Shown here: piece by piece, positions 1-64,000 of the stretch
Numbering within the stretch: the first letter of the stretch is position 1
How the letters are laid out: the number at the start of each line of letters is the position of its first letter
Source: Saccharococcus thermophilus
GTDB taxonomy: Bacteria; Bacillota; Bacilli; Bacillales; Anoxybacillaceae
Assembly (NCBI RefSeq): GCF_011761475.1
Contig: NZ_JAASRS010000001.1
Coordinates: 2,108,001 to 2,172,000, forward strand
Direction of reading: 5' to 3'
DNA length: 64,000 nucleotides
Position numbers and translations under genes: made by a program
Notes under the pieces: generated by a model
What the model was told of the DNA's origin: nothing
Database searches by the model: none
Seen by the model: only the letters and a program-made list of their open reading frames with translations

Positions 1-732
1 GACTTCATCAGCCACATAAACGTCATGGCGCGTAAACGGCTCTTCTTTTACGACATAGCCAAGATCTTGGGCAATCTCGATAATCGCTTGGCGTGTAATT
101 CCTTCGAGCGCCCCGACATATCCAGGCGGTGTATAGACGACGTTGTCTTTAATGATAAAAACGTTATCTCCTGAACCTTCGGCGACATACCCTTGATCGT
201 TTAAAATTAGTGCTTCGCTTACATTCGCAAGATGGGCTTCGATTTTGACAAGGATGTTGTTCAAATAGTTCAGCGATTTTACTTTCGGACTGAGTACATC
301 TGAGCGGTTTCTTCGCGTTGCAACCGTCACCACTTCAATCCCTGTTTCATATAATTGTTTTGGGAACAATGCTAACGGTTCGGCAATGATCACTACTTGC
401 GGTGTTTTGCAATTATACGGGTCGAGTCCTAAGTCGCCGACTCCGCGTGAAACAACAAGGCGAATGTAGGCATCTTGATATTGGTTTCTTCGTATCGTTT
501 CGACAATATAATCGATTATTTCTTCTTTGGTATAAGGAATGGTGAGTAAAATTGATTTAGCGGAATTGTATAGGCGATCTATATGCTCATGCAATCGAAA
601 TACGTTGCCGCTATAGACGCGAATGCCCTCAAATACACCGTCGCCATATAAAAAGCCGTGATCGTATACGGAAATTTTTGCGTTTTCTTTTGTCACAAAT
701 TCGCCGTTTAAAAAGATCCATTGTTCACTCAA
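1..732 (-). CDS. ilvE: branched-chain amino acid aminotransferase, 3' end outside window
   Basis: PLP-dependent class IV aminotransferase that interconverts Val, Leu and Ile with their 2-oxo acids in the cytosol. The 244 visible residues begin SEQWIFLNGEFVT and contain DHGFLYGDGVFEGIR, the family N-terminal signature, and near the cut end FTRHDVYVADEV, which in IlvE precedes the FLTGTAAE motif. About 50 C-terminal residues lie beyond base 1. The start is TTG at 732, chosen because an AAGAGGGG Shine-Dalgarno lies just upstream and no ATG fits. A sigma-A promoter, a cre-like site and a weak CodY-like sequence lie upstream, so carbon and branched-chain amino acid control is inferred. Confidence 0.93.
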   Translation of the reverse strand, partial: MSEQWIFLNGEFVTKENAKISVYDHGFLYGDGVFEGIRVYSGNVFRLHEHIDRLYNSAKSILLTIPYTKEEIIDYIVETIRRNQYQDAYIRLVVSRGVGDLGLDPYNCKTPQVVIIAEPLALFPKQLYETGIEVVTVATRRNRSDVLSPKVKSLNYLNNILVKIEAHLANVSEALILNDQGYVAEGSGDNVFIIKDNVVYTPPGYVGALEGITRQAIIEIAQDLGYVVKEEPFTRHDVYVADEV

Positions 733-819
733 TTTTGTTCCCCTCTTCCTTGATAAGTGCGACGCTTCTATTGTTCAGCATCTTGGTAATGATGAATTCG
801 TTTCATTTGTTTGAAAATT

Positions 820-848
820 ATAATAATCCGAAAATAAGAGGGAGTCAA
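820..848 (-). promoter_or_regulatory. sigma-A promoter of ilvE
   Basis: Minus-strand TTGACT (848-843), 17-base spacer, TATTAT (825-820). The expected start is near 813, giving a leader of about 80 bases. A sequence on the minus strand at 820-806 (AATTTTCAAACAAAT) matches the CodY consensus AATTTTCWGAAAATT with three mismatches and sits just after the -10, so repression by CodY is possible but not shown. Confidence 0.75.
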
Positions 849-885
849 TACTATTTTTTTGAATATTTCGATTCGTTAGACTATT

Positions 886-899
886 TGTATGCGCTTACA
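886..899. promoter_or_regulatory. cre-like site upstream of ilvE promoter
   Basis: Read on the minus strand, TGTAAGCGCATACA with flanking A on both sides fits the relaxed Bacillus cre consensus WTGNAANCGNWNNCW. It lies about 40-50 bases upstream of the -35, a position typical of CcpA activation sites (as in the B. subtilis ilv-leu promoter) rather than roadblock repression. Functional assignment is inference from one match. Confidence 0.5.
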
Positions 900-955
900 T
901 ATTGATAGAATCAATGGTTTTCCGCCCATAAAAAATTTTTGTCCGCATAAAAGCG

Positions 956-991
956 AAACCCTCCTTTTCGGCAAACCGAAAAGGAGGGTTT
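956..991 (-). terminator. terminator after tRNA-Arg
   Basis: Perfect 16-bp stem (956-971 with 976-991) closed by a 4-base loop, with AAACCC/GGGTTT ends that supply U residues on either strand. It ends the tRNA transcript and separates it from ilvE. Confidence 0.85.
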
Positions 992-998
992 TGTTCAG

Positions 999-1072
999 CG
1001 TCCCAGGAGAGATTCGAACTCCCGACCGACGGCTTAGAAGGCCGCTGCTCTATCCAGCTGAGCTACTGGGAC
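999..1072 (-). tRNA. tRNA-Arg (anticodon TCT)
   Basis: A 74-base cloverleaf on the minus strand: acceptor GTCCCAG pairs with CTGGGAC, D-arm AGCTCAGCTGGATAGAGC, anticodon stem GCGGC/GCCGT with loop CTTCTAA giving anticodon TCT, T-arm CGGGAGTTCGAATCTCTCCTG region and discriminator G. The CCA end is not encoded. It is transcribed from its own strong promoter at 1233-1261 and stops at the hairpin at 956-991. Confidence 0.96.
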
Positions 1073-1106
1073 ATGGTATTCATGTTATTAAGGACATCTT
1101 TGGCTC

Positions 1107-1159
1107 GTTGTCCCTTCCTCTGCTAGCTAATTCGAGGAAGCGAGATGCGTCGGGACAAC
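1107..1159 (-). other. nested hairpin in the tRNA-Arg precursor leader
   Basis: GTTGTCCC (minus, 1159-1152) pairs with GGGACAAC (1114-1107), and inside it TTCCTC (1139-1134) pairs with GAGGAA (1120-1115), leaving a 12-base one-sided bulge. It has no U-tract, so it is not a terminator. It lies in the roughly 150-base 5' leader between the promoter and the tRNA. Function unknown. Confidence 0.5.
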
Positions 1160-1232
1160 TCGAAGCAGATTCATGGATGTAGAGCTCGTCACTCCAACCA
1201 TGAAAAATTTGCTATTGTCAAAGACAGTGTAT

Positions 1233-1261
1233 ATTATAAAAAATTTTTTTAGTAAAGTCAA
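1233..1261 (-). promoter_or_regulatory. strong sigma-A promoter for tRNA-Arg
   Basis: TTGACT (1261-1256), 17-base spacer, perfect TATAAT (1238-1233) on the minus strand. The only gene downstream before the terminator is the tRNA, so this is its promoter, with an unusually long leader of about 150 bases. Confidence 0.88.
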
Positions 1262-1269
1262 GATGGAAA

Positions 1270-1291
1270 GAGCGGGGGAACTCCCCCGCTC
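1270..1291 (-). terminator. probable terminator of the rph-rdgB-ysnB unit
   Basis: GC-rich stem of at least 8 bp (1270-1277 with 1284-1291) that overlaps the ysnB stop codon. The following U-tract on the minus strand is weak (TCTTTCC), so confidence is moderate. Confidence 0.5.
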
Positions 1292-1799
1292 ACATGGCAA
1301 ATGTTTTGGCAAGCGATGGTATTTCTTTTCCATCAAGGCCGTAAAATTGCACGGTTGCGTTTCCGTTTTCTATTTGCAATAGTGCGTATGTCTTTTCTTT
1401 TCGTCCTCTTGGCAATAAGATGCTGCCTGGATTGATAAACAAAATATCATCGATTTTTTCAGCTCCCGCAATATGGGAATGGCCGAAACATACGACGTTG
1501 GCCTTTGCCTCTTTGGCCCGATAGTACAAGTTCAGCAACGACATTTTGACGTTATAAAGGTGGCCGTGGGTGATGAAAAAGCGGACGCCTTCCACCTCTT
1601 CGATCCGCTCGTTTGGAAAGGCGGCGGTGAAATCGCAATTTCCGCGCACGATGAGGAAATGGGCGATTTCTTTCTGATCAGGGGACAATTCCGAATCTCC
1701 GCAATGAATGAACACGTTTGCTTCATGTCGGTGGCGCGCCGCGATTTCTTCTAGCTCGTTCGTTAACCCATGGCTATCGCTGACAATCAATGCTTTCAT
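1290..1799 (-). CDS. ysnB: YfcE/MJ0936-type metallophosphoesterase
   Basis: Small calcineurin-like phosphodiesterase of the YfcE family; the physiological substrate in Bacillus is not established. The 169 residues carry the dinuclear metal signature: SDSHG near residue 7, HCGDSE near 33, RGNCD near 51 and two late His motifs, THGHLYN and FGHSHIAG. Length is normal for the family. It is the last gene of rph-rdgB-ysnB, 6 bases after rdgB, the same order as B. subtilis rph-ysnA-ysnB, so co-transcription is likely. Confidence 0.9.
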   Translation of the reverse strand: MKALIVSDSHGLTNELEEIAARHRHEANVFIHCGDSELSPDQKEIAHFLIVRGNCDFTAAFPNERIEEVEGVRFFITHGHLYNVKMSLLNLYYRAKEAKANVVCFGHSHIAGAEKIDDILFINPGSILLPRGRKEKTYALLQIENGNATVQFYGLDGKEIPSLAKTFAM

Positions 1800-1805
1800 G
1801 TTCGC

Positions 1806-2411
1806 TTACTCCTTGCCGTTTATAATTTCATCCCACTGTTTATCTAATTTTTCTAACGCTTTGGCCCGATGGCTGATTTGATTTTTCTCTTCCGCCGATA
1901 ATTGTGCCATCGTTTTTCCTTTTTGTGGGATGTAAAAAATCGGATCATAGCCAAACCCGTTTTCTCCTTGCGGTTTTTCGGTAATGTATCCTTCACACGT
2001 TCCCTCGACAACCGTGGTGCGCCGGCCTGGGGCGGCGACGGCAAGTGCGCAATGGAAACGGGCGGTTCGCTTTGCGAAAGGAACCCCTTCTAACTCTGAT
2101 AACACTTTGGCGATGTTTTTTTGATCGTTCTTTTCTTCTCCGGCGTAGCGGGCGGAATATACACCTGGCCTTCCGCCTAACGCGTCAATCGACAGTCCAG
2201 AATCGTCGGCAATGACCATCGTGTTGAAATAGCGTGCCATCGCTTCTGCTTTTAGTATCGCATTTTCGGCAAACGTGCTGCCTGTTTCTTCTACATCAGG
2301 GCAATCAGGAAAGTCAAGAAGCGATTTTACTTCGACCCCTCTTTTTCCAAGAAGCGCCTGAAACTCTCGCGTTTTTCCGGCGTTTTTTGTCGCGATAATG
2401 ACTTGTTTCAT
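1806..2411 (-). CDS. rdgB: dITP/XTP pyrophosphatase (RdgB/HAM1 family)
   Basis: Hydrolyses non-canonical purine nucleoside triphosphates (dITP, XTP, ITP) to monophosphates, keeping inosine and xanthine out of nucleic acids. The 201 residues open with [13 protein letters not shown], the family substrate-binding motif, followed by the conserved [21 protein letters not shown] and GFGYDPIF motifs and C-terminal SHRAKAL. Length matches the family. The ATG overlaps the rph stop by four bases (ATGA), indicating translational coupling. Corresponds to B. subtilis ysnA. Confidence 0.95.
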
Positions 2412-3178
2412 GATGCACTCCCACTTTCTCCGTTTCGTTTCATGTCAATTTGCAGAGCAAGCTCCCCTAACGTACTCCGCTGAATTTCAATCAGCTGTTG
2501 AATTCCGAATTGCGCCATATCTAATAGCTCATTTAATTGTTCGCGGGAAAACGTCGCTTCTTCCCCTGTCCCTTGAATTTCAACAAAGCGTCCCTCTCCT
2601 GTCATCACCACGTTCATATCAACTTCGGCTCGTGCGTCTTCGCTGTAGTTTAAATCAAGAATAATACCGTGTTCCGGATCGATTCCGACGGATGTTGCCG
2701 CGAGGAAATCATGGACAGGAAGTTCGTCTATTTTCTTTTCCTCGACTAATTTCGCAAATGCCAATACCATTGCTACGTATGCTCCTGTAATCGATGCGGT
2801 CCTCGTTCCCCCGTCTGCTTGAATGACGTCGCAGTCAATCCATACCGTTTTTTCGCCCAGTTTGTCCAATTGCACAACGGAACGAAGCGCTCGTCCGATC
2901 AGGCGCTGGATTTCCATCGTGCGTCCTGACACTTTTCCTTTGCTGGACTCCCTCACATTCCGCTGCTCTGTCGCTCTCGGCAGCATTGCATATTCCGCCG
3001 TAATCCATCCTTTCCCGCCGCCGCGCATAAACGGAGGCACTTTATCATCAATGCTCGCCGTACAAATGACTTTCGTATCGCCAACGGTAATCAATACGGA
3101 TCCTTCCGCATGCTTAATGAAATGTTTCTCCATATGTACAGGGCGCAGTTGCTTATTATCTCTGCCATCGATCCTCAT
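2408..3178 (-). CDS. rph: ribonuclease PH
   Basis: Phosphorolytic 3'-5' exoribonuclease that trims tRNA 3' ends. The 256 residues include the RNase PH signature ([15 protein letters not shown]), RATEQRN, phosphate-binding [17 protein letters not shown] and [18 protein letters not shown]. Start ATG at 3178 has AAAGGAGGC eight bases upstream. It heads the rph-rdgB-ysnB unit. A hairpin at 3205-3232 separates it from gerM; I could not identify a convincing promoter in the short gap, so partial read-through from gerM is possible. Confidence 0.95.
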
Positions 3179-3204
3179 GAGAAAGCCTCCTTTGCCATAA
3201 AAAG

Positions 3205-3232
3205 AAAGAGGTAGAACATCGTCTACCTCTTT
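3205..3232 (-). terminator. terminator between gerM and rph
   Basis: Perfect 11-bp stem (3205-3215 with 3222-3232) with T-rich flanks on both strands. It follows gerM on the minus strand and lies only 27 bases before the rph start, so it could also act as a leaky or attenuating element for rph. Confidence 0.75.
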
Positions 3233-3320
3233 TTTATATCATAATATTGTATGGAACTGCCAGTCACTCCATCTATATTACATATTTTTCTGAAATAATA
3301 TAAATCCTTTTACCATTCAG

Positions 3321-4397
3321 TTAGAATTTTCCGGTATTTATATTTACTGGTCTTGTTACAGGTTTGGATAACGGTTTGCCGTCTTCCCTTACTAGATTGG
3401 CTTTTCCATTTACCGTAATGGCGACGCTTTCCACTCCTTTTTGCTCCGTTAGCGACAAAACAAGACAGTTTAATACATCGTCAGCAATGACATTTTTCTT
3501 ATTGCTGCCGTAAATCCCTTCGTTAAAGTTTAATGTCACCTTTCCGTTTTCATATTTTGGTTTTTCCAATAGCTTTGTATCTGGCTGAAACTCGCTGACA
3601 AGCCCGCTGCCATAGCTTGGCCCTTTTATTAACTCGTTCACAGCAGCGGTAATATCGTCTTTTTCTTTATTGGACACGCGCCGTGTCACTGGAACGTAGT
3701 ACGTTTCATTTCCTTGCTGTTCAACAAAATAGACCGTAACTGGATGGGTGTTTGTAATATCATTGACACCGCTGTCATCCATATTAATCCCATCCTCACG
3801 GCTGACCCCACCTTGGATAGGGGTTTTGTTGACTGGCATCACGTCTTGGTCATAGCCGTTAATACGAATTTTGACTCTTTTTACATTATCAAACTGTGTC
3901 AGTGTCCATGTAATAGCTTGCAAAATTTTTTTCTCGTCTTCTGGTTTATAATGAGCAAACTCTGGAGAAAAATCGGCAATAAGCGTCCCATCCTTCTCTA
4001 ACTTAGTCCCTAACACTGTTGTACCTGCCGGCAAGACAGCGCGAAATCCGTTTGGCAATATTTCTGAAACAGGACCGTCTTCCACTAAGTATTCGAGCAC
4101 TTGCTTCGCTACCGCCTTTGTTTTTGGCAATTCTACCGTTTGCGGTACCACAAAACCATTTTTATCAATTAAGTAAAGTTCTCGTTTGACGGTTTCCACC
4201 GCTTTTTCTCCATCTTGTTTTCCCGCTTTATCTTTTGTTACTTCTTGCAATGATTTACCATCTTTTAAGTAACTGACATCTTGCGGTGGATCGATTTCTT
4301 TTACAGCTTCGTCCTTTCCAAATAATCCACAGCCACTAAGCAATAACAGCGATGTCACAACGGATGCGACTAATTTCCACGTTCCCCGATTGAACAT
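3321..4397 (-). CDS. gerM: spore germination/sporulation lipoprotein GerM
   Basis: Secreted lipoprotein needed for normal sporulation and germination in B. subtilis. The 358 residues start with a signal peptide ending in the lipobox LLSGC (lipidated Cys about residue 23). Two GerMN domains follow, roughly residues 75-190 and 220-335, each with the YFV/LYLID-type strand start and a Val-Leu/Asn-rich end (LIADFSPEFA; VTLNFNEGIYG). RBS TAGGAGGG precedes ATG at 4397. Isolated between two terminators, so it is probably monocistronic; sporulation sigma control is known for the family but I did not find a sure promoter. Confidence 0.92.
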   Translation of the reverse strand: MFNRGTWKLVASVVTSLLLLSGCGLFGKDEAVKEIDPPQDVSYLKDGKSLQEVTKDKAGKQDGEKAVETVKRELYLIDKNGFVVPQTVELPKTKAVAKQVLEYLVEDGPVSEILPNGFRAVLPAGTTVLGTKLEKDGTLIADFSPEFAHYKPEDEKKILQAITWTLTQFDNVKRVKIRINGYDQDVMPVNKTPIQGGVSREDGINMDDSGVNDITNTHPVTVYFVEQQGNETYYVPVTRRVSNKEKDDITAAVNELIKGPSYGSGLVSEFQPDTKLLEKPKYENGKVTLNFNEGIYGSNKKNVIADDVLNCLVLSLTEQKGVESVAITVNGKANLVREDGKPLSKPVTRPVNINTGKF

Positions 4398-4461
4398 AAA
4401 AATTCCCTCCTACTCATAGTTTGTACTACTATGTATACGAGCTTTTTGGGAAAATAGAATA

Positions 4462-4497
4462 AAAAAATCCTTTAGCCTTGTGGCTAAAGGATTTTTT
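4462..4497 (-). terminator. racE terminator
   Basis: Stem of about 16 bp (AAAAAATCCTTTAGCC with GGCTAAAGGATTTTTT) and a four-base loop, followed by a T-run on the minus strand. It starts within the racE stop codon. Confidence 0.85.
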
Positions 4498-5291
4498 TAT
4501 AATTCAATCGTCTGAACGCGTTCAATTGGCTTTCCAAACCATTTGGAAGCAATTTTTTCGAACAGCTCCTTTGACCCTGTGGTGAAGAATAAATGTTCTA
4601 CTTCTCGCTGTCCCGTATAAAGAAGATGGCTATGATGCAAAATTGCACTAACTTCACGGGCCGTTTCAACCCCGGAGCAAATCAGCTTGACGCGTTTTCC
4701 CATATACTCCCGAATCAACGGGCTTAGCAATGGATAATGAGTACAGCCTAAAATAAGAACATCGATATTGCTAGATCGGAACGGCTGCAGGGATTCGGCG
4801 ACAACGTTTCGCGCTTCTTCCCCTTCAAAATTTCCGCTCTCTACAAGCGGCACAAATTTTGGACATGCTAAACTTTCGACATGGACACGGGGATTAATCG
4901 ACTTTAATGCCTGTTCGTAAGCACCGCTTTTTACCGTACCAACGGTGCCAATGACGCCGATGTTCCCATTTTTTGTTACTTTCAGCGCGGCACGTGCTCC
5001 GGGGTGGATGACGCCTAATACCGGAATATCGAGTTGTTTGCGAATTTCGTCCAAAACGATCGCCGTTGCTGTATTGCAAGCAATCACCAGCATTTTAATA
5101 TTATACTGCAATAAATAATTCGTCATTTCCCATGTGAATTGACGAATTTCTTCCTCCGGACGCGGTCCATATGGACAGCGCGCCGTATCTCCAAGATAAA
5201 TAATCCGTTCTTTTGGTAATTGTCGCATAATTTCTTTTGCAACCGTTAATCCACCGACTCCTGAATCAATAACACCGATTGGTCTTTCCAA
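4497..5291 (-). CDS. racE: glutamate racemase
   Basis: Cofactor-independent racemase producing D-glutamate for peptidoglycan. The 264 residues contain both catalytic cysteines: IACNTATA (Cys near residue 74) and LGCTHYPLL (near 185), plus the N-terminal [12 protein letters not shown] and [11 protein letters not shown]. Length matches B. subtilis RacE. It follows the MarR-type gene ysmB by about 10 bases, as in B. subtilis ysmB-racE, so both are probably in one transcript ending at 4462-4497. Confidence 0.96.
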
Positions 5292-5301
5292 GTGATCGCC
5301 C

Positions 5302-5745
5302 TCATTCTTTCTTCATTTCTTGATGTAATTTGCGTAAGCATTTTTTCAAAAAAGCAATTTCTTCTTCAGAAAAATTTTGCAACATTTGCGCCAAGTCGTG
5401 TTGGCGCTTTGCAATGACTTCCTCAATAATGCGTTCTCCTTTTTCAAGGAGATGAATGCGCACAACTCGCCGATCATGCTTATCTTTTACTCTAGCAACG
5501 AGCCCGTTCCGCTCCATTCTGTCTACCAGATCGGTTGTTGTGCTGCATGCCAAATACATTTTGTTCGATAATTCGCCGATCGTCAAGTCCCCTTCTTCCA
5601 ATAACCATTGCAGCGCGACAAATTGCGGCGGCGTAATTGGATATTGCGTTAAAATTTCACGGCCGCGTTGCTTTAAATTAGCTGCAATATATCGAAGCAA
5701 CTTTTCCAATTCTGCAACAGTCTTTTCATCCATCGAAAGCGGCAT
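5302..5745 (-). CDS. ysmB: MarR-family transcriptional regulator YsmB
   Basis: Winged-helix regulator, 147 residues. The MarR core is visible: [13 protein letters not shown], helix-turn-helix region [21 protein letters not shown] and wing [19 protein letters not shown], followed by the C-terminal dimerisation helices. Located directly upstream of racE, as in B. subtilis. Ligand and targets are not known. The 250-base gap upstream to gerE holds the gerE terminator and AT-rich sequence; I see no certain promoter there. Confidence 0.88.
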
Positions 5746-5945
5746 ACGATCTCCCCTACAAAACTACATTTATTATTTTTAACGTTTTTCTAAAAAAATG
5801 CAAGAACGATGTCAGACAACCAAATCCTTTTATGTCGTTCGACATAATTCGATATATTTCATTTTACACCACTTTTCCCCATAATCAATATAAAAATTCA
5901 TGTCCGTTCACCAACATAACGAAGAAAGAACCACTTTGCGATTAA

Positions 5946-5985
5946 AAAATAACAAACCGGCTACCTTAAAAATAAGGTTAGCCGG
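5946..5985 (-). terminator. gerE terminator
   Basis: CCGGCTA-CCTTA pairs with TAAGGTTAGCCGG (one bulged base) and is followed on the minus strand by TTTGTTATTTTTTAA, immediately after gerE. Confidence 0.8.
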
Positions 5986-5991
5986 CATTGT

Positions 5992-6216
5992 TTATAGTTC
6001 AAGCTCCCCCATTCGAAGCAGTTCAATAACTGCTTGCGAGCGCCCCTTTACTCCAAGCTTTTGCATTGCGTTCGAAATATGGTTGCGAACCGTTTTTTCG
6101 CTAATAAACAATTCTTTCGCGATTTCTTTCGTCGTCTTGTCTTGAACTAATAATTCAAATACCTCTTTTTCTCTCTTGGTTAGCAATGGCTTTGGTTGAA
6201 ATGGTTTGTCCTTCAA
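5992..6216 (-). CDS. gerE: late sporulation regulator GerE
   Basis: Small LuxR/FixJ-type DNA-binding protein that tunes sigma-K-dependent spore coat genes in the mother cell. The 74 residues match the usual length of GerE and consist almost only of the HTH: LTKREKEVFELLVQDKT, KEIAKELFISEKTVRNHIS and AMQKLGVKGRSQAVIELLR. Start is TTG at 6216, supported by GGAGGG nine bases upstream and by alignment of the N-terminus with known GerE (MKxKxFQxKPLLTKRE). A sigma-K promoter lies at 6277-6305. In B. subtilis ysmA lies between sdhB and gerE; no such gene is seen here. Confidence 0.96.
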   Translation of the reverse strand: MKDKPFQPKPLLTKREKEVFELLVQDKTTKEIAKELFISEKTVRNHISNAMQKLGVKGRSQAVIELLRMGELEL

Positions 6217-6229
6217 GTGTTGTAACCCT

Positions 6230-6296
6230 CCTTGCTTTCACTAGACCTGAACTACCGGATGGGTATTTACTCACCATATAGTATGTGAAAGCAAGG
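6230..6296. repeat. 12-bp inverted repeat around the gerE promoter
   Basis: CCTTGCTTTCAC at 6230-6241 is repeated perfectly and inverted at 6285-6296 (GTGAAAGCAAGG). One arm overlaps the -10/spacer region of the sigma-K promoter and the other abuts the Shine-Dalgarno. Because the upstream arm lies before the transcription start, an mRNA hairpin is unlikely; a DNA-binding site is possible. Confidence 0.6.
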
Positions 6297-6305
6297 GTTG
6301 CGGTG
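6277..6305 (-). promoter_or_regulatory. sigma-K promoter of gerE
   Basis: On the minus strand CACC (6305-6302), 15 bases, then A-CATACTATA (6286-6277), fitting the sigma-K pattern mACm/15-16/gCATAnnnTA. Position is about 60 bases upstream of the TTG start. Agrees with sigma-K control of gerE in Bacillus. Confidence 0.75.
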
Positions 6306-6360
6306 ATGGAATTTCGCTTATCTAATAGAAAAATAGGTATTTTTTCTAAACAATCACGAA

Positions 6361-6396
6361 AAAAATCCTCCTCATGAAAACCATGAAGAGGATTTT
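6361..6396 (-). terminator. sdhCAB terminator
   Basis: Minus-strand hairpin AAAATCCTCTTCATG / CATGAGGAGGATTTT (one G-U) with a GTTTT loop and T-run, just after the sdhB stop. Confidence 0.85.
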
Positions 6397-6401
6397 TATT
6401 A

Positions 6402-7163
6402 TTACACTTCGTCGCTTCCAAAGAAATCGCGGAACATTTGAATTGTTGTTTCGCGGTTTAGCGCGGCAATGGACGTCGTCAGTGGAATGCCTTTTGGACA
6501 AGATTGCACACAGTTTTGCGAGTTGCCGCAGTTTGCCAAACCGCCGTCTCCCATGATCGCTCTCAGCCGCTCTGCTTTATGCATCGCGCCTGTTGGATGG
6601 GCATTAAAGAGACGAACTTGTGACAGCGGTGCTGGGCCGATAAAGTTGGATTTGCTGTTGACGTTTGGACATGCTTCTAAACATACGCCGCATGTCATAC
6701 ATTTCGAAAGTTCGTATGCCCATTGCCGTTTCCGTTCCGGCATGCGCGGACCAGGACCTAAGTCGTACGTTCCGTCAATTGGAATCCATGCTTTTACTTT
6801 TTTCAATGAGTCAAACATGCGGCTGCGGTCGACTTGCAAGTCACGCACGACTGGGAACGTCCGCATTGGTTCCAAACGGATTGGCTGTTCTAATTTATCA
6901 ATCAACGCCGTACATGCTTGCCGCGGTTTGCCGTTAATGACCATTGAACAAGCGCCGCATACTTCTTCAAGACAGTTCATTTCCCATACAACTGGGGTTG
7001 TTTTTTGCCCTTTCGCGTTAACAGGATTACGGCGAATTTCCATCAGCGCAGAAATGACGTTCATATTCGGACGGTACGGAATTTCAAATTCCTCTTCATA
7101 TGGCGCAGAATCAGGACGATCCTGGCGTGTTATAATGAGTCGAATCGTTTTTTTCTCGCTCAT
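6402..7163 (-). CDS. sdhB: succinate dehydrogenase iron-sulfur subunit
   Basis: Electron-transfer subunit of complex II (succinate:menaquinone reductase), on the inner face of the membrane. The 253 residues carry the plant-type [2Fe-2S] cysteines (CLEEVCGACSM plus a later C), the [4Fe-4S] motif CMTCGVCLEACPN near residue 160 and the [3Fe-4S] CGNSQNCVQSCPKGIP near 215. Four bases after sdhA, last gene of sdhCAB, ended by the terminator at 6361-6396. Confidence 0.97.
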   Translation of the reverse strand: MSEKKTIRLIITRQDRPDSAPYEEEFEIPYRPNMNVISALMEIRRNPVNAKGQKTTPVVWEMNCLEEVCGACSMVINGKPRQACTALIDKLEQPIRLEPMRTFPVVRDLQVDRSRMFDSLKKVKAWIPIDGTYDLGPGPRMPERKRQWAYELSKCMTCGVCLEACPNVNSKSNFIGPAPLSQVRLFNAHPTGAMHKAERLRAIMGDGGLANCGNSQNCVQSCPKGIPLTTSIAALNRETTIQMFRDFFGSDEV

Positions 7164-7166
7164 GGT

Positions 7167-8924
7167 TTATTTCACTTCCTCTTTCTTTTTCGTGTAGTCG
7201 CGTTTACGTGGTTTAATCAGCGATACATCGACATCTTCATAATGGAACGCTGGTCCATCCGGAGTATAACGCGCCATCGTTGTTTTGAGCCATTCTTCGT
7301 CATTGCGCTCTGGAAACTCTGGTTTATAGTGCGCGCCACGGCTTTCATTGCGATTGTATGCCCCTAATGTAATAACGCGAGCAAGTTGAAGCATATTGTA
7401 TAGCTGACGGATAAATGTCGCTCCTTGGTTGCTCCATTTGGATGTATCCGTTACGCTGATATTTTTATAGCGTTCGAGCAATTCTTGAATTTTTTCATCT
7501 GTTTTCAACAGCTTGTCATTGTAGCGGACGATTGTCACGTTTGCGGTCATCCATTCGCCAAGCTCTTTATGCAACACATATGCGTTCTCTGTTCCATCCA
7601 TCGATAAAATGTTGTTCCAGCGTTCTTCTTCTTGTTTGACATAGCGATCGTACAATGATGACGGCATCGCGTCTGCCGATTTCTCGAGTCCGCGAATGTA
7701 GCGGACAGCATTTGGACCAGCAATCATACCACCATAAATCGCTGATAATAAGGAGTTTGCTCCGAGTCGGTTCGCCCCGTGGATCGAGTAATCGCACTCA
7801 CCAGCGGCAAATAATCCTTTAATGTTTGTCATTTGATCATAATCGACCCATAGACCGCCCATCGAATAGTGCACAGCTGGGAATACTTTCATCGGTACTT
7901 TGCGAGGGTCTTCGCCCATAAATTTCTCATAAATTTCGATAATTCCGCCAAGTTTTACATCGAGTTCTTTTGGATCTTTATGAGAAAGATCTAGATATAC
8001 CATGTTTTCGCCATTGATGCCAAGCTTCAAGTCAACGCAAACATGGAAAATTTCCCGTGCTGCAATATCACGAGGAACAAGGTTTCCGTAGGCTGGATAT
8101 TTTTCTTCAAGGAAGTACCATGGTTTCCCATCTTTATATGTCCAGACTCTTCCACCTTCCCCGCGGGCCGATTCACTCATCAAACGCAATTTATCGTCGC
8201 CAGGAATCGCCGTCGGGTGAATTTGGATAAACTCCCCGTTTGCATAATAAGCACCTTGCTGATAGACAATCGATGCCGCCGAACCGATGTTGATAATCGA
8301 GTTGGTCGATTTGCCGAAAATGACTCCCGGTCCGCCTGTCGCCATGATGACTGCATCCGCAGGAAACGCTTTAATTTCCATCGATTTCAAATCTTGTGCA
8401 ACAATCCCGCGGCAAATTTGTTCATCATCTAAAACAACACCTAAAAATTCCCATCCTTCATATTTCGTTACAAGCCCGGCTACTTCATGGCGCCGCACTT
8501 GTTCATCGAGCGCATACAATATTTGCTGGCCTGTTGTCGCTCCTGCGTATGCGGTACGGTGATGCTGTGTTCCACCGAAGCGACGGAAATCAAGCAACCC
8601 TTCAGGAGTACGGTTGAACATGACCCCCATGCGGTCAAGCATATAAATGATGCTCGGCGCTGCCTCACACATCGCTTTTACCGGAGGCTGGTTCGCTAAA
8701 AAGTCGCCGCCATATACGGTGTCGTCAAAATGTTCCCAAGGAGAATCTCCTTCCCCTTTTGTATTGACCGCGCCGTTAATCCCACCTTGCGCGCAGACAG
8801 AGTGAGAACGCTTTACAGGAACGAGCGAGAACAATTCTACAGGTACCCCTGCTTCCGCGATTTTGATCGTTGCCATTAGACCAGCTAGACCGCCGCCAAC
8901 TACTATGATTTTTCCTTTTTTCAT
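7167..8924 (-). CDS. sdhA: succinate dehydrogenase flavoprotein subunit
   Basis: Catalytic subunit of complex II, oxidising succinate to fumarate with covalently bound FAD. The 585 residues open with the dinucleotide-binding IIVVGGGLAGLMATIKIAE, then SHSVCAQGGING, the active-site/FAD region FGGTQHHRTAYAG, HPTAIPG, SESARGEGGRVW and the C-terminal HGANRLGANSLLSAIYGG. Length matches B. subtilis SdhA (586). Middle gene of sdhCAB; ATG at 8924 is preceded by GGGAGTGAGTAGCA. Confidence 0.97.
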   Translation of the reverse strand: MKKGKIIVVGGGLAGLMATIKIAEAGVPVELFSLVPVKRSHSVCAQGGINGAVNTKGEGDSPWEHFDDTVYGGDFLANQPPVKAMCEAAPSIIYMLDRMGVMFNRTPEGLLDFRRFGGTQHHRTAYAGATTGQQILYALDEQVRRHEVAGLVTKYEGWEFLGVVLDDEQICRGIVAQDLKSMEIKAFPADAVIMATGGPGVIFGKSTNSIINIGSAASIVYQQGAYYANGEFIQIHPTAIPGDDKLRLMSESARGEGGRVWTYKDGKPWYFLEEKYPAYGNLVPRDIAAREIFHVCVDLKLGINGENMVYLDLSHKDPKELDVKLGGIIEIYEKFMGEDPRKVPMKVFPAVHYSMGGLWVDYDQMTNIKGLFAAGECDYSIHGANRLGANSLLSAIYGGMIAGPNAVRYIRGLEKSADAMPSSLYDRYVKQEEERWNNILSMDGTENAYVLHKELGEWMTANVTIVRYNDKLLKTDEKIQELLERYKNISVTDTSKWSNQGATFIRQLYNMLQLARVITLGAYNRNESRGAHYKPEFPERNDEEWLKTTMARYTPDGPAFHYEDVDVSLIKPRKRDYTKKKEEVK

Positions 8925-8959
8925 TGCTACTCACTCCCTAAAAGATTGCTAGTTGTGGA

Positions 8960-9568
8960 TTAAGCAAATGCTAAAATGGCACGAATGCCAACAATGGAAA
9001 GCGCGACAAAAATGATCATCGTTAAATAAGTGAAAACTTGTTGCGAACGAGGAGACACCGTTAAACCCCAGCTTACGCAGAAAGACCATAAACCATTGGC
9101 AAAGTGAAACACCGTTGACAAAATTCCGACAATATAAAAGCCAAGCATAACCGGATTGTCCACAATATTGGCCATCATTTCATAGTTTACTTTCGCTCCG
9201 AGCGCGGCTTGGACGCGCGTTTCGTACACATGCCATGTAATAAAAATCAATGTGATAATTCCCGTGACCCGTTGTAATACAAACATCCAGTTACGGAAAT
9301 ATCCGTAATTTCCGACATTAAATTTCGCTGTAAAAGCGATATAAAGACCATAAATGGCATGGAACAGCAGCGGAAGGAAAATAACGAATATTTCTAGAAA
9401 GTAGCGGAATGGTAAATTCTCCATAAAAGAAGCCGCCCGGTTAAAGGCCTCCGGTCCTTTCGTCGCAAAATGGTTTACGACTAAATGTTGTACTAAAAAG
9501 ACTCCTACTGGAATGACTCCTAACAGCGAATGAAGCCGACGGTAATAAAATTCGCGATTTCCTGCCAT
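8960..9568 (-). CDS. sdhC: succinate dehydrogenase cytochrome b558 subunit
   Basis: Membrane anchor of complex II that binds two hemes and menaquinone. With the ATG at 9568 the protein has 202 residues, equal to B. subtilis SdhC, starting MAGNREFYYRRLHSLLGVIP. Five hydrophobic helices are visible; heme-ligand histidines are expected at RLHSLLG, VQHLVVNHF, LFHAIYG, TWHVYE and FHFANG. The open frame extends 40 codons upstream but AAAGGGGG seven bases before this ATG decides the start. Transcribed from the promoter at 9674-9702. Confidence 0.95.
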   Translation of the reverse strand: MAGNREFYYRRLHSLLGVIPVGVFLVQHLVVNHFATKGPEAFNRAASFMENLPFRYFLEIFVIFLPLLFHAIYGLYIAFTAKFNVGNYGYFRNWMFVLQRVTGIITLIFITWHVYETRVQAALGAKVNYEMMANIVDNPVMLGFYIVGILSTVFHFANGLWSFCVSWGLTVSPRSQQVFTYLTMIIFVALSIVGIRAILAFA

Positions 9569-9673
9569 ATGTAAACCCCCTTTAACGAATAACAGTGAAA
9601 AAATCGTGTGCTCCCCATCCACAATGAGTGAAATGTAACGGCTTCCATTTCCATGAATCATTGTGTCACATTC

Positions 9674-9702
9674 ATTGTACCCCCACATTGTACAAGCGTC
9701 AA
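9674..9702 (-). promoter_or_regulatory. sigma-A promoter of sdhCAB
   Basis: TTGACG (9702-9697), 17-base spacer, TACAAT (9679-9674) on the minus strand, giving a leader of about 100 bases before sdhC. The leader contains repeated ACAATG units near the start site; their meaning is unknown. FsrA sRNA control is known in B. subtilis but was not tested here. Confidence 0.82.
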
Positions 9703-9828
9703 GAAAACAAATTCATAAAATGTTCAAACATTTTCATATGAAAATCGCAACGAAAAACAACGAGAAAGATAATGCACGTCCCCTTCTATTTCGCTATAAT
9801 GATGAATGGATAGAAAGAGGGGAATCAT

Positions 9829-10281
9829 GTGAAACTGCCAACGCTAGAAGAACAATATAAGGCATTAGAAGACATTTCTATTTCCGCGTTCGGCGCGGAA
9901 CTTCTCCGGCAAGTTGTCCTTCCGGAATTGCTGGGAAAAGAAACGGCCAGCATTTTATATTGGGCCGGAAAAAGTTTAGCGCGCCATTACCCGCTCGCGA
10001 CATTGTCCGATGTGATCACTTTTTTTGAAAAGGCCGGATGGGGAACGCTTTCTGTTGTCGAAGAACACAAAGATGAACTTCACGTCGAACTGTCCGGCAC
10101 CATTATTGCCGCGCGGCTTGCTCTTCATGAGCATTGCACCTTCCAGTTAGAAGCAGGTTTTCTTGCCCAGCAAATTGAGCAACAAAAGCGCTTTGTCACC
10201 GAAGCGTTCGAACAACAAAAAAAGCGGGAAAATAAAGTGCTTATCATCATTAAATGGGACCTTAAACAGGAGATAGAATAA
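9829..10281 (+). CDS. yslB: YslB family protein (DUF2507)
   Basis: Conserved Bacillaceae cytosolic protein of about 150 residues with no established function; heme-binding-like V4R/DUF2507 fold is known for the family. The 150-residue product shows the typical SAFGAELLRQVVLPELLG start and ILYWAGKSLARHYP motif. Start GTG at 9829 with AAGAGGGG upstream. TATAAT at 9795-9800 may be its -10, with a poor -35. Convergent with lysC through a shared terminator and divergent from sdhC, the same position as in B. subtilis. Confidence 0.9.
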   Translation: MKLPTLEEQYKALEDISISAFGAELLRQVVLPELLGKETASILYWAGKSLARHYPLATLSDVITFFEKAGWGTLSVVEEHKDELHVELSGTIIAARLALHEHCTFQLEAGFLAQQIEQQKRFVTEAFEQQKKRENKVLIIIKWDLKQEIE

Positions 10282-10316
10282 TGAAAGAAGCCTGTCCGGA
10301 GCAGGCTTCTTTCATT
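10280..10316. terminator. bidirectional terminator between yslB and lysC
   Basis: Perfect 15-bp stem (10280-10294 with 10302-10316), seven-base loop, AT-rich flanks on both sides. It begins inside the end of yslB and ends at the lysC stop, serving both convergent genes. Confidence 0.88.
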
Positions 10317-10805
10317 TTATGCGCGCGCTGCCGCTGCTTCTTCGGCAAGCCCAAACGCTTCATGGAGCGCTTCGACTGCTCGAACCATATTTTTCTCATC
10401 GATGACAGTAGAAATTTTAATTTCCGACGTGCTAACCATTTTGATTTCAATATTCTGGCCCGCTAGCACTTCAAACATGCGCGCCGCCACTCCCGGATTC
10501 GAAATCATGCCGGAACCGACGATCGATACTTTGGCCAATCCGCTTTCATATTGTACGTTTACCCCTTCAAGCGATTGCAACACTTGAAGCGTTTCCGGCA
10601 AATCCTCCGTGCGAATCGAAAAAGAAACAGACGTAGTGTCTGCCTTCTCCGCGCTTTGAATGATGATGTCCACATTAATGCCGCGCTTTGCGAGTGCCGT
10701 AAAAATAGTCGGCAATGCATGTAAGCTGTTTCCAATTCCATTTACTGTAATTCGAGTAACTTGATCTTCAAAAGCGATTCCCCGTACGATTAAATGCTGT
10801 TCCAT
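10317..10805 (-). CDS. lysC: aspartokinase II beta subunit, in-frame internal start
   Basis: In B. subtilis lysC also yields a beta subunit by internal initiation at a Met in MEQNLIVRGIAFED. Here the same Met begins MEQHLIVRGIAFED (ATG at 10805) and is preceded by AAAGGGG with an eight-base spacer, a better Shine-Dalgarno than expected inside a coding region. The product would be 162 residues, comprising the two ACT regulatory domains. Seen: start and RBS. Known: the B. subtilis arrangement. Inferred: that it is used here. Confidence 0.75.
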   Translation of the reverse strand: MEQHLIVRGIAFEDQVTRITVNGIGNSLHALPTIFTALAKRGINVDIIIQSAEKADTTSVSFSIRTEDLPETLQVLQSLEGVNVQYESGLAKVSIVGSGMISNPGVAARMFEVLAGQNIEIKMVSTSEIKISTVIDEKNMVRAVEALHEAFGLAEEAAAARA

Positions 10806-11540
10806 CGAAACTTCCCCTTTCACGATTGTGCCACTTTCATTTTCCATACTTGAGCGCACCTCAAGCAGCACTTCATAGTTTTTCGCAAATTCCACCGCGC
10901 GCGGGTGCAGCACCCCCGCTCCTAAATTAGCTAATTCTAGCATTTCATCATAGGAAATTTCTTTTATTTTCCGTGCTGTCTTTACGTAGCGCGGGTCGGT
11001 CGTAAACACGCCAGTTACATCCGTGTAAATATCACACTTATCCGCTTTTAACGCCGCCGCCAGCGCCACCGCCGTCGTATCGGAACCGCCGCGACCGAGC
11101 GTCGTGATTTCCCCTGTTTCCGTCACCCCTTGAAATCCGGCGACAATGACAATGGCCCCTTCACCAAGATGCTTGCAGATTCTTGCCGTATCGATACCCG
11201 TAATGCGGGCGTTTCCGTGCATTTCTTCCGTTGTAATCCCGGCCTGCCATCCCGTTAATGAAATAGCTTTATATCCCTTTTCATGCAATGCCATGGCAAG
11301 AAGGGCAATGCTCACTTGTTCCCCAGTTGCAAGCAGCATATCCATTTCCCGCTTGCTCGGCTGTGCGGAAATTTGTTTGGCCAGATCGACAAGTTTATCG
11401 GTTGTCTTCCCCATAGCCGAAACAACAACGACAACTTTATTTCCTTTTTCAACCTCCTCTATTACGCGATTAGCGACATGTTGAATTCTTTCGGTGGAAC
11501 CGACGGACGTTCCACCAAATTTTTGTACGATGATTCCCAT
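10317..11540 (-). CDS. lysC: aspartokinase II (lysine-sensitive), alpha subunit
   Basis: Phosphorylates aspartate in the first step to lysine, diaminopimelate, threonine and methionine. The 407 residues contain the kinase signature VQKFGGTSVGS near residue 5, GRGGSDTTAVALAAAL and DVTGVFTTDPR, then two ACT domains in the last 150 residues (ITRITVNGIGNSLHAL; AKVSIVGSGMISNPGVAARMFEVL). RBS AAAGGGTG precedes ATG at 11540. Expression is governed by the lysine riboswitch just upstream. The gene also encodes the beta subunit from an internal start (10805). Confidence 0.96.
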   Translation of the reverse strand: MGIIVQKFGGTSVGSTERIQHVANRVIEEVEKGNKVVVVVSAMGKTTDKLVDLAKQISAQPSKREMDMLLATGEQVSIALLAMALHEKGYKAISLTGWQAGITTEEMHGNARITGIDTARICKHLGEGAIVIVAGFQGVTETGEITTLGRGGSDTTAVALAAALKADKCDIYTDVTGVFTTDPRYVKTARKIKEISYDEMLELANLGAGVLHPRAVEFAKNYEVLLEVRSSMENESGTIVKGEVSMEQHLIVRGIAFEDQVTRITVNGIGNSLHALPTIFTALAKRGINVDIIIQSAEKADTTSVSFSIRTEDLPETLQVLQSLEGVNVQYESGLAKVSIVGSGMISNPGVAARMFEVLAGQNIEIKMVSTSEIKISTVIDEKNMVRAVEALHEAFGLAEEAAAARA

Positions 11541-11570
11541 TACGTTTCACCCTTTTGCCTATTGTTTATA

Positions 11571-11823
11571 AATAAAAAACAGCAATGAGAGAAATCTCAT
11601 TGCTGTGCATCACGAACACGAAAAAAGCGAATTCGCCTCGCACAGTGAGATAGCTCTCCAAGATGAATCACATCTTGACAGTCCTACATTTCTTAAACGC
11701 AGGACCAGCGGAAAAAGCAATGAGACTTTTTCCACTTCGGCGACGCTCCCCTTTCCACATCCGTCATCGGAACTCATTTTCCTCCGGATGTGTACTCTTG
11801 AAGTTCGCACCTCTATCTTCACT
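11571..11823 (-). ncRNA. lysine riboswitch (L-box) controlling lysC
   Basis: On the minus strand the leader contains the hallmark L-box blocks AGAGGTGCGAACTTCAAGAG, AAAGGGGAGCGTCGCCGAAG and GGAGAGCTATCTCACTGTG in the correct order, forming an aptamer at about 11643-11823. It is followed by an intrinsic terminator with an 11-bp stem (11580-11590 with 11595-11605) and T-run at 11571-11579, 30 bases before the lysC start. High lysine should favour termination. A tentative promoter (TTTGAT/17/CATATT) lies near 11840-11870. Confidence 0.95.
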
Positions 11824-11892
11824 TCGGCGTTTGAAAGTGTATAAATATGAAATTTATTGCAATCATATCAAACTTTCATGTTGTTGACAATA

Positions 11893-13668
11893 TTATTCTC
11901 GCAATTTCTCATAAATTTTTTCGGCAACGGAGCGCGGAATGTTTGCTTGTTGCAATTCTTCCACCGTTGCTTCTTTCATGTTTTTAATGGATCCGAAATG
12001 CTTCAATAATGCTTTTTTCCGCTTTTCCCCAACTCCAGGAATATCATCTAACACAGAGTGAAACATCGTTTTTCCGCGCGTTTGCCGATGAAATGTAACC
12101 GCAAACCGATGCACCTCATCTTGAATGCGCTGCAATAAATAAAACTCTTGGCTGTTTCGTTCTAATGGAACGATTTGCGGAGGATTCCCCATGATTAGCT
12201 CGGATGTGCGATGCTTGTCGTCTTTTGCAAGCCCAGCGAGCGGAATATCAAGTCCTAATTCGTTTTCAAGCACATCCCTTACCGCAGCTAAATGCCCTTT
12301 TCCTCCGTCAATAATAATCAAATCAGGAAGCGGAAGACCTTCTTTTAGCACGCGAGTATAGCGCCTTCTTACCACTTCGCGCATCGATTCATAGTCATCC
12401 GGTCCTTCTACCGTTTTGATTTTATATTTGCGGTACTCTTTTTTCTCCGGTTTTCCATCGATAAAGACAACCATCGCCGAAACAGGATCGGTGCCATGAA
12501 TGTTGGAATTGTCAAACGCCTCAATACGGTGTGGCACAGGTATTCCCAATATTTTCCCTAAGTTTTCTACCGCTTTAATCGTTCGCTCTTCGTCCCGCTC
12601 GATTAAATAAAATTTTTCTTTCAACGCAATTGCCGCGTTTTTATTGGCCAAATCAACAAGTTCTTTTTTCTTTCCCCTTTTCGGCTGAACAACCGTTACT
12701 TCCAGCAGCTGCTCGGCAAGCTCGCCGTCAATGTCAGCAGGCAAAATGACTTCTTTCGGCTTAAAGTGGTTCGCTTTTGTATAAAACTGTCCCAAAAACG
12801 TCAGCAATTCCTCATCTGGGTCTTGATACATCGGAAACATCGATGCATCGCGCTCAATCAGCTTGCCTTGACGAATGAAAAATACTTGTACGCACATCCA
12901 TCCTTTGTCATAGGCATAACCGAACACATCGCGATCAACGAAATCGTTCATGGTCATCTTCTGCTTTTCCATCGTTGCTTCAATATGGGCAATTAGATCG
13001 CGGTATTCTTTCGCCCGCTCAAATTCGAGCGCTTCGGCTGCTTTCATCATCTTTTTCGTGAGCTCTTCTTTTACTTCTTTATACCCACCGTTTAAAAAGC
13101 GAACGATTTGTTCGACAATTTCTTTATTTTGCTGTTCGGACACCGGATGCACGCACGGCGCTAGACATTGTCCCATATGGTAATATAAACAAACTCGGTT
13201 CGGCATGGTTGAACATTTGCGCAGCGGATAAATGCGGTCTAACAGTTTCTTCGTTTCATTTGCCGCCTGTACATGCGGATACGGTCCAAAATATTTTCCA
13301 CCATCTTTTTTCACTTTTCGTGTAATGATTAGGCGAGGATGCTGCTCCGCGGTAATCTTGATAAACGGATAACTATTGTCGCCCTTGAGCATCACATTAT
13401 ATTTCGGATCGTACTTTTTAATTAAGTTCATTTCCAAAATGAGCGCTTCGATGTTCGAAGAAGTGACAATATATTCGAAATCGGCAATTTCGTTGACAAG
13501 CCGCAGCGTTTTTCCGTCATGCGTGCCGGTAAAATAGGAACGCACACGGTTTTTCAGCACTTTTGCTTTGCCAACGTATATTACTGTGCCGTTTTTATCC
13601 TTCATCAAATAACATCCCGGCTGCTCCGGAAGCACGGCTAATTTTTCTTTTAAGTGATCATGCATCAT
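11893..13668 (-). CDS. uvrC: excinuclease ABC subunit C
   Basis: Dual-incision nuclease of nucleotide excision repair. About 591 residues: GIY-YIG domain at the N-terminus ([25 protein letters not shown]), UVR motif near residue 200 ([15 protein letters not shown]), RNase H-like endonuclease domain ([18 protein letters not shown]) and a C-terminal double HhH ([20 protein letters not shown]). ATG at 13668 is preferred over GTG at 13674 because GGAG lies five bases before it. No clear terminator follows before the lysC leader. The broken membrane protein gene ends 15 bases upstream, so they were probably one transcript. Confidence 0.95.
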
Positions 13669-15068
13669 AATCACTCCATCAAGTTAATTCATCCATTCAT
13701 ACAGCGTAATGTTTCCGTACACTGGATCTGCCAGCGTGCTGGAACGATATGTTTTCACCCTCCGCAAATGGCCGGCAAGGGGAACTCCTCGCGCCCGAAA
13801 TCCTTTCACAACATGGCCAGTCATATAAATTTTAGCATGTTGATAGTTCTCTTTGTCTTGTAAAAAAAATGAAAAGTGCAAAACGTCCTTATGGGGAAAA
13901 TCCACATCTAAGTATTGTAGCACACGCGTTTCTTCCCATGTGTACAGAACGAATTTCTCTTTGCTGTTTTGTAAATCATACGCTAACTGATAGGTTGCCG
14001 GCAACTGTAATGCTTGCTCGCGCATATGCCATGTCCCCGTTACGAATTGCACGGCTAACACCACCATCGCTAGGCTCCATCGGTACATAGACATATGATT
14101 GCGGACAAAGCAAATCCAGCCATACAACAAAACAAGATGAACAAGCGGGAGAATGTGCCGCGGTTTCTCAATATTTTGCGCAAATAACACCCAAAGAAAA
14201 TAAACAAATCCAGAAACAAGAAGCCAGCTCGGAAACGGGGATTTCCTTGACCGCCATATCGCCGTCCATGCAACCATATACAAAAAAAGCAGGATCACGT
14301 TTTGACTTGCTATCCCTGTCCATAAAATATTATAAAAGAAAAAATAAATCACTCGCTCCCATAACGGCTGCCCGTCGCTTGCTGCCGTTCCTCCCCACTT
14401 CTCGAAATGGCCGCTCGTAAATGAGAGAGCCAGTTTGAAAAAAGATTGGAAACTTCCTTCCGTCGCCGCGACCGCGGCAATCCAAATAAATTGGAAAAAA
14501 GCAGTCGCGTCAAAAAGCAGCAGATTCGAAGGACACTGCGATGTTTTTTCCAATCTTCGTGCCATAAAAACAAAATCGCTACAGCAAACGGGGCGTATGA
14601 CAGGCGGATACCCATTAACAGACTAAACAAGGCAAGCGGGAGAAGCTGCATCCACCATGCATCATGCTTTCTTGCCAGTTCGATGGACCAAAAGTACCAC
14701 CACAGCGCCCCTAACGCCGCGCCGTCCGACATCGGCTGGCCCGCAATCACCATGATATAGCTTGCCGATTGAAGGAGCGCGCTAATGAATAAGGACATAA
14801 CCGTTGAATGATGCTTTTTTAACAGGAAAACCATCGGAATGGTTGCCGAAAACAAAGCAATGACATTAAAGATGGATAGTGCTTTTGCCGGATTGTCAAC
14901 AAACGCATGAATAAGCATGCCGCCCAGCACGAAATATGGATAGCCCGGAAAATGCGGCTGCATGGCCAATAAATCATAGCGGTCTAACGCCAAAGCAAAA
15001 TCGACCTGATCCCATGTCGCCGCATAAGGACTCGCATAGTATATTTCCAGCAAGAACAAACTTGCTAA

Positions 15069-16955
15069 CTCACATTTCGCACCCTCTCGACGAAAATCGG
15101 GAGGATTTTTTCGTTCCGATGTCGAATGAATCCTTGACACACAAGGAACGTAAAGGAGTTTTTCACTTATGAACGTTCAAGTCAAAAAGGTCTATCGCAA
15201 TTCTTATTTGAATATAATAAGTGCCCTATTCAAGAAACTGGGTCTGCCTCAATTGATTGACCATCTCGTGCCCGTCGATCCGCAGTGCCAAACGCGAGTC
15301 AGCGATGCCGTTCAGGCCATCCTCTACAATGTGTTTGACGGCCGGCAAGCCCTTGTTCACTTGGAACATTGGGCTCAGGAGGTCGATTGTGAGAAACTCA
15401 TCCGTCCCGATCTCCATCCTTCCTGGTTGAACGACGATGCGTTGGCCCGTCATCTCGATCGCCTGTATGAGGCTGGCATTCACAACGTCATCAGCACTTG
15501 CTTGATTCATATTTATCGAAAAGAAGGCCTTTCCCTCCGAGCCTTCCACGCCGATACGACGGACAAGACCGTTTACGGCGCGTATGAATCGGCCTCGTTA
15601 GAGGCCTTACAAATCACACATGGCTACAACCGCCATCATCGTTGGCAAAAACAGATCGGTTTCGGACTGGTCGGCAACGAGGACGGCATCCCGTTTTACG
15701 GCGATGTGCACGATGGCAACCTGCCCGATAAAACATGGAATCCCGAGGTGCTGTCTCGTGTCCATGAACAGCTGAAGCAGGCCAAAATCGAAGACGAATG
15801 GATTTACGTGGCCGATTCCGCCGCGATGACGAAAGAGACCCTGGCGCAAACCAAAGCGGCCAACGCCTTTTTGATCACCAGAGGCCCTTCGTCGCTCCGG
15901 ATCGTGAAAACCGCGCTGGCCGAAGCGGATGCTGAGGACACGACGTGGAGCGATCCCTTTACGTTGGCGGAGAGAAACGGCGCCACGTACCGGGTATGGG
16001 AAACGGCCTCGACGTATGAAGGCCACCCCGTTCGGCTGATCGTTGTTGAATCGAGCGCGCTCGACCAGCGAAAAGGAAAGACGCTTGAAAAAGAACGAAC
16101 CAAAGAAGCGGAGCTTCTTCGCGAGGAACAAGCCCGTTGGGAGCGTCACCCCTTCTCCTGCCGGGAAGATGCCGAACAAGCCTTGGCGTCCCTCAAGGCG
16201 TCCCTTCGCCCCCGGTTTCATCGGGTTGAGGCCGCGGTCGAAGAGATCGTACGCCTGAAAAAACGGCGCGGACGGCCGAAAAAAGGGGCGGAACCCGAGG
16301 TGGAGACGCTGTATTTCTTGCACCTTGACGTCGAATTCGACCAAGACGCGTGGGAACAGGCGAGACGGAAAGCGTCCCGGTTTGTCCTTGTCACGACCGT
16401 TCCGAAGGAATGGAAGGGCCAACCCATGGATGCCCAAGAGATCTTGAAGCTGTATAAAGGGCAGATCTCGGTGGAAATGAACTTCGCTTTTTTGAAAGAT
16501 CCGTTTTTCACGGATGAGATTTACGTCAAAAAACCAGAACGGGTCGCAGTATTAGGCTATTTGTTTCTGTTGGCCTTGGCTATTTACCGCGTTTTTCAGC
16601 GCCGAGTGCGTCAGTTTATTACTCCAGAACACCCGTTGAAGGGTCCTGGAGGCCGCAAGCTGACCCGGCCGACGGGACAGGCGATTTTTCAGCTGTTTCA
16701 ATATGTGAACGTCGTCCTGTTCAAGCTGCCGGATGGGCGCATCCAACGCTCACTGGATCGCTCCCTTACCCCTGATCAGCGAAGGATTCTGCAGGGATTG
16801 GGCATGGATGAGAGCATCTACGTGTAACGTGATACGGAACGACCAGCGATGGTAAAAAAAGGATTGCCATCGCTCGTTGTGTTGGTCAAAAAGTTATTCT
16901 GAAAAACTAAATAAAAAATCCTTTGTTTTGACCTTGTTAGGGTGCGAAATGTGAG
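15069..16955 (+). mobile_element. IS1634-like insertion sequence, 1887 bp
   Basis: Perfect 17-bp terminal inverted repeats (15069-15085 CTCACATTTCGCACCCT, mirrored at 16939-16955) and a 6-bp target duplication TGCTAA at 15063-15068 and 16956-16961. It carries one intact transposase gene, opposite in strand to the gene it interrupts. Intact ends, perfect TSD and uninterrupted ORF point to a recent, possibly active insertion. A hairpin near 15089-15113 upstream of the transposase and another (AGCGATGG/CCATCGCT) at about 16840-16875 lie inside the ends. Confidence 0.95.
15169..16827 (+). CDS. IS1634-family (IS4 superfamily) DDE transposase
   Basis: Transposase of 552 residues. Begins with a DUF4277-like N-terminal domain; DDE residues are plausible at FHADTTDKTVYG (D), WIYVADSAAMTKE (D) and the YREK-type motif YKGQISVEMNFAFLKDP (E). 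A basic linker RLKKRRGRPKKG near 365 is typical of this family. ATG at 15169 is preceded by AAAGGAG. Codon use is more GC-rich than that of neighbouring genes, consistent with transfer. The family resembles Geobacillus elements such as ISBst12; identity was not computed. Confidence 0.93.
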   Translation: MNVQVKKVYRNSYLNIISALFKKLGLPQLIDHLVPVDPQCQTRVSDAVQAILYNVFDGRQALVHLEHWAQEVDCEKLIRPDLHPSWLNDDALARHLDRLYEAGIHNVISTCLIHIYRKEGLSLRAFHADTTDKTVYGAYESASLEALQITHGYNRHHRWQKQIGFGLVGNEDGIPFYGDVHDGNLPDKTWNPEVLSRVHEQLKQAKIEDEWIYVADSAAMTKETLAQTKAANAFLITRGPSSLRIVKTALAEADAEDTTWSDPFTLAERNGATYRVWETASTYEGHPVRLIVVESSALDQRKGKTLEKERTKEAELLREEQARWERHPFSCREDAEQALASLKASLRPRFHRVEAAVEEIVRLKKRRGRPKKGAEPEVETLYFLHLDVEFDQDAWEQARRKASRFVLVTTVPKEWKGQPMDAQEILKLYKGQISVEMNFAFLKDPFFTDEIYVKKPERVAVLGYLFLLALAIYRVFQRRVRQFITPEHPLKGPGGRKLTRPTGQAIFQLFQYVNVVLFKLPDGRIQRSLDRSLTPDQRRILQGLGMDESIYV

Positions 16956-17040
16956 TGCTAACATAACGAAACTAAAATATGACAAAAATCGATTATTTCC
17001 TAGAAAATGTTTCATCGTCTTTCTCACCTTAACAAATAAG

Positions 17041-17075
17041 AAAAAGCACAAGACAAACCTGTCTTGCACTTTTTT
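17041..17075 (-). terminator. terminator of the small lipoprotein gene
   Basis: Minus-strand AAAAGTGCAAGACA pairs with TGTCTTGTGCTTTT (one G-U) and is followed by TCTTATTTG, directly after the stop at 17074. Confidence 0.8.
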
Positions 17076-17355
17076 ACTCTTCTTCATATAGTTTTGTTAC
17101 TTTATCAAAGTCAACTTTTTGCCCTTGCTTTGCTTTTTCTAGCTCCGCAAGCGCCTGTTTAAATACATCGGCGTAATTCGCTTCTTCTTTCTCTATTTCC
17201 GCCGCTTTTTCCCCCCGTTTCTCTTCTTTTGGTTTAGCGTCAGTTTGCTCGCTTTCCTCTGTTTTCATCGTTGCTGTTCCTTCGTTGTTCGAGCAAGCCC
17301 CCATCATCACCGCGACCGCGGCAAACATAGAAAGCAGCTTCCATTTGACTGACAT
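17074..17355 (-). CDS. small iron-regulated lipoprotein, function unknown
   Basis: About 93 residues from ATG 17355: a signal peptide (KWKLLSMFAAVAVMMGAC) with lipobox MGAC, a Lys/Glu-rich linker, and a short helical tail (YADVFKQALAELEKAKQGQ). The tail resembles the start of imelysin/FTR1-linked iron-uptake proteins, a weak inference. The RBS is modest (GTGGGA). Two Fur-box-like sequences lie directly upstream, and a terminator follows, so it appears to be a complete monocistronic iron-responsive gene rather than a fragment. In-frame upstream Met codons (about 17394) could extend the signal peptide. Confidence 0.7.
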   Translation of the reverse strand: MSVKWKLLSMFAAVAVMMGACSNNEGTATMKTEESEQTDAKPKEEKRGEKAAEIEKEEANYADVFKQALAELEKAKQGQKVDFDKVTKLYEEE

Positions 17356-17379
17356 TATGTATCCCACTGACACCTTTTT

Positions 17380-17430
17380 GATAATGATTTTCATCAGCAT
17401 GAGTTGATTATATAATAGATAATGATTATC
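17380..17430 (-). promoter_or_regulatory. promoter region with two Fur boxes
   Basis: GATAATGATTATC at 17418-17430 is a perfect 6-1-6 Fur core. A second copy, GATAATGATTTTC at 17380-17392, differs by one base. A TATAAT on the minus strand lies at 17412-17407 between them, so Fur binding would block the promoter. Predicts induction of the lipoprotein gene under iron limitation. Confidence 0.8.
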
Positions 17431-17451
17431 AAAGTTAATAATGTTTTTCAT

Positions 17452-17487
17452 CAAATAAAAGAGCCTGCCATTGTTTTGGCAAGCTCT
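17452..17487 (-). terminator. orphan terminator between trxA remnant and lipoprotein gene
   Basis: 11-bp stem (17460-17470 with 17477-17487, one G-U) followed by TTTTATTT on the minus strand. trxA already has its own terminator at 17653-17687, so this one probably served a gene that is now lost. Confidence 0.75.
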
Positions 17488-17575
17488 GTTATGCATTATA
17501 CTTTGATAAATGAAGGGAAAAACTCATTCCCGACAACTTCTCCTTGGAGAGATGGTGCGGCTTGTTTTCCGTGAT

Positions 17576-17650
17576 TTAACGCGGAAATAGCAGTTCAGCT
17601 ACCCGGCGCACTTCTTCTAAATACGGGTACCGGATAAACAAAGTGTCGGA
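17576..17650 (-). pseudogene. possible 3' remnant of a lost gene
   Basis: Between two same-strand terminators an open stretch ends SDTLFIRYPYLEEVRRVAELLFPR-like (split here: SDTLFIRYPYL, EEVRRVAELLFPR) and stops at 17576. Composition looks coding and amphipathic, but there is no start. I do not recognise the family. Confidence 0.3.
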
Positions 17651-17652
17651 AA

Positions 17653-17687
17653 TAAAAAAGAGATTCAGACAATATATTGCCCGAATC
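17653..17687 (-). terminator. trxA terminator
   Basis: GATTCGGGCAA / TTGTCTGAATC (11 bp, two G-U, TATA loop; 17662-17687) followed by TCTTTTTTATTT on the minus strand. Confidence 0.78.
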
Positions 17688-17705
17688 CCCTTGAAGAGAA
17701 AGGAA

Positions 17706-18020
17706 TTATACGTGTTTTCCCAATAGTTGAACAAGCGCATCTTTCGGCTGATAGCCAATCGTTTTATCAACAAGCTCTCCATTTTTAAAAACGAGCAATG
17801 TTGGGATGCTCATCACACCGAATTTGGAAGCTGTTTCTGGGTTTTCGTCGACGTTTACTTTGACGATTTTTACTTTGTCGCCCATTTCTTGATCTAATTC
17901 TTCAAGAACCGGCGCGATCATGCGGCAAGGTCCGCACCAAGGTGCCCAGAAATCGACTAATGTTACGCCATCTTTCGTTTCTGTCGCAAACGTTTGATCT
18001 GTCGCGCTTACAATCGCCAT
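17706..18020 (-). CDS. trxA: thioredoxin
   Basis: General cytosolic disulfide reductase supplying electrons to ribonucleotide reductase and others. 104 residues, standard length, with the redox motif [13 protein letters not shown] near residue 28, a cis-Pro loop [11 protein letters not shown] and [21 protein letters not shown] before ATG 18020. Monocistronic: promoter at 18060-18089 and terminator at 17653-17687. Same neighbourhood (uvrC-trxA-etfA) as B. subtilis. Confidence 0.98.
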
Positions 18021-18059
18021 TTTGAATTCCTCCTATTTCGCTATTGATGTTTTAAGCAA

Positions 18060-18089
18060 AGTATATCACGTAATGGAGTTTAGTGCGAA
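18060..18089 (-). promoter_or_regulatory. trxA promoter
   Basis: TTCGCA (18089-18084), 18-base spacer, TATACT (18065-18060). Additional stress promoters known for B. subtilis trxA were not found. The 18090-18194 gap also has a 14-base palindrome (AAGCAAATTTGCTT) and a 7-bp hairpin without U-tract after etfA. Confidence 0.65.
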
Positions 18090-18194
18090 TGTTTTGCTTC
18101 GTTTCTAATATTCGCTTTTTGGCAGGAATTATGCCGTCTGGCAGACAGCAGAAAACGAGCAAAGCAAATTTGCTTCACCCGCTTCCGAAAAGGT

Positions 18195-19172
18195 TTACGA
18201 ATGCACTTTTAATTTTTTGAATTCTTCTGTTAACAACGGAACAACTTCGAATAAATCTCCGACAATACCGTAATCAGCCACTTTGAAAATGTTTGCTTCC
18301 GGGTCTTTGTTAATCGCTACGATGACTTTCGAGTTTGACATACCAGCTAAATGTTGAATCGCTCCTGAAATGCCGCATGCGATATAAAGGTCTGGCGTGA
18401 CGACTTTTCCTGTTTGCCCGATTTGCAACGAATAATCGCAATACCCTGCGTCGCACGCACCGCGCGATGCGCCAACGGCACCGCCTAGCACTTCAGCAAG
18501 CTCTTGCAGCGGTTTAAATCCTTCGGCGCTTTTCACGCCGCGGCCGCCGGCAACGATGACTTTTGCCTCAGACAAATCGACGCCTTCCGCGGTTTTGCGG
18601 ACGACTTCTTTCACGATTGCGCGCAAATCTTTAATGTCGACGGAAACCGTTTTTACTTCTCCAGAACGGGATTCATCACGCTCTAGCGGCTGGATGTTGT
18701 TTGGACGTACCGTCACAAAGATAATGCCGTCTGTAACGATTTTCTTTTCAAACGCTTTTCCGGAATAAATCGGGCGCGTAAAGACAAGATTCCCGCCTGC
18801 TTCTTCAAGCGCCACCACGTCAGATACAAGGCCGGAGTTTAATTTAATGGCCAATTTTGGCGACAAATCTTTCCCTAATGCAGTATGGCCGAATACGATT
18901 CCTTCCGGTTTTTCCTCTTCAATGACCGCTTTCAATGCTTGAGAATAACCATCGGATGTATAATTTTTCAAATTCGGATGCTCAACGACCACCACGCGAT
19001 CGGCGCCGTGGAAAAATAACTCATTGGCATACGATTGGACGCTTTCGCCGACAAGGACAGAAACGACTTCCCCGCCTTGAGCGATCGTTTTTGCCGCAGC
19101 AATTGCCTCGAACGATACGTTTCTTAATGATCCGTCACGAACTTCTGCTAATGTAAGTACTTTGCGTGCCAT
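18195..19172 (-). CDS. etfA: electron transfer flavoprotein alpha subunit
   Basis: With EtfB accepts electrons from acyl-CoA dehydrogenases and passes them to the quinone pool. 325 residues; the C-terminal FAD domain is clear: VVAGGRGVKSAEGF, GASRGACDAGYCDYSLQIGQTG, YIACGISGAIQH and INKDPEANIFKVADYGIVGD. Follows etfB by 29 bases with GGGGGA RBS; last gene of the fadR-fadB-etfB-etfA group. Confidence 0.97.
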   Translation of the reverse strand: MARKVLTLAEVRDGSLRNVSFEAIAAAKTIAQGGEVVSVLVGESVQSYANELFFHGADRVVVVEHPNLKNYTSDGYSQALKAVIEEEKPEGIVFGHTALGKDLSPKLAIKLNSGLVSDVVALEEAGGNLVFTRPIYSGKAFEKKIVTDGIIFVTVRPNNIQPLERDESRSGEVKTVSVDIKDLRAIVKEVVRKTAEGVDLSEAKVIVAGGRGVKSAEGFKPLQELAEVLGGAVGASRGACDAGYCDYSLQIGQTGKVVTPDLYIACGISGAIQHLAGMSNSKVIVAINKDPEANIFKVADYGIVGDLFEVVPLLTEEFKKLKVHS

Positions 19173-19201
19173 TTTTCAGTCCCCCTACTTTATTGATAAA
19201 A

Positions 19202-19975
19202 TCAGACTACTTTTGCTTCGGAACGCAACAGCCGGACAAGCTCTTTCACTTGATCTGCAATGTCGCCTTCGAGAATTTTTCCAGCTTCCCGTTTCGGCGG
19301 CAAGAATACTTCGATCGTTTTCGTTTTCGCTTCGACATCTTCTTCCTCAAGATCTAAGTCATCCAATTCCAATTCTTCAAGCGGTTTCTTTTTCGCTTTC
19401 ATAATACCTGGAAGCGATGGATAGCGCGGCTCGTTTAATCCTTGCTGTGCAGTGACTAGCAACGGCAACGACGTTTCGATAATTTCTTCGTCTCCTTCCA
19501 CATCGCGGACAACCGTTACTTTATTGCCGTCAATATCTAATTTCGTAATCGTTGTGACATACGGAATGCCAAGCAACTCGGCAACGCGCGGACCGACTTG
19601 TCCCGAACCGCCGTCAATAGCCACATTTCCAGCCAAAATCAAATCCGGATTTTTGTCTTTCAAATATTCGGCAAGAACTTTCGCCGTCGTGTATTGGTCT
19701 TGTTCTTCGACATCGTCTTCAATATTAATGAGCACCGCTTTATCGCAACCCATCGCAAGCGCCGTGCGCAATTCTTTTTCCGCATCCTCATTGCCTACCG
19801 TCACAACCGTTACTTCGCCGCCATGTTTATCGCGCACTTGAATCGCTTCTTCGATGGCGTATTCATCGTACGGGTTAATAATAAACTCTGCCCCTTCTTC
19901 GTTTACTCTGCCATTGGCAATCGTGATTTTTTCTTCTGTGTCAAACGTGCGTTTCATCAAGACGAAAATGTTCAT
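19202..19975 (-). CDS. etfB: electron transfer flavoprotein beta subunit
   Basis: Partner of EtfA that binds AMP and forms the ETF heterodimer in fatty-acid oxidation. 257 residues with the ETF beta features KRTFDTEEKI, NPYDEYAIEEAIQ, VTVGNEDAEKELRTALAMG, the LAGNVAIDGGSGQVGP signature and VTAQQGLNEPRYPSLPGIMKAKKKP. AAGGAGGGG precedes ATG 19975. Lies 64 bases after fadB. Confidence 0.97.
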   Translation of the reverse strand: MNIFVLMKRTFDTEEKITIANGRVNEEGAEFIINPYDEYAIEEAIQVRDKHGGEVTVVTVGNEDAEKELRTALAMGCDKAVLINIEDDVEEQDQYTTAKVLAEYLKDKNPDLILAGNVAIDGGSGQVGPRVAELLGIPYVTTITKLDIDGNKVTVVRDVEGDEEIIETSLPLLVTAQQGLNEPRYPSLPGIMKAKKKPLEELELDDLDLEEEDVEAKTKTIEVFLPPKREAGKILEGDIADQVKELVRLLRSEAKVV

Positions 19976-20039
19976 GTGAGCCCCTCCTTGTTTTGATCAA
20001 ACATTACTTCAGTTTGAAAGATTCTGTTAATTTTAAACA

Positions 20040-20810
20040 TTATTTTCCTCGAAAGACGGGCGCCCGCTTTTCAATGAAAGCTTGTACGCCTTCTTTTGCA
20101 TCTTCTGTTGTAAACATGCTTCCAAACAGCTCCGCTTCCTCACGCACCGCTTCCTGGAATGGTTTTTCTTTAAATGAATTTAAAAGCTGCAAAGTGGCGC
20201 GAATCGAAATCGGGCTTTTTTGCGCAATTTTTTTAGCCAATCTTTTTGCTTCCTCCAACAATTGCTCTTCCGGCACCGCTTTGTTCGCCAATCCCCACTG
20301 AACTGCTTCAGTTCCAGTAATCGGTTCGCTCGTCCACATCATCTCAGCCGCTTTGCCGAAGCCGACATAGCGAGGAAGCCGCTGCGTCCCGGCAAAACCA
20401 GGGATAATGCCAAGCTGCAGCTCTGGCAGGCCGAGTTTGGCGTTTTCCGAAACAATGCGGATATGGCAGCTCATCGCCAGCTCTAATCCACCGCCTAGCG
20501 CTGCGCCATGGATAGCTGCAATCACTGGTTTTGGAAAGCGCTCGATGCGTTCCAATACTTGCTGGCCATTTTGTGACAGCGCTCTCGCTTCGTCGCTCGA
20601 TAAGGAAGTAAACTCTTTAATATCTGCTCCTGCGGAGAAAAATCTTCCTTCACCGTGAAGAAGCACAACACGGACGTTATCATCCGCTTCCAGCTCATCG
20701 AGTACGGCTGAAAGCTCTTTCAATACGGCGGATGAAAGAGCGTTTGCCGGAGGACGAGAAAAGGTGACGTCCGCGACAAACTCCTCTTTATGAATATGAA
20801 AAAATTCCAT
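20040..20810 (-). CDS. fadB: enoyl-CoA hydratase
   Basis: Crotonase-family enzyme hydrating trans-2-enoyl-CoA in beta-oxidation. 256 residues from ATG 20810 (RBS GGGGAGAGG), near the 258 of B. subtilis FadB. Oxyanion-hole/CoA motif GEGRFFSAGADIKEF near residue 60 and AIHGAALGGGLELAM near 100, then AKLGLPELQLGIIPGFAGTQ with the catalytic glutamates expected there. The frame is open 15 codons further upstream but lacks an RBS. 29 bases after fadR, under FadR control. Confidence 0.95.
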   Translation of the reverse strand: MEFFHIHKEEFVADVTFSRPPANALSSAVLKELSAVLDELEADDNVRVVLLHGEGRFFSAGADIKEFTSLSSDEARALSQNGQQVLERIERFPKPVIAAIHGAALGGGLELAMSCHIRIVSENAKLGLPELQLGIIPGFAGTQRLPRYVGFGKAAEMMWTSEPITGTEAVQWGLANKAVPEEQLLEEAKRLAKKIAQKSPISIRATLQLLNSFKEKPFQEAVREEAELFGSMFTTEDAKEGVQAFIEKRAPVFRGK

Positions 20811-20839
20811 ATGTCCTCTCCCCTTTCCACAATGCGAAA

Positions 20840-21424
20840 CTAAGAAGCAGCACAACCTTTTGTTAACAGTTCATACACTGGTTTCGCCAAGGCAACGAGA
20901 TCATACTTTTGGTCATTCATGACCCATGTCGTCACCGTTTCGTCAATCGTTCCAAAAATCATTTGCCTTGCTAAACGGATATCTAAATCACGGCGAAATT
21001 CGCCCTTTTCGATTCCTTCTTTTACAATTTCATCAATAATCTGTAAATAACCTTTTAATACCTCATTAATGCGATGCCGTAATTCTTTATTCGATTGACG
21101 CAATTCCAATTGTGTGACGATGGCTAGATGATGATCTGCGGCCAGCGACTCAAAATGTTTTTCCACTAATACGTACAATTTCTCCAAAGGGCTCGAAATT
21201 CCTGCTATTTGTTGTTCAATTTTCTCGATAAAGGAGCCCATTTTTTCTTGAAACAGCGATATAAGAATATCTTCTTTATTTTTGAAGTAAAGGTAAATGG
21301 TTCCGTCCGCGACCCCCGCTTGTTTTGCGATTTTCGATACTTGCGCCTGGTGGTAGCCATGTTCAGCAATAACGACCACTGCAGCGTCAATAATTTGTTT
21401 AAATTTTGGCTTATCTCTCCTCAA
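20840..21424 (-). CDS. fadR: TetR-family regulator of fatty-acid degradation FadR
   Basis: Acyl-CoA-responsive repressor of the fad regulon in Bacillus. 194 residues; the TetR HTH is AAVVVIAEHGYHQAQVSKIAK with VADGTIYLYFKNKEDIL, followed by a ligand domain ending RQMIFGTIDETVTTWVMNDQ, nearly as in B. subtilis FadR. Start is TTG at 21424 with AAGGAG eight bases upstream; the nearby ATG is out of frame. A FadR operator overlaps its own start site (21449-21466), so autoregulation is expected. Confidence 0.95.
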   Translation of the reverse strand: MRRDKPKFKQIIDAAVVVIAEHGYHQAQVSKIAKQAGVADGTIYLYFKNKEDILISLFQEKMGSFIEKIEQQIAGISSPLEKLYVLVEKHFESLAADHHLAIVTQLELRQSNKELRHRINEVLKGYLQIIDEIVKEGIEKGEFRRDLDIRLARQMIFGTIDETVTTWVMNDQKYDLVALAKPVYELLTKGCAAS

Positions 21425-21442
21425 TACTCATTCTCCTTTACG

Positions 21443-21472
21443 AAAATATGAATGATGGTTCATTCATATTTT
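21443..21472. promoter_or_regulatory. FadR operator, 13-bp palindrome arms
   Basis: AAAATATGAATGA (21443-21455), TGGT, TCATTCATATTTT (21460-21472). The 18-base core TGAATGATGGTTCATTCA matches the FadR box TGAATGANTANTCATTCA with both arms perfect. It lies just downstream of the -10 of the fadR promoter. Confidence 0.93.
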
Positions 21473-21473
21473 C

Positions 21474-21503
21474 ATTTTACGAACTGTTGATTTATTTTGT
21501 CAA
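21474..21503 (-). promoter_or_regulatory. sigma-A promoter of fadR-fadB-etfBA
   Basis: TTGACA (21503-21498), 18-base spacer, TAAAAT (21479-21474) on the minus strand; predicted start about 21467 lies inside the FadR operator. Gives fadR-fadB-etfB-etfA a promoter separate from lcfA. Confidence 0.8.
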
Positions 21504-21525
21504 GCCTAAGTTGGACAAGAAGAAG

Positions 21526-23199
21526 TTATTCTTTTTTTCGTTCTTGCTCGAGCAAGGTACGGCGCAAAATTTTCCCCACTGCTGTTTTTGGAAGCGCCGG
21601 GCGGAACTCATAAATGCGCGGCACTTTATACGCTGCCAGACGGCTGCGCATAAATTGGTCCAATTCTTCTTCTGTGCACTGTTCCCCTTGTTTCAGCACC
21701 ACAAACGCCTTCACCGTTTCCCCACGATACTCATGCGGCACACCGATAACTACCGCTTCCTGTACTTTCGGATGCTGATATAGTACTTCTTCGACTTCGC
21801 GCGGATAAATATTGTATCCACTCGCAATAATCATATCTTTTTTGCGATCGACGATGTAAAAATAGCCGCGTTCATCCATATAGCCGACATCGCCCGTATA
21901 CAGCCAGCCGTCGCGCAACACGCTTTCTGTTTCGTGAGGCTGATTCCAATAGCCTTTCATTACTTGCGGTCCGCGGACAACCAGTTCGCCGATTTCGTTG
22001 ACTTTTGCTTCTTCTCCTGTTTCTAAAGAAATAATTTTTGCTTCCGTATCCGGCCACGGCACACCGATGCTCCCTTTTATCCGTTCTCCATCCCAGACGA
22101 AATTGCTGTGGGTAACAGGCGAGGCTTCAGTCAGTCCGTATCCTTCAATCAGTTTTCCACCAGTTGCTTTTTCGAATTTTTCTTGCACTTCGACCGGCAA
22201 AGGAGCCGAACCGCTAATGCACACTTTAATGGAGGACAAGTCATAGCGCGCCAAATCGGGATGGTTGAGCAGCGCAATATACATCGTCGGCGCTCCTGGA
22301 AACATCGTCGGTCTTAACTTTTCAATCGTTTTTAATGTCGTTTCCGCATCAAACTTCGGCAACAGAATCATTTTATACGCCTGCATGATCGCTAAATTCA
22401 TTACGGTCGTCATGCCGTATACGTGGAAAAACGGCAAGATGCCTAAAATCGATTCCGTTGCTTTATCACAACGGTACATCCAATGGACGCACATTAACGT
22501 ATTGGCGATTAAATTTCGGTGCGTCAGCATCGCCGCTTTCGGCACGCCGGTCGTTCCGCCCGTATATTGCAAAAGCGCGACATCTTCCACTGGATCGATC
22601 TCCACATTTGGCTCCGCTGTGTTTCGCTGAAGCATAATTTTTGAGAATAAATGCTGGTCGCTCTGCTCTTTCACTTTGACAATAACCGGCTGCTGCTTCC
22701 GCTGCACGAGAGGATAAAGCCATTTTTTCACCGTCGGCAAATAGTCTTTCATACTTGTAATAATGAGATGTTTCACATTTGACTTCACTTTCGCTTTGGC
22801 CGCTTTCGGATAAAGCATGTCAAGCGTGATCAGCACCGTTGCGCCGCTGTCGTTTAGCTGGTATTCCAATTCATGCTCCGTATAAAGCGGATTCGTCTGC
22901 ACGACAATGCCGCCCGCAAACAGCACGCCATAATAGCTGATGACCGCCTGCGGACAATTTGGCAGCATAATCGACACGCGGTCGCCTTTTTGCAGGCCGA
23001 TTTGTTTTAAATAATTGGCTAACGTGAGCGCCTGTTCATATACTTCACGGAACGTAAGCGTTTTCCCAAGAAAATAAATCGCATCATTCTCTCCAAATTC
23101 CGCTGCCGTTTCCCGTAAGTAATCAGGCAATGTTTTATTAGGATAGTCAAGGCGATGCGGAATTTCTGGTGGATAATGTGCAAGCCACGGCTTTTCCAT
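21526..23199 (-). CDS. lcfA: long-chain fatty-acid-CoA ligase
   Basis: Adenylate-forming enzyme activating fatty acids to acyl-CoA for degradation. 557 residues with the AMP-binding P-loop YTGGTTGVPKAAMLTHRN near residue 215, EGYGLTEASPVT near 360, the hinge GWLYTGDVGYMDERGYFYIVDRKKDMI and the C-terminal lysine region LPKTAVGKILRR. GGGGGG RBS before ATG 23199. First gene of the fad cluster; no FadR box like that of fadR was seen upstream, and no clear terminator separates it from fadR. Confidence 0.95.
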   Translation of the reverse strand: MEKPWLAHYPPEIPHRLDYPNKTLPDYLRETAAEFGENDAIYFLGKTLTFREVYEQALTLANYLKQIGLQKGDRVSIMLPNCPQAVISYYGVLFAGGIVVQTNPLYTEHELEYQLNDSGATVLITLDMLYPKAAKAKVKSNVKHLIITSMKDYLPTVKKWLYPLVQRKQQPVIVKVKEQSDQHLFSKIMLQRNTAEPNVEIDPVEDVALLQYTGGTTGVPKAAMLTHRNLIANTLMCVHWMYRCDKATESILGILPFFHVYGMTTVMNLAIMQAYKMILLPKFDAETTLKTIEKLRPTMFPGAPTMYIALLNHPDLARYDLSSIKVCISGSAPLPVEVQEKFEKATGGKLIEGYGLTEASPVTHSNFVWDGERIKGSIGVPWPDTEAKIISLETGEEAKVNEIGELVVRGPQVMKGYWNQPHETESVLRDGWLYTGDVGYMDERGYFYIVDRKKDMIIASGYNIYPREVEEVLYQHPKVQEAVVIGVPHEYRGETVKAFVVLKQGEQCTEEELDQFMRSRLAAYKVPRIYEFRPALPKTAVGKILRRTLLEQERKKE

Positions 23200-23271
23200 C
23201 GTATCCCCCCATATCCGGAATGTTCAGATGATTTATTTTTATTTTATTACACTTTTGTGAATTTTACATCA

Positions 23272-23302
23272 AAAAAGAAGCCCCAAAAGTTACCTTTTGG
23301 GG
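23272..23302 (-). terminator. terminator after the small membrane protein
   Basis: CCCCAAAAG / CTTTTGGGG (9 bp, four-base loop) followed on the minus strand by CTTCTTTTTTG. Confidence 0.8.
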
Positions 23303-23311
23303 ACGCCTTTT

Positions 23312-23476
23312 CTATAAAAAGAGATAAAGAAGACCGATCAATACAAAAAAGGCACATAAAATAAACAATATTTTCGATAATGTTTCCATCGTTTTATTTT
23401 TCACGGCTAAATATACGATACTGCCGATGAGAAAAATTCCGCCAAAAATAAGCAGCACTCTCACCAATGTTTCCAT
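23312..23476 (-). CDS. 54-residue two-helix membrane protein
   Basis: Too short for usual ORF lists. ATG at 23476 with GGGAGATC upstream, stop TAG at 23312-23314. The peptide begins METLVRVLLIFGGIFLIGS, has a short basic turn (AVKNKTMETLSK) and a second hydrophobic helix ending GLLYLFL, so two transmembrane segments with a Lys-rich loop. It lies 14 bases after yshE and before a good terminator, so it is probably the last gene of the yshB-to-yshE direction. No function recognised. Confidence 0.75.
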   Translation of the reverse strand: METLVRVLLIFGGIFLIGSIVYLAVKNKTMETLSKILFILCAFFVLIGLLYLFL

Positions 23477-23490
23477 GTCTTGATCTCCCT

Positions 23491-23898
23491 TTAGTGAATT
23501 CCTTCGCCAATGACAAAAGACAAACCGACGGAAATAACCATGGAAATCAAGCCGACAGCCCGATTATCCTTGGCAATTTCTTCGTCAATGTTAAATTTCG
23601 GGGTAAGAAATTCATAAATAAAATACGCGATCAGCAGCAACAGAAAACCATATACGCCCCAGCCGATCACTGCCGGCAATGAATCGTGATGGCGGAGGGC
23701 ATAGCGGAAAATATTGGCGATGCCGAAAATTTTTCCGCCGGTCGCCATCGCCACTGCGACATTTCCTTTTTGAATTTCTTCCCAATTTTTATACTGGGTC
23801 ACTAGCTCAAATATCGTCAAAAAGATGACGATGCATAAAACCGCCACGCTGAAATTGGCGGCAATTTTTACAATTTCATTTTCCCAAAACGCCTTCAT
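23491..23898 (-). CDS. yshE: DUF350 membrane protein YshE
   Basis: Small integral membrane protein of unknown function, 135 residues with about four hydrophobic segments (VAVLCIVIFLTIFELV; VAMATGGKIFGIANIF; WGVYGFLLLLIAYFIYEFL; GLISMVISVGLSFVIG). The AVAMATGG motif is typical of DUF350. Sits between mutS2 (16 bases) and the small membrane protein, as yshE follows mutSB in B. subtilis. Confidence 0.9.
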   Translation of the reverse strand: MKAFWENEIVKIAANFSVAVLCIVIFLTIFELVTQYKNWEEIQKGNVAVAMATGGKIFGIANIFRYALRHHDSLPAVIGWGVYGFLLLLIAYFIYEFLTPKFNIDEEIAKDNRAVGLISMVISVGLSFVIGEGIH

Positions 23899-23913
23899 CC
23901 GGCTCTCTCCCCA

Positions 23914-26268
23914 TCACTTCAATTCGACAATCGTTACCCCTGTTCCTCCTTCATTCGCTTCGCCAAAATAGAAGTTTTTCACAGCTCGGTGTTTTTTCAA
24001 AAACTCCTGCACCCCTTTGCGGAGCGCGCCCGTTCCTTTTCCATGAATAATGGAGACACGCGGGTATCCAGCCAATAGCGCATCATCGATATATTTTTCG
24101 AGTCGGGCAAGTGCGTCTTCATACCGTTCACCGCGCAAGTCAAGCTCTAAGCCGACGTGGTAGTCTTTGCCTTTGACGGTCGCGATCGGCTTTGTCTCCG
24201 TTTTCGGAGCGCTGCCAATATATTCCAAGTCCCGTTCGTTAATTTTCATTTTTAAAATGCCGAGCTGAACTTGCCACTCTTCATCGGAAACTTTTTCAAC
24301 GAGATAACCTTTTTGATTCAGGCTTGTCACTTTTACCTCGTCCCCTGGCTGAAAGACATGCCGTGCCGCTTTTTTGCGTTCTTTTTTCTTCTTCTCTAAA
24401 GTCGGAAGCGCTTCGGCAAGGCGCTTTTTCGCCGCAATCAGCTCATGTTCTTTTATTTCCGCTTGTTTTTCTTTTTGCATGCGGCGAAGTTCCTGAATAA
24501 TCCGCTCTGCCTCTTGCTGGGAAGAGCGGATAATGTCAGCTGCTTTCCGTTTTGCCTCATCGATGATCTCATCCTGCTTTTCTTCAAGCGCTTCCCATTT
24601 TTGCCGCCATTCCTGGCGCAGTTTTTCCACTTCCATCCGCGCTTCTTTCGCCCGTTTTTCTTCCTCTTCCGCTTGTTTTTTGCTTTGCTCTAGCGAGGCG
24701 ATCATGTTTTCCACTTTATTGCTCTCAGCGCTAATATGCGATTTTGCCCGCTCAATAATGCGCTCGTCAAGGCCAAGTCGCTTCGAAATTTCAAAGGCAT
24801 TGCTCCGCCCCGGGACACCGATCAATAATTTATACGTCGGACGAAGCGTTTCGGTGTCAAATTCAACGCTGGCATTAATGACGCCATCGCGATTGTATCC
24901 GTACGCTTTTAATTCCGGATAGTGGGTGGTGGCCACTGTCCGCGCTCCGCGGCCATGCACCTCGTCTAAAATGGCAATCGCGAGCGCCGCTCCTTCTTGC
25001 GGATCGGTTCCTGCACCTAACTCATCAAATAAAACAAGGCTTTTTTCGTCAACGCTGCGTAAAATATCAACAATATTGACCATATGCGAAGAAAACGTAC
25101 TCAAACTTTGTTCAATCGATTGCTCATCGCCGATATCGGCGTAGATGGCGCGAAACACGGCCAGTTCCGAACCATCGAGCGCCGGAATGAACAAACCGGC
25201 CTGTGCCATCAATGTTAATAACCCGATCGTTTTTAAGGTGACGGTCTTTCCGCCAGTGTTCGGACCGGTAATGACAATGGTTGTATAGTCTTTGCCAAGC
25301 ACAATATCGTTTGGAACGACCACATCTTGGTCAATGAGCGGATGGCGCGCCTGCAGCATGCGAATATAGCCGCGGTCGTTCATTGTCGGCTTTGTCGCTT
25401 TCAACTGGTTCGCGTATTTTGCTTTGGCAAAAATAAAATCGAGCTGCGCCAATATACCGACCGTTTCTAGCAATGCTTCTGCGTGGTTAGCGACGACTTT
25501 TGTCAGTTCGATTAAAATCCGCTCGATTTCCTGTTTTTCTTTCACCCGCGCTTCTCGCAGCTGGTTGTTCAGTTCCACTACCGACTGCGGCTCGATAAAC
25601 AGCGTCGCCCCGGAAGCCGATTGATCGTGGACGATGCCGCCGTATGCCCCGCGGTATTCCTGTTTGACCGGAATGACGTAGCGGTCGTTGCGGATCGTAA
25701 TAATCGCATCGGACAGCATTTTTTGCGCCGATGGCGAGCGGATGATGCTTTCTAGCTTTTCCCGAATGCGCGCTTCCGTTGTCCGCAGCTGCTGGCGGAG
25801 CGAGCGCAATCGTTCGCTCGCATGATCGAGCACTTCCCCATGGTCATCAATACAGCGCTCAATCTCCCGCTCGACTTCCGAAAGGGAAACCAGTTTTTCC
25901 GCATAGGCCGCCAATTGCGGAAATTCCCCTTTTTCTTCATGCAGCGATTCAATAAACTGTTTTAGCTGGCGGCTCGCAGAAATGGTACTCGCGATCTCTA
26001 ACAACTCATGCGGATGAAGCGTGCCTCCGATTTTCGCCCGCTTGAGGCTTGCGCGAATGTCAAAAATGCCGCCGAGCGGCACATGTCCGCGCAAACGAAG
26101 CACCGCTGCCGCTTCGTCCGTTTCCTCAAGCCAATGAACTACTTCGGCAAAATCGGAAGACGGGAGCAATGTTTCAATTTTTTCTTTTCCTAACGACGAT
26201 GCCGCATGCTTTAACAATTGCTCTTTTACTTTATCAAATTCCAATACGTGAAGAACTTTTGTCTGCAC
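23914..26268 (-). CDS. mutS2: endonuclease MutS2
   Basis: MutS homologue lacking the mismatch-recognition domain; in B. subtilis it promotes recombination and acts on collided ribosomes. 784 residues: core/lever region, ATPase with Walker [15 protein letters not shown] near 335, [20 protein letters not shown] (Walker B) and [14 protein letters not shown], a Lys/Glu coiled coil (about 515-630), KOW-like [13 protein letters not shown] and C-terminal Smr domain ([26 protein letters not shown]). Start is GTG at 26268 with GGAGG ten bases upstream; the open frame runs further but only this start aligns with the family. Confidence 0.95.
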
Positions 26269-26293
26269 TGATGCAAAACCTCCATGCCCAATT

Positions 26294-28021
26294 TTATTTA
26301 GTGGAACGTTTTCGTCGCAAAAAATGCCGTAATTCCTCCAGCGTCCATGTGTTGATGACCGTATCTTTACGAATCCAGCCTTTGCGCGCCGCCGCCACTC
26401 CAATTTCCATATCCTCAAGCATGTCCAAATGATGGGCGTCTGTATTAATAGCGATTTTCACACCGGCGTCTTGCGCTTTTTTCAAATAAACGTACGATAA
26501 GTCAAGACGGTTCGGATTCGCGTTTAATTCCAGCACGGTATCCGTCTTACTCGCCAGCTCTATAAGCATATCGATATCGACGTCATATCCGTCCCGTCTG
26601 CCGATCAGCCGTCCTGTCGGATGGGCGATGACGTCCACGTAGCGATTGCAAAGCGCAGCCGTAAGCCGCTTCATAATGACATCGCGCGGCTGCGAGAAGC
26701 TCGAGTGAATCGCCGCAATGACAAAGTCCAGTTCTGCCAGCACGTCATCATCGTAATCAAACGTCCCGTCCGGCAAAATATCCATTTCAACGCCAGCCAA
26801 AATCGTAAAATCATCATATTTCGCGTTTAACCGTTCGATTTCTTCTCGCTGCCGCTTTAACCGTTCGACCGTCAGCCCGTTGGCGACTTTTAAATATTGG
26901 GAATGGTCGGTGATCGCCATATAGCGGTAACCTTTTTTCCGACACGCTTCCGCCATCTCTTCGATCGAGCACGCCCCGTCGCTCCAAGTCGAATGCATAT
27001 GCAAATCTGCTTGAATATCGGAAAGACGAAGAAGCGGATAATCGTCACGGTAACGATCGACTTCTGTGCCATCTTCTCTTAACTCCGGCGGAATGTACGG
27101 CAGCTGGAAATAAGCAAAAAACGCTTGCTCGCTCGGAAACGTTTTTACTTCTCCCGTTTTCCCATTTTCTACTCCATATTCGCTAATTTTTTCCCCGCGC
27201 TCTTTGGCGAGCTGCCGCATGCGCACATTATGCTCCTTCGAGCCTGTAAAATGGTGGAGCGTCGTCGCAAACTGTTCTTCTGTCACTAACCGAAAATCAA
27301 CGGCAATGTCGTACTCATAAGAAAGCTGCAACGACACTTTCGTATCCCCGCTGGCAATCACATTGGAAATATGGTTCAGCTGTAGCAGCTGTTCCCGCAC
27401 CAGCTGCGGGTCATTCGTGGCAACAATGAAGTCCAAATCTTTTACGGTCTCTTTCATGCGCCGCAAACTGCCGGCTCGCGAAAAACGGATGATTCCTTTC
27501 ATCGTCTTCAACTGTTCTTCAATTTCCGCGGCAATCGGCAGCACCACCGCCAGCGGCAGCCGCTCCGGGCGGGCGCCGCTTTCTTCGATCGCCACCAATA
27601 ATTTTTCTTCTGTTTTTTTTCCAAAGCCCGGCAGTTTCTGCACTTTCTGAGCGAGACAAGCTTCTTTCAAAGTGGCAAGATCGACAACCCCTAGCTCTTG
27701 ATACAGTTTGGCGATTTTCTTTCCGCCAAGCCCGGGAAGCCGAAGCAGCGTAAGCAGGCTTTCCGGAATTTCCTTCTTTAATTCTTCAAGAACGCTGGAC
27801 GTCCCCGTTTCCAAAAATTCGCTGATGACGCTCGACGTCCCCTTTCCGATTCCAGGGATGGCCGTGAAATCGTCTATTTCCGCAATGCTGCGCTCATCGG
27901 TTTCCAATGCATTCGCCGCCTTGCGGAACGCCGCGATTTTAAACGGATTTTCTCCTTTTATTTCCATATATAACGCAATCGTTTCAAGCAGACGAATAAC
28001 ATCTTTTTTATTGCCCTTCAT
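26294..28021 (-). CDS. polX: family X DNA polymerase/3'-5' exonuclease PolX
   Basis: Repair polymerase acting on gapped DNA. 575 residues: helix-hairpin-helix segments ([44 protein letters not shown]), the polymerase X palm ([21 protein letters not shown] with the metal-binding aspartates) and a C-terminal PHP domain with histidine-rich exonuclease motifs [36 protein letters not shown] and INTDAHH. ATG at 28021 follows GGTGGGG. 25 bases upstream of mutS2 and driven by its own promoter at 28058-28087. Confidence 0.95.
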
Positions 28022-28057
28022 TTGATCCCCACCTATCCGTACCATCCACTACGAAAC

Positions 28058-28087
28058 ATCATACAAGTTTTTGCGGAAAAAGTACAA
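28058..28087 (-). promoter_or_regulatory. promoter of polX-mutS2-yshE
   Basis: TTGTAC (28087-28082), 18-base spacer, TATGAT (28063-28058). The -35 directly overlaps the U-tract of the preceding yshB terminator. Confidence 0.65.
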
Positions 28088-28112
28088 AAAAACTTCCCGA
28101 TGGGAAGTTTTT
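28086..28112 (-). terminator. zapA-yshB terminator
   Basis: AAAAACTTCCC / GGGAAGTTTTT with a three-base loop, followed by TTTTTTTG on the minus strand; overlaps the end of yshB. Confidence 0.82.
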
Positions 28113-28650
28113 ATGTGGCATAATGAATCCACATTTTATTTAGCATATCCGATAAAAACGGGGTATGCTTGACAATAATCGTCGCCATAAACGAATGTTG
28201 AATTTGCGTTTGCAAACTTTCCATCGGGATAAGAGCGCCAATATATAAAAATAGAAATACGATTAAGTACACTTCGACAAAGCCGAGCGCGGCGCCGGCC
28301 CAGCGGTTAATGCTGCGCAAAATCGGCAGCTGCGCCACAAAATCGAGCATCGAACCGATAATTTGCAGCACGATTTTTGTCGCGAAAAACAAAATGGCAA
28401 ACGCAATCGCCCGATAGTATGCCTCATCCAAATGCGTGCTTTCAAACAGCAGTTTCACCGTTTGCGGATCGCCAAACGTCGGATACGGAATCCATAGACG
28501 AAGCGACGGCACTAATTTTTCATAATAAAGATAGGCAACGACAAAGGCGATGATAAAGCCGGTCATATGAATAAATTGGAGAATAAACCCCCGCTTCAGC
28601 CCGATCATAAATCCCATTAAAAGGATAAAAAGCAAAAGAAGATCGACCAT
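28111..28650 (-). CDS. yshB: CvpA family membrane protein YshB
   Basis: Integral membrane protein of the CvpA (colicin V production) family, 179 residues from ATG 28650 (RBS AGGATGAG). Four hydrophobic helices; the typical CvpA start VDLLLLFILLMGFMIGLKRGF with the G-x-x-R-G-F motif, and NRWAGAALGFVEVYLI near 135. Cellular role not established. Four bases after zapA and ended by a terminator at 28086-28112, the same zapA-yshB pair as in B. subtilis. Confidence 0.92.
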   Translation of the reverse strand: MVDLLLLFILLMGFMIGLKRGFILQFIHMTGFIIAFVVAYLYYEKLVPSLRLWIPYPTFGDPQTVKLLFESTHLDEAYYRAIAFAILFFATKIVLQIIGSMLDFVAQLPILRSINRWAGAALGFVEVYLIVFLFLYIGALIPMESLQTQIQHSFMATIIVKHTPFLSDMLNKMWIHYAT

Positions 28651-28654
28651 GGTG

Positions 28655-28915
28655 TCACTCATCCTTTTCTTTCTGTAGTTTTTGCAAAAGCCGATCATAC
28701 TCTTCTTTCAGTTTAAGATAATCGTGAACGATATTCACCGCGGTCAATACCGCCAATTTACTTGTATCCAATGTCGGGTTTTTCTCACTGATCTCCCGCA
28801 TTTTATCATCGACAATCGACGCGACGAGCCGAATATGGCTTGAGCTCTCCGTACCGACGATCGTATATTGCTGACCATATATATCGACTGTCACCCGCGT
28901 TTTTTGTTGCTCCGC
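28655..28915 (-). CDS. zapA: cell division protein ZapA
   Basis: Small coiled-coil protein that bundles FtsZ at the division ring. 86 residues from TTG 28915: [18 protein letters not shown], then [45 protein letters not shown] is chosen because GGGGG lies seven bases upstream and the length then equals B. subtilis ZapA (85); the frame is open 14 codons further. Divergent from rnhC. Confidence 0.93.
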
Positions 28916-28952
28916 CAAATGATTTCCCCCATTCTGCAAAATCCTATTGTTT

Positions 28953-28977
28953 ATCATACCATGAATGCTGGTATAAT
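28953..28977. promoter_or_regulatory. overlapping divergent promoters zapA / rnhC
   Basis: A perfect inverted repeat ATACCA-tgaatgc-TGGTAT places TATGAT on the minus strand (28958-28953, for zapA) and an extended -10 TGGTATAAT on the plus strand (TATAAT 28972-28977, for rnhC) 13 bases apart. The -35 boxes are weak on both sides. The two polymerases could not bind at once. Confidence 0.65.
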
Positions 28978-29037
28978 GGAAAGATACGACGATGATGATA
29001 TGTAGAAGAAAAACGATGGTGATTAGGAGTGATGGCT

Positions 29038-29943
29038 ATGGCAAATCACGTCATTACAGCGACTGCAACGATGCTTGAAAAAATGCGGAATCATTACGCT
29101 ACCGATATAACCGGACACCTCCCCGCAGGCGCTTTGTTCGTTGCCAAACGGTCCGGCTGCACCATTACCGCATACCGTTCGGGCAAAGTGCTGTTTCAAG
29201 GAAAAGCGGCGGAAGAAGAAGTAGCGAAATGGATAAAAGAATCGGATCAAAGGAAAGCGCCAGTCTCCCAACCTCACTTGACTGCTGCATCAGCAATCGG
29301 TTCCGATGAAGTCGGAACCGGTGATTACTTCGGACCAGTTGTCGTTGTTGCCGCTTATGTCGACAAAGAGCAAATCGAGACAATTGGGGCAATGGGGGTA
29401 AAGGATTCGAAGCAATTAACCGATGAAGCGATTGGCCGCCTGGCTCCAACGCTGATGGACAACGTCGCGCACCAAACGGTCATACTGGCAAACCCAAAGT
29501 ACAACGACTGGCAACGAAGCGGCATGCCGCAAACGAAAATAAAGGCGTTATTGCACAACAAAGCGATTGGCAAACTGGTCAAACAGCTCTCGCCAATAAA
29601 GCCGGAGGCGATTATTATTGACCAATTTATTGAACGCGACTTATATTTCCGCTATCTGGCAAGTGAAACAAATGTCATCCGCGACCGTGTATATTGTTAT
29701 CCAAAAGCGGAAGAAATGCATATTGCCGTCGCCGCCGCATCCATCATCGCCCGCTACGTATTTTTGCAGGAAATGGAGCGGTTAAGCAAAGAAGTTGGCA
29801 TGACATTGCCAAAAGGAGCGGGAGCACAAGTCGATCAAGCCGCCGCAATACTGATCCAAAAACACGGCCCAGCGATTTTAGAGATGTGTGCCAAACTCCA
29901 CTTTGCGAATACGAAAAAGGCAATACGGCTGGCCGAACAATAA
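29038..29943 (+). CDS. rnhC: ribonuclease HIII
   Basis: Removes RNA from RNA-DNA hybrids. 301 residues: N-terminal TBP-like substrate domain (GALFVAKRSGCTITAYRSGKVLFQG) and a type 2 RNase H domain starting AIGSDEVGTGDYFGPVVV (Asp, Glu), GVKDSKQLTD (Asp) and IIDQFIERD (Asp). Start ATG 29038 is preferred over GTG 29029 because AGGAG then has an eight-base spacing. Terminated at 29947-29976. In B. subtilis pheT is the direct neighbour; here about 6.5 kb of accessory DNA lies between. Confidence 0.95.
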   Translation: MANHVITATATMLEKMRNHYATDITGHLPAGALFVAKRSGCTITAYRSGKVLFQGKAAEEEVAKWIKESDQRKAPVSQPHLTAASAIGSDEVGTGDYFGPVVVVAAYVDKEQIETIGAMGVKDSKQLTDEAIGRLAPTLMDNVAHQTVILANPKYNDWQRSGMPQTKIKALLHNKAIGKLVKQLSPIKPEAIIIDQFIERDLYFRYLASETNVIRDRVYCYPKAEEMHIAVAAASIIARYVFLQEMERLSKEVGMTLPKGAGAQVDQAAAILIQKHGPAILEMCAKLHFANTKKAIRLAEQ

Positions 29944-29946
29944 ACA

Positions 29947-29976
29947 CTGCCGCACCAAACGCTTTCTGTGCGGCAG
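29947..29976 (+). terminator. rnhC terminator
   Basis: CTGCCGCAC / GTGCGGCAG (9 bp) followed by CTTTCTTTCCTATTTTT on the plus strand; may also stop transcripts of the convergent DJ-1-like gene. Confidence 0.8.
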
Positions 29977-29985
29977 CTTTCTTTC

Positions 29986-30648
29986 CTATTTTTCTTCTAA
30001 GGCTTCAACCACTTTTTCCGCCGTGCTTCGGCTTGATTGCGGGTTTTGCCCTGTAATTAAATTGCCGTCGCGCACGGAAAAGTCGGTCCATTTTTCACCG
30101 CGGACAAAATTAGCACCTCTTAAGCGTAACGTAGACTCAAGTAAAAACGGCATATATTGATCTAACTGCACTTCTTTTTCTTCTTCATCTGTAAACGACG
30201 TTACCGTTTTTCCTTTGACAAGCGGCGTTCCGTCCTTATATGTCACATTGACAAGACCGGACGGACCATGGCAAACAGCGCCTATGACTCTTCCATCTTC
30301 AGCGAATTGCTGCAAAACGTATTGCAATGTTTCATTATCCGGAAAATCGAACATCGTCCCATGACCGCCAGGAAGGAAAATCGCATCAAATCCAGTTGCG
30401 TCGTCTTTGCTTAAACGCGCCGTATTTTTTAACGCTTTTTCCGCTTCCGCCCACGCTGGATCCTTTTCTTTTATGCTGCGCGGATCAAGCGGCACGTCGC
30501 CTCCTTGAATGCTGGCTACTTTCACGTCATATCCTTTTTCTTTAAAGACAAGATACGGAACAGCAAATTCTTCGAGCCAAAGCCCTGTTTTATGGTCGTC
30601 GGTAATCGTTGTGTGGTTGGTAACCACCATCAGCACGCGCTTGGTCAT
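29986..30648 (-). CDS. DJ-1/PfpI family protein, Hsp31/glyoxalase III-like
   Basis: 220 residues of the type-1 glutamine amidotransferase-like fold. Nucleophile elbow AVCHGPSGLVNV (Cys near residue 123), the glutamate region KTGLWLEEFAVPYLVF near 20 and FLPGGHGTMFDFPD near 90 place it with Hsp31-type DJ-1 proteins, which act as glutathione-independent glyoxalases or stress chaperones; exact activity here is inference. RBS AGGGGGAA before ATG 30648. Single gene, convergent with rnhC, first of the block between rnhC and pheT. Confidence 0.85.
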   Translation of the reverse strand: MTKRVLMVVTNHTTITDDHKTGLWLEEFAVPYLVFKEKGYDVKVASIQGGDVPLDPRSIKEKDPAWAEAEKALKNTARLSKDDATGFDAIFLPGGHGTMFDFPDNETLQYVLQQFAEDGRVIGAVCHGPSGLVNVTYKDGTPLVKGKTVTSFTDEEEKEVQLDQYMPFLLESTLRLRGANFVRGEKWTDFSVRDGNLITGQNPQSSRSTAEKVVEALEEK

Positions 30649-30722
30649 TTGGCTATTCCCCCTTTTATCGAATTCGTACTTTTATCATAGATTACCTTTC
30701 ACAAAAGCACCAATAAATATGC

Positions 30723-30756
30723 TCAAAAAAAGCGGGCTCCTTGCCAGAGCCCCGCC
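30723..30756 (-). terminator. terminator of the marR-MMPL operon
   Basis: GCGGGGCTC / GAGCCCGC (one bulged G) followed by TTTTTTTGAGC on the minus strand, just beyond the MMPL stop. Confidence 0.8.
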
Positions 30757-30757
30757 T

Positions 30758-33700
30758 TTACTTCATAAACGGCCACCAGTTTGCCTTGCCGAACGTTTTG
30801 ACCATCACCGGCACAAATAGCGGCAGCACAACGAGCGCGTATAAAATTAACCCAGTAAGGACGATTGTCGCGATTTGCAAGAGCGACAAGACGCCGGACG
30901 GATACATCGCCGCAAACGTTCCGCCTAAAATGACAGCCGCCGAGATAATGACCGTTCCCATGTTGCGCATGGCAATCAGCATCGCCTCCTGCACCGGCTT
31001 GTCGCGGTATTCGTTGAAACGATCCATCAAGAAAATGCTGTAGTCGATGCCAAGCGCGATCAAGATAACAAACGCGAAAAACGATACCGCCCAGTTCAAA
31101 CCGGCGTAGCCAAGCCCGTTGACGAAAATCAACTCCGTGACGGCCATGGAAGTGTAGTACGTCAACACAAGCGACAAAATCAAGTACGCCGGCATGATGA
31201 ACGAACGGAGCAAAATCGCTAAAATAAGGGCAATTCCGGCAAGCATCAACACGACGGTGCGTGAATAGTCATTGGACGAAATCGTATGCAAATCAGAGTA
31301 AATGCTTGTTACACCGCCAACAGCAACTTTTGCGTTTTCGAGCTTCGTATCTTTCACTGCCCTTGCGACCGCCTGTTTAATGTCGTCGATTTTATTTAAC
31401 GCTGATGTCGAATATGGGTTTTCATCAAAAATGACGTCAAACGTCACGACTTTTCTGTCTTTGGACATATACTCGTCTTGCGCTTTGGCAAATTCCTTGC
31501 TCTCTAACACTTGTTTTGGCAAATACCAGCCTGTCATTTCTTTATTTGGCGCCGATGAAAGCTCGGATAAATAGTTTTCCGCGGAACCGAGGCCTTTCGA
31601 TACTTTTCGAAGACCGTCGGCGCTTTGATCCAGTCCTGTAATCAATTGATTCATTTGTCCGTCTAACTGGGAAAATCCTCGCAACAGCTGTTCTTGCCCG
31701 GCGTTCACTTGGTTTAATCCATTCGAGAGCTTTGGAAGACGCTCAATCACTTGATGCTGCCCGTTTGCCGCTTTGTCCATGCCTTTTTGCAGCTTGTCAA
31801 GCCCAGCGATGAGTTTTGTCATTCCACCGATCAGCGCTTTCTGGCCACCAATCAGCTGCGCAAACGAGCCGTTCGCTTGGCGCACCCCAGCGCTTACCTG
31901 TTTGAGTGCGGTATTTAATTGCGTAAAACCAGCAGTCATTTGTTGTGATTGTTTTGCTAATCCCGCTACCATCATTTTTGTTCGCTGATATTCTGGATCC
32001 TGCTGCAGTTCTGAATGTGTTTGCCCCATATGATTCAACGACGCGCTTACCGAGGATAATTGCTCCGATAAGGCGTTCATGCCGCTTTGCAGCTGTTCAT
32101 ACTGGCTGGCAAGCGAAGAGAGCCCGGCGCCCGCCTTTTCGTATCCTTGCAGCAACTGTTCAGCGCCTTGTTGCAGCTTTTTCGCATTTTCTTGCATCGT
32201 CGCTAATCCTTTTTTAATCTCCCCTGCTCCCATGGAGCCGCTGCGAATGCCTTGCTCAATCTGCACCAGTCCTTTTTGCAGGTCGCCAACGCCCGTCTGT
32301 AGCCGTTCCGTTCCCGATACAAGCTGTTCGATGCCGCTTGTCGCCTGCTTTAATTTTGGCGCGGAAGCGGAAAGCTGCCCGCTCGCTTGATTAAGGCCTG
32401 AACTGATTTTCTCGATGCCGTTTTTCCCTTGGCCAAGTCCGTTTTTTAAGTTTTCGGCCTGTTTTGTGACAAACAATTGTTCAATTGGCTCTCCGGTCGG
32501 GCGCGTAACGGAACGAACTTTATCCACCCCATCGACTTTTTCGACTTCGCGGCTGATTTTTTCAATGAGTGCAAAATACTCCTGCGAGTTCATCGCTTCA
32601 TCGTTTTTCATGACGATTTGCGTCGGCATCGCTTCGCCAGGATTAAAGCTTTTGGCGATAATGTGAAACGCCTTTACAGATGCGTAATTATCCCCAATTT
32701 CTTCAAGCGAATCAAACGATAAATCGCCATCATACGTCGCCAATACCGGAACGGTAATGACCGCAACGATTCCTAAAGCGACTAGCGGTCTGGCAAACGC
32801 AAAACGGCCAGCAGCATCCCACAAGCGGCTTTGTTTATGCTCTAAATTTCCTTTAGCCGGCCAAAACAGATTTGGACCGAGCGCGGCCATAAAAAACGGC
32901 ACCAACGTCATCAACGCCACCAGCAACACCGCCACGCCGACCGCTACCGCGGCAGCGGACTGATACAACTTAAACGTTGATAATCCAATTGCGGCAAATC
33001 CAATCATCACCGCAATTCCACTGAATAATACCGTTTTTCCAGCGGTACGGTACGTTGCAACGATCGCATCGGTGCGATTTTCATGTTTTGGAAGCTCCTC
33101 TTTAAACCGGCTTAACAGCAAAATACAATAGTCCGTCCCGATTCCAAACAGCACCGCCACCAAAAAGACTTGCGTAAACGTGGACAGCGGAAAATTGACT
33201 TGATCCACAAGAAAAGCAACAATCGACTGCGACACTAAATACGTCATCCCAACGGTGACAAGCGGAATGAGCGGCGCGACAAACGAACGGAATACGACAA
33301 ACAGCACCACTAAAATAAACACAATGGTAATGCCTTCTGTCTTTTTCAACCCGCGTTGGGAGCTGACGATGACATCTTCGTCAATCATCCAGCTTCCCGT
33401 ATAATAATGCTTGACAGAAACGTCATCGATCGCTTTGTATAGCGCTTTTGTCATTTCTTGCGCGCTTCGGCCGTTTCTTTCGACTTTGACCGATATCAGC
33501 ATCGTTGTTCCATCTTTGGAGACGAGCTGGTCTTTCAATTCTTTTTCTTTAAACGGGGAAACAATCTCAGTAATTCCCAGCCTTTTTTTATTTTTCTCCA
33601 GCTCGCTGACGGCGTGCTCGGCTTCCTTCCAATCGTGATCCGTCAGGCCGCCCTTATGGTAAAACACAAGCACCGTTGACAGTTCGCTGCCCTTGTTTTC

Positions 33701-33880
33701 CCGCTGCTGCACTTCCTTTAAAATCTCCGTCGCTAACGATGACGAGTATCCTTTCGGCACGCTCAGCTGCCCTTTCTCACGGACAAGATCGGCCATGTTC
33801 GGCGCCGTCACAATGAGAACGACAGCAGCGACAATCCACGCCAACAGCACGAACCACTTTCCTTTGACTATTCCTCTCAC
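30758..33880 (-). CDS. MMPL/RND-family exporter with long extracytoplasmic helical domain
   Basis: 1040 residues, similar to B. subtilis YdgH but longer. TM1 at 7-27, extracellular loop, a five-helix bundle about 180-350 (VAVLFGIGTDYCILLLSRFKEE is the conserved MMPL motif), a second loop with a roughly 300-residue helical segment (about 480-780) built of short repeats such as GLxQLxxGxxxLxxG, then a second helix bundle 865-1030 (ALGIDYSIFLMDRFNEYR). The repeats resemble the YhgE/Pip class. Probably a proton-driven lipid or drug exporter. Start overlaps the MarR stop by four bases, so the regulator controls it directly. Confidence 0.88.
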   Translation of the reverse strand: MRGIVKGKWFVLLAWIVAAVVLIVTAPNMADLVREKGQLSVPKGYSSSLATEILKEVQQRENKGSELSTVLVFYHKGGLTDHDWKEAEHAVSELEKNKKRLGITEIVSPFKEKELKDQLVSKDGTTMLISVKVERNGRSAQEMTKALYKAIDDVSVKHYYTGSWMIDEDVIVSSQRGLKKTEGITIVFILVVLFVVFRSFVAPLIPLVTVGMTYLVSQSIVAFLVDQVNFPLSTFTQVFLVAVLFGIGTDYCILLLSRFKEELPKHENRTDAIVATYRTAGKTVLFSGIAVMIGFAAIGLSTFKLYQSAAAVAVGVAVLLVALMTLVPFFMAALGPNLFWPAKGNLEHKQSRLWDAAGRFAFARPLVALGIVAVITVPVLATYDGDLSFDSLEEIGDNYASVKAFHIIAKSFNPGEAMPTQIVMKNDEAMNSQEYFALIEKISREVEKVDGVDKVRSVTRPTGEPIEQLFVTKQAENLKNGLGQGKNGIEKISSGLNQASGQLSASAPKLKQATSGIEQLVSGTERLQTGVGDLQKGLVQIEQGIRSGSMGAGEIKKGLATMQENAKKLQQGAEQLLQGYEKAGAGLSSLASQYEQLQSGMNALSEQLSSVSASLNHMGQTHSELQQDPEYQRTKMMVAGLAKQSQQMTAGFTQLNTALKQVSAGVRQANGSFAQLIGGQKALIGGMTKLIAGLDKLQKGMDKAANGQHQVIERLPKLSNGLNQVNAGQEQLLRGFSQLDGQMNQLITGLDQSADGLRKVSKGLGSAENYLSELSSAPNKEMTGWYLPKQVLESKEFAKAQDEYMSKDRKVVTFDVIFDENPYSTSALNKIDDIKQAVARAVKDTKLENAKVAVGGVTSIYSDLHTISSNDYSRTVVLMLAGIALILAILLRSFIMPAYLILSLVLTYYTSMAVTELIFVNGLGYAGLNWAVSFFAFVILIALGIDYSIFLMDRFNEYRDKPVQEAMLIAMRNMGTVIISAAVILGGTFAAMYPSGVLSLLQIATIVLTGLILYALVVLPLFVPVMVKTFGKANWWPFMK

Positions 33881-34329
33881 GATGTTCCCTCCATCTCTTG
33901 CAAAATGCGGGCAAGCTTTTCATACGTTTGGATAAATGATTCAATTTCCCTCTCCGAAAATTTGGTTATGAACGATTCTACTAATTTATGAATTTTTTCT
34001 TCTGCTTTCGCAATCCATCCTTTTCCTTTTTCTGTTAACGTTAAATAGACAACACGCCGGTCGTTTTCATCGCGCGTGCGCTGAAGCAATCCTTTATCGA
34101 CAAGGCGGTTCGTCATCGCCGTAATCGCGCTTTTGTTGACGCCAAACATGGACGCAAGCTCAGTTGATGTACATTTCGCTTTCTTTTTTATGTAACGAAG
34201 CAAGTAATATTGATCATTCGTCATATCTTCATCGAGCTCGCACTTGACGAGCGCCGCCGCTTTTCTCATCACGATAAAGGAAACAGACAAATATCGTTCT
34301 ACTAAATCATGAATGTTTCCGTACCGCAA
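33877..34329 (-). CDS. MarR-family regulator of the MMPL exporter
   Basis: 150-residue winged-helix repressor: DQYYLLRYIKKKAKC, HTH TELASMFGVNKSAITAMT and wing NRLVDKGLLQRTRDENDRRVVY. Start TTG 34329 with AAGGAG upstream. ATGA overlap with the MMPL gene indicates a two-gene operon like ydgG-ydgH of B. subtilis. Palindromic sequence at 34354-34379 just after the promoter is the likely autoregulatory operator. Confidence 0.88.
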   Translation of the reverse strand: MRYGNIHDLVERYLSVSFIVMRKAAALVKCELDEDMTNDQYYLLRYIKKKAKCTSTELASMFGVNKSAITAMTNRLVDKGLLQRTRDENDRRVVYLTLTEKGKGWIAKAEEKIHKLVESFITKFSEREIESFIQTYEKLARILQEMEGTS

Positions 34330-34353
34330 GATATCACTCCTTTTTATGAAAAA

Positions 34354-34409
34354 ATAGTTTAATTATTTAACTATTAAACAATGTAACAATTCCCCCAAAA
34401 AAAAGTCAA
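34354..34409 (-). promoter_or_regulatory. promoter and probable MarR operator
   Basis: TTGACT (34409-34404), 18-base spacer, TACATT (34385-34380) on the minus strand. Immediately downstream, nested inverted repeats ATAGTT/AACTAT (34354-34359 and 34369-34374) and GTTTAAT/ATTAAAC (34357-34363 and 34373-34379) offer a MarR-size operator. Confidence 0.65.
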
Positions 34410-34475
34410 CCGAGAAGATTTTCTTTTTTCCAAATAAGAATGATATAATGAAGGAAAGTACGGGAGGAATCAAAA

Positions 34476-34694
34476 ATGAAACAAGAACCGTCCAAACCGT
34501 ATTCGTATCAAGACTACCTTCAGTGGGAAGGGCGTTGGGAACTCATTGACGGCGTAGCGTATAACATGAGCCCATCTCCGACGTGGGAGCATCAATTCGC
34601 CATAGTAGAGCTGTCGTTTACATTGCGTTCCTATTTTCAAAATAAAAATTGCTATGTGGCAATTGGATGGCAGAACGTTCTGACCCAATCATAG
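34476..34694 (+). pseudogene. Uma2-family nuclease-like gene, 3' truncated
   Basis: The product begins KPYSYQDYLQWEGRWELIDG and AYNMSPSPTWEHQFAIVEL, the N-terminus of the Uma2/DUF820 family (PD-(D/E)XK-like fold, common in Bacillaceae and cyanobacteria). Only about 65 of roughly 180 residues remain: after NKNCYVA the reading runs into the 3' end of the opposing DUF5946 gene and stops at 34692-34694. RBS GGGAGGAA and TATAAT near 34442 are intact. A deletion fused the two convergent genes tail to tail. Confidence 0.75.
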
Positions 34695-35150
34695 TAGTGT
34701 TCCCAGCTCTTCCAGACCTCTTCTGCCCAAGCTTTAAGCATCTCGTCTCTTTTCTTTCCCGGTTCCGCACGCAACACATCGAATACCGTCAGCGAATATG
34801 TTTGATGAGGTGGTTCGAAGCGAGGCCAATCGTACCGCCGCTCGGCTAATTTCATGTGTGCTTTCTGGACTTGTCTCCCTGTGTATCCGCATTCAATGGA
34901 TAAATATAAGCCGATGAGCGCAAATGCTGTTGTGATGCTGCGCGTCACCCCTCCTGTATGTTGCGCGCCATAGGCGTCGACGGCTAGTTGATGGATGAAG
35001 TCAGGATCATTTTTGGACATGTTATATACGGTTAATTCTCCGTAAAGCTGCCAGCACTCGCCAGATGCGTGATAAACGGTCGCAAGGCTCTAAATTTTTA
35101 CTAGGAAGTTTCCGTTTGCATCCTGGGCATTCTACAAGAAGATTTCCCAT
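34652..35150 (-). pseudogene. DUF5946 family gene with a one-base frameshift
   Basis: The downstream frame gives ASGECWQLYGELTVYN, HQLAVDAYGAQHTGG and AWAEEVWKSWEHYYDWVRT, typical of DUF5946 (about 160 residues). The true start is ATG 35150 with GGAGG nine bases upstream, giving MGNLLVECPGCKRKLP with the family Cys pair, but this frame leaves after EPCDR. Removing one A from the AAA at 35074-35076 restores DRYHASGECW across the junction, so a single-base insertion caused the break (or is a sequencing error). Function of the family is unknown. The last residues overlap the Uma2 junction and may be altered. Confidence 0.8.
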
Positions 35151-35194
35151 TCGAAAACACCTCCGTACGTTCTTTTTCATTTTACAAAATAAAA

Positions 35195-35290
35195 TTATCG
35201 CCTCATCGCCGTCACTTGCACCATTTTTTCAAACGAGGTTTTGGAACGAAGCGCACGAAGTTTTTGCTTTGCTTCTTCAATCGAATTCAT
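35195..35290 (-). CDS. putative 31-residue peptide
   Basis: ATG 35290 overlaps the end of the 78-residue gene upstream in another frame; product MNSIEEAKQKLRALRSK... to TAA at 35195, basic and helical. No Shine-Dalgarno of its own, so it would need translational coupling. No family recognised; it may be non-functional. Confidence 0.3.
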   Translation of the reverse strand: MNSIEEAKQKLRALRSKTSFEKMVQVTAMRR

Positions 35291-35513
35291 AATACCACAC
35301 CCGCTTGCTCAAATATTTTACTTTTCCTTCTGCTTCTGCCTTTTTCCATCGTTTTCTACATAGATCATCTAATATTTTGGCTTCATTTTCATCACGAGCC
35401 CGTGTACGGATATTGCGCTCTTTTCCTTTTGTCTGCAATATGTCCCGCTCCACATCGCTTTTTTTCTCCAAAATCCACTCACTCAATTCAGAAAAATCCA
35501 TTTCTTTCATCAT
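35277..35513 (-). CDS. hypothetical 78-residue protein
   Basis: Small, highly charged protein (MDFSELSEWILEKKSDVERD, then many Arg/Lys/Glu). RBS GGAGTGAT precedes ATG 35513 and a TATAAT lies at about 35545 on the minus strand with a poor -35. No signal peptide or membrane segment. Family not recognised. It lies in the accessory block with several broken genes, so it may be a remnant; composition nevertheless looks coding. Confidence 0.5.
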   Translation of the reverse strand: MMKEMDFSELSEWILEKKSDVERDILQTKGKERNIRTRARDENEAKILDDLCRKRWKKAEAEGKVKYLSKRVWYYEFD

Positions 35514-35601
35514 GTCATCACTCCGAATCGCTTATATATTTTTATTATACCTTTTTATCCCATGTTCTGCCCACGGTCATCTCTATCCAAAAAATATAAT
35601 G

Positions 35602-35636
35602 AAGGATGTCATCTCTTTGGCAAGAGTGACATCCTT
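35602..35636 (-). terminator. terminator after the ABC-2 permease fragment
   Basis: AAGGATGTCA-(T)-CTCTT / AAGAG-TGACATCCTT, 15 bp with one bulge and a TGGC loop; T-rich after it on both strands. Confidence 0.7.
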
Positions 35637-35665
35637 TTTCGTTTCGTAATCCACGATAAGAAGCA

Positions 35666-36409
35666 TTACGCCGCAATATCGCGCTTCCGAAAAATAAGCA
35701 ATGTAAGTGTATTAAATATAACAAAATAAACAAGCAGCATCATAATGGAAAATGCCATCGTCATTCCTTCGACAAGCGGCGTTCCATCAATGTATTGCGC
35801 TAAGTTTGTATTGGCAAATAATAAATATTTTGCCCAGTCAAATTTCATCGCAAGAAGCGTCGTAATCTGCGGCCCAACAAACAAGGCAAAAGTCGCCAGT
35901 CCAATCGCAAGCGAGTGATTGCGAAACACCGCGGATATCATAAACGCAAAGGTCGTCATCATGACAAGATCAACGCAATTGAGTGCATATACTTGCATAA
36001 CGTGAAGAAGCATGCTTTTCTCAACAACCGTTCCATTTTGGTACGCTAAATATGGTTCGCGGATTTCTTCGATTCCAAAAATAATCGCGCCGATGACCGC
36101 TGAGAAAACAAATAACAATAGCAACATACAAAGCGCAAACAACAAGGCGGCAATGTATTTCGAAAGCAAAATTTTCGTGCGGCTGGCAGGACGAATGAGA
36201 AGCAGCTTGATTGTTCCCCAAGAAAATTCGCTCGCTACGCTACCTGCCGCCACAATAATCGTAAACAGCGTGATCAGAGAAATGATATCGGCAGAATTCA
36301 CTAAATACCCCCAAAACGTATTGAGCGCCACAGGTTTTATATTATGCTCTAGGCGATATTCATTAATTTTCAGCTGCTGTTCGAGATGATTTTTATACAT
36401 TTTCGGCAC
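35666..36409 (-). pseudogene. ABC-2 type transporter permease, N-terminally truncated
   Basis: 247 residues with about five hydrophobic helices and the ABC-2 motif SEFSWGTIKLLLIRPASRTKILLSKY near residue 62-85 (split: SEFSWGTIKLLL, IRPASRTKILLSKY). Related permeases have some 60-70 residues before QLKINEYRLEHNI, including the first membrane helix; here the frame begins with GTG 36409 right after the pheT terminator, so the 5' part is missing and no ATPase partner gene is nearby. AAGGTG before ATG 36400 could still allow translation. Probably a decayed exporter. Confidence 0.65.
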
Positions 36410-36428
36410 CTTTTTCTCAGAAATTTAC

Positions 36429-36471
36429 TAAAAAATCCCCCGCCTTATGCTTCCGCATAAGACGAGGGATT
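36429..36471 (-). terminator. pheST terminator
   Basis: 17-bp stem (36434-36450 with 36455-36471, two G-U pairs) with a GGAA tetraloop and T-run on the minus strand, five bases after pheT. Confidence 0.92.
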
Positions 36472-36475
36472 CTAT

Positions 36476-38890
36476 TTATCCGCGCAATGTGGCGCCGAAT
36501 TGCTGTTCTACCGCTTGAATCACTTTTTCGTGAACGGCTGTTACTTCTTCGTCCGTTAATGTACGTTCCGGATCGTAGTAACGGAGCGAGAAGGCGATCG
36601 ATTTTTTGCCTTCTGGAAGGCGGTCGCCTTTGTATACATCAAAAATGGACACTTCTTTTAATAGCTCGCCGCCCGCTTCGGTAATCGTTTTTTGCAGCTC
36701 ACCGGCGACGACGTTTTCATCGACGACAAGGGCGATGTCGCGGGTGATCGACGGGAAGCGCGGAATCGGCGAGTAGCGGATATCCTCCACTTCCGCGTTT
36801 AACAAGTCGGTCAAGGCAAGTTCAAAGACATATGTTTCTTTTAAATCATATTCTTTTTGCACGACCGGATGGAGCTGGCCGACAAAGCCGATCGTCTTGC
36901 CATCTAGCAAAATATCAGCGGTTCGCCCCGGATGCATATGCTCGCGCTTTGCCTGCTTATATTCAACGCGATTCGTTAAGCCTAGCAACTCAAACAATCC
37001 GTCTAAAACTCCCTTGACTACATAGAAATCAACCGCTTTTTTCTCACCTTGCCATAAGTGGGCGTGCCATACACCTGTCACGACTCCGGCGAGACGTTCT
37101 TTTTCGCTTGGCAGTTCGTTTTCGCCGCTTGTGAGATATACCGCGCCTGTTTCATAGACAGCGACGTTTTCGACTTGGCGCGCGCGGTTATAGCTCGCTA
37201 CTTCCAGCAAATGCGGCAGCAAGCTTTGGCGAAGGACGCTGCGTTCTTCGCTCATCGGCAGCGCCAAGCGGATCGGTTCCGCCGTTTCTAACGAGAACAT
37301 CGTCGCTTTTTCCTCGCTTGTCAGAGAATACGTAATCGCTTGGAACAGGCCAACGTCTTCTAAATAACGGCGCACTTGCCGGCGTTTTGCTTGATACGGC
37401 GTCAATTTGCCCGGCTTCGCTTCCGCGACTGGCAATGTTGCCGGCAATCGGTCATAGCCATATAATCTCGCTACTTCTTCAATAATATCTTCTTCAATCG
37501 TAATGTCACGGCGGCGTGATGGAACAGTAATCGTAAACGTTCCGTTATCTTCGGTAAACGCAAATTGTAAGTTCGTTAAAATCGTGGCGACTTCGTCATT
37601 TGTAATCGTCGTGCCAAGCACGCGGTTAATGCGGTCTAGCGTAATTGTAATCGTCACTTCTTGTTCTTTTAACGTATTGACTTCGACAACGCCGCCAACG
37701 ACTTCGCCGCCAGCGTACTCAGCCATTAACGCGGCCGCGCGGTCAAGCGCTTCTTTTGTCCGCGCCGGGTCAATGCCTTTTTCAAAACGCGTGCTTGCTT
37801 CACTGCGCAAGCCGTGGTCTTTCGACGCTTTGCGAATGACAGGGCTGGTGAAATAGGCTGATTCAATAAATACGGTCGTTGTGTCATTTCGTACTTCAGA
37901 ATTCGCTCCGCCCATCACGCCAGCTAAGGCAACCGGTTCCGTTCCATTCGTAATGACAAGATGGTCTTCCGTTAACGTGCGTTTCGTATCATCCAACGTG
38001 ACAATTGTTTCGCCTGCTTTCGCGCGGCGCACGACAATTTCTTTCGAGCCGAGACGGTCATAGTCAAACGCATGGAGCGGCTGGCCGTACTCCAGCAAAA
38101 TGTAGTTCGTAATATCGACTACGTTGTTGTGTGGACGGATTCCTGCCGCCATCAAACGCGTTTGCATCCAAAGCGGCGATGGGCCGATTTTCACATTTTT
38201 CACAATGCGTCCTGCATATAACGGATTGTCCTCCGGCGCATCGACGCGTACAGAAATATAATCATGAACATTTTCGGCATTTTCTTGAAGCTCAATGGCT
38301 GGCAGCTTCACGTCCCGGCCTAAAATCGCCGCCACTTCATACGCGACGCCAATCATGCTTAAGCAATCGGCGCGGTTTGGCGTAAGTCCAAGTTCTAATA
38401 CTTCATCGTCTAAATTTAATAATTCCAACGCATCCGCGCCAACTGGAGCGTCGCTTGGAAAGACGAAAATGCCATCGGTGTATTCTTTCGGCACTAATTT
38501 CGATTCAACGCCGAGCTCTTGCAAGGAGCAAATCATACCGTTTGATTCTTCGCCGCGCAGTTTCGCCCGTTTAATTTTCAAATTGCCTGGCAAAACGGCA
38601 CCGACTTTGGCAACCGCTACTTTTTGCCCTTTGGCGACGTTTGGGGCGCCGCAAATAATTTGCACCGGCTCGCCTTCGCCGATATCGACGAGGCATTTGC
38701 TTAATTTATCGGCGTTTGGATGCTGCTCGCGCTCAAGCACATGCCCGACGACAACGCCTTTTGCCCCTTTATTCAATACTTCCACACTTTCGACTTCAAT
38801 GCCGCTTTTGGTGATGCGGTCGGCTAGTTCTTTTGCCGTTATTCCCGTAAGGTCTACATATTCTTGCAGCCATTTATAAGAAACAAACAT
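36476..38890 (-). CDS. pheT: phenylalanyl-tRNA synthetase beta subunit
   Basis: Large subunit of the alpha2-beta2 enzyme, carrying tRNA binding and Tyr editing. 804 residues: EMAP-type tRNA-binding domain at 40-150 ([18 protein letters not shown]), B3/B4 editing domain about 200-400, B5 (about 400-475, RINRVLGT), a catalytic-like core about 480-680 and C-terminal anticodon-binding FDX domain ([19 protein letters not shown]). AAGGGAGG before ATG 38890. 16 bases after pheS; ended by a strong terminator. Confidence 0.97.
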
Positions 38891-38906
38891 CGGTCAAACC
38901 TCCCTT

Positions 38907-39941
38907 TTACACACGGTGGAATTGTTGTAAGAAACGAATGTCATTTTGATAGAAATGACGGATGTCATCAATGCCGTATTTAAGCATCGCGATGCGCTCC
39001 GGCCCCATGCCGAACGCGAAACCGGTATATTTTTTCGAATCAAATCCAGCCATTTCTAAGACGTTTGGATGGACCATGCCGGCGCCTAAAATTTCAATCC
39101 ATCCAGTCCCTTTACATACGCTGCAGCCATGTCCGCCGCAATGGAAGCAGGATACATCGACTTCGACCGACGGCTCGGTGAATGGGAAAAAGCTTGGACG
39201 GAAGCGGATTTCGCGGTCTTCGCCAAACATTTTGCGGGCAAACTCGCGCAGCGTTCCTTTCAGGTCGCTCATGCGAATGTTTTCATCGACAACAAGCCCT
39301 TCGATTTGCGTAAATTGATGCGAGTGAGTCGCGTCATCATTGTCGCGGCGGTACACTTTTCCCGGGCAGATGATTTTGACCGGACCGCGCCCTTGATGTT
39401 TTTCCATCGTGCGCGCTTGCACCGGTGATGTATGAGTGCGAAGCAAAATTTCTTCGGTAATGTAGAACGAATCTTGCATATCGCGCGCCGGGTGGCCTTT
39501 TGGCAAGTTCAACGCTTCAAAATTGTAGTAGTCTTTCTCGACTTCCGGCCCTTCGGCAATCGTATAGCCCATGCCGATGAATAAGTCTTCGATTTCTTCA
39601 ATGACGCGCGTGAGCGGATGATGATTTCCTCTTCTGACCGGGCGGCCTGGAAGCGTGACATCAATCGCTTCCGCCGCTAATTTTTTTTCGACTTCCTCTT
39701 GTTCGAGCTTTGCTTGTTTTGCTTCTAGCGCGCTTTGAATCGCTTGCCGTACTTCGTTGGCGAGCGCGCCTATGACCGGACGCTCTTCCGGCGATAATGA
39801 CCCCATGCCGCGGAGCACTTCGGTAATCGGGCCTTTTTTGCCAAGATAAGCGACGCGCACCTCATTAAGTGCTTTTAAGTCACTAGCTTGTTCAATTTTT
39901 TCGAGCGCTTCTTGTTGAAGCTGCTGCAACCGTTCTTTCAT
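38907..39941 (-). CDS. pheS: phenylalanyl-tRNA synthetase alpha subunit
   Basis: Catalytic subunit of PheRS. 344 residues from ATG 39941 (RBS AAAGGAGG), family length. N-terminal coiled coil ([18 protein letters not shown]), class II motifs: [17 protein letters not shown] near 115, motif 2 [20 protein letters not shown] and motif 3 [20 protein letters not shown] near 310. The upstream 23 open codons lack an RBS. Transcription is governed by a Phe T-box at 40063-40344. Confidence 0.97.
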
Positions 39942-40062
39942 GGAAAATTCCTCCTTTTCTTCACTTGAATAAACGAAATGCCTCTTCCACTGCCCATGCT
40001 TGATGTTCATGAAGCAATACTTTTGGAATATCTTTACGTGAAATCCACACTAGTATGTTCCA

Positions 40063-40344
40063 TAAAAAAACTCGCCCCTTGCCATAAGGGACGAGTGCAC
40101 TCGCGGTACCACCCTTGTTAACAGCGCAAAAAACGCGCTGTTCGCTTCATTGCGATAACGGCATCGGCCGGAACACCTTTACATTCCGCAAGCGCGGAAT
40201 GGTCCAAGTGTCAACTCCAGAGGTGAATTCACTTGCTTCTACCATAAAAACGCTCCCAGTCTACGGCGTTTTCTCCCTGGATGGCGAGTGGCAAGCTACT
40301 CTTCTCTTTCATCGTTGTTTTCCGTATTTAACTTATTTAACTAT
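40063..40344 (-). ncRNA. T-box leader (tRNA-Phe) of pheST
   Basis: The T-box sequence AAGGGTGGTACCGCG is at 40116-40102 (minus), followed by an intrinsic terminator (stem 40070-40095, T-run to 40063). Stem I carries GTGAATTCACC near 40221-40231, where TTC is the probable Phe specifier codon. Uncharged tRNA-Phe should stabilise the antiterminator. The pheS start lies about 120 bases further on; that gap has no other feature I can name. Confidence 0.93.
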
Positions 40345-40350
40345 TTTTAT

Positions 40351-40379
40351 ATTATAGGCAACAGGCAGGTGCGATGCAA
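40351..40379 (-). promoter_or_regulatory. sigma-A promoter of pheST
   Basis: TTGCAT (40379-40374), 17-base spacer, TATAAT (40356-40351) on the minus strand. A 7-bp hairpin (GCAGGTG/CACCTGC) spans the -35 region. Confidence 0.85.
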
Positions 40380-40428
40380 CCACCTGCATGCAAAAATGGC
40401 TTCATTTTCTAGCTTTTATCTATAATTT

Positions 40429-41190
40429 TTACAACGTCCCGCGTAAATGATAAAGCAAAATTCCGGCGGCGACGGCGACGTTTAACGACTCGGCCTGTCC
40501 ATAAATCGGAATGTATAAGTTTTTCGTTGTCATTTGCAGCAATTCCTTCTGAACCCCGCTTCCTTCGTTGCCGACAAGCAAAGCGAACGGTCGCGTCGGC
40601 TCAATATGGCGATAATCTTCCCCATTTTCCAGCGCCGTTCCGTAAACCGCGACATTTTTCTCGCGCAGACGCTCGATCCATTCACGGAGATTTCCGCGCA
40701 TAATTGGCAGATGAAAAAGTGAACCTTGCGTCGCGCGGATAACTTTCGGATTGTATAGATCAGCACATCCTTCCCCAAGAATCACCGCATCCATTCCCGC
40801 CGCATCAGCGGTGCGGATCATCGTGCCGATGTTGCCTGGATCTTGCACGGCGTCAATCAGAAGCACATTCGCCTGCGTCCAGTCCATATCGTCATAGGAA
40901 AACTGTTCGCATACGGCCGCGATGCCTTGCGGCGTTTCCGTGGCGCTGATCGCTTTCATCACGTCTTCCGTGACGATGGCCAGCGGGATGCCGCTCACAT
41001 CCCATGTTGCCGGAATCGCTTTATTTTCATCAACAATCAATTGGATAATGGATATGTTGCTTTTCAACGCTTCTTCCACTAAATGAAATCCTTCGATAAG
41101 AAAATGCCCTGTTTTTTCTCGTTCCTTTTTCGTCAGCAGCTTTTTCCACTGCTTCACTTGCGGATTTTTTACCGACTCAATTCGTTTCAA
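40429..41190 (-). CDS. ysgA: SpoU-family RNA 2'-O-methyltransferase YsgA
   Basis: SPOUT methyltransferase acting on rRNA or tRNA ribose; target not defined for YsgA. 253 residues from TTG 41190, which has AAAGGAG eight bases upstream; the frame runs 49 codons further but through AT-rich non-coding-like sequence. N-terminal substrate-binding domain (KKEREKTGHFLIEGFHLVEEAL), then LIDAVQDPGNIGTMIRTADAAG, FALLVGNEGSGVQKEL and IPIYGQAESLNVAVAAGILLY, the three SpoU motifs with the trefoil knot. Divergent from sspI. Confidence 0.92.
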   Translation of the reverse strand: MKRIESVKNPQVKQWKKLLTKKEREKTGHFLIEGFHLVEEALKSNISIIQLIVDENKAIPATWDVSGIPLAIVTEDVMKAISATETPQGIAAVCEQFSYDDMDWTQANVLLIDAVQDPGNIGTMIRTADAAGMDAVILGEGCADLYNPKVIRATQGSLFHLPIMRGNLREWIERLREKNVAVYGTALENGEDYRHIEPTRPFALLVGNEGSGVQKELLQMTTKNLYIPIYGQAESLNVAVAAGILLYHLRGTL

Positions 41191-41266
41191 TGCTGATTCT
41201 CCTTTACGTTTTGCGTATCCATATACATAATAAACGAAATCCACGTAAAAAATAAGCATGTAACTA

Positions 41267-41273
41267 CATAATA
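41267..41273 (+). promoter_or_regulatory. possible sigma-G -10 element of sspI
   Basis: CATAATA fits the sigma-G -10 pattern CATNNTA, 15 bases before the sspI start. The -35 region is not convincing, so the assignment rests mainly on the known forespore expression of sspI. Confidence 0.4.
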
Positions 41274-41287
41274 GTGAGGTGAACGAG

Positions 41288-41503
41288 ATGGATTTAAACT
41301 TGCGCCATGCAGTTATACAAAATGTGGCCAACAACACGAAGGAGCAATTGGAAGATACGATTGTTGACGCGATTCAACGTGGAGAGGAAAAATATTTGCC
41401 GGGGCTCGGCGTCCTCTTTGAAGAGATTTGGAAACATTCGAGCGAGCAGCAAAAAGAGGAAATGCTCACAACACTGGAACAAGCGGTCAAGCAACATGCA
41501 TAA
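41288..41503 (+). CDS. sspI: small acid-soluble spore protein SspI
   Basis: Minor SASP of the dormant spore core. 71 residues from ATG 41288 (the B. subtilis length): [41 protein letters not shown] and a C-terminal [25 protein letters not shown]; the ATG nine bases upstream is less well spaced. Followed by a hairpin shared with the convergent methyltransferase gene. Confidence 0.95.
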
Positions 41504-41530
41504 AAGGGAAGCTTTATTTCGCTTCCCTTT
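41503..41530. terminator. bidirectional terminator sspI / methyltransferase
   Basis: AAAGGGAAGC / GCTTCCCTTT (10 bp, eight-base loop), symmetric for both convergent genes; its minus-strand arm encodes the last codons of the methyltransferase. Confidence 0.8.
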
Positions 41531-42296
41531 CCTCCTTCACCGCTATCATTCGAATCCGTTTATAATCCGCAATCCATGCGCCATCCTTCCATAAGTATGC
41601 TCTTAATCGTTCTTTTATTTGCCGATAAACCAGGTCTTTTTCAGACGATTCCAAACCAGCAAAAAAGCCGCCAGCAAAGCCGTCCAGCCAATGATCTAAT
41701 CCTTGATCTCCATCAGGCAAAGGAGTAGGGCGATCAAAATGGCTGGCATAGATCACACGAAATCCGTGCTTTTCAAGCAAACTGCTGTATTCCCCAATGC
41801 TCGGAAAATACCATGGATTTCTTTCTTTTGCATCAATGCCATAGTTTGTGAATAAAACTTCTTCTATTGCTTTCACAATAGCGTCCACGTTTCCTTTTCC
41901 GCCAAATTCAGCGACCAACCGGCCGCCCTCTCGCAAAGCAAGAGCCATCGATTGCACAACACTTTCAGCCCGCTTCATCCAATGCAAAGCGGCATTGGAG
42001 AAAATAGCGTCATAGCGTTCTTCAGTTCGAAATGATTCACCATTATCTACAAGAAAAGAAAGATGCGGATATTTTTTTCGTGCTTTTTCGATCATATCAG
42101 GGGATACATCCATCCCGACAACTTTGGCTCCCATTTTTGCAATTTCATTTGCAAGATCTCCTGTCCCGCATCCTAAATCAAGAATTTTTTCTCCTTGTTT
42201 CGGGCCTAACATCTCTACCAAACTTTTCCCTAACTCAGACACAAACGATAACTTTTCATCATATGCATCCGCATTCCATACATTCACAGAAACCAA
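41514..42296 (-). CDS. class I SAM-dependent methyltransferase
   Basis: 260 residues. Motif I LDLGCGTGDLANEIAK near residue 40, post-I VVGMDVSPDMIEKA, motif II YDAIFSNAALHWMK and motif III LREGGRLVAEFGG are clear; the overall pattern resembles trans-aconitate methyltransferase-like proteins, but the substrate cannot be told. Start TTG 42296 with TAGGGGGAAG upstream; a GTG three codons later is an alternative. Single gene between sspI and ysdC. Confidence 0.85.
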   Translation of the reverse strand: MVSVNVWNADAYDEKLSFVSELGKSLVEMLGPKQGEKILDLGCGTGDLANEIAKMGAKVVGMDVSPDMIEKARKKYPHLSFLVDNGESFRTEERYDAIFSNAALHWMKRAESVVQSMALALREGGRLVAEFGGKGNVDAIVKAIEEVLFTNYGIDAKERNPWYFPSIGEYSSLLEKHGFRVIYASHFDRPTPLPDGDQGLDHWLDGFAGGFFAGLESSEKDLVYRQIKERLRAYLWKDGAWIADYKRIRMIAVKEEREAK

Positions 42297-42380
42297 TTTC
42301 TCTTCCCCCTAAGTTTGTTATGCTAATATATGTTTTTTCATCTCGCATCTTTGTCTTTCGCTTCTATTATCCCTTCGCTA

Positions 42381-42411
42381 AAAAGAAAAGCCGACATTGA
42401 TTTGCCGGCTT
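42381..42411 (-). terminator. terminator after ysdC
   Basis: AAGCCG / CGGCTT stem with a long loop, followed by TTCTTTTT on the minus strand. Confidence 0.6.
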
Positions 42412-42422
42412 CTCTCCGCTGA

Positions 42423-43508
42423 TTATTCAAATGTAATTTGTTTTACCTTTTCCGCGTCTAAGCGCTTGATGACTTCGACAAGCAATTTTACCGTATTTTC
42501 ATAATCGTCACGGTGCAAAATCGCCGCATGGGAATGGATGTAGCGCGTTGGAATCGCGATCGTCAGCGACGGCACGCCGCTTGCCGTTAAATGAATCGCG
42601 CCTGCGTCGGTGCCGCCGCCTGGCATTGCGTCAAAATGATAAGGAATGTTGAGTTCTTCGGCGACATCGATGACAAACTCGCGCAAACCGCGATGCGATA
42701 CCATGGTCGCATCATACAGAACGATGTGCGGTCCCGCACCAAGCTTGCCCATCGCTTCTTTTTCGGAAACTCCTGGCGTATCGCCGGCAATGCCGACGTC
42801 CACAGCAAACGCGATATCCGGCTGAATGAAATGCGCCGCTGTTCTTGCCCCGCGCAAACCAACTTCTTCCTGCACCGTGCCAACGCCATACACGACGTTT
42901 GGATGATCGACATCTTTTAATTGCTTGAGCACGTCAATCGCGATCGCGCAACCGATCCGGTTGTCCCAAGCTTTCGCAAGCAGCATTTTTTCATTATTCA
43001 ATACGGTAAATTCAAAATACGGAACAATCGAGTCGCCCGGACGCACGCCCCATTCCATTGCTTCCTCACGGCTTGTTGCGCCAATGTCAATAAACATATC
43101 TTTAATGTCGACCGGTTTTTTGCGCGCTTCCGGCGGCAAAATGTGCGGCGGTTTCGAACCGATGACACCGGTGATTTCTCCCTTGCGCGTTAAAATGGTG
43201 ACGCGTTGCGCCAGCATAACTTGGCTCCACCAACCGCCTAGCGTTTGGAAACGGATAAATCCTTTGTCATCGATTTGCGTCACCATAAAGCCGACTTCGT
43301 CCAAGTGGCCGGCAATCATAATTTTCGGACCGTCGGCAGCTCCTTTCTTTTTCGCGATTAAACTGCCGAGACCGTCTGTCGTTACTTCATCGGCATAAGG
43401 AGTTATGTACTTTTTCATTACTTCGCGCGCTTCCCGTTCATTTCCAGGGACGCCTCTCGCATCGGTTAAATCCTTCAGCATCGTCAACGTTTCATCGTAT
43501 TTCGCCAT
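42423..43508 (-). CDS. ysdC: M42 family aminopeptidase/glucanase YsdC
   Basis: Dinuclear metallo-aminopeptidase of the M42 (DapA/FrvX) family; forms large tetrahedral particles in homologues. 361 residues from ATG 43508, equal to B. subtilis YsdC. Metal ligands are visible at [13 protein letters not shown] (His), [13 protein letters not shown] (Asp), [11 protein letters not shown] (Glu-Glu), [13 protein letters not shown] (Asp) and [12 protein letters not shown] (His). The 21 open codons upstream have no RBS. Downstream of a dUTPase gene here. Confidence 0.94.
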
Positions 43509-43577
43509 GATGGAACCCCTTTCCGTTTTTATCCATCCTTTATTATACCCAAAATCGCCAATAATGTACAAAATTTG

Positions 43578-44063
43578 TTAATAATTCTGATTTTGCCGTT
43601 CATGATTGACTTGATTTTTTTGCTTATAGGCTTGTTCGATTTGTTTCGTAGAAAAACCGAGCTGCCCGCCGAGCCGCAAATATTCGGTAAACAACCGGTT
43701 ATAGCTTTGCCGCGATTTCGTTTTTCCAAACTCATCCGCGGCTTGAAAAACGGCGAGAAACTGCTCGACAAGCGGCAAAGCGGCCGATTGCGGCGGAATC
43801 TCGGAATAGAGAAAATCGCATTCCAAGCCGAGCGATAAAATAAAATGCAGTCCGTCGACATATTCTTCGAGCACTTTTTCTTGTGGAGACGGCGGTTTCA
43901 CGCTCCAAAATTTAAAACAGCGCGTTTCATTGGCCAGCTCGCCGATTTCGACAAGCAAAGCGAGCAGTTTTTTTGCAAACAGATCTTCTTCCATAAGGCC
44001 GTGCTGCGCCTCAATCCGCTCATCGAGCTGGCGCTGCAGCGAGTAAAGCGCTGCAAAATCCAT
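43578..44063 (-). CDS. all-alpha dUTP diphosphatase
   Basis: 161 residues of the dimeric, MazG-related dUTPase type, which hydrolyses dUTP and dUDP with Mg2+. The metal motif is spread as LLVEIGELANETRCFKFW and LEEYVDGLHFILSLG (ExxE then ExxD). RBS AGGGGGTG before ATG 44063. It sits between ysdA and ysdC in the same direction. Chromosomal B. subtilis 168 uses unrelated trimeric dUTPases (phage-derived yosS, yncF), so the all-alpha enzyme in this place marks a lineage difference. Confidence 0.85.
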   Translation of the reverse strand: MDFAALYSLQRQLDERIEAQHGLMEEDLFAKKLLALLVEIGELANETRCFKFWSVKPPSPQEKVLEEYVDGLHFILSLGLECDFLYSEIPPQSAALPLVEQFLAVFQAADEFGKTKSRQSYNRLFTEYLRLGGQLGFSTKQIEQAYKQKNQVNHERQNQNY

Positions 44064-44074
44064 TCTTTCACCCC

Positions 44075-44332
44075 CTACAAAAAGTTAAAAAGCCAAACAT
44101 ATGCCACAATCTCCATCACCGCCAGAAGCGGCAAGCCATAGCGGAAAGCACGATGGCGCGTTTTATGATGAAACCAATACATGCCAACTGCCGCACCAAC
44201 CGCCCCGCCGATGAAGGAAACGAGCCAAAGCGTTTTTTCGGCGATGCGCCATTGATGGCGCTTCGCTTTATACTTATCGATCGCCATGATGAAAAGACCG
44301 ATAATATTCATCACCAAACTATATTGTACCAT
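44075..44332 (-). CDS. ysdA: DUF1294 membrane protein YsdA
   Basis: 85-residue protein with three hydrophobic helices: VQYSLVMNIIGLFIMAIDKYKA, LWLVSFIGGAVGAAVGMYWF and LPLLAVMEIVAYVWLFNFL, with the DUF1294 signature DKYKAKRHQWRIAEKTLW and HHKTRH between. Function unknown. ATG 44332 has AAGGAAAT upstream and matches the 89-residue B. subtilis YsdA. Follows rplT after a terminator. Confidence 0.9.
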   Translation of the reverse strand: MVQYSLVMNIIGLFIMAIDKYKAKRHQWRIAEKTLWLVSFIGGAVGAAVGMYWFHHKTRHRAFRYGLPLLAVMEIVAYVWLFNFL

Positions 44333-44351
44333 GGTCATTTCCTTTCTATAA

Positions 44352-44386
44352 GAAAAAAAGACCATTCTCCGTCAGCGAGAATGGTC
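44352..44386 (-). terminator. infC-rpmI-rplT terminator
   Basis: GACCATTCTC / GAGAATGGTC (10 bp, seven-base loop) followed by TTTTTTTC on the minus strand, shortly after rplT. Confidence 0.9.
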
Positions 44387-44395
44387 ACTGCTTCC

Positions 44396-44755
44396 TTACT
44401 TGTTTAAATTTGCTTTCGCTAAGTCAGCGAGCTGTGCGAACGCAGCTTGGTCATTGACCGCTAAGTCCGCTAACATTTTGCGGTTCACTTCTACACCCGC
44501 TAATTTTAAACCGTGCATGAAGCGGCTGTAGGAAAGACCGTGCATGCGTGCAGCAGCGTTAATGCGCGTAATCCAAAGTTTGCGGAAATCGCGTTTCCGT
44601 TGACGACGGTCGCGATACGCGTACATTAACGATTTCATTACTTGTTGGTTTGCGACTCTATATAAAGCATGTTTCGCTCCGAAATAACCTTTTGCTAATT
44701 TCAGCACTTTTTTGCGACGTCTGCGCGTTACCGTTCCACCTTTAACACGTGGCAT
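44396..44755 (-). CDS. rplT: 50S ribosomal protein L20
   Basis: 119 residues, standard length. Basic N-terminal extension [25 protein letters not shown] inserted in 23S rRNA, then [20 protein letters not shown], the family signature, and the globular C-terminal domain, which binds mRNA for autoregulation. RBS TAGGAGGG. Third gene of the operon, whose leader it is known to control in Bacillus. Confidence 0.98.
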
Positions 44756-44780
44756 AAATATTCCCTCCTATATTTCTCCA

Positions 44781-44981
44781 TTATTTCAAGTTGTCAAGCA
44801 GTTGGCGAATGCGTTTGAAGTCGCCAGGAGATACAAGCGTTGCTTTGCGAAGTTTGCGTTTTTGTTTTTGCGTTTTGCTGGAAAATAAGTGGCTTGTATA
44901 AGCATGACCGCGTTTTAATTTACCGGTACCAGTTTTTTTGAAACGCTTTGCAGCGCCACGATGAGTTTTCATTTTTGGCAT
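44781..44981 (-). CDS. rpmI: 50S ribosomal protein L35
   Basis: 66-residue basic protein with the L35 signature [20 protein letters not shown] and [29 protein letters not shown]. Between infC (20 bases) and rplT (25 bases) in the conserved operon. Confidence 0.98.
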
Positions 44982-45001
44982 AGGTGTTCCTCCTCACTCG
45001 A

Positions 45002-45517
45002 TTATTTATCGTTTTTCGGTGCTAGCACTAAAAACATATTGCGCCCGTCCATTTTCGGTGCCGTCTCGACGACGCCGATATCCGAACATGCCTCGGAGAA
45101 CCGTTCAAGGACGCGTTGACCAATTTCCTTATGCGTAATCGCCCGTCCTTTAAAGCGGATTGTCGCTTTTACTTTATCGCCTTTTTCAAGGAACTTGCGC
45201 GCGTTGCGGAGCTTCGTGTTAAAGTCGTGCTCCTCGATCGTCGGGCTTAAGCGCACTTCTTTGACGTTGATCACTTTTTGCTTTTTGCGCGCTTCTTTTT
45301 CTTTCTTCTGCTGCTCGAAGCGGAATTTGCCGTAATCCATGATGCGGCATACCGGCGGTTTCGCATTTGGCGCCACCATCACTAAGTCGAGGTTTAATCT
45401 CGCCGCAATTTCGAGCGCTTCTTGTTTCGATTTGATCCCCAGCTGTTCGCCGTTTGGATCGATTAAGCGGACTTCACGGGCACGAATGTTTTCGTTGATA
45501 ATGAAATCTTTGCTAAT
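45002..45517 (-). CDS. infC: translation initiation factor IF-3
   Basis: Dissociates ribosomes and proofreads start codons. 171 residues: N-terminal domain ([19 protein letters not shown]), Lys-rich linker helix ([16 protein letters not shown]) and C-terminal domain ([26 protein letters not shown]). The start is ATT at 45517, preceded by GGAGGTGG six bases upstream; the longer frame with ATG at 45568 lacks an RBS and aligns with no IF-3. Rare AUU starts in infC are known from E. coli and B. stearothermophilus. Preceded by the L20-type leader. Confidence 0.95.
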
Positions 45518-45569
45518 AACCAGCCACCTCCAAGGTTTTTTACGAATTACTTGTTTGTCGCATCGCACA

Positions 45570-45772
45570 CCCTACATCGAGCGGTTCCGGAAAAACAGCC
45601 GATCATCGACCTTTTCCTGCTAATAAAAAAGTGTGGATGCATACGACACCCACACTGCTTACGTCCGAAAACAATATCTCGAACCGTAACGACCTGTCAA
45701 CAGCCACATGGCGTCAACCAGGTGAGAAGCGGGGTGCTTCTGCTTTTGTTACAAACAAGTATTCTATTCACT
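45570..45772 (-). promoter_or_regulatory. L20-type ribosomal leader of infC-rpmI-rplT
   Basis: The roughly 250-base 5' leader holds an intrinsic terminator (GTGTGGGTG / CATCCACAC, 45632-45656, then TTTTTTATT) well before infC. Upstream of it are GC-rich paired segments and a TTGACAGGTCGTTACGG block that could form the alternative structure. Known in Bacillus: L20 binds this leader and promotes termination. Detailed pairing not worked out here. Confidence 0.75.
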
Positions 45773-45778
45773 CTATAC

Positions 45779-45807
45779 AATATATCACCTTGGAAGTGGC
45801 ATGTCAA
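45779..45807 (-). promoter_or_regulatory. sigma-A promoter of infC operon
   Basis: TTGACA (45807-45802), 17-base spacer, TATATT (45784-45779) on the minus strand; start near 45772. Confidence 0.85.
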
Positions 45808-45871
45808 GGCGCTTTTCTTGATTGAACAAACAACGGTTTTCATTATAGCGAATCGTTCAAGGTTTGACAAG

Positions 45872-45908
45872 TAAAAAAGAAAAAACCCGTGAAGCAAAAC
45901 TTCACGGG
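45872..45908 (-). terminator. thrS terminator
   Basis: CCCGTGAAG / CTTCACGGG (9 bp, five-base loop, 45886-45908) followed by TTTTTTCTTTTTTAC on the minus strand. Confidence 0.9.
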
Positions 45909-45919
45909 CGTGTTTTTAT

Positions 45920-47854
45920 CTATTTTCGCCGCACTTCCTCCTGCAAGGAAGCAATAAAGTCATCGAGCGGCATTGTTTCGCTTTTTTGTTCACCGTATTT
46001 GCGGACGTTCACGGCGTTTTCCGCGATTTCTTTGTCGCCGACAACAAGCATGTAAGGAATTTTTTGTATTTGCGCTTCGCGGATTTTATAGCCGATTTTT
46101 TCGTCGCGCTCGTCGACTTCGACGCGGAATCCTTTCGCTTGCAGCGCTTCTTTTACTTCGTACGCATAGTCGAGATGCGCCTCCGGCGATACCGGAATGA
46201 CTTTTACTTGCACAGGCGCGAGCCAAGTTGGGAACGCTCCTTTATATTCTTCAATGAGGAACGCAACGAATCGTTCCATCGTCGAAACGACGCCGCGGTG
46301 GATGACAACCGGGCGATGCGGTTTTCCGTCTTCGCCAATGTATGTTAAGTCAAATCGTTCCGGAAGCAAGAAATCGAGCTGCACCGTCGATAATGTTTCG
46401 TCTTTGCCAAGCGCGGTGCGCACTTGCACATCCAGCTTCGGACCGTAAAACGCCGCTTCCCCTTCCGCTTCATAATACTCCAATCCTAATTCATCCATCG
46501 CCTCACGCAGCATCCGTTGCGCTTTTTCCCACATTTCATCATCATCGTAATATTTTTCTTTGTCATGCGGATCGCGATAAGAAAGGCGGAACGAATAGTC
46601 ATTTAGGCCAAAATCTTTGTATACTTCCAAAATTAAGTTCACTACGCGCTTAAATTCGTCTTTAATCTGGTCCGGACGAACAAAGATATGGGCATCATTC
46701 AGCGTCATGCCGCGGACGCGCTGCAATCCGGAAAGCGCCCCGGACATTTCATAGCGGTGCATCGTGCCCAGCTCGGCGATACGAATTGGAAGTTCCCGAT
46801 AGCTATGAATTTTGTTTTTATAAATCATCATATGATGCGGACAGTTCATTGGGCGCAGCACAAGTTGTTCGTTGTCCATTTCCATTGGCGGGAACATGTT
46901 ATCTTTGTAATGGTCCCAGTGTCCGGAAGTTTTATACAATTCGACGCTGCCAAGCACCGGCGTATAAACGTGCTGATAGCCGAGTTCAATTTCCTTATCG
47001 ACAATATAGCGCTCGATAATGCGGCGAATCGTCGCCCCTTTTGGCAGCCAGAGCGGCAGGCCTTGTCCGACTTTTTGCGACGTTGTAAACAATTCCAGCT
47101 CTTTTCCTAATTTGCGATGGTCGCGCTCTTTCGCTTCCTGCAACAGGCGCAAGTATTCATCCAAATCTTCTTTTTTGAAAAACGCCGTTCCGTAAATGCG
47201 CTGCAGCATTTTGTTGTTGCTGTCGCCGCGCCAGTACGCTCCGGAAATATTCAACAGCTTAAACTCTTTAATTTTTCCAGTCGATGGAACGTGTACCCCT
47301 CGGCAAAGGTCGAAAAACTCGCCTTGCTCGTAAATGGAAATCGTTTCTCCTTCTGGAATATCGTTGATCAGCTCAAGCTTTAAGTTATCGCCGATTTCCT
47401 CATAAAGGCGGATTGCCTCTTCCCGACTTACTTCTTTGCGGACGATTTCCAAGTTTTCTTTGACAATTTTCCGCATTTCTTGTTCGATTTTCGGCAAGTC
47501 TTCCGGTGTTAAAGCGTGTTCCATATCAATGTCATAATAAAATCCATTTTCAATCACTGGCCCGACGCCAAGTTTCACGTTTTTGTACAGACGCTTAATC
47601 GCCTGCGCCATCAAATGGGCCGTGCTGTGGCGCAAAATATCGAGCGCTTCCGGCATGTCTTGCGTAATGATCGAAATCGCGCCGTCTTCTTGAATCGGCG
47701 TGCGCAAATCAATAAAACGATCATTTAATTTTCCAGCAATCGCTTTTTTCTTTAATCCCGGGCTGATCGAAGCGGCGATCTCTTCCGTTGTCGTTCCTTT
47801 CGGAAACTCCTTTACCGCCCCGTCCGGGAATGTAATGCGAATCACTTCCGACAT
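45920..47854 (-). CDS. thrS: threonyl-tRNA synthetase
   Basis: 644 residues: TGS domain 1-62 ([18 protein letters not shown]), tRNA-editing SAD domain ([27 protein letters not shown]), class II core about 270-530 with zinc ligands in [35 protein letters not shown] (motif 2) and [21 protein letters not shown] (motif 3), and an anticodon-binding domain at the end. ATG 47854 has AAGGAGGAG upstream; the 54 open codons before it are leader sequence. Controlled by the Thr T-box at 47882-48162. Confidence 0.97.
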
Positions 47855-47881
47855 ACGCTTCTCCTCCTTCTGTTTTGAAAA

Positions 47882-48162
47882 TAAAAAAACTCCTCCCTCC
47901 ATAACAAAGGGACGAGTTTGCGTCGTGGTTCCACCCTTCTTCCCATTGCCAAAAAAAGGCATACCGATCCTAGGCAATGGCTCGAAAGTCATAACGGTTG
48001 AACGTACCGACGGCAATTACTGGACGTGCGTCGTTCACTGCCGCAGCTCCGAGGTGGTAAGTGTATTTTTCGTGTTAGGAAGGTTTCAGCCGATGCCTTC
48101 CCTCTCTGGAAACCGTAAAAATACACCCGTGTCCTCATCATCACTTTTCCATATTCTTTATG
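47882..48162 (-). ncRNA. T-box leader (tRNA-Thr) of thrS
   Basis: T-box core GGGTGGAACCACG at 47936-47924 (minus), followed by a terminator hairpin AACTCGTCCCT / AGGGAGGAGTT (one mismatch) and T-run at 47882-47888. The stem I region contains CACTTACCACCTCGGAG near 48045-48061 with ACC as probable Thr specifier. Transcript starts about 48162. Confidence 0.93.
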
Positions 48163-48168
48163 TACGTT

Positions 48169-48197
48169 ATTATAGAATGAGTGCAGGAAAAAATCAA
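48169..48197 (-). promoter_or_regulatory. sigma-A promoter of thrS
   Basis: TTGATT (48197-48192), 17-base spacer, TATAAT (48174-48169) on the minus strand. The -35 lies three bases from the ytxC stop. Confidence 0.85.
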
Positions 48198-48199
48198 GT

Positions 48200-49069
48200 T
48201 CATCCATCTTGTTGTGCGGAAATATGGCATTTCGCAAAATCGCTTTGCTTCCGAAGGCGGATGCGTTCTTGAAACACATTTTGAATCGTTTGGATCATTC
48301 CGTCATCTTCATGGTCAGTATACAAATAAATTTCGCTTGGAGCGATGGACACAAGCGGCGCCAGCACGGAAGAATCGATGTACATCGGCTGGCTGACGAT
48401 CAAATTGCGATCAATCCATTGTTTTAATTCTCCCGCGGTAATTTCCCGCAGCTTCTCATCATAAAAAAGAAAAGACGGCGGTTGGTGAACTAAATAGATT
48501 CGTGGCAGTTTCGGCGGTCTTGCCGCAACACAGTCACGAAGTGTTTGCACGAAATTTTGATATTCCTGTTCCAGCTTATATTCATCGATCGCCAGCTCGA
48601 CGTAATGTTGCAGCCGCTCCATATACGATTTCAGGCGAAACGTGATAAAGGAGGAGAAGGAAAAAGAAAGCCCATCTGTTAAAAATTGCTCTAACGCTTG
48701 GCGAATCAATGTTTCTCGGGAAACGGAAAGCTGTTTTCCTTTGCGGTAGTCATATCGTTCGCCATCGAGAAACGAATGGGCGATCTGTAAAATTTGCTGC
48801 TGTTCTTCCTTGTCTTGAAAATAAAACGTACCGGAAATGATCGATAATAACAACCGGTCTTCCACAAAACGCAAAATAAATTCCGTGATGGCCGGCATGA
48901 TATCAGAGAAGATGACATCTTCGTTATGGCCATATATGTAAATCGCAACGAGGGAATTTCCACTATATGTTGTGCAAAAGAGCGGATGAACCGCTTTTTT
49001 CTCTCTCTCCTTCAATATGGAAAACAACTTTTCCGCATCGCTTGCTTGGTCCAAATAAATTTCGATCAA
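48200..49069 (-). CDS. ytxC: sporulation-associated protein YtxC
   Basis: 289 residues, YtxC family, known from spore-formers with role not settled. N-terminal alpha/beta part (IEIYLDQASDAEKLFSILK), central SFLDGERYDYRKGKQLSV and SSFITFRLKSYMERLQHYVELAIDEYKLEQEYQNF (a typical block), and a C-terminal IYLVHQPPSFLFYDEKLREI and LAPLVSIAPSEIYLYT. Start TTG 49069 with GGGGGGA upstream. Separated from dnaI by a terminator although adjacent in the same order as B. subtilis dnaB-dnaI-ytxC-thrS. Confidence 0.88.
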   Translation of the reverse strand: MIEIYLDQASDAEKLFSILKEREKKAVHPLFCTTYSGNSLVAIYIYGHNEDVIFSDIMPAITEFILRFVEDRLLLSIISGTFYFQDKEEQQQILQIAHSFLDGERYDYRKGKQLSVSRETLIRQALEQFLTDGLSFSFSSFITFRLKSYMERLQHYVELAIDEYKLEQEYQNFVQTLRDCVAARPPKLPRIYLVHQPPSFLFYDEKLREITAGELKQWIDRNLIVSQPMYIDSSVLAPLVSIAPSEIYLYTDHEDDGMIQTIQNVFQERIRLRKQSDFAKCHISAQQDG

Positions 49070-49135
49070 GCGCTGTCCCCCCTTTTACGAGTCAATGCTT
49101 GTTTCTATATATATGGGGACAAACAGTCATTTAGA

Positions 49136-49170
49136 ATAAAAAAAGGATATTTCCGTTTTCGGAAATACCC
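49136..49170 (-). terminator. dnaB-dnaI terminator
   Basis: GGGTATTTCCG / CGGAAATATCC (11 bp, one G-U, AAAA loop) and T-run on the minus strand, at the dnaI stop. Confidence 0.9.
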
Positions 49171-50105
49171 TATTCAAGACGTCGGTTTTTGCCTTTTACT
49201 TCTACCGGCTGCGCCAAATAACGAATCCGCTCCATAATGCGCGCTGCTTTCACCTGTTCCTCCTCGCCGCGCTGCGAATACGTCAAATGATGGGCAAGCT
49301 GCTGCAAATCAAAGTTCGAGGTAAAAAACGTCGGCAAGTTTTCGAACATCCGATATTGCAAAATCGGTCCCAGCAAGTCGTCGCGCACCCAGCTTGACAT
49401 CGATTCAGCGCCGATATCATCGAGCATTAAAATCGGTACTTTTTTGACGTAATCGAGTTTTTCGTTCACCGTTTGATCTTGCAGTGAACTTTTCAGCTCA
49501 CGGAAAAATTCAGGAACATACACGATCAACGACTGGACGTTCTTTTTCGCCAGCGCGTTGGCAATCGCGCCAAGGATGTACGTTTTTCCGACACCAAACG
49601 ATCCGTATAAATAAAGGCCCTTCATCTTTTTTCCAGGTTCATACTCGGAAACAAAACGGTCGGCAAGCTCAATCGCCTTCATTCGTCCTTCGTCATCTAG
49701 ATCAATATGAGACAGCGACGCCTGCAAAATCTCGCGCGGCACAAATAAGCTTTGAATGAGCGATTCCTGCTGTTTCCGTTCATCATGCTTTATTTTCGCC
49801 GGGCAGCGGTCATACTTAACATCAATGACCGTCCCTTTTATAACGAGATGGGGATGATATCCTTTCAAAAAGTTTTTGCATTGCTCTAAACTTGGACACT
49901 GGTCGCAGTTTTTGCTTTGCTCGATAAACTCGTACAGTTTCATTAAACTGCGGTCTACCATCTCTTTTGTAATTTCCCGCTCATGCGCCCGCAAAAACGC
50001 TTGTACGTCCGGATGCGCCAAAATTTGCCGCTTCATTTGTTCATAACGTTGCTGAAAGTCTTTTCTGCCTAGCAGCCGATGTAATAATTGATTGACTCGT
50101 TCCAT
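49170..50105 (-). CDS. dnaI: primosomal protein DnaI (helicase loader)
   Basis: AAA+ ATPase that loads the replicative helicase. About 311 residues from ATG 50105 (AGGATG eight bases upstream; GTG 50114 is the alternative). N-terminal helicase-binding domain with zinc ligands CDQCPSLEQCKNFLKGYH and later C, linker, then AAA+ domain: Walker A GLYLYGSFGVGKTYILGA near 170, Walker B VPILMLDDIGAESMSSW near 225, sensor FFTSN, and arginine-finger region ERIRYLAQP. Follows dnaB. Confidence 0.96.
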   Translation of the reverse strand: MERVNQLLHRLLGRKDFQQRYEQMKRQILAHPDVQAFLRAHEREITKEMVDRSLMKLYEFIEQSKNCDQCPSLEQCKNFLKGYHPHLVIKGTVIDVKYDRCPAKIKHDERKQQESLIQSLFVPREILQASLSHIDLDDEGRMKAIELADRFVSEYEPGKKMKGLYLYGSFGVGKTYILGAIANALAKKNVQSLIVYVPEFFRELKSSLQDQTVNEKLDYVKKVPILMLDDIGAESMSSWVRDDLLGPILQYRMFENLPTFFTSNFDLQQLAHHLTYSQRGEEEQVKAARIMERIRYLAQPVEVKGKNRRLE

Positions 50106-50120
50106 TGCTTTCACATCCTA

Positions 50121-51509
50121 TTATTCGTCGCGGTATTTTTTTAGCCGTTCTTCCAGCTCACGCCGTTTTTCCTCAATATCGATCTCATTACTTTGCTCAT
50201 CGCTTTGACTATAATCCATATTAAGCCATTCTGGCAACAGTTCTTTTCGCACTGTTTTTCTATTTGTTCTTTTGCTTTTTTCATCCGCCCAGCTTTGGTA
50301 CGTTTTCGCTTCTTGCTTTGCCAGCTCCATTGCCTCCTTGACGGTGCGCACTTTTTTGCGCGCCCAGTGGCTGGCGATTTTCTCGACATACTTTTTGGAT
50401 AATTTCATATTGGTTCGCAACATAACATAATAGATTAATACGTTCACCACGCCGGGAAGCAGTTTCTGTTGAAACATAATATCTTCAATCAGCTGCAAGT
50501 CGCTCATCGACGGCTCGGCCCCGCCGGAAATTTCGATTAACAGCTGGCGGGGAGAAATCGTTTCCAGCTGTTTCATCAGCTGTTCTTCTTTCGTTTTGGG
50601 CTCGACATTCTCCATCGTTCGATATGGGAGCGGCTGCACTCGTGAACTCAGGTTTGGCAAAGCATGGCCGCGTTCAAATTCGTACCATTCATGGACGGCT
50701 TTGCGCAGCGCATCGATATCAATATGATAAGACGGGTCAATGACGCTCATGACAATTTTTTGCATATCAAGCGGTCCAACGCCATACAAAAACGCCAATT
50801 TTTTGATCGCTTCTTTTACTTTCGCCGTAATCGCCCGCCTTGGCACCATATGTTTCGACAAACCGGCAAAAAATAACTCGAAATCAAATACATCATCGTC
50901 GAGTTGATAGGTGTTTTCTTTTCGGCCAACATACTCATACCCATCGGCCAGTTGCAAATCTTCTTGCACTTCCCCATGAATGTTTGCCACCATCTGCTCG
51001 ATATGAACAGAAGCAAAAACATCATGAAACGAACGGGTAATGGGAGAAAATTTCGTTTGGTCGATCGCGGAGGTAGAAAAAAATTGTTTTAATTGCTGAA
51101 ACTTATGTTTGCCAATGCGATTATAGAGGAAAACGTTCAGCATCCCGTCGGTGAAAAATTGTTCCGGTGCTAGCGGCGGTTGCAATTCGTAAATGAACAA
51201 CTTCGGTTCGTCGCCATGCTTGATATTTACATACGTCTTTAACAGTCCAATCCCTTCTAATTTTAGACGCTCCTCATAGATTTCTTTTAAATTGCACTGC
51301 ATCAGCACCATCAGGCTATGATGGGTCGTTTCCTTCTCCGAAAGCAGCTCTAATTCGCTCCATAGCGTCATATATAAACATAAGGCGCGATAACCGATTA
51401 GCGGTTGATAAAGAAGCGTCAGCACTTTTCGGTCAAAGTCATGCAGCACTCCATTGCTTCGTACCGTATAACGGTCAACCGGAATTAACTCTTTCCAATG
51501 ATGTTCCAT
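50121..51509 (-). CDS. dnaB: replication initiation and membrane attachment protein DnaB
   Basis: Gram-positive DnaB, which with DnaD and DnaI loads helicase at oriC and restarted forks; not the helicase. 462 residues: N-terminal DDBH1 winged-helix region (RYTVRSNGVLHDFDRKVLTLLYQPLIGYRALCLY region), central segment, and C-terminal DDBH2 domain with MLRTNMKLSKKYVEKIASHWARKKVRT resembling the YxxxIxxxW motif of DnaD. Highly charged tail. AAGGAAGG before ATG 51509. 15 bases before dnaI. Confidence 0.93.
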   Translation of the reverse strand: MEHHWKELIPVDRYTVRSNGVLHDFDRKVLTLLYQPLIGYRALCLYMTLWSELELLSEKETTHHSLMVLMQCNLKEIYEERLKLEGIGLLKTYVNIKHGDEPKLFIYELQPPLAPEQFFTDGMLNVFLYNRIGKHKFQQLKQFFSTSAIDQTKFSPITRSFHDVFASVHIEQMVANIHGEVQEDLQLADGYEYVGRKENTYQLDDDVFDFELFFAGLSKHMVPRRAITAKVKEAIKKLAFLYGVGPLDMQKIVMSVIDPSYHIDIDALRKAVHEWYEFERGHALPNLSSRVQPLPYRTMENVEPKTKEEQLMKQLETISPRQLLIEISGGAEPSMSDLQLIEDIMFQQKLLPGVVNVLIYYVMLRTNMKLSKKYVEKIASHWARKKVRTVKEAMELAKQEAKTYQSWADEKSKRTNRKTVRKELLPEWLNMDYSQSDEQSNEIDIEEKRRELEERLKKYRDE

Positions 51510-51532
51510 ATTCTCGACCTTCCTTTAACGAT

Positions 51533-51572
51533 GAAAAAAAGGGCTTGTTACCGATATGCAAATAAGCCCTTT
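51533..51572 (-). terminator. nrdR terminator
   Basis: AAAGGGCTT / AAGCCCTTT with a 17-base loop and T-run on the minus strand; overlaps the nrdR stop. dnaB would need read-through or its own promoter. Confidence 0.78.
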
Positions 51573-52032
51573 AGCGTTGTCCTTTTTTAATTAGTTCTTT
51601 TAACTCTTCGATAAATACGTTTATATCTTTAAATTGGCGATATACGGAGGCGAAACGAACATACGCCACCTCATCGACTTTCGACAACCGCTCCATTACC
51701 ATTTCGCCGATCGTTTCACTTTTTACTTCAGCGACGCCCTGATTGCGCAGCTCCCGTTCGATATCCTGCGTAATTTTTTCCAACTCTTCTAACGCAACCG
51801 GCCGTTTTTCACACGCTTTAATTAAGCCGCGCAAAATCTTATCGCGGCTGAATTCTTCACGCGTTCCTTCCTTTTTCACAACAATGAGCGGCATTTCTTC
51901 CACTCTTTCAAACGTGGTAAAGCGATAGTGGCACTGTTCGCATTCCCGCCTGCGCCGGATCGAACGCCCTTCATCCACTGGCCGCGAATCGAGAACTCTT
52001 GTGCCGTGATGCTGACATGATGGGCATCTCAT
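51571..52032 (-). CDS. nrdR: ribonucleotide reductase repressor NrdR
   Basis: 153 residues. Zinc ribbon [18 protein letters not shown] with second pair [16 protein letters not shown], then an ATP-cone ([29 protein letters not shown]) that senses ATP/dATP. Represses nrd genes by binding NrdR boxes. Same order nrdR-dnaB-dnaI as B. subtilis (ytcG). Confidence 0.97.
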
Positions 52033-52103
52033 AAAACCAACTCCGTTTTTTCATTCTTATCTTTTATAATAACGGAACAACAAAGCGCGGACAAGCCGTT
52101 TCA

Positions 52104-52502
52104 TTAGGCGTTTAGCCCTGATCCGATATACGGGAGACGCTGATTTAGTTTCCGGTATAAATCAATAATGACGTTGCGGCTCCGACCGAAATCAAACGGC
52201 AGCAACGTTGTTTCTGTAGTGACGGAAAAGTCCACCGCGGTTTCCAGTGGCCGGACGGAGATCACCGTAGCGACAATAAACACCTTTTTGCCACGGCGGG
52301 TTTGCGCGCTAAATTCTCCCCTTTCCTCTGAAACGGATAGTAATTCGTAATCCGGGGAAGAAGCAAATAGCTCCTTTACCGCTTTCATCACCGCATTGTT
52401 TGTCGCCTTATAGTAATGGCTCCGCAATTCTTCATCTTCATGGTTGTCCCTTGTTTCACAATGATTGGTTAGCGCATATTTCCATTTTTTCCAGGCACCC
52501 AT
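52104..52502 (-). CDS. conserved cytosolic protein of unknown function
   Basis: 132 residues, no signal peptide or membrane segment. Visible features: KATNNAVMKAVKELFASSPDYELLSV, RRGKKVFIVATVISVRPLETAVDFSVTTE region (split in family alignments), and LPFDFGRSRNVIIDLYRKLN near the end. I recall similar unnamed proteins in Geobacillus between speD and nrdR but cannot name the family; a DUF1499-like pattern is a guess. AGGAGAAAT precedes ATG 52502. Confidence 0.75.
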   Translation of the reverse strand: MGAWKKWKYALTNHCETRDNHEDEELRSHYYKATNNAVMKAVKELFASSPDYELLSVSEERGEFSAQTRRGKKVFIVATVISVRPLETAVDFSVTTETTLLPFDFGRSRNVIIDLYRKLNQRLPYIGSGLNA

Positions 52503-52581
52503 TGCGATTTCTCCTCATTCTTCTCCTTACTTAAATATTATCATACCATTATTTTGGACAAGAATGGTACACTATTGAAAA

Positions 52582-52612
52582 ATAAAAAAGAGGCGCCACG
52601 TTTCGCACCTCT
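52582..52612 (-). terminator. speD terminator
   Basis: AGAGGTGC / GCGCCTCT (8 bp, one G-U) with TTTTTTATTTTTC following on the minus strand. Confidence 0.75.
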
Positions 52613-52631
52613 TTTCTTACGCTCGTTACGA

Positions 52632-53006
52632 TTATAATGCTTGCGCTTTTTTCACTTCAATTGGGCGCATGCCGCGCGGAAGTTCAATCGTTTCCCGCGT
52701 TTGAGCCCCAAGTTTATCGGCGATATAATCCGCCGCAATCGTCGGATCTAAATGTCCACATGTGTAGACGTCAATGCTCGCATAGCCATGCTCTGGAAAT
52801 GTGTGAATCGTCAAATGGGACTCGGAAATAATGACTACTCCGCTAACACCTTGTGGTGCAAACTTATGAAATGCTACTTCGCGGATTTCCGCACCCGATT
52901 TCAGTGCGGCATCAACAAACGTTTTTTCAATAAATTCGATATCGTTCAGCTTATCAAAATCGCATCCCCATAATTCTGAGATAACGTGACGACCCATTGT
53001 GTCCAT
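52632..53006 (-). CDS. speD: S-adenosylmethionine decarboxylase proenzyme
   Basis: Pyruvoyl enzyme providing decarboxylated SAM for spermidine synthesis. 124 residues from ATG 53006 (RBS AAAGGGGG). Autocleavage is expected at the Glu-Ser of [18 protein letters not shown], giving the pyruvoyl alpha chain from Ser about 63; catalytic TCGHLDP follows. Length equals prokaryotic class 1B SpeD. Monocistronic with its own promoter and an unusually long leader. Confidence 0.96.
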
Positions 53007-53155
53007 TCCATAATCCCCCTTTGAACAAATTTTCTTAACATAAAAACATGAAATTCTTTGCAATAATGGCATGTATAACTACCACGGGGGAAAGTTAGTC
53101 CTAAGAGGTCCTAACCCTTTAAGTAGTCACATTACCTGCCGTTAAGAAGTTCACG
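53007..53155 (-). other. 150-base structured leader of speD
   Basis: Between the promoter start (about 53155) and speD. It contains GTTAGGACCTCTTAGGACTAAC near 53094-53115 (stem GTTAG/CTAAC with direct repeat TTAGGAC) flanked by AAAGGG and TTTCCCCC that can pair outside it. No U-tract terminator. No known riboswitch class recognised. Confidence 0.4.
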
Positions 53156-53161
53156 AGACAT

Positions 53162-53190
53162 AGTATACTTTGTTTACGTTGTTTTTGCAA
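53162..53190 (-). promoter_or_regulatory. sigma-A promoter of speD
   Basis: TTGCAA (53190-53185), 17-base spacer, TATACT (53167-53162) on the minus strand. Confidence 0.82.
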
Positions 53191-53243
53191 CATGCTTTTT
53201 AAATTTTTTACAAAGAATGCAAACCACCCTTTGCCGATCACAT

Positions 53244-53278
53244 AAAAAAAGTGCTGGTCGTTAAGGCCAGCACTTTTT
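53244..53278 (-). terminator. gapB terminator
   Basis: AAAAAGTGCTGG / CCAGCACTTTTT (12 bp) followed by TTTTTTTATG on the minus strand; overlaps the gapB stop. Confidence 0.92.
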
Positions 53279-54308
53279 ATCCTGCATTTACGCTTAGTTT
53301 TTCGATCATTTTGACGGCGACCATGTTCGCTAAATCGACAACGCGGCAAGAATAGCCCCATTCATTATCATACCATGCTAATACTTTTACTTTCCGACCT
53401 TCCATCACCATCGTCGAAAGACCGTCAATAATCGCCGAGTGCGGATTCGTATTAAAATCTATCGAAACAAGCGGCTCCATCGTAAAATCGAGAATGCCTT
53501 TTAATGGGCCGTTCGCGGCACGAATAAACACTTCATTGACTTCTTCCACCGTAACCTCTTTTTTCACATCCACGACTAAGTCAACGAGCGATACGTTTGG
53601 CGTCGGAACACGAAGCGCCATTCCATGCAGCTTTCCTTTTAAATGTGGCAATACTAATCCTAGCGCTTTTGCCGCTCCCGTTGTTGTCGGGATGATCGAC
53701 TGCGCGCAAGAGCGGGCGCGGCGCAAATCTTTGTGCGGATTGTCGATATTTTTTTGGTCGTTCGTATAAGCATGGACCGTTGTCATTAACCCATTTTCAA
53801 TCCCAAACGCTTCATCAAGCACTTTTACCACAGGAGCAAGGCAGTTTGTCGTGCAGGAAGCGTTGGAAATGATGAAATGTTGATCGATGTCAAGCACATG
53901 CTCATTGACGCCAACGACAATCGTGACATCCTCATTTTTCCCCGGCGCAGTTAAAATAACACGCTTCGCTCCCGCTTCAAGGTGAAGGCTCGCTTTTTCG
54001 CGGGAATTAAATTTTCCTGTCGCTTCGATAACAATATCAATATCGAGCTCTTTCCAAGGCAGCTCTTTCGGATCGCGCGAACTGAGCAGTTTTACCTTTT
54101 TGCCGTTGACAAGAAGACCATCTTCGCGCGGAATCACTTCTCCGTCAAATTTACCGTGATTGGAATCATATTTTATTAAATGCGCTAACGTTTCGGATGG
54201 ATAGCTTGCATTAATCGCCACGATATCTAGGTATGGAGAATGGATGGCGTTGCGAAATACCATTCTTCCAATTCGTCCGAATCCATTAATCGCTATTTTT
54301 GCTTTCAT
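53277..54308 (-). CDS. gapB: glyceraldehyde-3-phosphate dehydrogenase, gluconeogenic GapB type
   Basis: 343 residues. NAD(P)-binding [14 protein letters not shown]; after strand 2 the sequence is [13 protein letters not shown], lacking the Asp-Leu of glycolytic GapA, as in NADP-preferring GapB. Catalytic [13 protein letters not shown] (Cys near 154) and HAYTNDQ (His), [11 protein letters not shown] and [11 protein letters not shown]. Works toward gluconeogenesis in Bacillus. Two CcpN operator matches lie upstream, which agrees with repression on glycolytic carbon sources. Next to speD as in B. subtilis. Confidence 0.95.
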
Positions 54309-54328
54309 TTATGTTCTCCTCTCACATA

Positions 54329-54373
54329 TATGTTATACTAATAAACAAGTCTACGCATAAATAGTATATCATA
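54329..54373. promoter_or_regulatory. two CcpN operator sequences before gapB
   Basis: TATGTTATACT on the plus strand (54329-54339) and TATGATATACT on the minus strand (54373-54363) both fit the CcpN consensus TRTGHYATAYW without mismatch. The second includes a TATACT that may be the gapB -10. Arrangement resembles the double site of B. subtilis gapB; consensus quoted from memory. Confidence 0.75.
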
Positions 54374-54412
54374 TTTTTGGGGAATGTGGAGAAAAAATTC
54401 AACGAAATGATA

Positions 54413-54441
54413 AAAAAAGACGCCCGTTTTTAAAGGGCGTC
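54413..54441 (-). terminator. coaE terminator
   Basis: GACGCCC / GGGCGTC (7 bp, nine-base loop) and T-run on the minus strand; the hairpin includes the last coaE codons. Confidence 0.85.
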
Positions 54442-55029
54442 CCATTCCGTTAAAATTTGCAAAAGCTGTTGTTTTGTTTCTTCCACCGTTCCGTTATTAT
54501 TGATGACGGCATCTGCTTTTTTGACTTTTTCTCGAAGCGGCAGTTGCGAACGAATTCGCGCCAGCGCCTCTTCTTTCGAAAAACCGTTCCGTTTCATTAG
54601 CCGTTCGAGCTGCACCTCATCATCGACGTATACGACAATGACTTTATCGATAAAATGGGTCAGCTCGCTTTCAAATAAAAGCGGAATATCGAGGACGATC
54701 GTTTTCGCCCCGTTTTGAACGTACGCTTCTTTTTCCGCCATCATGCGCCGGCGGACCGCCGGATGAACGATGGCATTCAGCTTTTTCCGCTCCCGCTCAT
54801 TATGGAAGACAATCGCTCCTAGTTTGGCCCGGTCAATTTCCCCGTTTGCCTGCAAAATATCCTGGCCAAACGTTGCGACAATTTGCGCGTATGCTTCCTC
54901 TCCCACTTTGACGACATCGCGCGCGACTTGGTCCGCATCAATCACCGGAATCCCCAGCTCGCGAATCATCCCGGTCACCGTACTTTTTCCGCTTGCGATG
55001 CCGCCGGTCAATCCAATCGTCAGTGCCAT
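54430..55029 (-). CDS. coaE: dephospho-CoA kinase
   Basis: Last step of CoA synthesis. 199 residues from ATG 55029 (RBS GGAGAGGAAA): P-loop [14 protein letters not shown] near residue 5, then [31 protein letters not shown] and R-rich [19 protein letters not shown]. The last gene of polA-mutM-coaE. In B. subtilis ytaF lies between mutM and coaE; here the 139-base gap (55030-55168) holds no gene that I can see. Confidence 0.96.
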
Positions 55030-55168
55030 GATTTCCTCTCCCTTATGCACATCGATTCGTCTAATCTATGCTTTCCGATATGATGATCTATAAGCGAAAA
55101 GCACCAGAAGAGCGCATCGATTTGTCTCCTTGCATTTTTTATTTCTATGATCGAGTCATTCCCACTTA

Positions 55169-55993
55169 TTATCGTTGGCAACTCGGGCAATAATGGGTGC
55201 CGCGTCCGGCGACAACCGTTTTTTGAATCGGTTGCCCGCAGCGTTTGCACGGTTCTCCTTTTCGCCCGTACACGAATAGCTGCAGTTGAAACGTTCCGCT
55301 TTCTCCTTGTGTGTTGACGTACGACCTTACCGTGCTTCCTCCTTTTTCGATCGCTTCTTGTAATATTGTCACCATTTCGCGATGTAAGCGCGCAACTTCC
55401 TCATCGGTTAATGACGACGCGATACGTTCAGGGTGGATTCCAGCACGGAATAGTGACTCATCTACATAAATGTTGCCGAGCCCAACGACAACCGTTTGGT
55501 CAAGAAGTACCGTTTTGATCGTACGGTTCGTTTTTCGCAGCCGTTTTGCAAGAAAGTTTGCGGTAAATGTTTCAGAAAACGGTTCAGGGCCTAGCTGGGA
55601 CAAAGGCAGCCGGGCATCTTCTTCTCCTTTTCGATAAAGATGCATCGTCCCAAACTTTCTTACATCGCGATAGCGAAGTTCTGTGCCATCGGTAAAGCGG
55701 AAAATAACATGGGTATGCGGTTCGATAGGGTCTTCCTTGCGCCAAACCACATAGCGCCCTTCCATGCGCAAATGGGAAATGAGCACATGTGTATCGAGCA
55801 TCAATTTTAAAAATTTCCCTCGCCGCTCCACATCATGGATCGTTTGTCCTTTGAGCGTTTCGGCAAATTCCGTCACATCCGCTGGATATTGAACGATCTT
55901 TGGCCAAAACACTTGCACTTCTTCGATCGTTTTGCCAACGGTTAACGGAATGAGAGTGCGGCGAATTATTTCCACTTCCGGCAGTTCCGGCAT
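55169..55993 (-). CDS. mutM: formamidopyrimidine-DNA glycosylase
   Basis: Excises 8-oxoguanine and cleaves AP sites. 274 residues, begins PELPEVEIIRRTL with catalytic Pro2 and Glu3, conserved Lys in RRGKFLKL near 60, helix-two-turn-helix VVGLGNIYVDESLFRAGIHP near 170, and a C-terminal zinc finger CKRCGQPIQKTVVAGRGTHYCPSC (ligand cysteines in CKRC and CPSC). RBS AGGAAGGG. 17 bases after polA. Confidence 0.97.
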   Translation of the reverse strand: MPELPEVEIIRRTLIPLTVGKTIEEVQVFWPKIVQYPADVTEFAETLKGQTIHDVERRGKFLKLMLDTHVLISHLRMEGRYVVWRKEDPIEPHTHVIFRFTDGTELRYRDVRKFGTMHLYRKGEEDARLPLSQLGPEPFSETFTANFLAKRLRKTNRTIKTVLLDQTVVVGLGNIYVDESLFRAGIHPERIASSLTDEEVARLHREMVTILQEAIEKGGSTVRSYVNTQGESGTFQLQLFVYGRKGEPCKRCGQPIQKTVVAGRGTHYCPSCQR

Positions 55994-56009
55994 CCGTTAT
56001 CCCTTCCTT

Positions 56010-58640
56010 TTACTTTGCGTCATACCATGTTGGTCCATAATGATAATCGACTTTAAGCGGCACTTTTAATTGTATCGCGTTTTCCATCACTTCAGGAACG
56101 ATTTGCTGCAACCGTTCCACTTCTTCTTTCGGCGCTTCCAAAATCAATTCGTCATGCACTTGCAGAAGCATCCGCGCTTGCAGTTTTTCTTGCTTTAGAC
56201 GGTCCGCCAAATCAATCATCGCCTTTTTAATAATATCGGCGGCGCTTCCTTGAATCGGCGTATTCATTGCCGTCCGCTCGGCAAAGCTGCGCAGGTTGAA
56301 GTTTCGGCTCGTAATGTCCGGCAAATAGCGGCGGCGGTGCAATAGCGTCGTGACATATCCTTTTTGTTTCGCTTCTTGGACGATGTTTTCCATATACTGC
56401 TTAACACCCGGAAAAATTTCAAAATACCGGCGGATAAATTCCGCTGCCTCTTTTCTTGGAATATTTAAATTTTGCGACAGGCCATAATCGCTGATGCCGT
56501 AAACGATGCCAAAGTTCACCGCTTTCGCCTGCCTGCGCATGTTTGGCGTCACTTCATCGGCTGTGACGTGGAAAATATCCATCGCCGTTTTTGTATGAAT
56601 GTCTAAATCGTGTCGAAACGCATCGATTAAATTTTCATCATTGGCAATGTGGGCAAGCACGCGCAGCTCGATTTGCGAATAATCGGCGGAAAAAATAACC
56701 CAGTCCGGCTTGGACGGCACGAACGCCTGGCGAATTTTCCGCCCTTCCTCTAAACGAATCGGAATGTTTTGCAAGTTCGGTTCCGTGGAACTTAACCGCC
56801 CTGTTTGCGTCAGCGCCTGATTAAAAATGGTGTGCACTTTGTGGGTGTCGCGATGCACCACTTTTAGCAATCCTTCAATATAGGTGGACTGCAGCTTTCC
56901 TAACTGGCGGTAATGCAAAATTTTCTCGACAATTTCGTGCTGCGGCGCCAGTTTCTCTAATACATCCGCCGATGTGGAATATCCTGTTTTCGTTTTTTTC
57001 AATACAGGTAGCTGCAGCTTTTCAAATAAAATAACTCCCAATTGTTTTGGCGAATTAATGTTAAACTCTTGTCCCGCCAGTTCATAAATTTCCTGCTCCA
57101 CTGCATGGAGCTGTTCTGTCAATTCTTCGCCCATTTCTTTTAAGCGCTCGACATCGACTTTTACGCCGGTAAATTCCATCTCAGCGAGAATCGAAGACAG
57201 CGGCAATTCCAAATCGGTAAATAAAGCATATTGTTCATTTTCTTGCAAATCTTGTATAAACTCTTTCTCTAAAGCGCGGATTGCCGCCGCTTTGCGAACA
57301 AGATGCTCGGCCAGCACGTTTTCGTCTGGTACGGTTTGTTTAGCGCCCTTGCCGTATACCGTCTCATCGGATTGCACAGCCATATATTGCTTCGTTTTTG
57401 CCACCGAAGCGACATCTTCTGTCGATTGTGATGGATTTAATAAATACGAGGCGATTAATAAATCAAACTCAATTCCACGCAGCTCGATACCTTTCCATTT
57501 TAGCGCAACGATCGCCCGCTTCCCGTCAAAAACGCTTTTTTTCTTTGTTTCATCTTCGAGCCAAGCGGTAAATAACGGCGACGACAAGGCGGTATCGGTG
57601 CGAATAAAGAAATGACCGTGCTCATTCGCTAGCGCAAACCCTAAAATCGGCGCCTTATGGTAATTGGATTCCAAAACCTCGACAACGAGCGACGACCGAT
57701 CGGCAAGTATCGACTCGCTCACTTCCTCAACGATCGTATAATCGATGTTTGGCAGTACAGCTTCCTCTTTTTTCGTTTGCGGAGCTACCTTGTTAAGGAG
57801 AGAATTAAACCCAAGCTCTTTAAATAAGGCGACAACCTTATCGGCATCTTGTCCGTGGTATTCGATATCTTCCAATGAAAGCTCGACCGGCGCGTCGCGG
57901 GAAATGGTCGCCAGCTGCTTGCTCATCAGCGCCAAATCGCGGTATTTCTCTAAATTTTCCTTTAGTTTGTTGCCATTTATTTGCTCAGTGGAAGCCAATA
58001 TGTTTTCCACCGAACCGAATTGTTTTAACAGCTTTACCGCCGTTTTCTCGCCAATGCCAGGCACTCCTGGAATATTATCGGATTTGTCGCCCATTAATCC
58101 TTTTAAATCAATAATTTGTTCCGGTGTCAGTCCATATTTCTCCTGCACTGTTTTCGGCGTATATGATTCGACATCGGTAATGCCTTTTTTCGTAATGTCT
58201 ACCGTCACATGATCAGAGACAAGCTGTGTCAAATCGCGGTCGCCAGAGATCACTTTGACCTCAAATCCTTCTTTTTCGGCCTTTGCCGACAGCGTGCCGA
58301 TAATATCGTCCGCTTCATAATTTTCTAGTTCATAGGAGCGGATTTGGTATGCCTGAAGCAGCTCTCTAAGCAGCGGAAATTGCTCCGATAATTCCGGAGG
58401 CGTTTGCTGCCGCCCTCCTTTATATTCGGTAAACGTTTTGTGGCGGAACGTCGTTTTCCCGGCATCAAAGGCAACAAGCATATGCGTCGGTTTTTCTTCT
58501 TCCAAAATTTTCATCAGCATCATCGTAAAGCCATATACGGCATTCGTATGAATCCCTTTATCGTTATGTAAAAGCGGCAGCGCAAAAAAAGCGCGATAGG
58601 CAACGCTGTTTCCATCAATCAATACTAGTTTCTTTTTCAA
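56010..58640 (-). CDS. polA: DNA polymerase I
   Basis: Repair and Okazaki-fragment polymerase. 876 residues: 5'-3' exonuclease about 1-290 (LIDGNSVAYRAFFAL, GDRDLTQLV, GLMGDKSDNIPGVPGIGEKTA); a 3'-5' exonuclease-like domain 300-465 that lacks the DxE and other metal acidic residues, so no proofreading expected, as in Bst polymerase; and the polymerase domain with motif A FSADYSQIELRVLAHI, motif B RRQAKAVNFGIVYGISDYG and motif C LLQVHDELILEAP. Start TTG 58640 with GAGGAGGG upstream. Very similar to Geobacillus stearothermophilus Pol I. Confidence 0.97.
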   Translation of the reverse strand: MKKKLVLIDGNSVAYRAFFALPLLHNDKGIHTNAVYGFTMMLMKILEEEKPTHMLVAFDAGKTTFRHKTFTEYKGGRQQTPPELSEQFPLLRELLQAYQIRSYELENYEADDIIGTLSAKAEKEGFEVKVISGDRDLTQLVSDHVTVDITKKGITDVESYTPKTVQEKYGLTPEQIIDLKGLMGDKSDNIPGVPGIGEKTAVKLLKQFGSVENILASTEQINGNKLKENLEKYRDLALMSKQLATISRDAPVELSLEDIEYHGQDADKVVALFKELGFNSLLNKVAPQTKKEEAVLPNIDYTIVEEVSESILADRSSLVVEVLESNYHKAPILGFALANEHGHFFIRTDTALSSPLFTAWLEDETKKKSVFDGKRAIVALKWKGIELRGIEFDLLIASYLLNPSQSTEDVASVAKTKQYMAVQSDETVYGKGAKQTVPDENVLAEHLVRKAAAIRALEKEFIQDLQENEQYALFTDLELPLSSILAEMEFTGVKVDVERLKEMGEELTEQLHAVEQEIYELAGQEFNINSPKQLGVILFEKLQLPVLKKTKTGYSTSADVLEKLAPQHEIVEKILHYRQLGKLQSTYIEGLLKVVHRDTHKVHTIFNQALTQTGRLSSTEPNLQNIPIRLEEGRKIRQAFVPSKPDWVIFSADYSQIELRVLAHIANDENLIDAFRHDLDIHTKTAMDIFHVTADEVTPNMRRQAKAVNFGIVYGISDYGLSQNLNIPRKEAAEFIRRYFEIFPGVKQYMENIVQEAKQKGYVTTLLHRRRYLPDITSRNFNLRSFAERTAMNTPIQGSAADIIKKAMIDLADRLKQEKLQARMLLQVHDELILEAPKEEVERLQQIVPEVMENAIQLKVPLKVDYHYGPTWYDAK

Positions 58641-58691
58641 CGTATTCCCTCCTCTAGCACTCTTGTTCCTATTGTACCATGATTGCCTCTA

Positions 58692-58728
58692 TAAATAAAA
58701 AAACGAGAACGTTTTTTCGTTCTCGTTT
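58692..58728 (-). terminator. phoPR terminator
   Basis: AAACGAGAACG / CGTTCTCGTTT (11 bp) with an AAAAAA loop and T-run on the minus strand, overlapping the phoR stop. Confidence 0.9.
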
Positions 58729-60481
58729 ACTTTTGGAATCGCTTTGGAAAATGCACCGTAAAGGTCGTACCATGCCCGACTTTGCTTTTGACCGTAATGT
58801 AGCCGTGGTGCGCTTCCACTAAATGTTTGACAATCGCCAGTCCTAAACCCGTTCCGCCCGAGTTGCGGCTGCGCGCTTTATCGACCCGGTAAAAGCGTTC
58901 GAAGATACGCGGGATCTCTTTTTCCTCAATGCCAATGCCTGTATCTTTGACGTGAAGAAGAATTTCCTCCGCTTGTTCCTCAATGACGGCCTCCACTTTT
59001 CCACCTTTTGGCGTATACGTCAACGCGTTTGTAATCAAATTAATGAAAATTTGTTTCAGTCGGTTGACATCACCTTTTATATATGCCGCAGCAGGAACTT
59101 GCCAATAAAAATCGATTTCTTTTTCTTCCGCTTTGCTTTGAAAGATCGTGGCCGTTTCTTTTAACACCGCTGCTAAATCGACCGTTTCCATCTGAAGCTG
59201 AAACCCGTGCTGCTCAATTTTCGATAAATCAAGCAACTCTTGCACTAATGTTTGCAGACGTTCGCTTTCTTTTAAAATAATCGACAAAAAATGCTGCAGC
59301 GCCTGCTCATCTTTCATCGCCCCGTCAAGAAGCGTTTCGGTAAATCCCTTAATTGAGGTAATCGGCGTTTTTAACTCATGAGAAACGTTAGCGACAAAAT
59401 CTTTCCGGACTTGCTCCAGCCTTTTTAGCTCGGTAATATCATGGAAAACGAGCACAATGCCTTGCCATTCGTCATTCGTACCAATAATCGGGGCGCCGTA
59501 CACTTCAAAATGCTTTCGCTCGATGCCAATCGTCAGTAGCAACTGTTTGCGAATTTTTGTCTCTTTAATAAAAATTTCATTCACAAGCTGGACGATTTCT
59601 TTATGAGCAAATGCTTCCGTATACGGCCGGTACAAATAATTGGATGATTGAATATGAAAGCATTCCTTAAAGGCGCGGTTGATTAAATTAATGTAGCCGC
59701 GGCTGTCAATCAAAATAAGCCCGCTTCCGACGTTTTCAATCAGTGTATGAAGGCGATCGGTTTGCATTTCCCGAGATTTGCTGATTTCCTGCAAATTGCG
59801 GGCAAGCCGGTTAATGGATTGAACGAGCATCCCTGCTTCATTGTATTCCCCGTTTGGCACTCTTGCTTCATAATTTCCTTTTGCCAGCTCAACAGCTACT
59901 TCTGTTGCCGCTTCGATCGGCCTCATATATTGATTGGCAATTTTCAATCCGAGCAAAATAATGACAATGAGCGCGGTGCCTAGACTGCTGATTAACACTC
60001 CCCAAATTTGCTGATTCACCTTTTTCAACGAATTGGTCGGAGAGCTTAAAATGACATATCCTGCGTTTGTTCCTTCTTTTGTGTAAGGAACAATATAATA
60101 ATACACATCATTCGTTTTTTCGACGATTGAAAACTGATGAAATCGTTTTTTGTGCAAAATGCCGTGAATAATCTGTTCATGAACTTGATCGCTAATATCG
60201 GCAACATGCCCGGTGTCAAACAGCACTTTTTCATTGCGGTTTAATATCGTGATGCGCGAGGACAGCTCTGCGCTCATTTCTTGTAAATCGGGGCGAATTT
60301 GCGCCAATGATTCATTTTTTAGCAAAATGGCAACCGCTTTTGCTTCTTTTTCCAGCCGTTCATTCATCGTTTCCACATAAAAGTCTTTAAATAATTGCCC
60401 AAGCAAAAATCCAAGGCATATCAATACCGTGACAATCAATGTCACCATCCAGAACAACAGACGTGTGCGGAAACTAGTCAT
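58727..60481 (-). CDS. phoR: PhoR-type sensor histidine kinase
   Basis: Membrane kinase of the phosphate-starvation two-component system. 584 residues: TM1 about 8-28, extracytoplasmic sensor about 30-155, TM2 about 157-180, HAMP (MRPIEAATEVAVELAKGNYE), PAS (IENVGSGLILIDSRGYINLINRAF region), HisKA with FVANVSHELKTPITSIKG (His near 365), N box NLITNALTYTPKGG, and G boxes KDTGIGIEEKE and GGTGLGLAIVKHLVEAHHG. Start overlaps phoP stop by eight bases. phoP-phoR upstream of polA is the B. subtilis order. Confidence 0.95.
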   Translation of the reverse strand: MTSFRTRLLFWMVTLIVTVLICLGFLLGQLFKDFYVETMNERLEKEAKAVAILLKNESLAQIRPDLQEMSAELSSRITILNRNEKVLFDTGHVADISDQVHEQIIHGILHKKRFHQFSIVEKTNDVYYYIVPYTKEGTNAGYVILSSPTNSLKKVNQQIWGVLISSLGTALIVIILLGLKIANQYMRPIEAATEVAVELAKGNYEARVPNGEYNEAGMLVQSINRLARNLQEISKSREMQTDRLHTLIENVGSGLILIDSRGYINLINRAFKECFHIQSSNYLYRPYTEAFAHKEIVQLVNEIFIKETKIRKQLLLTIGIERKHFEVYGAPIIGTNDEWQGIVLVFHDITELKRLEQVRKDFVANVSHELKTPITSIKGFTETLLDGAMKDEQALQHFLSIILKESERLQTLVQELLDLSKIEQHGFQLQMETVDLAAVLKETATIFQSKAEEKEIDFYWQVPAAAYIKGDVNRLKQIFINLITNALTYTPKGGKVEAVIEEQAEEILLHVKDTGIGIEEKEIPRIFERFYRVDKARSRNSGGTGLGLAIVKHLVEAHHGYITVKSKVGHGTTFTVHFPKRFQK

Positions 60482-61181
60482 TCCGTTTTGGCTCCTCTAA
60501 TTTATATCCAAGCCCCCGTATCGTTTTAATATATAAAGGTTTTTTCGTATCATGTTCAATTTTTTCCCGCAAATGGCTAATATGAACATCGACAATACGA
60601 GTATCGCCGGCAAAATCATAATTCCATACCGCGCTAAGCAGTTGATCTCTCGTTAACACCCGGCCTTTATTTTTGGCTAGATAAAGAAGCAACTCAAATT
60701 CTTTCGGAGTAAGCTCGAGCTGCTTTCCATCAAAATATGCTTCATAGCTGTCTGGGAAAATTTCTAATTCACCAATGACGATTCGTTCATCGTCTTCCTC
60801 GGCAGGATTGGAAAGCTGCGTGCGCCGCAAGATCGCCTTCACCCGCGCGATGACTTCACGGGGGCTAAACGGCTTGGTCATGTAGTCATCTGCGCCAAGC
60901 TCGAGCCCGAGCACTTTGTCGAATTCGTCGTCTTTCGCCGTCAACATTAAAATCGGTGTCATCACTTTTTGCTGTCGCAATTGTTTGCACACTTCGACCC
61001 CGTCGAGCTTTGGAAGCATCAAGTCCAAAATGATTAACGCCGGCTGTTCACTAGCTACTTTCTCGATCGCTTCCTCGCCATCATTTGCCGTCACGACCGT
61101 AAATCCTGCTTGTTCCAAATTGTATGTTAACAGCGTGACAATCGATTGTTCGTCGTCGACAACTAACACTTTTTTGCCCAT
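60474..61181 (-). CDS. phoP: PhoP-type response regulator
   Basis: OmpR-family regulator of the Pho regulon. 235 residues: receiver with VVDDEQSIV, phosphorylation Asp in LIILDLMLPKLDGVE (about residue 53), Thr in MLTAKDDEFDKVLGLELGADDY and Lys of MTKPF; then winged-helix DNA-binding domain with ELTPKEFELLLYLAKNKGRVLTRDQLL (split in two helices) and VDVHISHLREKIE. RBS GGAGGAGAAGG before ATG 61181. Confidence 0.96.
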   Translation of the reverse strand: MGKKVLVVDDEQSIVTLLTYNLEQAGFTVVTANDGEEAIEKVASEQPALIILDLMLPKLDGVEVCKQLRQQKVMTPILMLTAKDDEFDKVLGLELGADDYMTKPFSPREVIARVKAILRRTQLSNPAEEDDERIVIGELEIFPDSYEAYFDGKQLELTPKEFELLLYLAKNKGRVLTRDQLLSAVWNYDFAGDTRIVDVHISHLREKIEHDTKKPLYIKTIRGLGYKLEEPKRND

Positions 61182-61226
61182 CCTTCTCCTCCGCTCTGCT
61201 ATTTAGAATTAAGTTTATCCATGTTT

Positions 61227-61237
61227 ATCATACCATA
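61227..61237 (-). promoter_or_regulatory. extended -10 of the phoPR promoter
   Basis: Minus-strand TATGGTATGAT supplies TGN-TATGAT (TATGAT at 61232-61227), 40 bases before the phoP RBS; no good -35. It begins just after the terminator of the MaoC-like gene. Confidence 0.5.
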
Positions 61238-61242
61238 AAACT

Positions 61243-61275
61243 AAAAAAAACCGCCTTATGAAGCAGACGGTTTTT
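61243..61275 (-). terminator. terminator of the MaoC-like gene
   Basis: AAAACCG / CGGTTTT (7 bp with a larger loop) followed by TTTTTTTTAG on the minus strand. Confidence 0.65.
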
Positions 61276-61493
61276 CATTTAAAAATTTTCTAACACCCGG
61301 CCATCGAGCGGAGATAAGACATACGGCGGACAGACGGACAACACCCCTTCGAGCACTTTTTCTTCGTTCCGCGTCGCTTTCACGGAAATCGCAATGATAT
61401 GATCATCTTCATTTACTTCTGTTACCTCAAATAAAAACTGTAATTGCTCGTAATGATAGACTGGCTTCAGAAAATGGATTTCCTGCTTAGTAA

Positions 61494-62856
61494 CTGTAGA
61501 TGAGCAAATTCGCTAACATAAATTTACAACCAAACAAAAAAAGAGACATGAACCCGATTCCTTGATTAGAATAGATGTGTCACCAAAACTATTCACAAGG
61601 AGGTTCATGTCTCATGAATAGATTAGCACATCATCAAGGAATCCACAAGTTTTTCACGATGTTGGGGTTGGCCCTTTATTTTTCAAAACCTGTCATGAAG
61701 CATCTCGTTCATATCGTGGATGCGCTGACCACCAAAGGATTTGCGGGAACATTGACCGATCTTCATCATTGGAGCTTTCATCCGAACCACCGCACGACAC
61801 TCAGCCATTTTTTCACGAAAAGCCCTTGGGATGAAGAGACGCTGCTTCGCAAACTTCAACAGTGGATGCTTCGTCGTGTCGAACGCATCGCCAAACAGGA
61901 GAGTCAACCCCTTTTTGTTTCGATCGATGATACGATTTGCCAAAAAACCAAGCCTTCGTCACAGGCAACGCACGCCATTCAAGGGTGTGATTGGCACTAT
62001 TCTCACACAGAGAAAAAGTCGATCTGGGGACATTCTCTCGTTTGGCTCATGGTTCATACGATGACCCAGGCTTTTCCCTTTGCGTTCCGCCTCTACGACA
62101 AGGCGGCTGGGAAAAGCAAGGGGGAACTCGCGATCGAGATGCTTTCTTCTTTGGATGTACACCGTCCTGTTTATGTGCTGATGGACTCTTGGTATCCATC
62201 GCAAACGCTCGTGGAAGCTTGTCTGAAAAAGGGATTCCACGTAATCGCAATGCTCAAGGCCAATCGGCTTCTTTATCCAAAAGGCATTGCGGTTCAGGTG
62301 AGGGAGTTTGCCCGCTACATCGAACCGAAAGACACTCACCTCGTCACGGTGGGAGAAGAGCGTTATCGGGTTTATCGCTACGAAGGCTCTCTCAAAGGTC
62401 TCGATGATGCCGTGGTGCTGCTCGCTTGGAAAGCCGATCAGCCGATGACATCGGAACATCTTCACTGCGTCTTGAGCACCGACCGGGATCTAAGCGATGA
62501 AGAGATCTTGCGCTACTATGCCCAGCGTTGGTCGATCGAATGTTTTTTCCGTCAAGCGAAAGACCAGCTGAAACTCGATGGATACCGCGTTCGCGGACGT
62601 CGGGCGGTGAAACGCTACTGGATCTTGGTGCAGCTTGCTTACGTGTACAGCATGTTCGAGTCGAACAGCGATTTTTCTGATGGGCTCGATCTTCTGCGCA
62701 AGAGAAAAGGACATAGCCTCGTGGAGTTCATTTACCGTGCAGCGAAACAAAATATTCCCATTGATACCGTGAAAAAACAGCTCCACGTGGCATAAGGGGT
62801 ACCCTGTTTGTCTCTTTTACATGGTAATTATTGTAATTAAAATTGCTCAACTACAG
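61494..62856 (+). mobile_element. IS701/IS4-like insertion sequence, 1363 bp
   Basis: Imperfect terminal inverted repeats: CTGTAGATGAGCAAATT at 61494 against CTGTAGTTGAGCAATTT (reverse complement of 62840-62856). Seven-base duplication TTAGTAA at 61487-61493 and 62857-62863. One intact transposase gene inside. An extra short inverted pair, AGAGACATGAACC region at 61550 and GTCTCTTTTACATG at 62810, lies just inside the ends. Inserted opposite to the MaoC-like gene. Confidence 0.9.
61614..62795 (+). CDS. IS701/IS4-type DDE transposase
   Basis: 393 residues from ATG 61614 (AAGGAGG ten bases upstream). Catalytic residues are plausible at FVSIDDTICQKT (Asp, near 98), YVLMDSWYPSQTLVEAC (Asp, near 190) and YAQRWSIECFFRQAKDQLKLDGYRVRG (Glu, near 310), the last being the Y-x2-R-x3-E-x6-K type signature of IS4-like enzymes. 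Full length without interruption. Exact family (IS701 or IS4) should be set by database comparison. More GC-rich than adjacent genes. Confidence 0.9.
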   Translation: MNRLAHHQGIHKFFTMLGLALYFSKPVMKHLVHIVDALTTKGFAGTLTDLHHWSFHPNHRTTLSHFFTKSPWDEETLLRKLQQWMLRRVERIAKQESQPLFVSIDDTICQKTKPSSQATHAIQGCDWHYSHTEKKSIWGHSLVWLMVHTMTQAFPFAFRLYDKAAGKSKGELAIEMLSSLDVHRPVYVLMDSWYPSQTLVEACLKKGFHVIAMLKANRLLYPKGIAVQVREFARYIEPKDTHLVTVGEERYRVYRYEGSLKGLDDAVVLLAWKADQPMTSEHLHCVLSTDRDLSDEEILRYYAQRWSIECFFRQAKDQLKLDGYRVRGRRAVKRYWILVQLAYVYSMFESNSDFSDGLDLLRKRKGHSLVEFIYRAAKQNIPIDTVKKQLHVA

Positions 62857-63160
62857 TTAGTAATATGGCTTCCCGGACCTGGCAAATATTTTGAAATGGC
62901 CGAAGTAATCATTCCCGTTAACATGACTGCTGGAACAATCGGCTTTTTCAGCGGCGTCTGGGATGCGTAATCATGCTGAATGTACAGCGGATTGGCATCA
63001 TCCGTCAGCCCGAGATAAAGTAGCAAATCTTTATCTTCCATTTTCTCGTTGATCACTAATTTTTCCCCGACCGAAATTTCCGATATATTTCTCCCAAGTT
63101 TGCGCTTTTTCAGCATGTCAAACACCCCTTTGTTTTCGGAAGCGCTTTCAATCAATAGGT

Positions 63161-63194
63161 GACAAAAATTCGGGATGACTCCCGAATTTTTGTC
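63161..63194 (-). terminator. mdh terminator
   Basis: Perfect 15-bp stem (63161-63175 with 63180-63194) with a four-base loop; the 3' arm supplies TTTTTGTC. Only 12 bases after the mdh stop. Confidence 0.9.
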
Positions 63195-63206
63195 TTTGCC
63201 CCTATT

Positions 63207-64000
63207 TTATTCTAATACGCTCATGACGCTTTTCACGGATTCTACTGATTTGGCAAGCGCTGCTTTTTCTTCTTCTGTCAGCTCTAGTTCGATCACTTTT
63301 TCGATACCATTGCCGCCTAAAATCGTCGGCACCCCTAAATAAATGCCTTCGTAGCCGTATTCGCCTTCAAGGTAAGCGATCGCTGGAAGGATGCGGCGTT
63401 GGTCTTTAATAATGGCTTCCACCATTTCGGCAAGTGAAGCAGCTGGTGCATAATAAGCGCTGCCGCTGCCAAGCAAGTTCACAATTTCGCCGCCGCCTTT
63501 GCGGGTGCGTTCGACAATCGCATCAAGCCGGTCTTTCGGAATTAATTTTTCAAGCGGAATGCCTCCGGCATATGAGTAGCGAACAAGCGGCACCATATCG
63601 TCACCATGTCCACCCAACACAAAGCCGGTCACATCTTTTACAGAAATGTTTAATTCCTGTGCGACAAACGTGCGGAAGCGGGCGGTATCCAATACGCCAG
63701 ATTGACCGATGACACGGTTTTTCGGGAATCCCGATTCTTTAAATACCGTGTAAGTCATCGCATCAACAGGGTTTGTTAAGACGATAATGTAGCAGTTTGG
63801 CGAATATTTCACCACTTCTTTTGTTACTTGTTTCATAATTTTTTGGTTCGTAGTGACAAGATCATCGCGGCTCATGCCCGGCTTGCGCGCAATGCCTGCC
63901 GTAATGATCACGACATCGGATTCAGCCGTGTCTTCATAGTTAGAAGTGCCGATAATATTTGCGTCGAATCCCAGCACCGGGCTGGATTCAAGCATATCAA
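63207..64000 (-). CDS. mdh: malate dehydrogenase, 5' end outside window
   Basis: NAD-dependent TCA-cycle enzyme of the LDH-like MDH type. The 264 visible C-terminal residues begin [17 protein letters not shown]; they contain [16 protein letters not shown] (substrate Arg loop), [24 protein letters not shown] (Arg), [16 protein letters not shown] with the catalytic His, and [16 protein letters not shown]. About 48 N-terminal residues, including the Rossmann glycine motif, are beyond base 64000. Normally last gene of citZ-icd-mdh; ended by the terminator at 63161-63194. Confidence 0.96.

Follow-up and report, generated by a model that had tools for sequence, protein, structure and literature searches.

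The RNA leader of speD, the gene for the S-adenosylmethionine decarboxylase proenzyme, combines covariation with strong sequence conservation and is absent from Rfam 15, in keeping with the original prediction of an undescribed structured RNA element before this gene. On comparative sequence evidence, we consider it probable that the leader is a cis-acting, riboswitch-like element controlling the translation of speD. We favour this reading because its association with a single gene, the invariant bases of its core, the covarying scaffold and a complementarity to the Shine–Dalgarno (SD) sequence all fit it. The DNA analysed, referred to below as the window, is a stretch of 64,000 nucleotides of Saccharococcus thermophilus (contig NZ_JAASRS010000001.1, positions 2,108,001 to 2,172,000). 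The source genome is Parageobacillus-like, and the SpeD protein of the window shares 100% identity with its P. thermantarcticus and P. caldoxylosilyticus counterparts over 124 residues.

Architecture of the speD locus and its leader

In the window, speD lies on the minus strand (52632–53006; PF02675, E = 4.1e-39) within an open reading frame at 53072–52632, and its start codon is the ATG at 53006. The gene 5' of the leader (54308–53277, minus) encodes GAPDH; from its place, we take it to be gapB. Between this gene and speD, at about 53243–53280, there is an inverted repeat, GTGCTGG...CCAGCAC, with A and T runs at its sides, which by eye is likely a terminator. Its loop of 9 nt is above the length allowed by the terminator scanner, which did not list the repeat.

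The strong promoter that had been proposed far upstream of speD corresponds to a sigma-A-like, promoter-like site on the minus strand (53190–53162; TTGCAA, a 17-nt spacer and TATACT, 9/12 match). We compared the window with 80 named speD loci, which are the best 80 of 524 SpeD relatives and hence close ones; these 81 leaders were picked via SpeD and not via the core. In 81/81, an invariant CGTGAACTT follows TATACTA at a fixed distance, a motif also present in 38 of 91 further loci described below. Because of this constant spacing, the leader probably starts near 53155, which would give an RNA of about 149 nt between the promoter-like site and speD (53155–53007, minus).

Read from its presumed 5' end on the minus strand, the leader begins with the 5' strand of helix P1, CGUGAACUUCUU (53144–53155), where the CGTGAACTT conservation lies. 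The 5' strand of P2, GGUA (53133–53136, placed by alignment), occupies the position of a second module, M2, that is degenerate here, and the 5' strand of P3, the helix closing the core, is GUGACUAC (53123–53130), supported by covariation. The 37-nt core M1, AAAGGGUUAGGACCUCUUAGGACUAACUUUCCCCCGU (53084–53120), is near-invariant across leaders. It opens with a G-rich strand, AAAGGG (53115–53120), contains the two strands of P4, GUUAG (53111–53115) and its partner CUAAC (53098–53094), and carries a C-rich strand, UUUCCCCC (53086–53093), complementary to the SD region. The 3' strands of P3 (GUAGUUAU, 53075–53082; covariation), P2 (UGCC, 53068–53071; alignment) and P1 (GAAUUUCAUG, 53047–53056; folds) follow, the last having diverged in the Geobacillus loci L003–L006. 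The SD of speD, AAAGGGGG (53015–53022), contains a run of at least five G. The nested pairing strands of the original prediction, AAAGGG with TTTCCCCC and GTTAG with CTAAC, are all present and nearly invariant.

A near-invariant core in speD leaders

The core sequence TACTTAAAGGGTTAGGACCTCTnnGGACTAACTTTCCCCCGTGGTA is nearly unchanged across the window and the 80 SpeD-found loci (81/81). A single expression with few degenerate positions fits all 172 leaders when 91 loci found with R1, a covariance model of the core element, are added. The core is 37 nt long in 171 of these leaders; among them, 26 of the 37 positions never vary and 31 agree in 170 or more. These figures overstate core conservation for the whole group, as the 91 extra loci were selected by R1; relatives of the L182 type, which have a changed cap, turned up via speD and R2, a model of module M2. 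Core variation is concentrated in three loop bases. For this reason the TTAGGAC repeat noted in the original prediction, which does exist in the window, is found in 15/172 leaders; we rejected it as a conserved feature, since it depends on the variable loop bases, which in the window chance to read TA. In two genomes of one family (L208:592–758 and L209:553–719), a long extra hairpin stands where the core otherwise has its apical loop, which fits with that part of the core being a loop.

The core is kept in thermophilic through mesophilic genera among the best 80 of 524 SpeD relatives, including Geobacillus, Anoxybacillus, Priestia, Metabacillus, Cytobacillus, Rossellomorea, Bacillus and others. 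Across the R1 loci, SpeD identity to the protein of the window ranges from 43.6 to 97.6%, and the core meanwhile stays nearly fixed.

Compensatory changes in the helices

The ungapped core lets its flanks be compared without a structure-fitted alignment. Anchored in this way, P3 was paired in 385 of 448 cells over 64 distinct flanks, compared with 306 ± 7.4 (maximum 330) in 2000 shuffles. Lineages carry different versions of the helix (GCTAC/GTAGT, GTTAC/GTAAT, TATAC/GTATA, TTCAC/GTGAA, TACAC/GTGTA and GCAAC/GTTGT), and pairing over five positions is perfect for 13 of 20 distinct left strands and imperfect for the other seven. With the strands in their true register, positions one to five are paired in 115, 111, 115, 114 and 106 of 116 cases; other registers reach comparable values at isolated positions only. 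The outermost P3 pair fails in 49/81 rows.

A model-fitted alignment of 91 matches (87 distinct rows), which includes P1 and P2, had 86.9% of its cells paired and showed 330 both-side changes, against 108 ± 12 in shuffled and 42–104 in slid controls. The P4 strands are nearly constant, with one unpaired cell of 435 and a change from A-U to G-U in seven rows; the A-to-G change at core position 9 keeps the P4 pair as G-U and accompanies a T-to-C change at position 28 in 7/8 cases. P1 is poor in Geobacillus (L003–L006), and its outermost pair fails in 31/78 rows; P1 pairs past the sixth were omitted from R1, as the MAFFT alignment had misplaced them. The alignment of speD leaders proposed as a check with the original prediction has therefore returned covariation, together with conservation far beyond close strains. 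In general, riboswitches show conserved secondary structure with covariation, and conserved bases ahead of genes that belong together metabolically; both were found here, the former by statistics that ignore kinship.

The compensating changes in P3 and P2 also bear on whether the conserved sequence acts as DNA, as an operator close behind the promoter, instead of as RNA. The core, about 35–72 bp past the presumed start site, is suitably placed for an operator, but these changes, like its complementarity to an SD that follows some 60 nt later, fit an RNA and not an operator. Covariation largely refutes the operator, which we regard as very improbable.

The folding energy of the window's leader is ordinary (z = −0.65, with 48/200 shuffles equally good), and the case is consequently built on comparison, not on energy. 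An ordinary energy would suit a fixed structural leader without a specific regulator, such as a constitutive translation tuner, an RNA stability element or a thermosensor, as would the lineages described below whose cap has no more than a G/C hairpin and complementarity to the SD. Yet a thermosensor or a stability stem would not require some 30 near-invariant bases, loops included, and one core spans thermophilic to mesophilic genera. A fixed leader is thus an improbable explanation, and the riboswitch-like reading remains the one that we prefer.

Distribution and association with speD

R1 has a single copy in the source genome and, within the class, matched 184 of 398 genomes; the E-values of these short-calibrated models are rough. 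A 299-genome sample of the phylum gave five R1 matches, all within the class and none outside it. In the 91 loci opened, out of 184 R1-positive genomes, speD lies 14–88 nt downstream of the match without exception (91/91).

Over the 398 class genomes, 120 matched R1 only, 78 matched R2 only, 64 both and 136 neither, so that 262 carry R1 or R2. PF02675 was matched in 292 genomes, of which 17 with weak matches (E about 1e-8 to 6e-14) were separated before counting; none of these 17 has R1 or R2. Among the 275 genomes with a strong match, 261 have R1 or R2 and 14 do not (kinship uncorrected), while the 106 genomes lacking PF02675 include a single one with R1 or R2 (G262), its match lying at a contig end. 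The upstream regions of seven of the 14 exceptions were read by eye: six contain nothing similar, and one (G025, locus L187) contains M2-like remnants.

Phage records contained no match to the element, and the core pattern did not occur in exact form in viral contigs. Ten exact 17-mer matches to M2 in viral contigs were rejected as chance-like, the best R2 match there having E = 0.44. Plasmid records gave one match, with the element in its usual place before speD, on the 258-kb record of Anoxybacillus amylolyticus plasmid pDSM15939_1 (NZ_CP015439.1; L249). This plasmid carries the block coaE–GAPDH–RNA element–speD–cytosolic protein–nrdR, which is chromosomal in the window.

The main alternative to metabolite sensing is that the structured leader controls translation by binding a protein, such as SpeD in autogenous control or some other RNA-binding protein. 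The association with one gene at every R1 or R2 locus opened resembles that of ribosomal protein leaders, and autogenous control would look alike. To our knowledge, however, SpeD, a small decarboxylase, has no RNA target, and its identity falls to 44% while the core stays nearly fixed. Excerpts from a study of Hfq-associated RNAs in B. subtilis list a 79-nt RNA from the speD–gapB intergenic region, labelled unknown or speD leader region, at a ratio that is apparently 14.1 (PMC3574147). Such a listing would suit a protein partner; the same excerpts state, on the other side, that the coimmunoprecipitation patterns of uncharacterised leaders are similar to those of known riboswitches (PMC3574147). 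We judge a protein-binding leader to be unlikely and retain the metabolite-responsive reading. Because this RNA was seen with Hfq, RNA from the speD–gapB region exists in B. subtilis (PMC3574147), and strain 168, for which a speD leader RNA has been reported, should allow a direct test.

A second module, M2

In genomes without an R1 match, another conserved pair of strands, TAGGAACCAGGATTCACT ... AGTGAATGACGTAGGTCCTAGC, was found upstream of speD, a variable hairpin standing where the cap would be. The model of this module, R2 (UAGGAACCAGGAUUCAC...GUGAAUGACGUAGGUCCUA), matched 142 of the 398 class genomes and, in the phylum sample, one genome outside the class (G484), also upstream of speD; it had no match at E 0.001 in the source genome. 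Two sets of R2 loci were opened, and speD follows in 32/32 and 39/39. These 71 loci comprise 70 in the class and one outside it, and some of them coincide with loci opened earlier. Both-side changes occur in 8 of the 14 R2 pairs (28 cells), compared with 4.5 ± 1.8 in shuffles and 0–6 in slides. M1 and M2 are nested together in some genomes, and in several lineages the cap retains just a G/C hairpin and SD complementarity. The motif GCTAGGA often precedes the SD in M2 RNAs and could compete for the same UCCUAGC.

Ten genomes of family f27 (G011, G051, G066, G094, G105, G116, G127, G160, G181 and G192) have two R2 matches, the module standing before two speD genes with differing caps. Family f49 has a second speD, 64–68% identical to that of the window, close behind an upstream reading frame and, by eye, preceded by no element. 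In the sole non-class genome with M2, a divergent cobalamin riboswitch (L218:1768–1949) adjoins the speD locus.

M1, the core of the cap, and M2, an internal loop formed by GGAACCAG and GACGUAGGUCC, might be nested sensor modules that evolution has separated, with M1 alone in the lineage of the window and M2 alone elsewhere. If both were to bind ligands, for instance spermidine together with decarboxylated SAM or SAM, they would make an RNA gate with two inputs controlling a single enzyme, the SD mimic of the cap being exchanged for the real SD. We offer this idea as speculative and unlikely. The loss of one or the other module in whole lineages would also show how riboswitch aptamers and platforms get exchanged.

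Complementarity to the Shine–Dalgarno sequence and proposed mechanism

The CCCCC of the core is complementary both to the GGGGG of the speD SD, which lies some 60 nt downstream of the core, and to AAAGGG inside the same apical domain. A script found at least five contiguous pairs between the C-rich strand and the SD region in 171/172 leaders. The exception, L132, likewise has GGGGG as its SD; its core is 36 nt long, which displaces the fixed slice that the script reads. In 168/172 leaders, a run of at least five G occurs no more than 22 nt from the predicted start. The remaining four have such a run 26–30 nt ahead of a start that is probably misplaced; in these an in-line ATG can be seen closer to the run. 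Minimum free energy (MFE) folds of 22 full-length leaders, inspected by eye, commonly showed the P1–P3 stack with GGG of the G-rich strand on CCC, or else the C-rich strand on the SD.

The M2-only RNAs vary in both strands of the cap, the G-rich and C-rich strands being replaced jointly (by eye: AAAGGGUGG/CCGCCCCC, AAGGA/UCUCCUC and AAAAGGGG/ACCCCC). Counting distinct loop–SD pairs, GGAG is present in the SD for 17/18 with a CUCC loop versus 6/29 without CUCC, an association that may reflect few evolutionary events. One of these leaders (L268) has the SD GAGGAGA, without GGGGG, and its exact 7-nt complement, UCUCCUC, in the loop. Duplex energies of own loop–SD pairs were no better than those of swapped pairs (180/1000 permutations as good, not significant), because G-U pairs and runs of G or C make most combinations work. 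In some M2-only leaders the best complement falls beyond the SD, and in L217 no exact loop complement of at least 4 nt was found under the rule of the script.

The terminator scan of the window listed no terminator-like site in the interval from the core to speD, and translation is therefore the likelier level of control. The likeliest candidate for an expression platform is a sequestration of the SD by the core CCCCC strand, as judged from complementarity and folds. By comparison of the leaders, the P1–P2–P3 stack carries an apical domain holding the C-rich strand. In the ON state of the model that we propose, this strand would pair with AAAGGG, a putative SD mimic, leaving the SD free and speD translated; in the OFF state it would pair with the SD as a pseudoknot, and speD would be off. 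The two pairings would be mutually exclusive, and a small metabolite of the pathway would stabilise the OFF state, putting under feedback the enzymatic step at which SAM is committed to spermidine. Spermidine and, after it, decarboxylated SAM are the likeliest candidates for this ligand, each at less than even odds; feedback by one or the other would be the input most readily expected for an AdoMet decarboxylase. The leader could in this way give feedback control over spermidine synthesis in Bacilli. If it binds a metabolite, it would represent a new and widespread riboswitch, for which there is no Rfam family although the group is well studied and B. paralicheniformis (L080) is a carrier.

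Relation to known RNAs

The Rfam scan of the window identified a lysine riboswitch (11643–11823), a T-box leader (40084–40321), an L20 leader (45619–45751) and a tRNA (999–1072), all on the minus strand. In the speD leader, no Rfam 15 family reached its gathering score, in line with the earlier statement that no known riboswitch could be recognised there. Between 52900 and 53300, the 16 matches at E ≤ 10 were all below gathering score and belonged to unrelated families. Across 40 loci, Rfam had no family for M1 or M2, and the M2 loci gave no match at gathering score. The covariance models of SAM-I and of the SMK box (SAM-III) had no gathering-score match in the window and the 40 loci, and both are absent from the E ≤ 10 list for the window's leader.

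The SMK box riboswitch of metK acts through a metabolite-stabilised anti-SD pairing with a G-rich SD, upstream of a SAM-related gene. The speD leader would work by the same kind of pairing, likewise before a SAM-related gene, but differs in the gene itself and in its nested two-module architecture. As with glmS and other single-gene feedback riboswitches, one gene would be under the control of a metabolite near its product.

In the main texts of the open-access journal articles searched, we found no description of a speD leader motif, the sole mention being of an uncharacterised speD leader in B. subtilis. The excerpts of PMC5519356 contain nothing on the speD leader; the main texts of three structured-RNA screens (PMC8632094, PMC11109978 and PMC6429828) have no occurrence of 'sped', and excerpts of them contain nothing on this RNA. 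The closest functional parallel may be described from excerpts of Salvail et al. (2023; PMC10853860): a rare spermidine riboswitch, known from 13 examples, that is a variant of SAM-I and an off switch for spermidine acting by transcription termination. Both it and the speD leader are leader RNAs of polyamine genes, including speD, in Gram-positive bacteria. In contrast to that SAM-I aptamer with its termination mechanism (PMC10853860), the speD leader has no SAM-I match at gathering score in the window and the 40 loci, the window has no terminator-like site from the core to speD, and R1 or R2 is found in 262/398 genomes; the speD leader RNA is distinct from the SAM-I-variant riboswitch.

A further conserved leader of a polyamine gene, the odc1 motif from a 26-genome screen, also has a possible pseudoknot, but belongs to ornithine decarboxylase and, going by a section title, has a uORF (PMC8632094). 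In the speD leaders, the stretch from CGTGAACTT to the core varies by eye in both length and sequence, an observation that bears on a uORF or leader-peptide attenuator.
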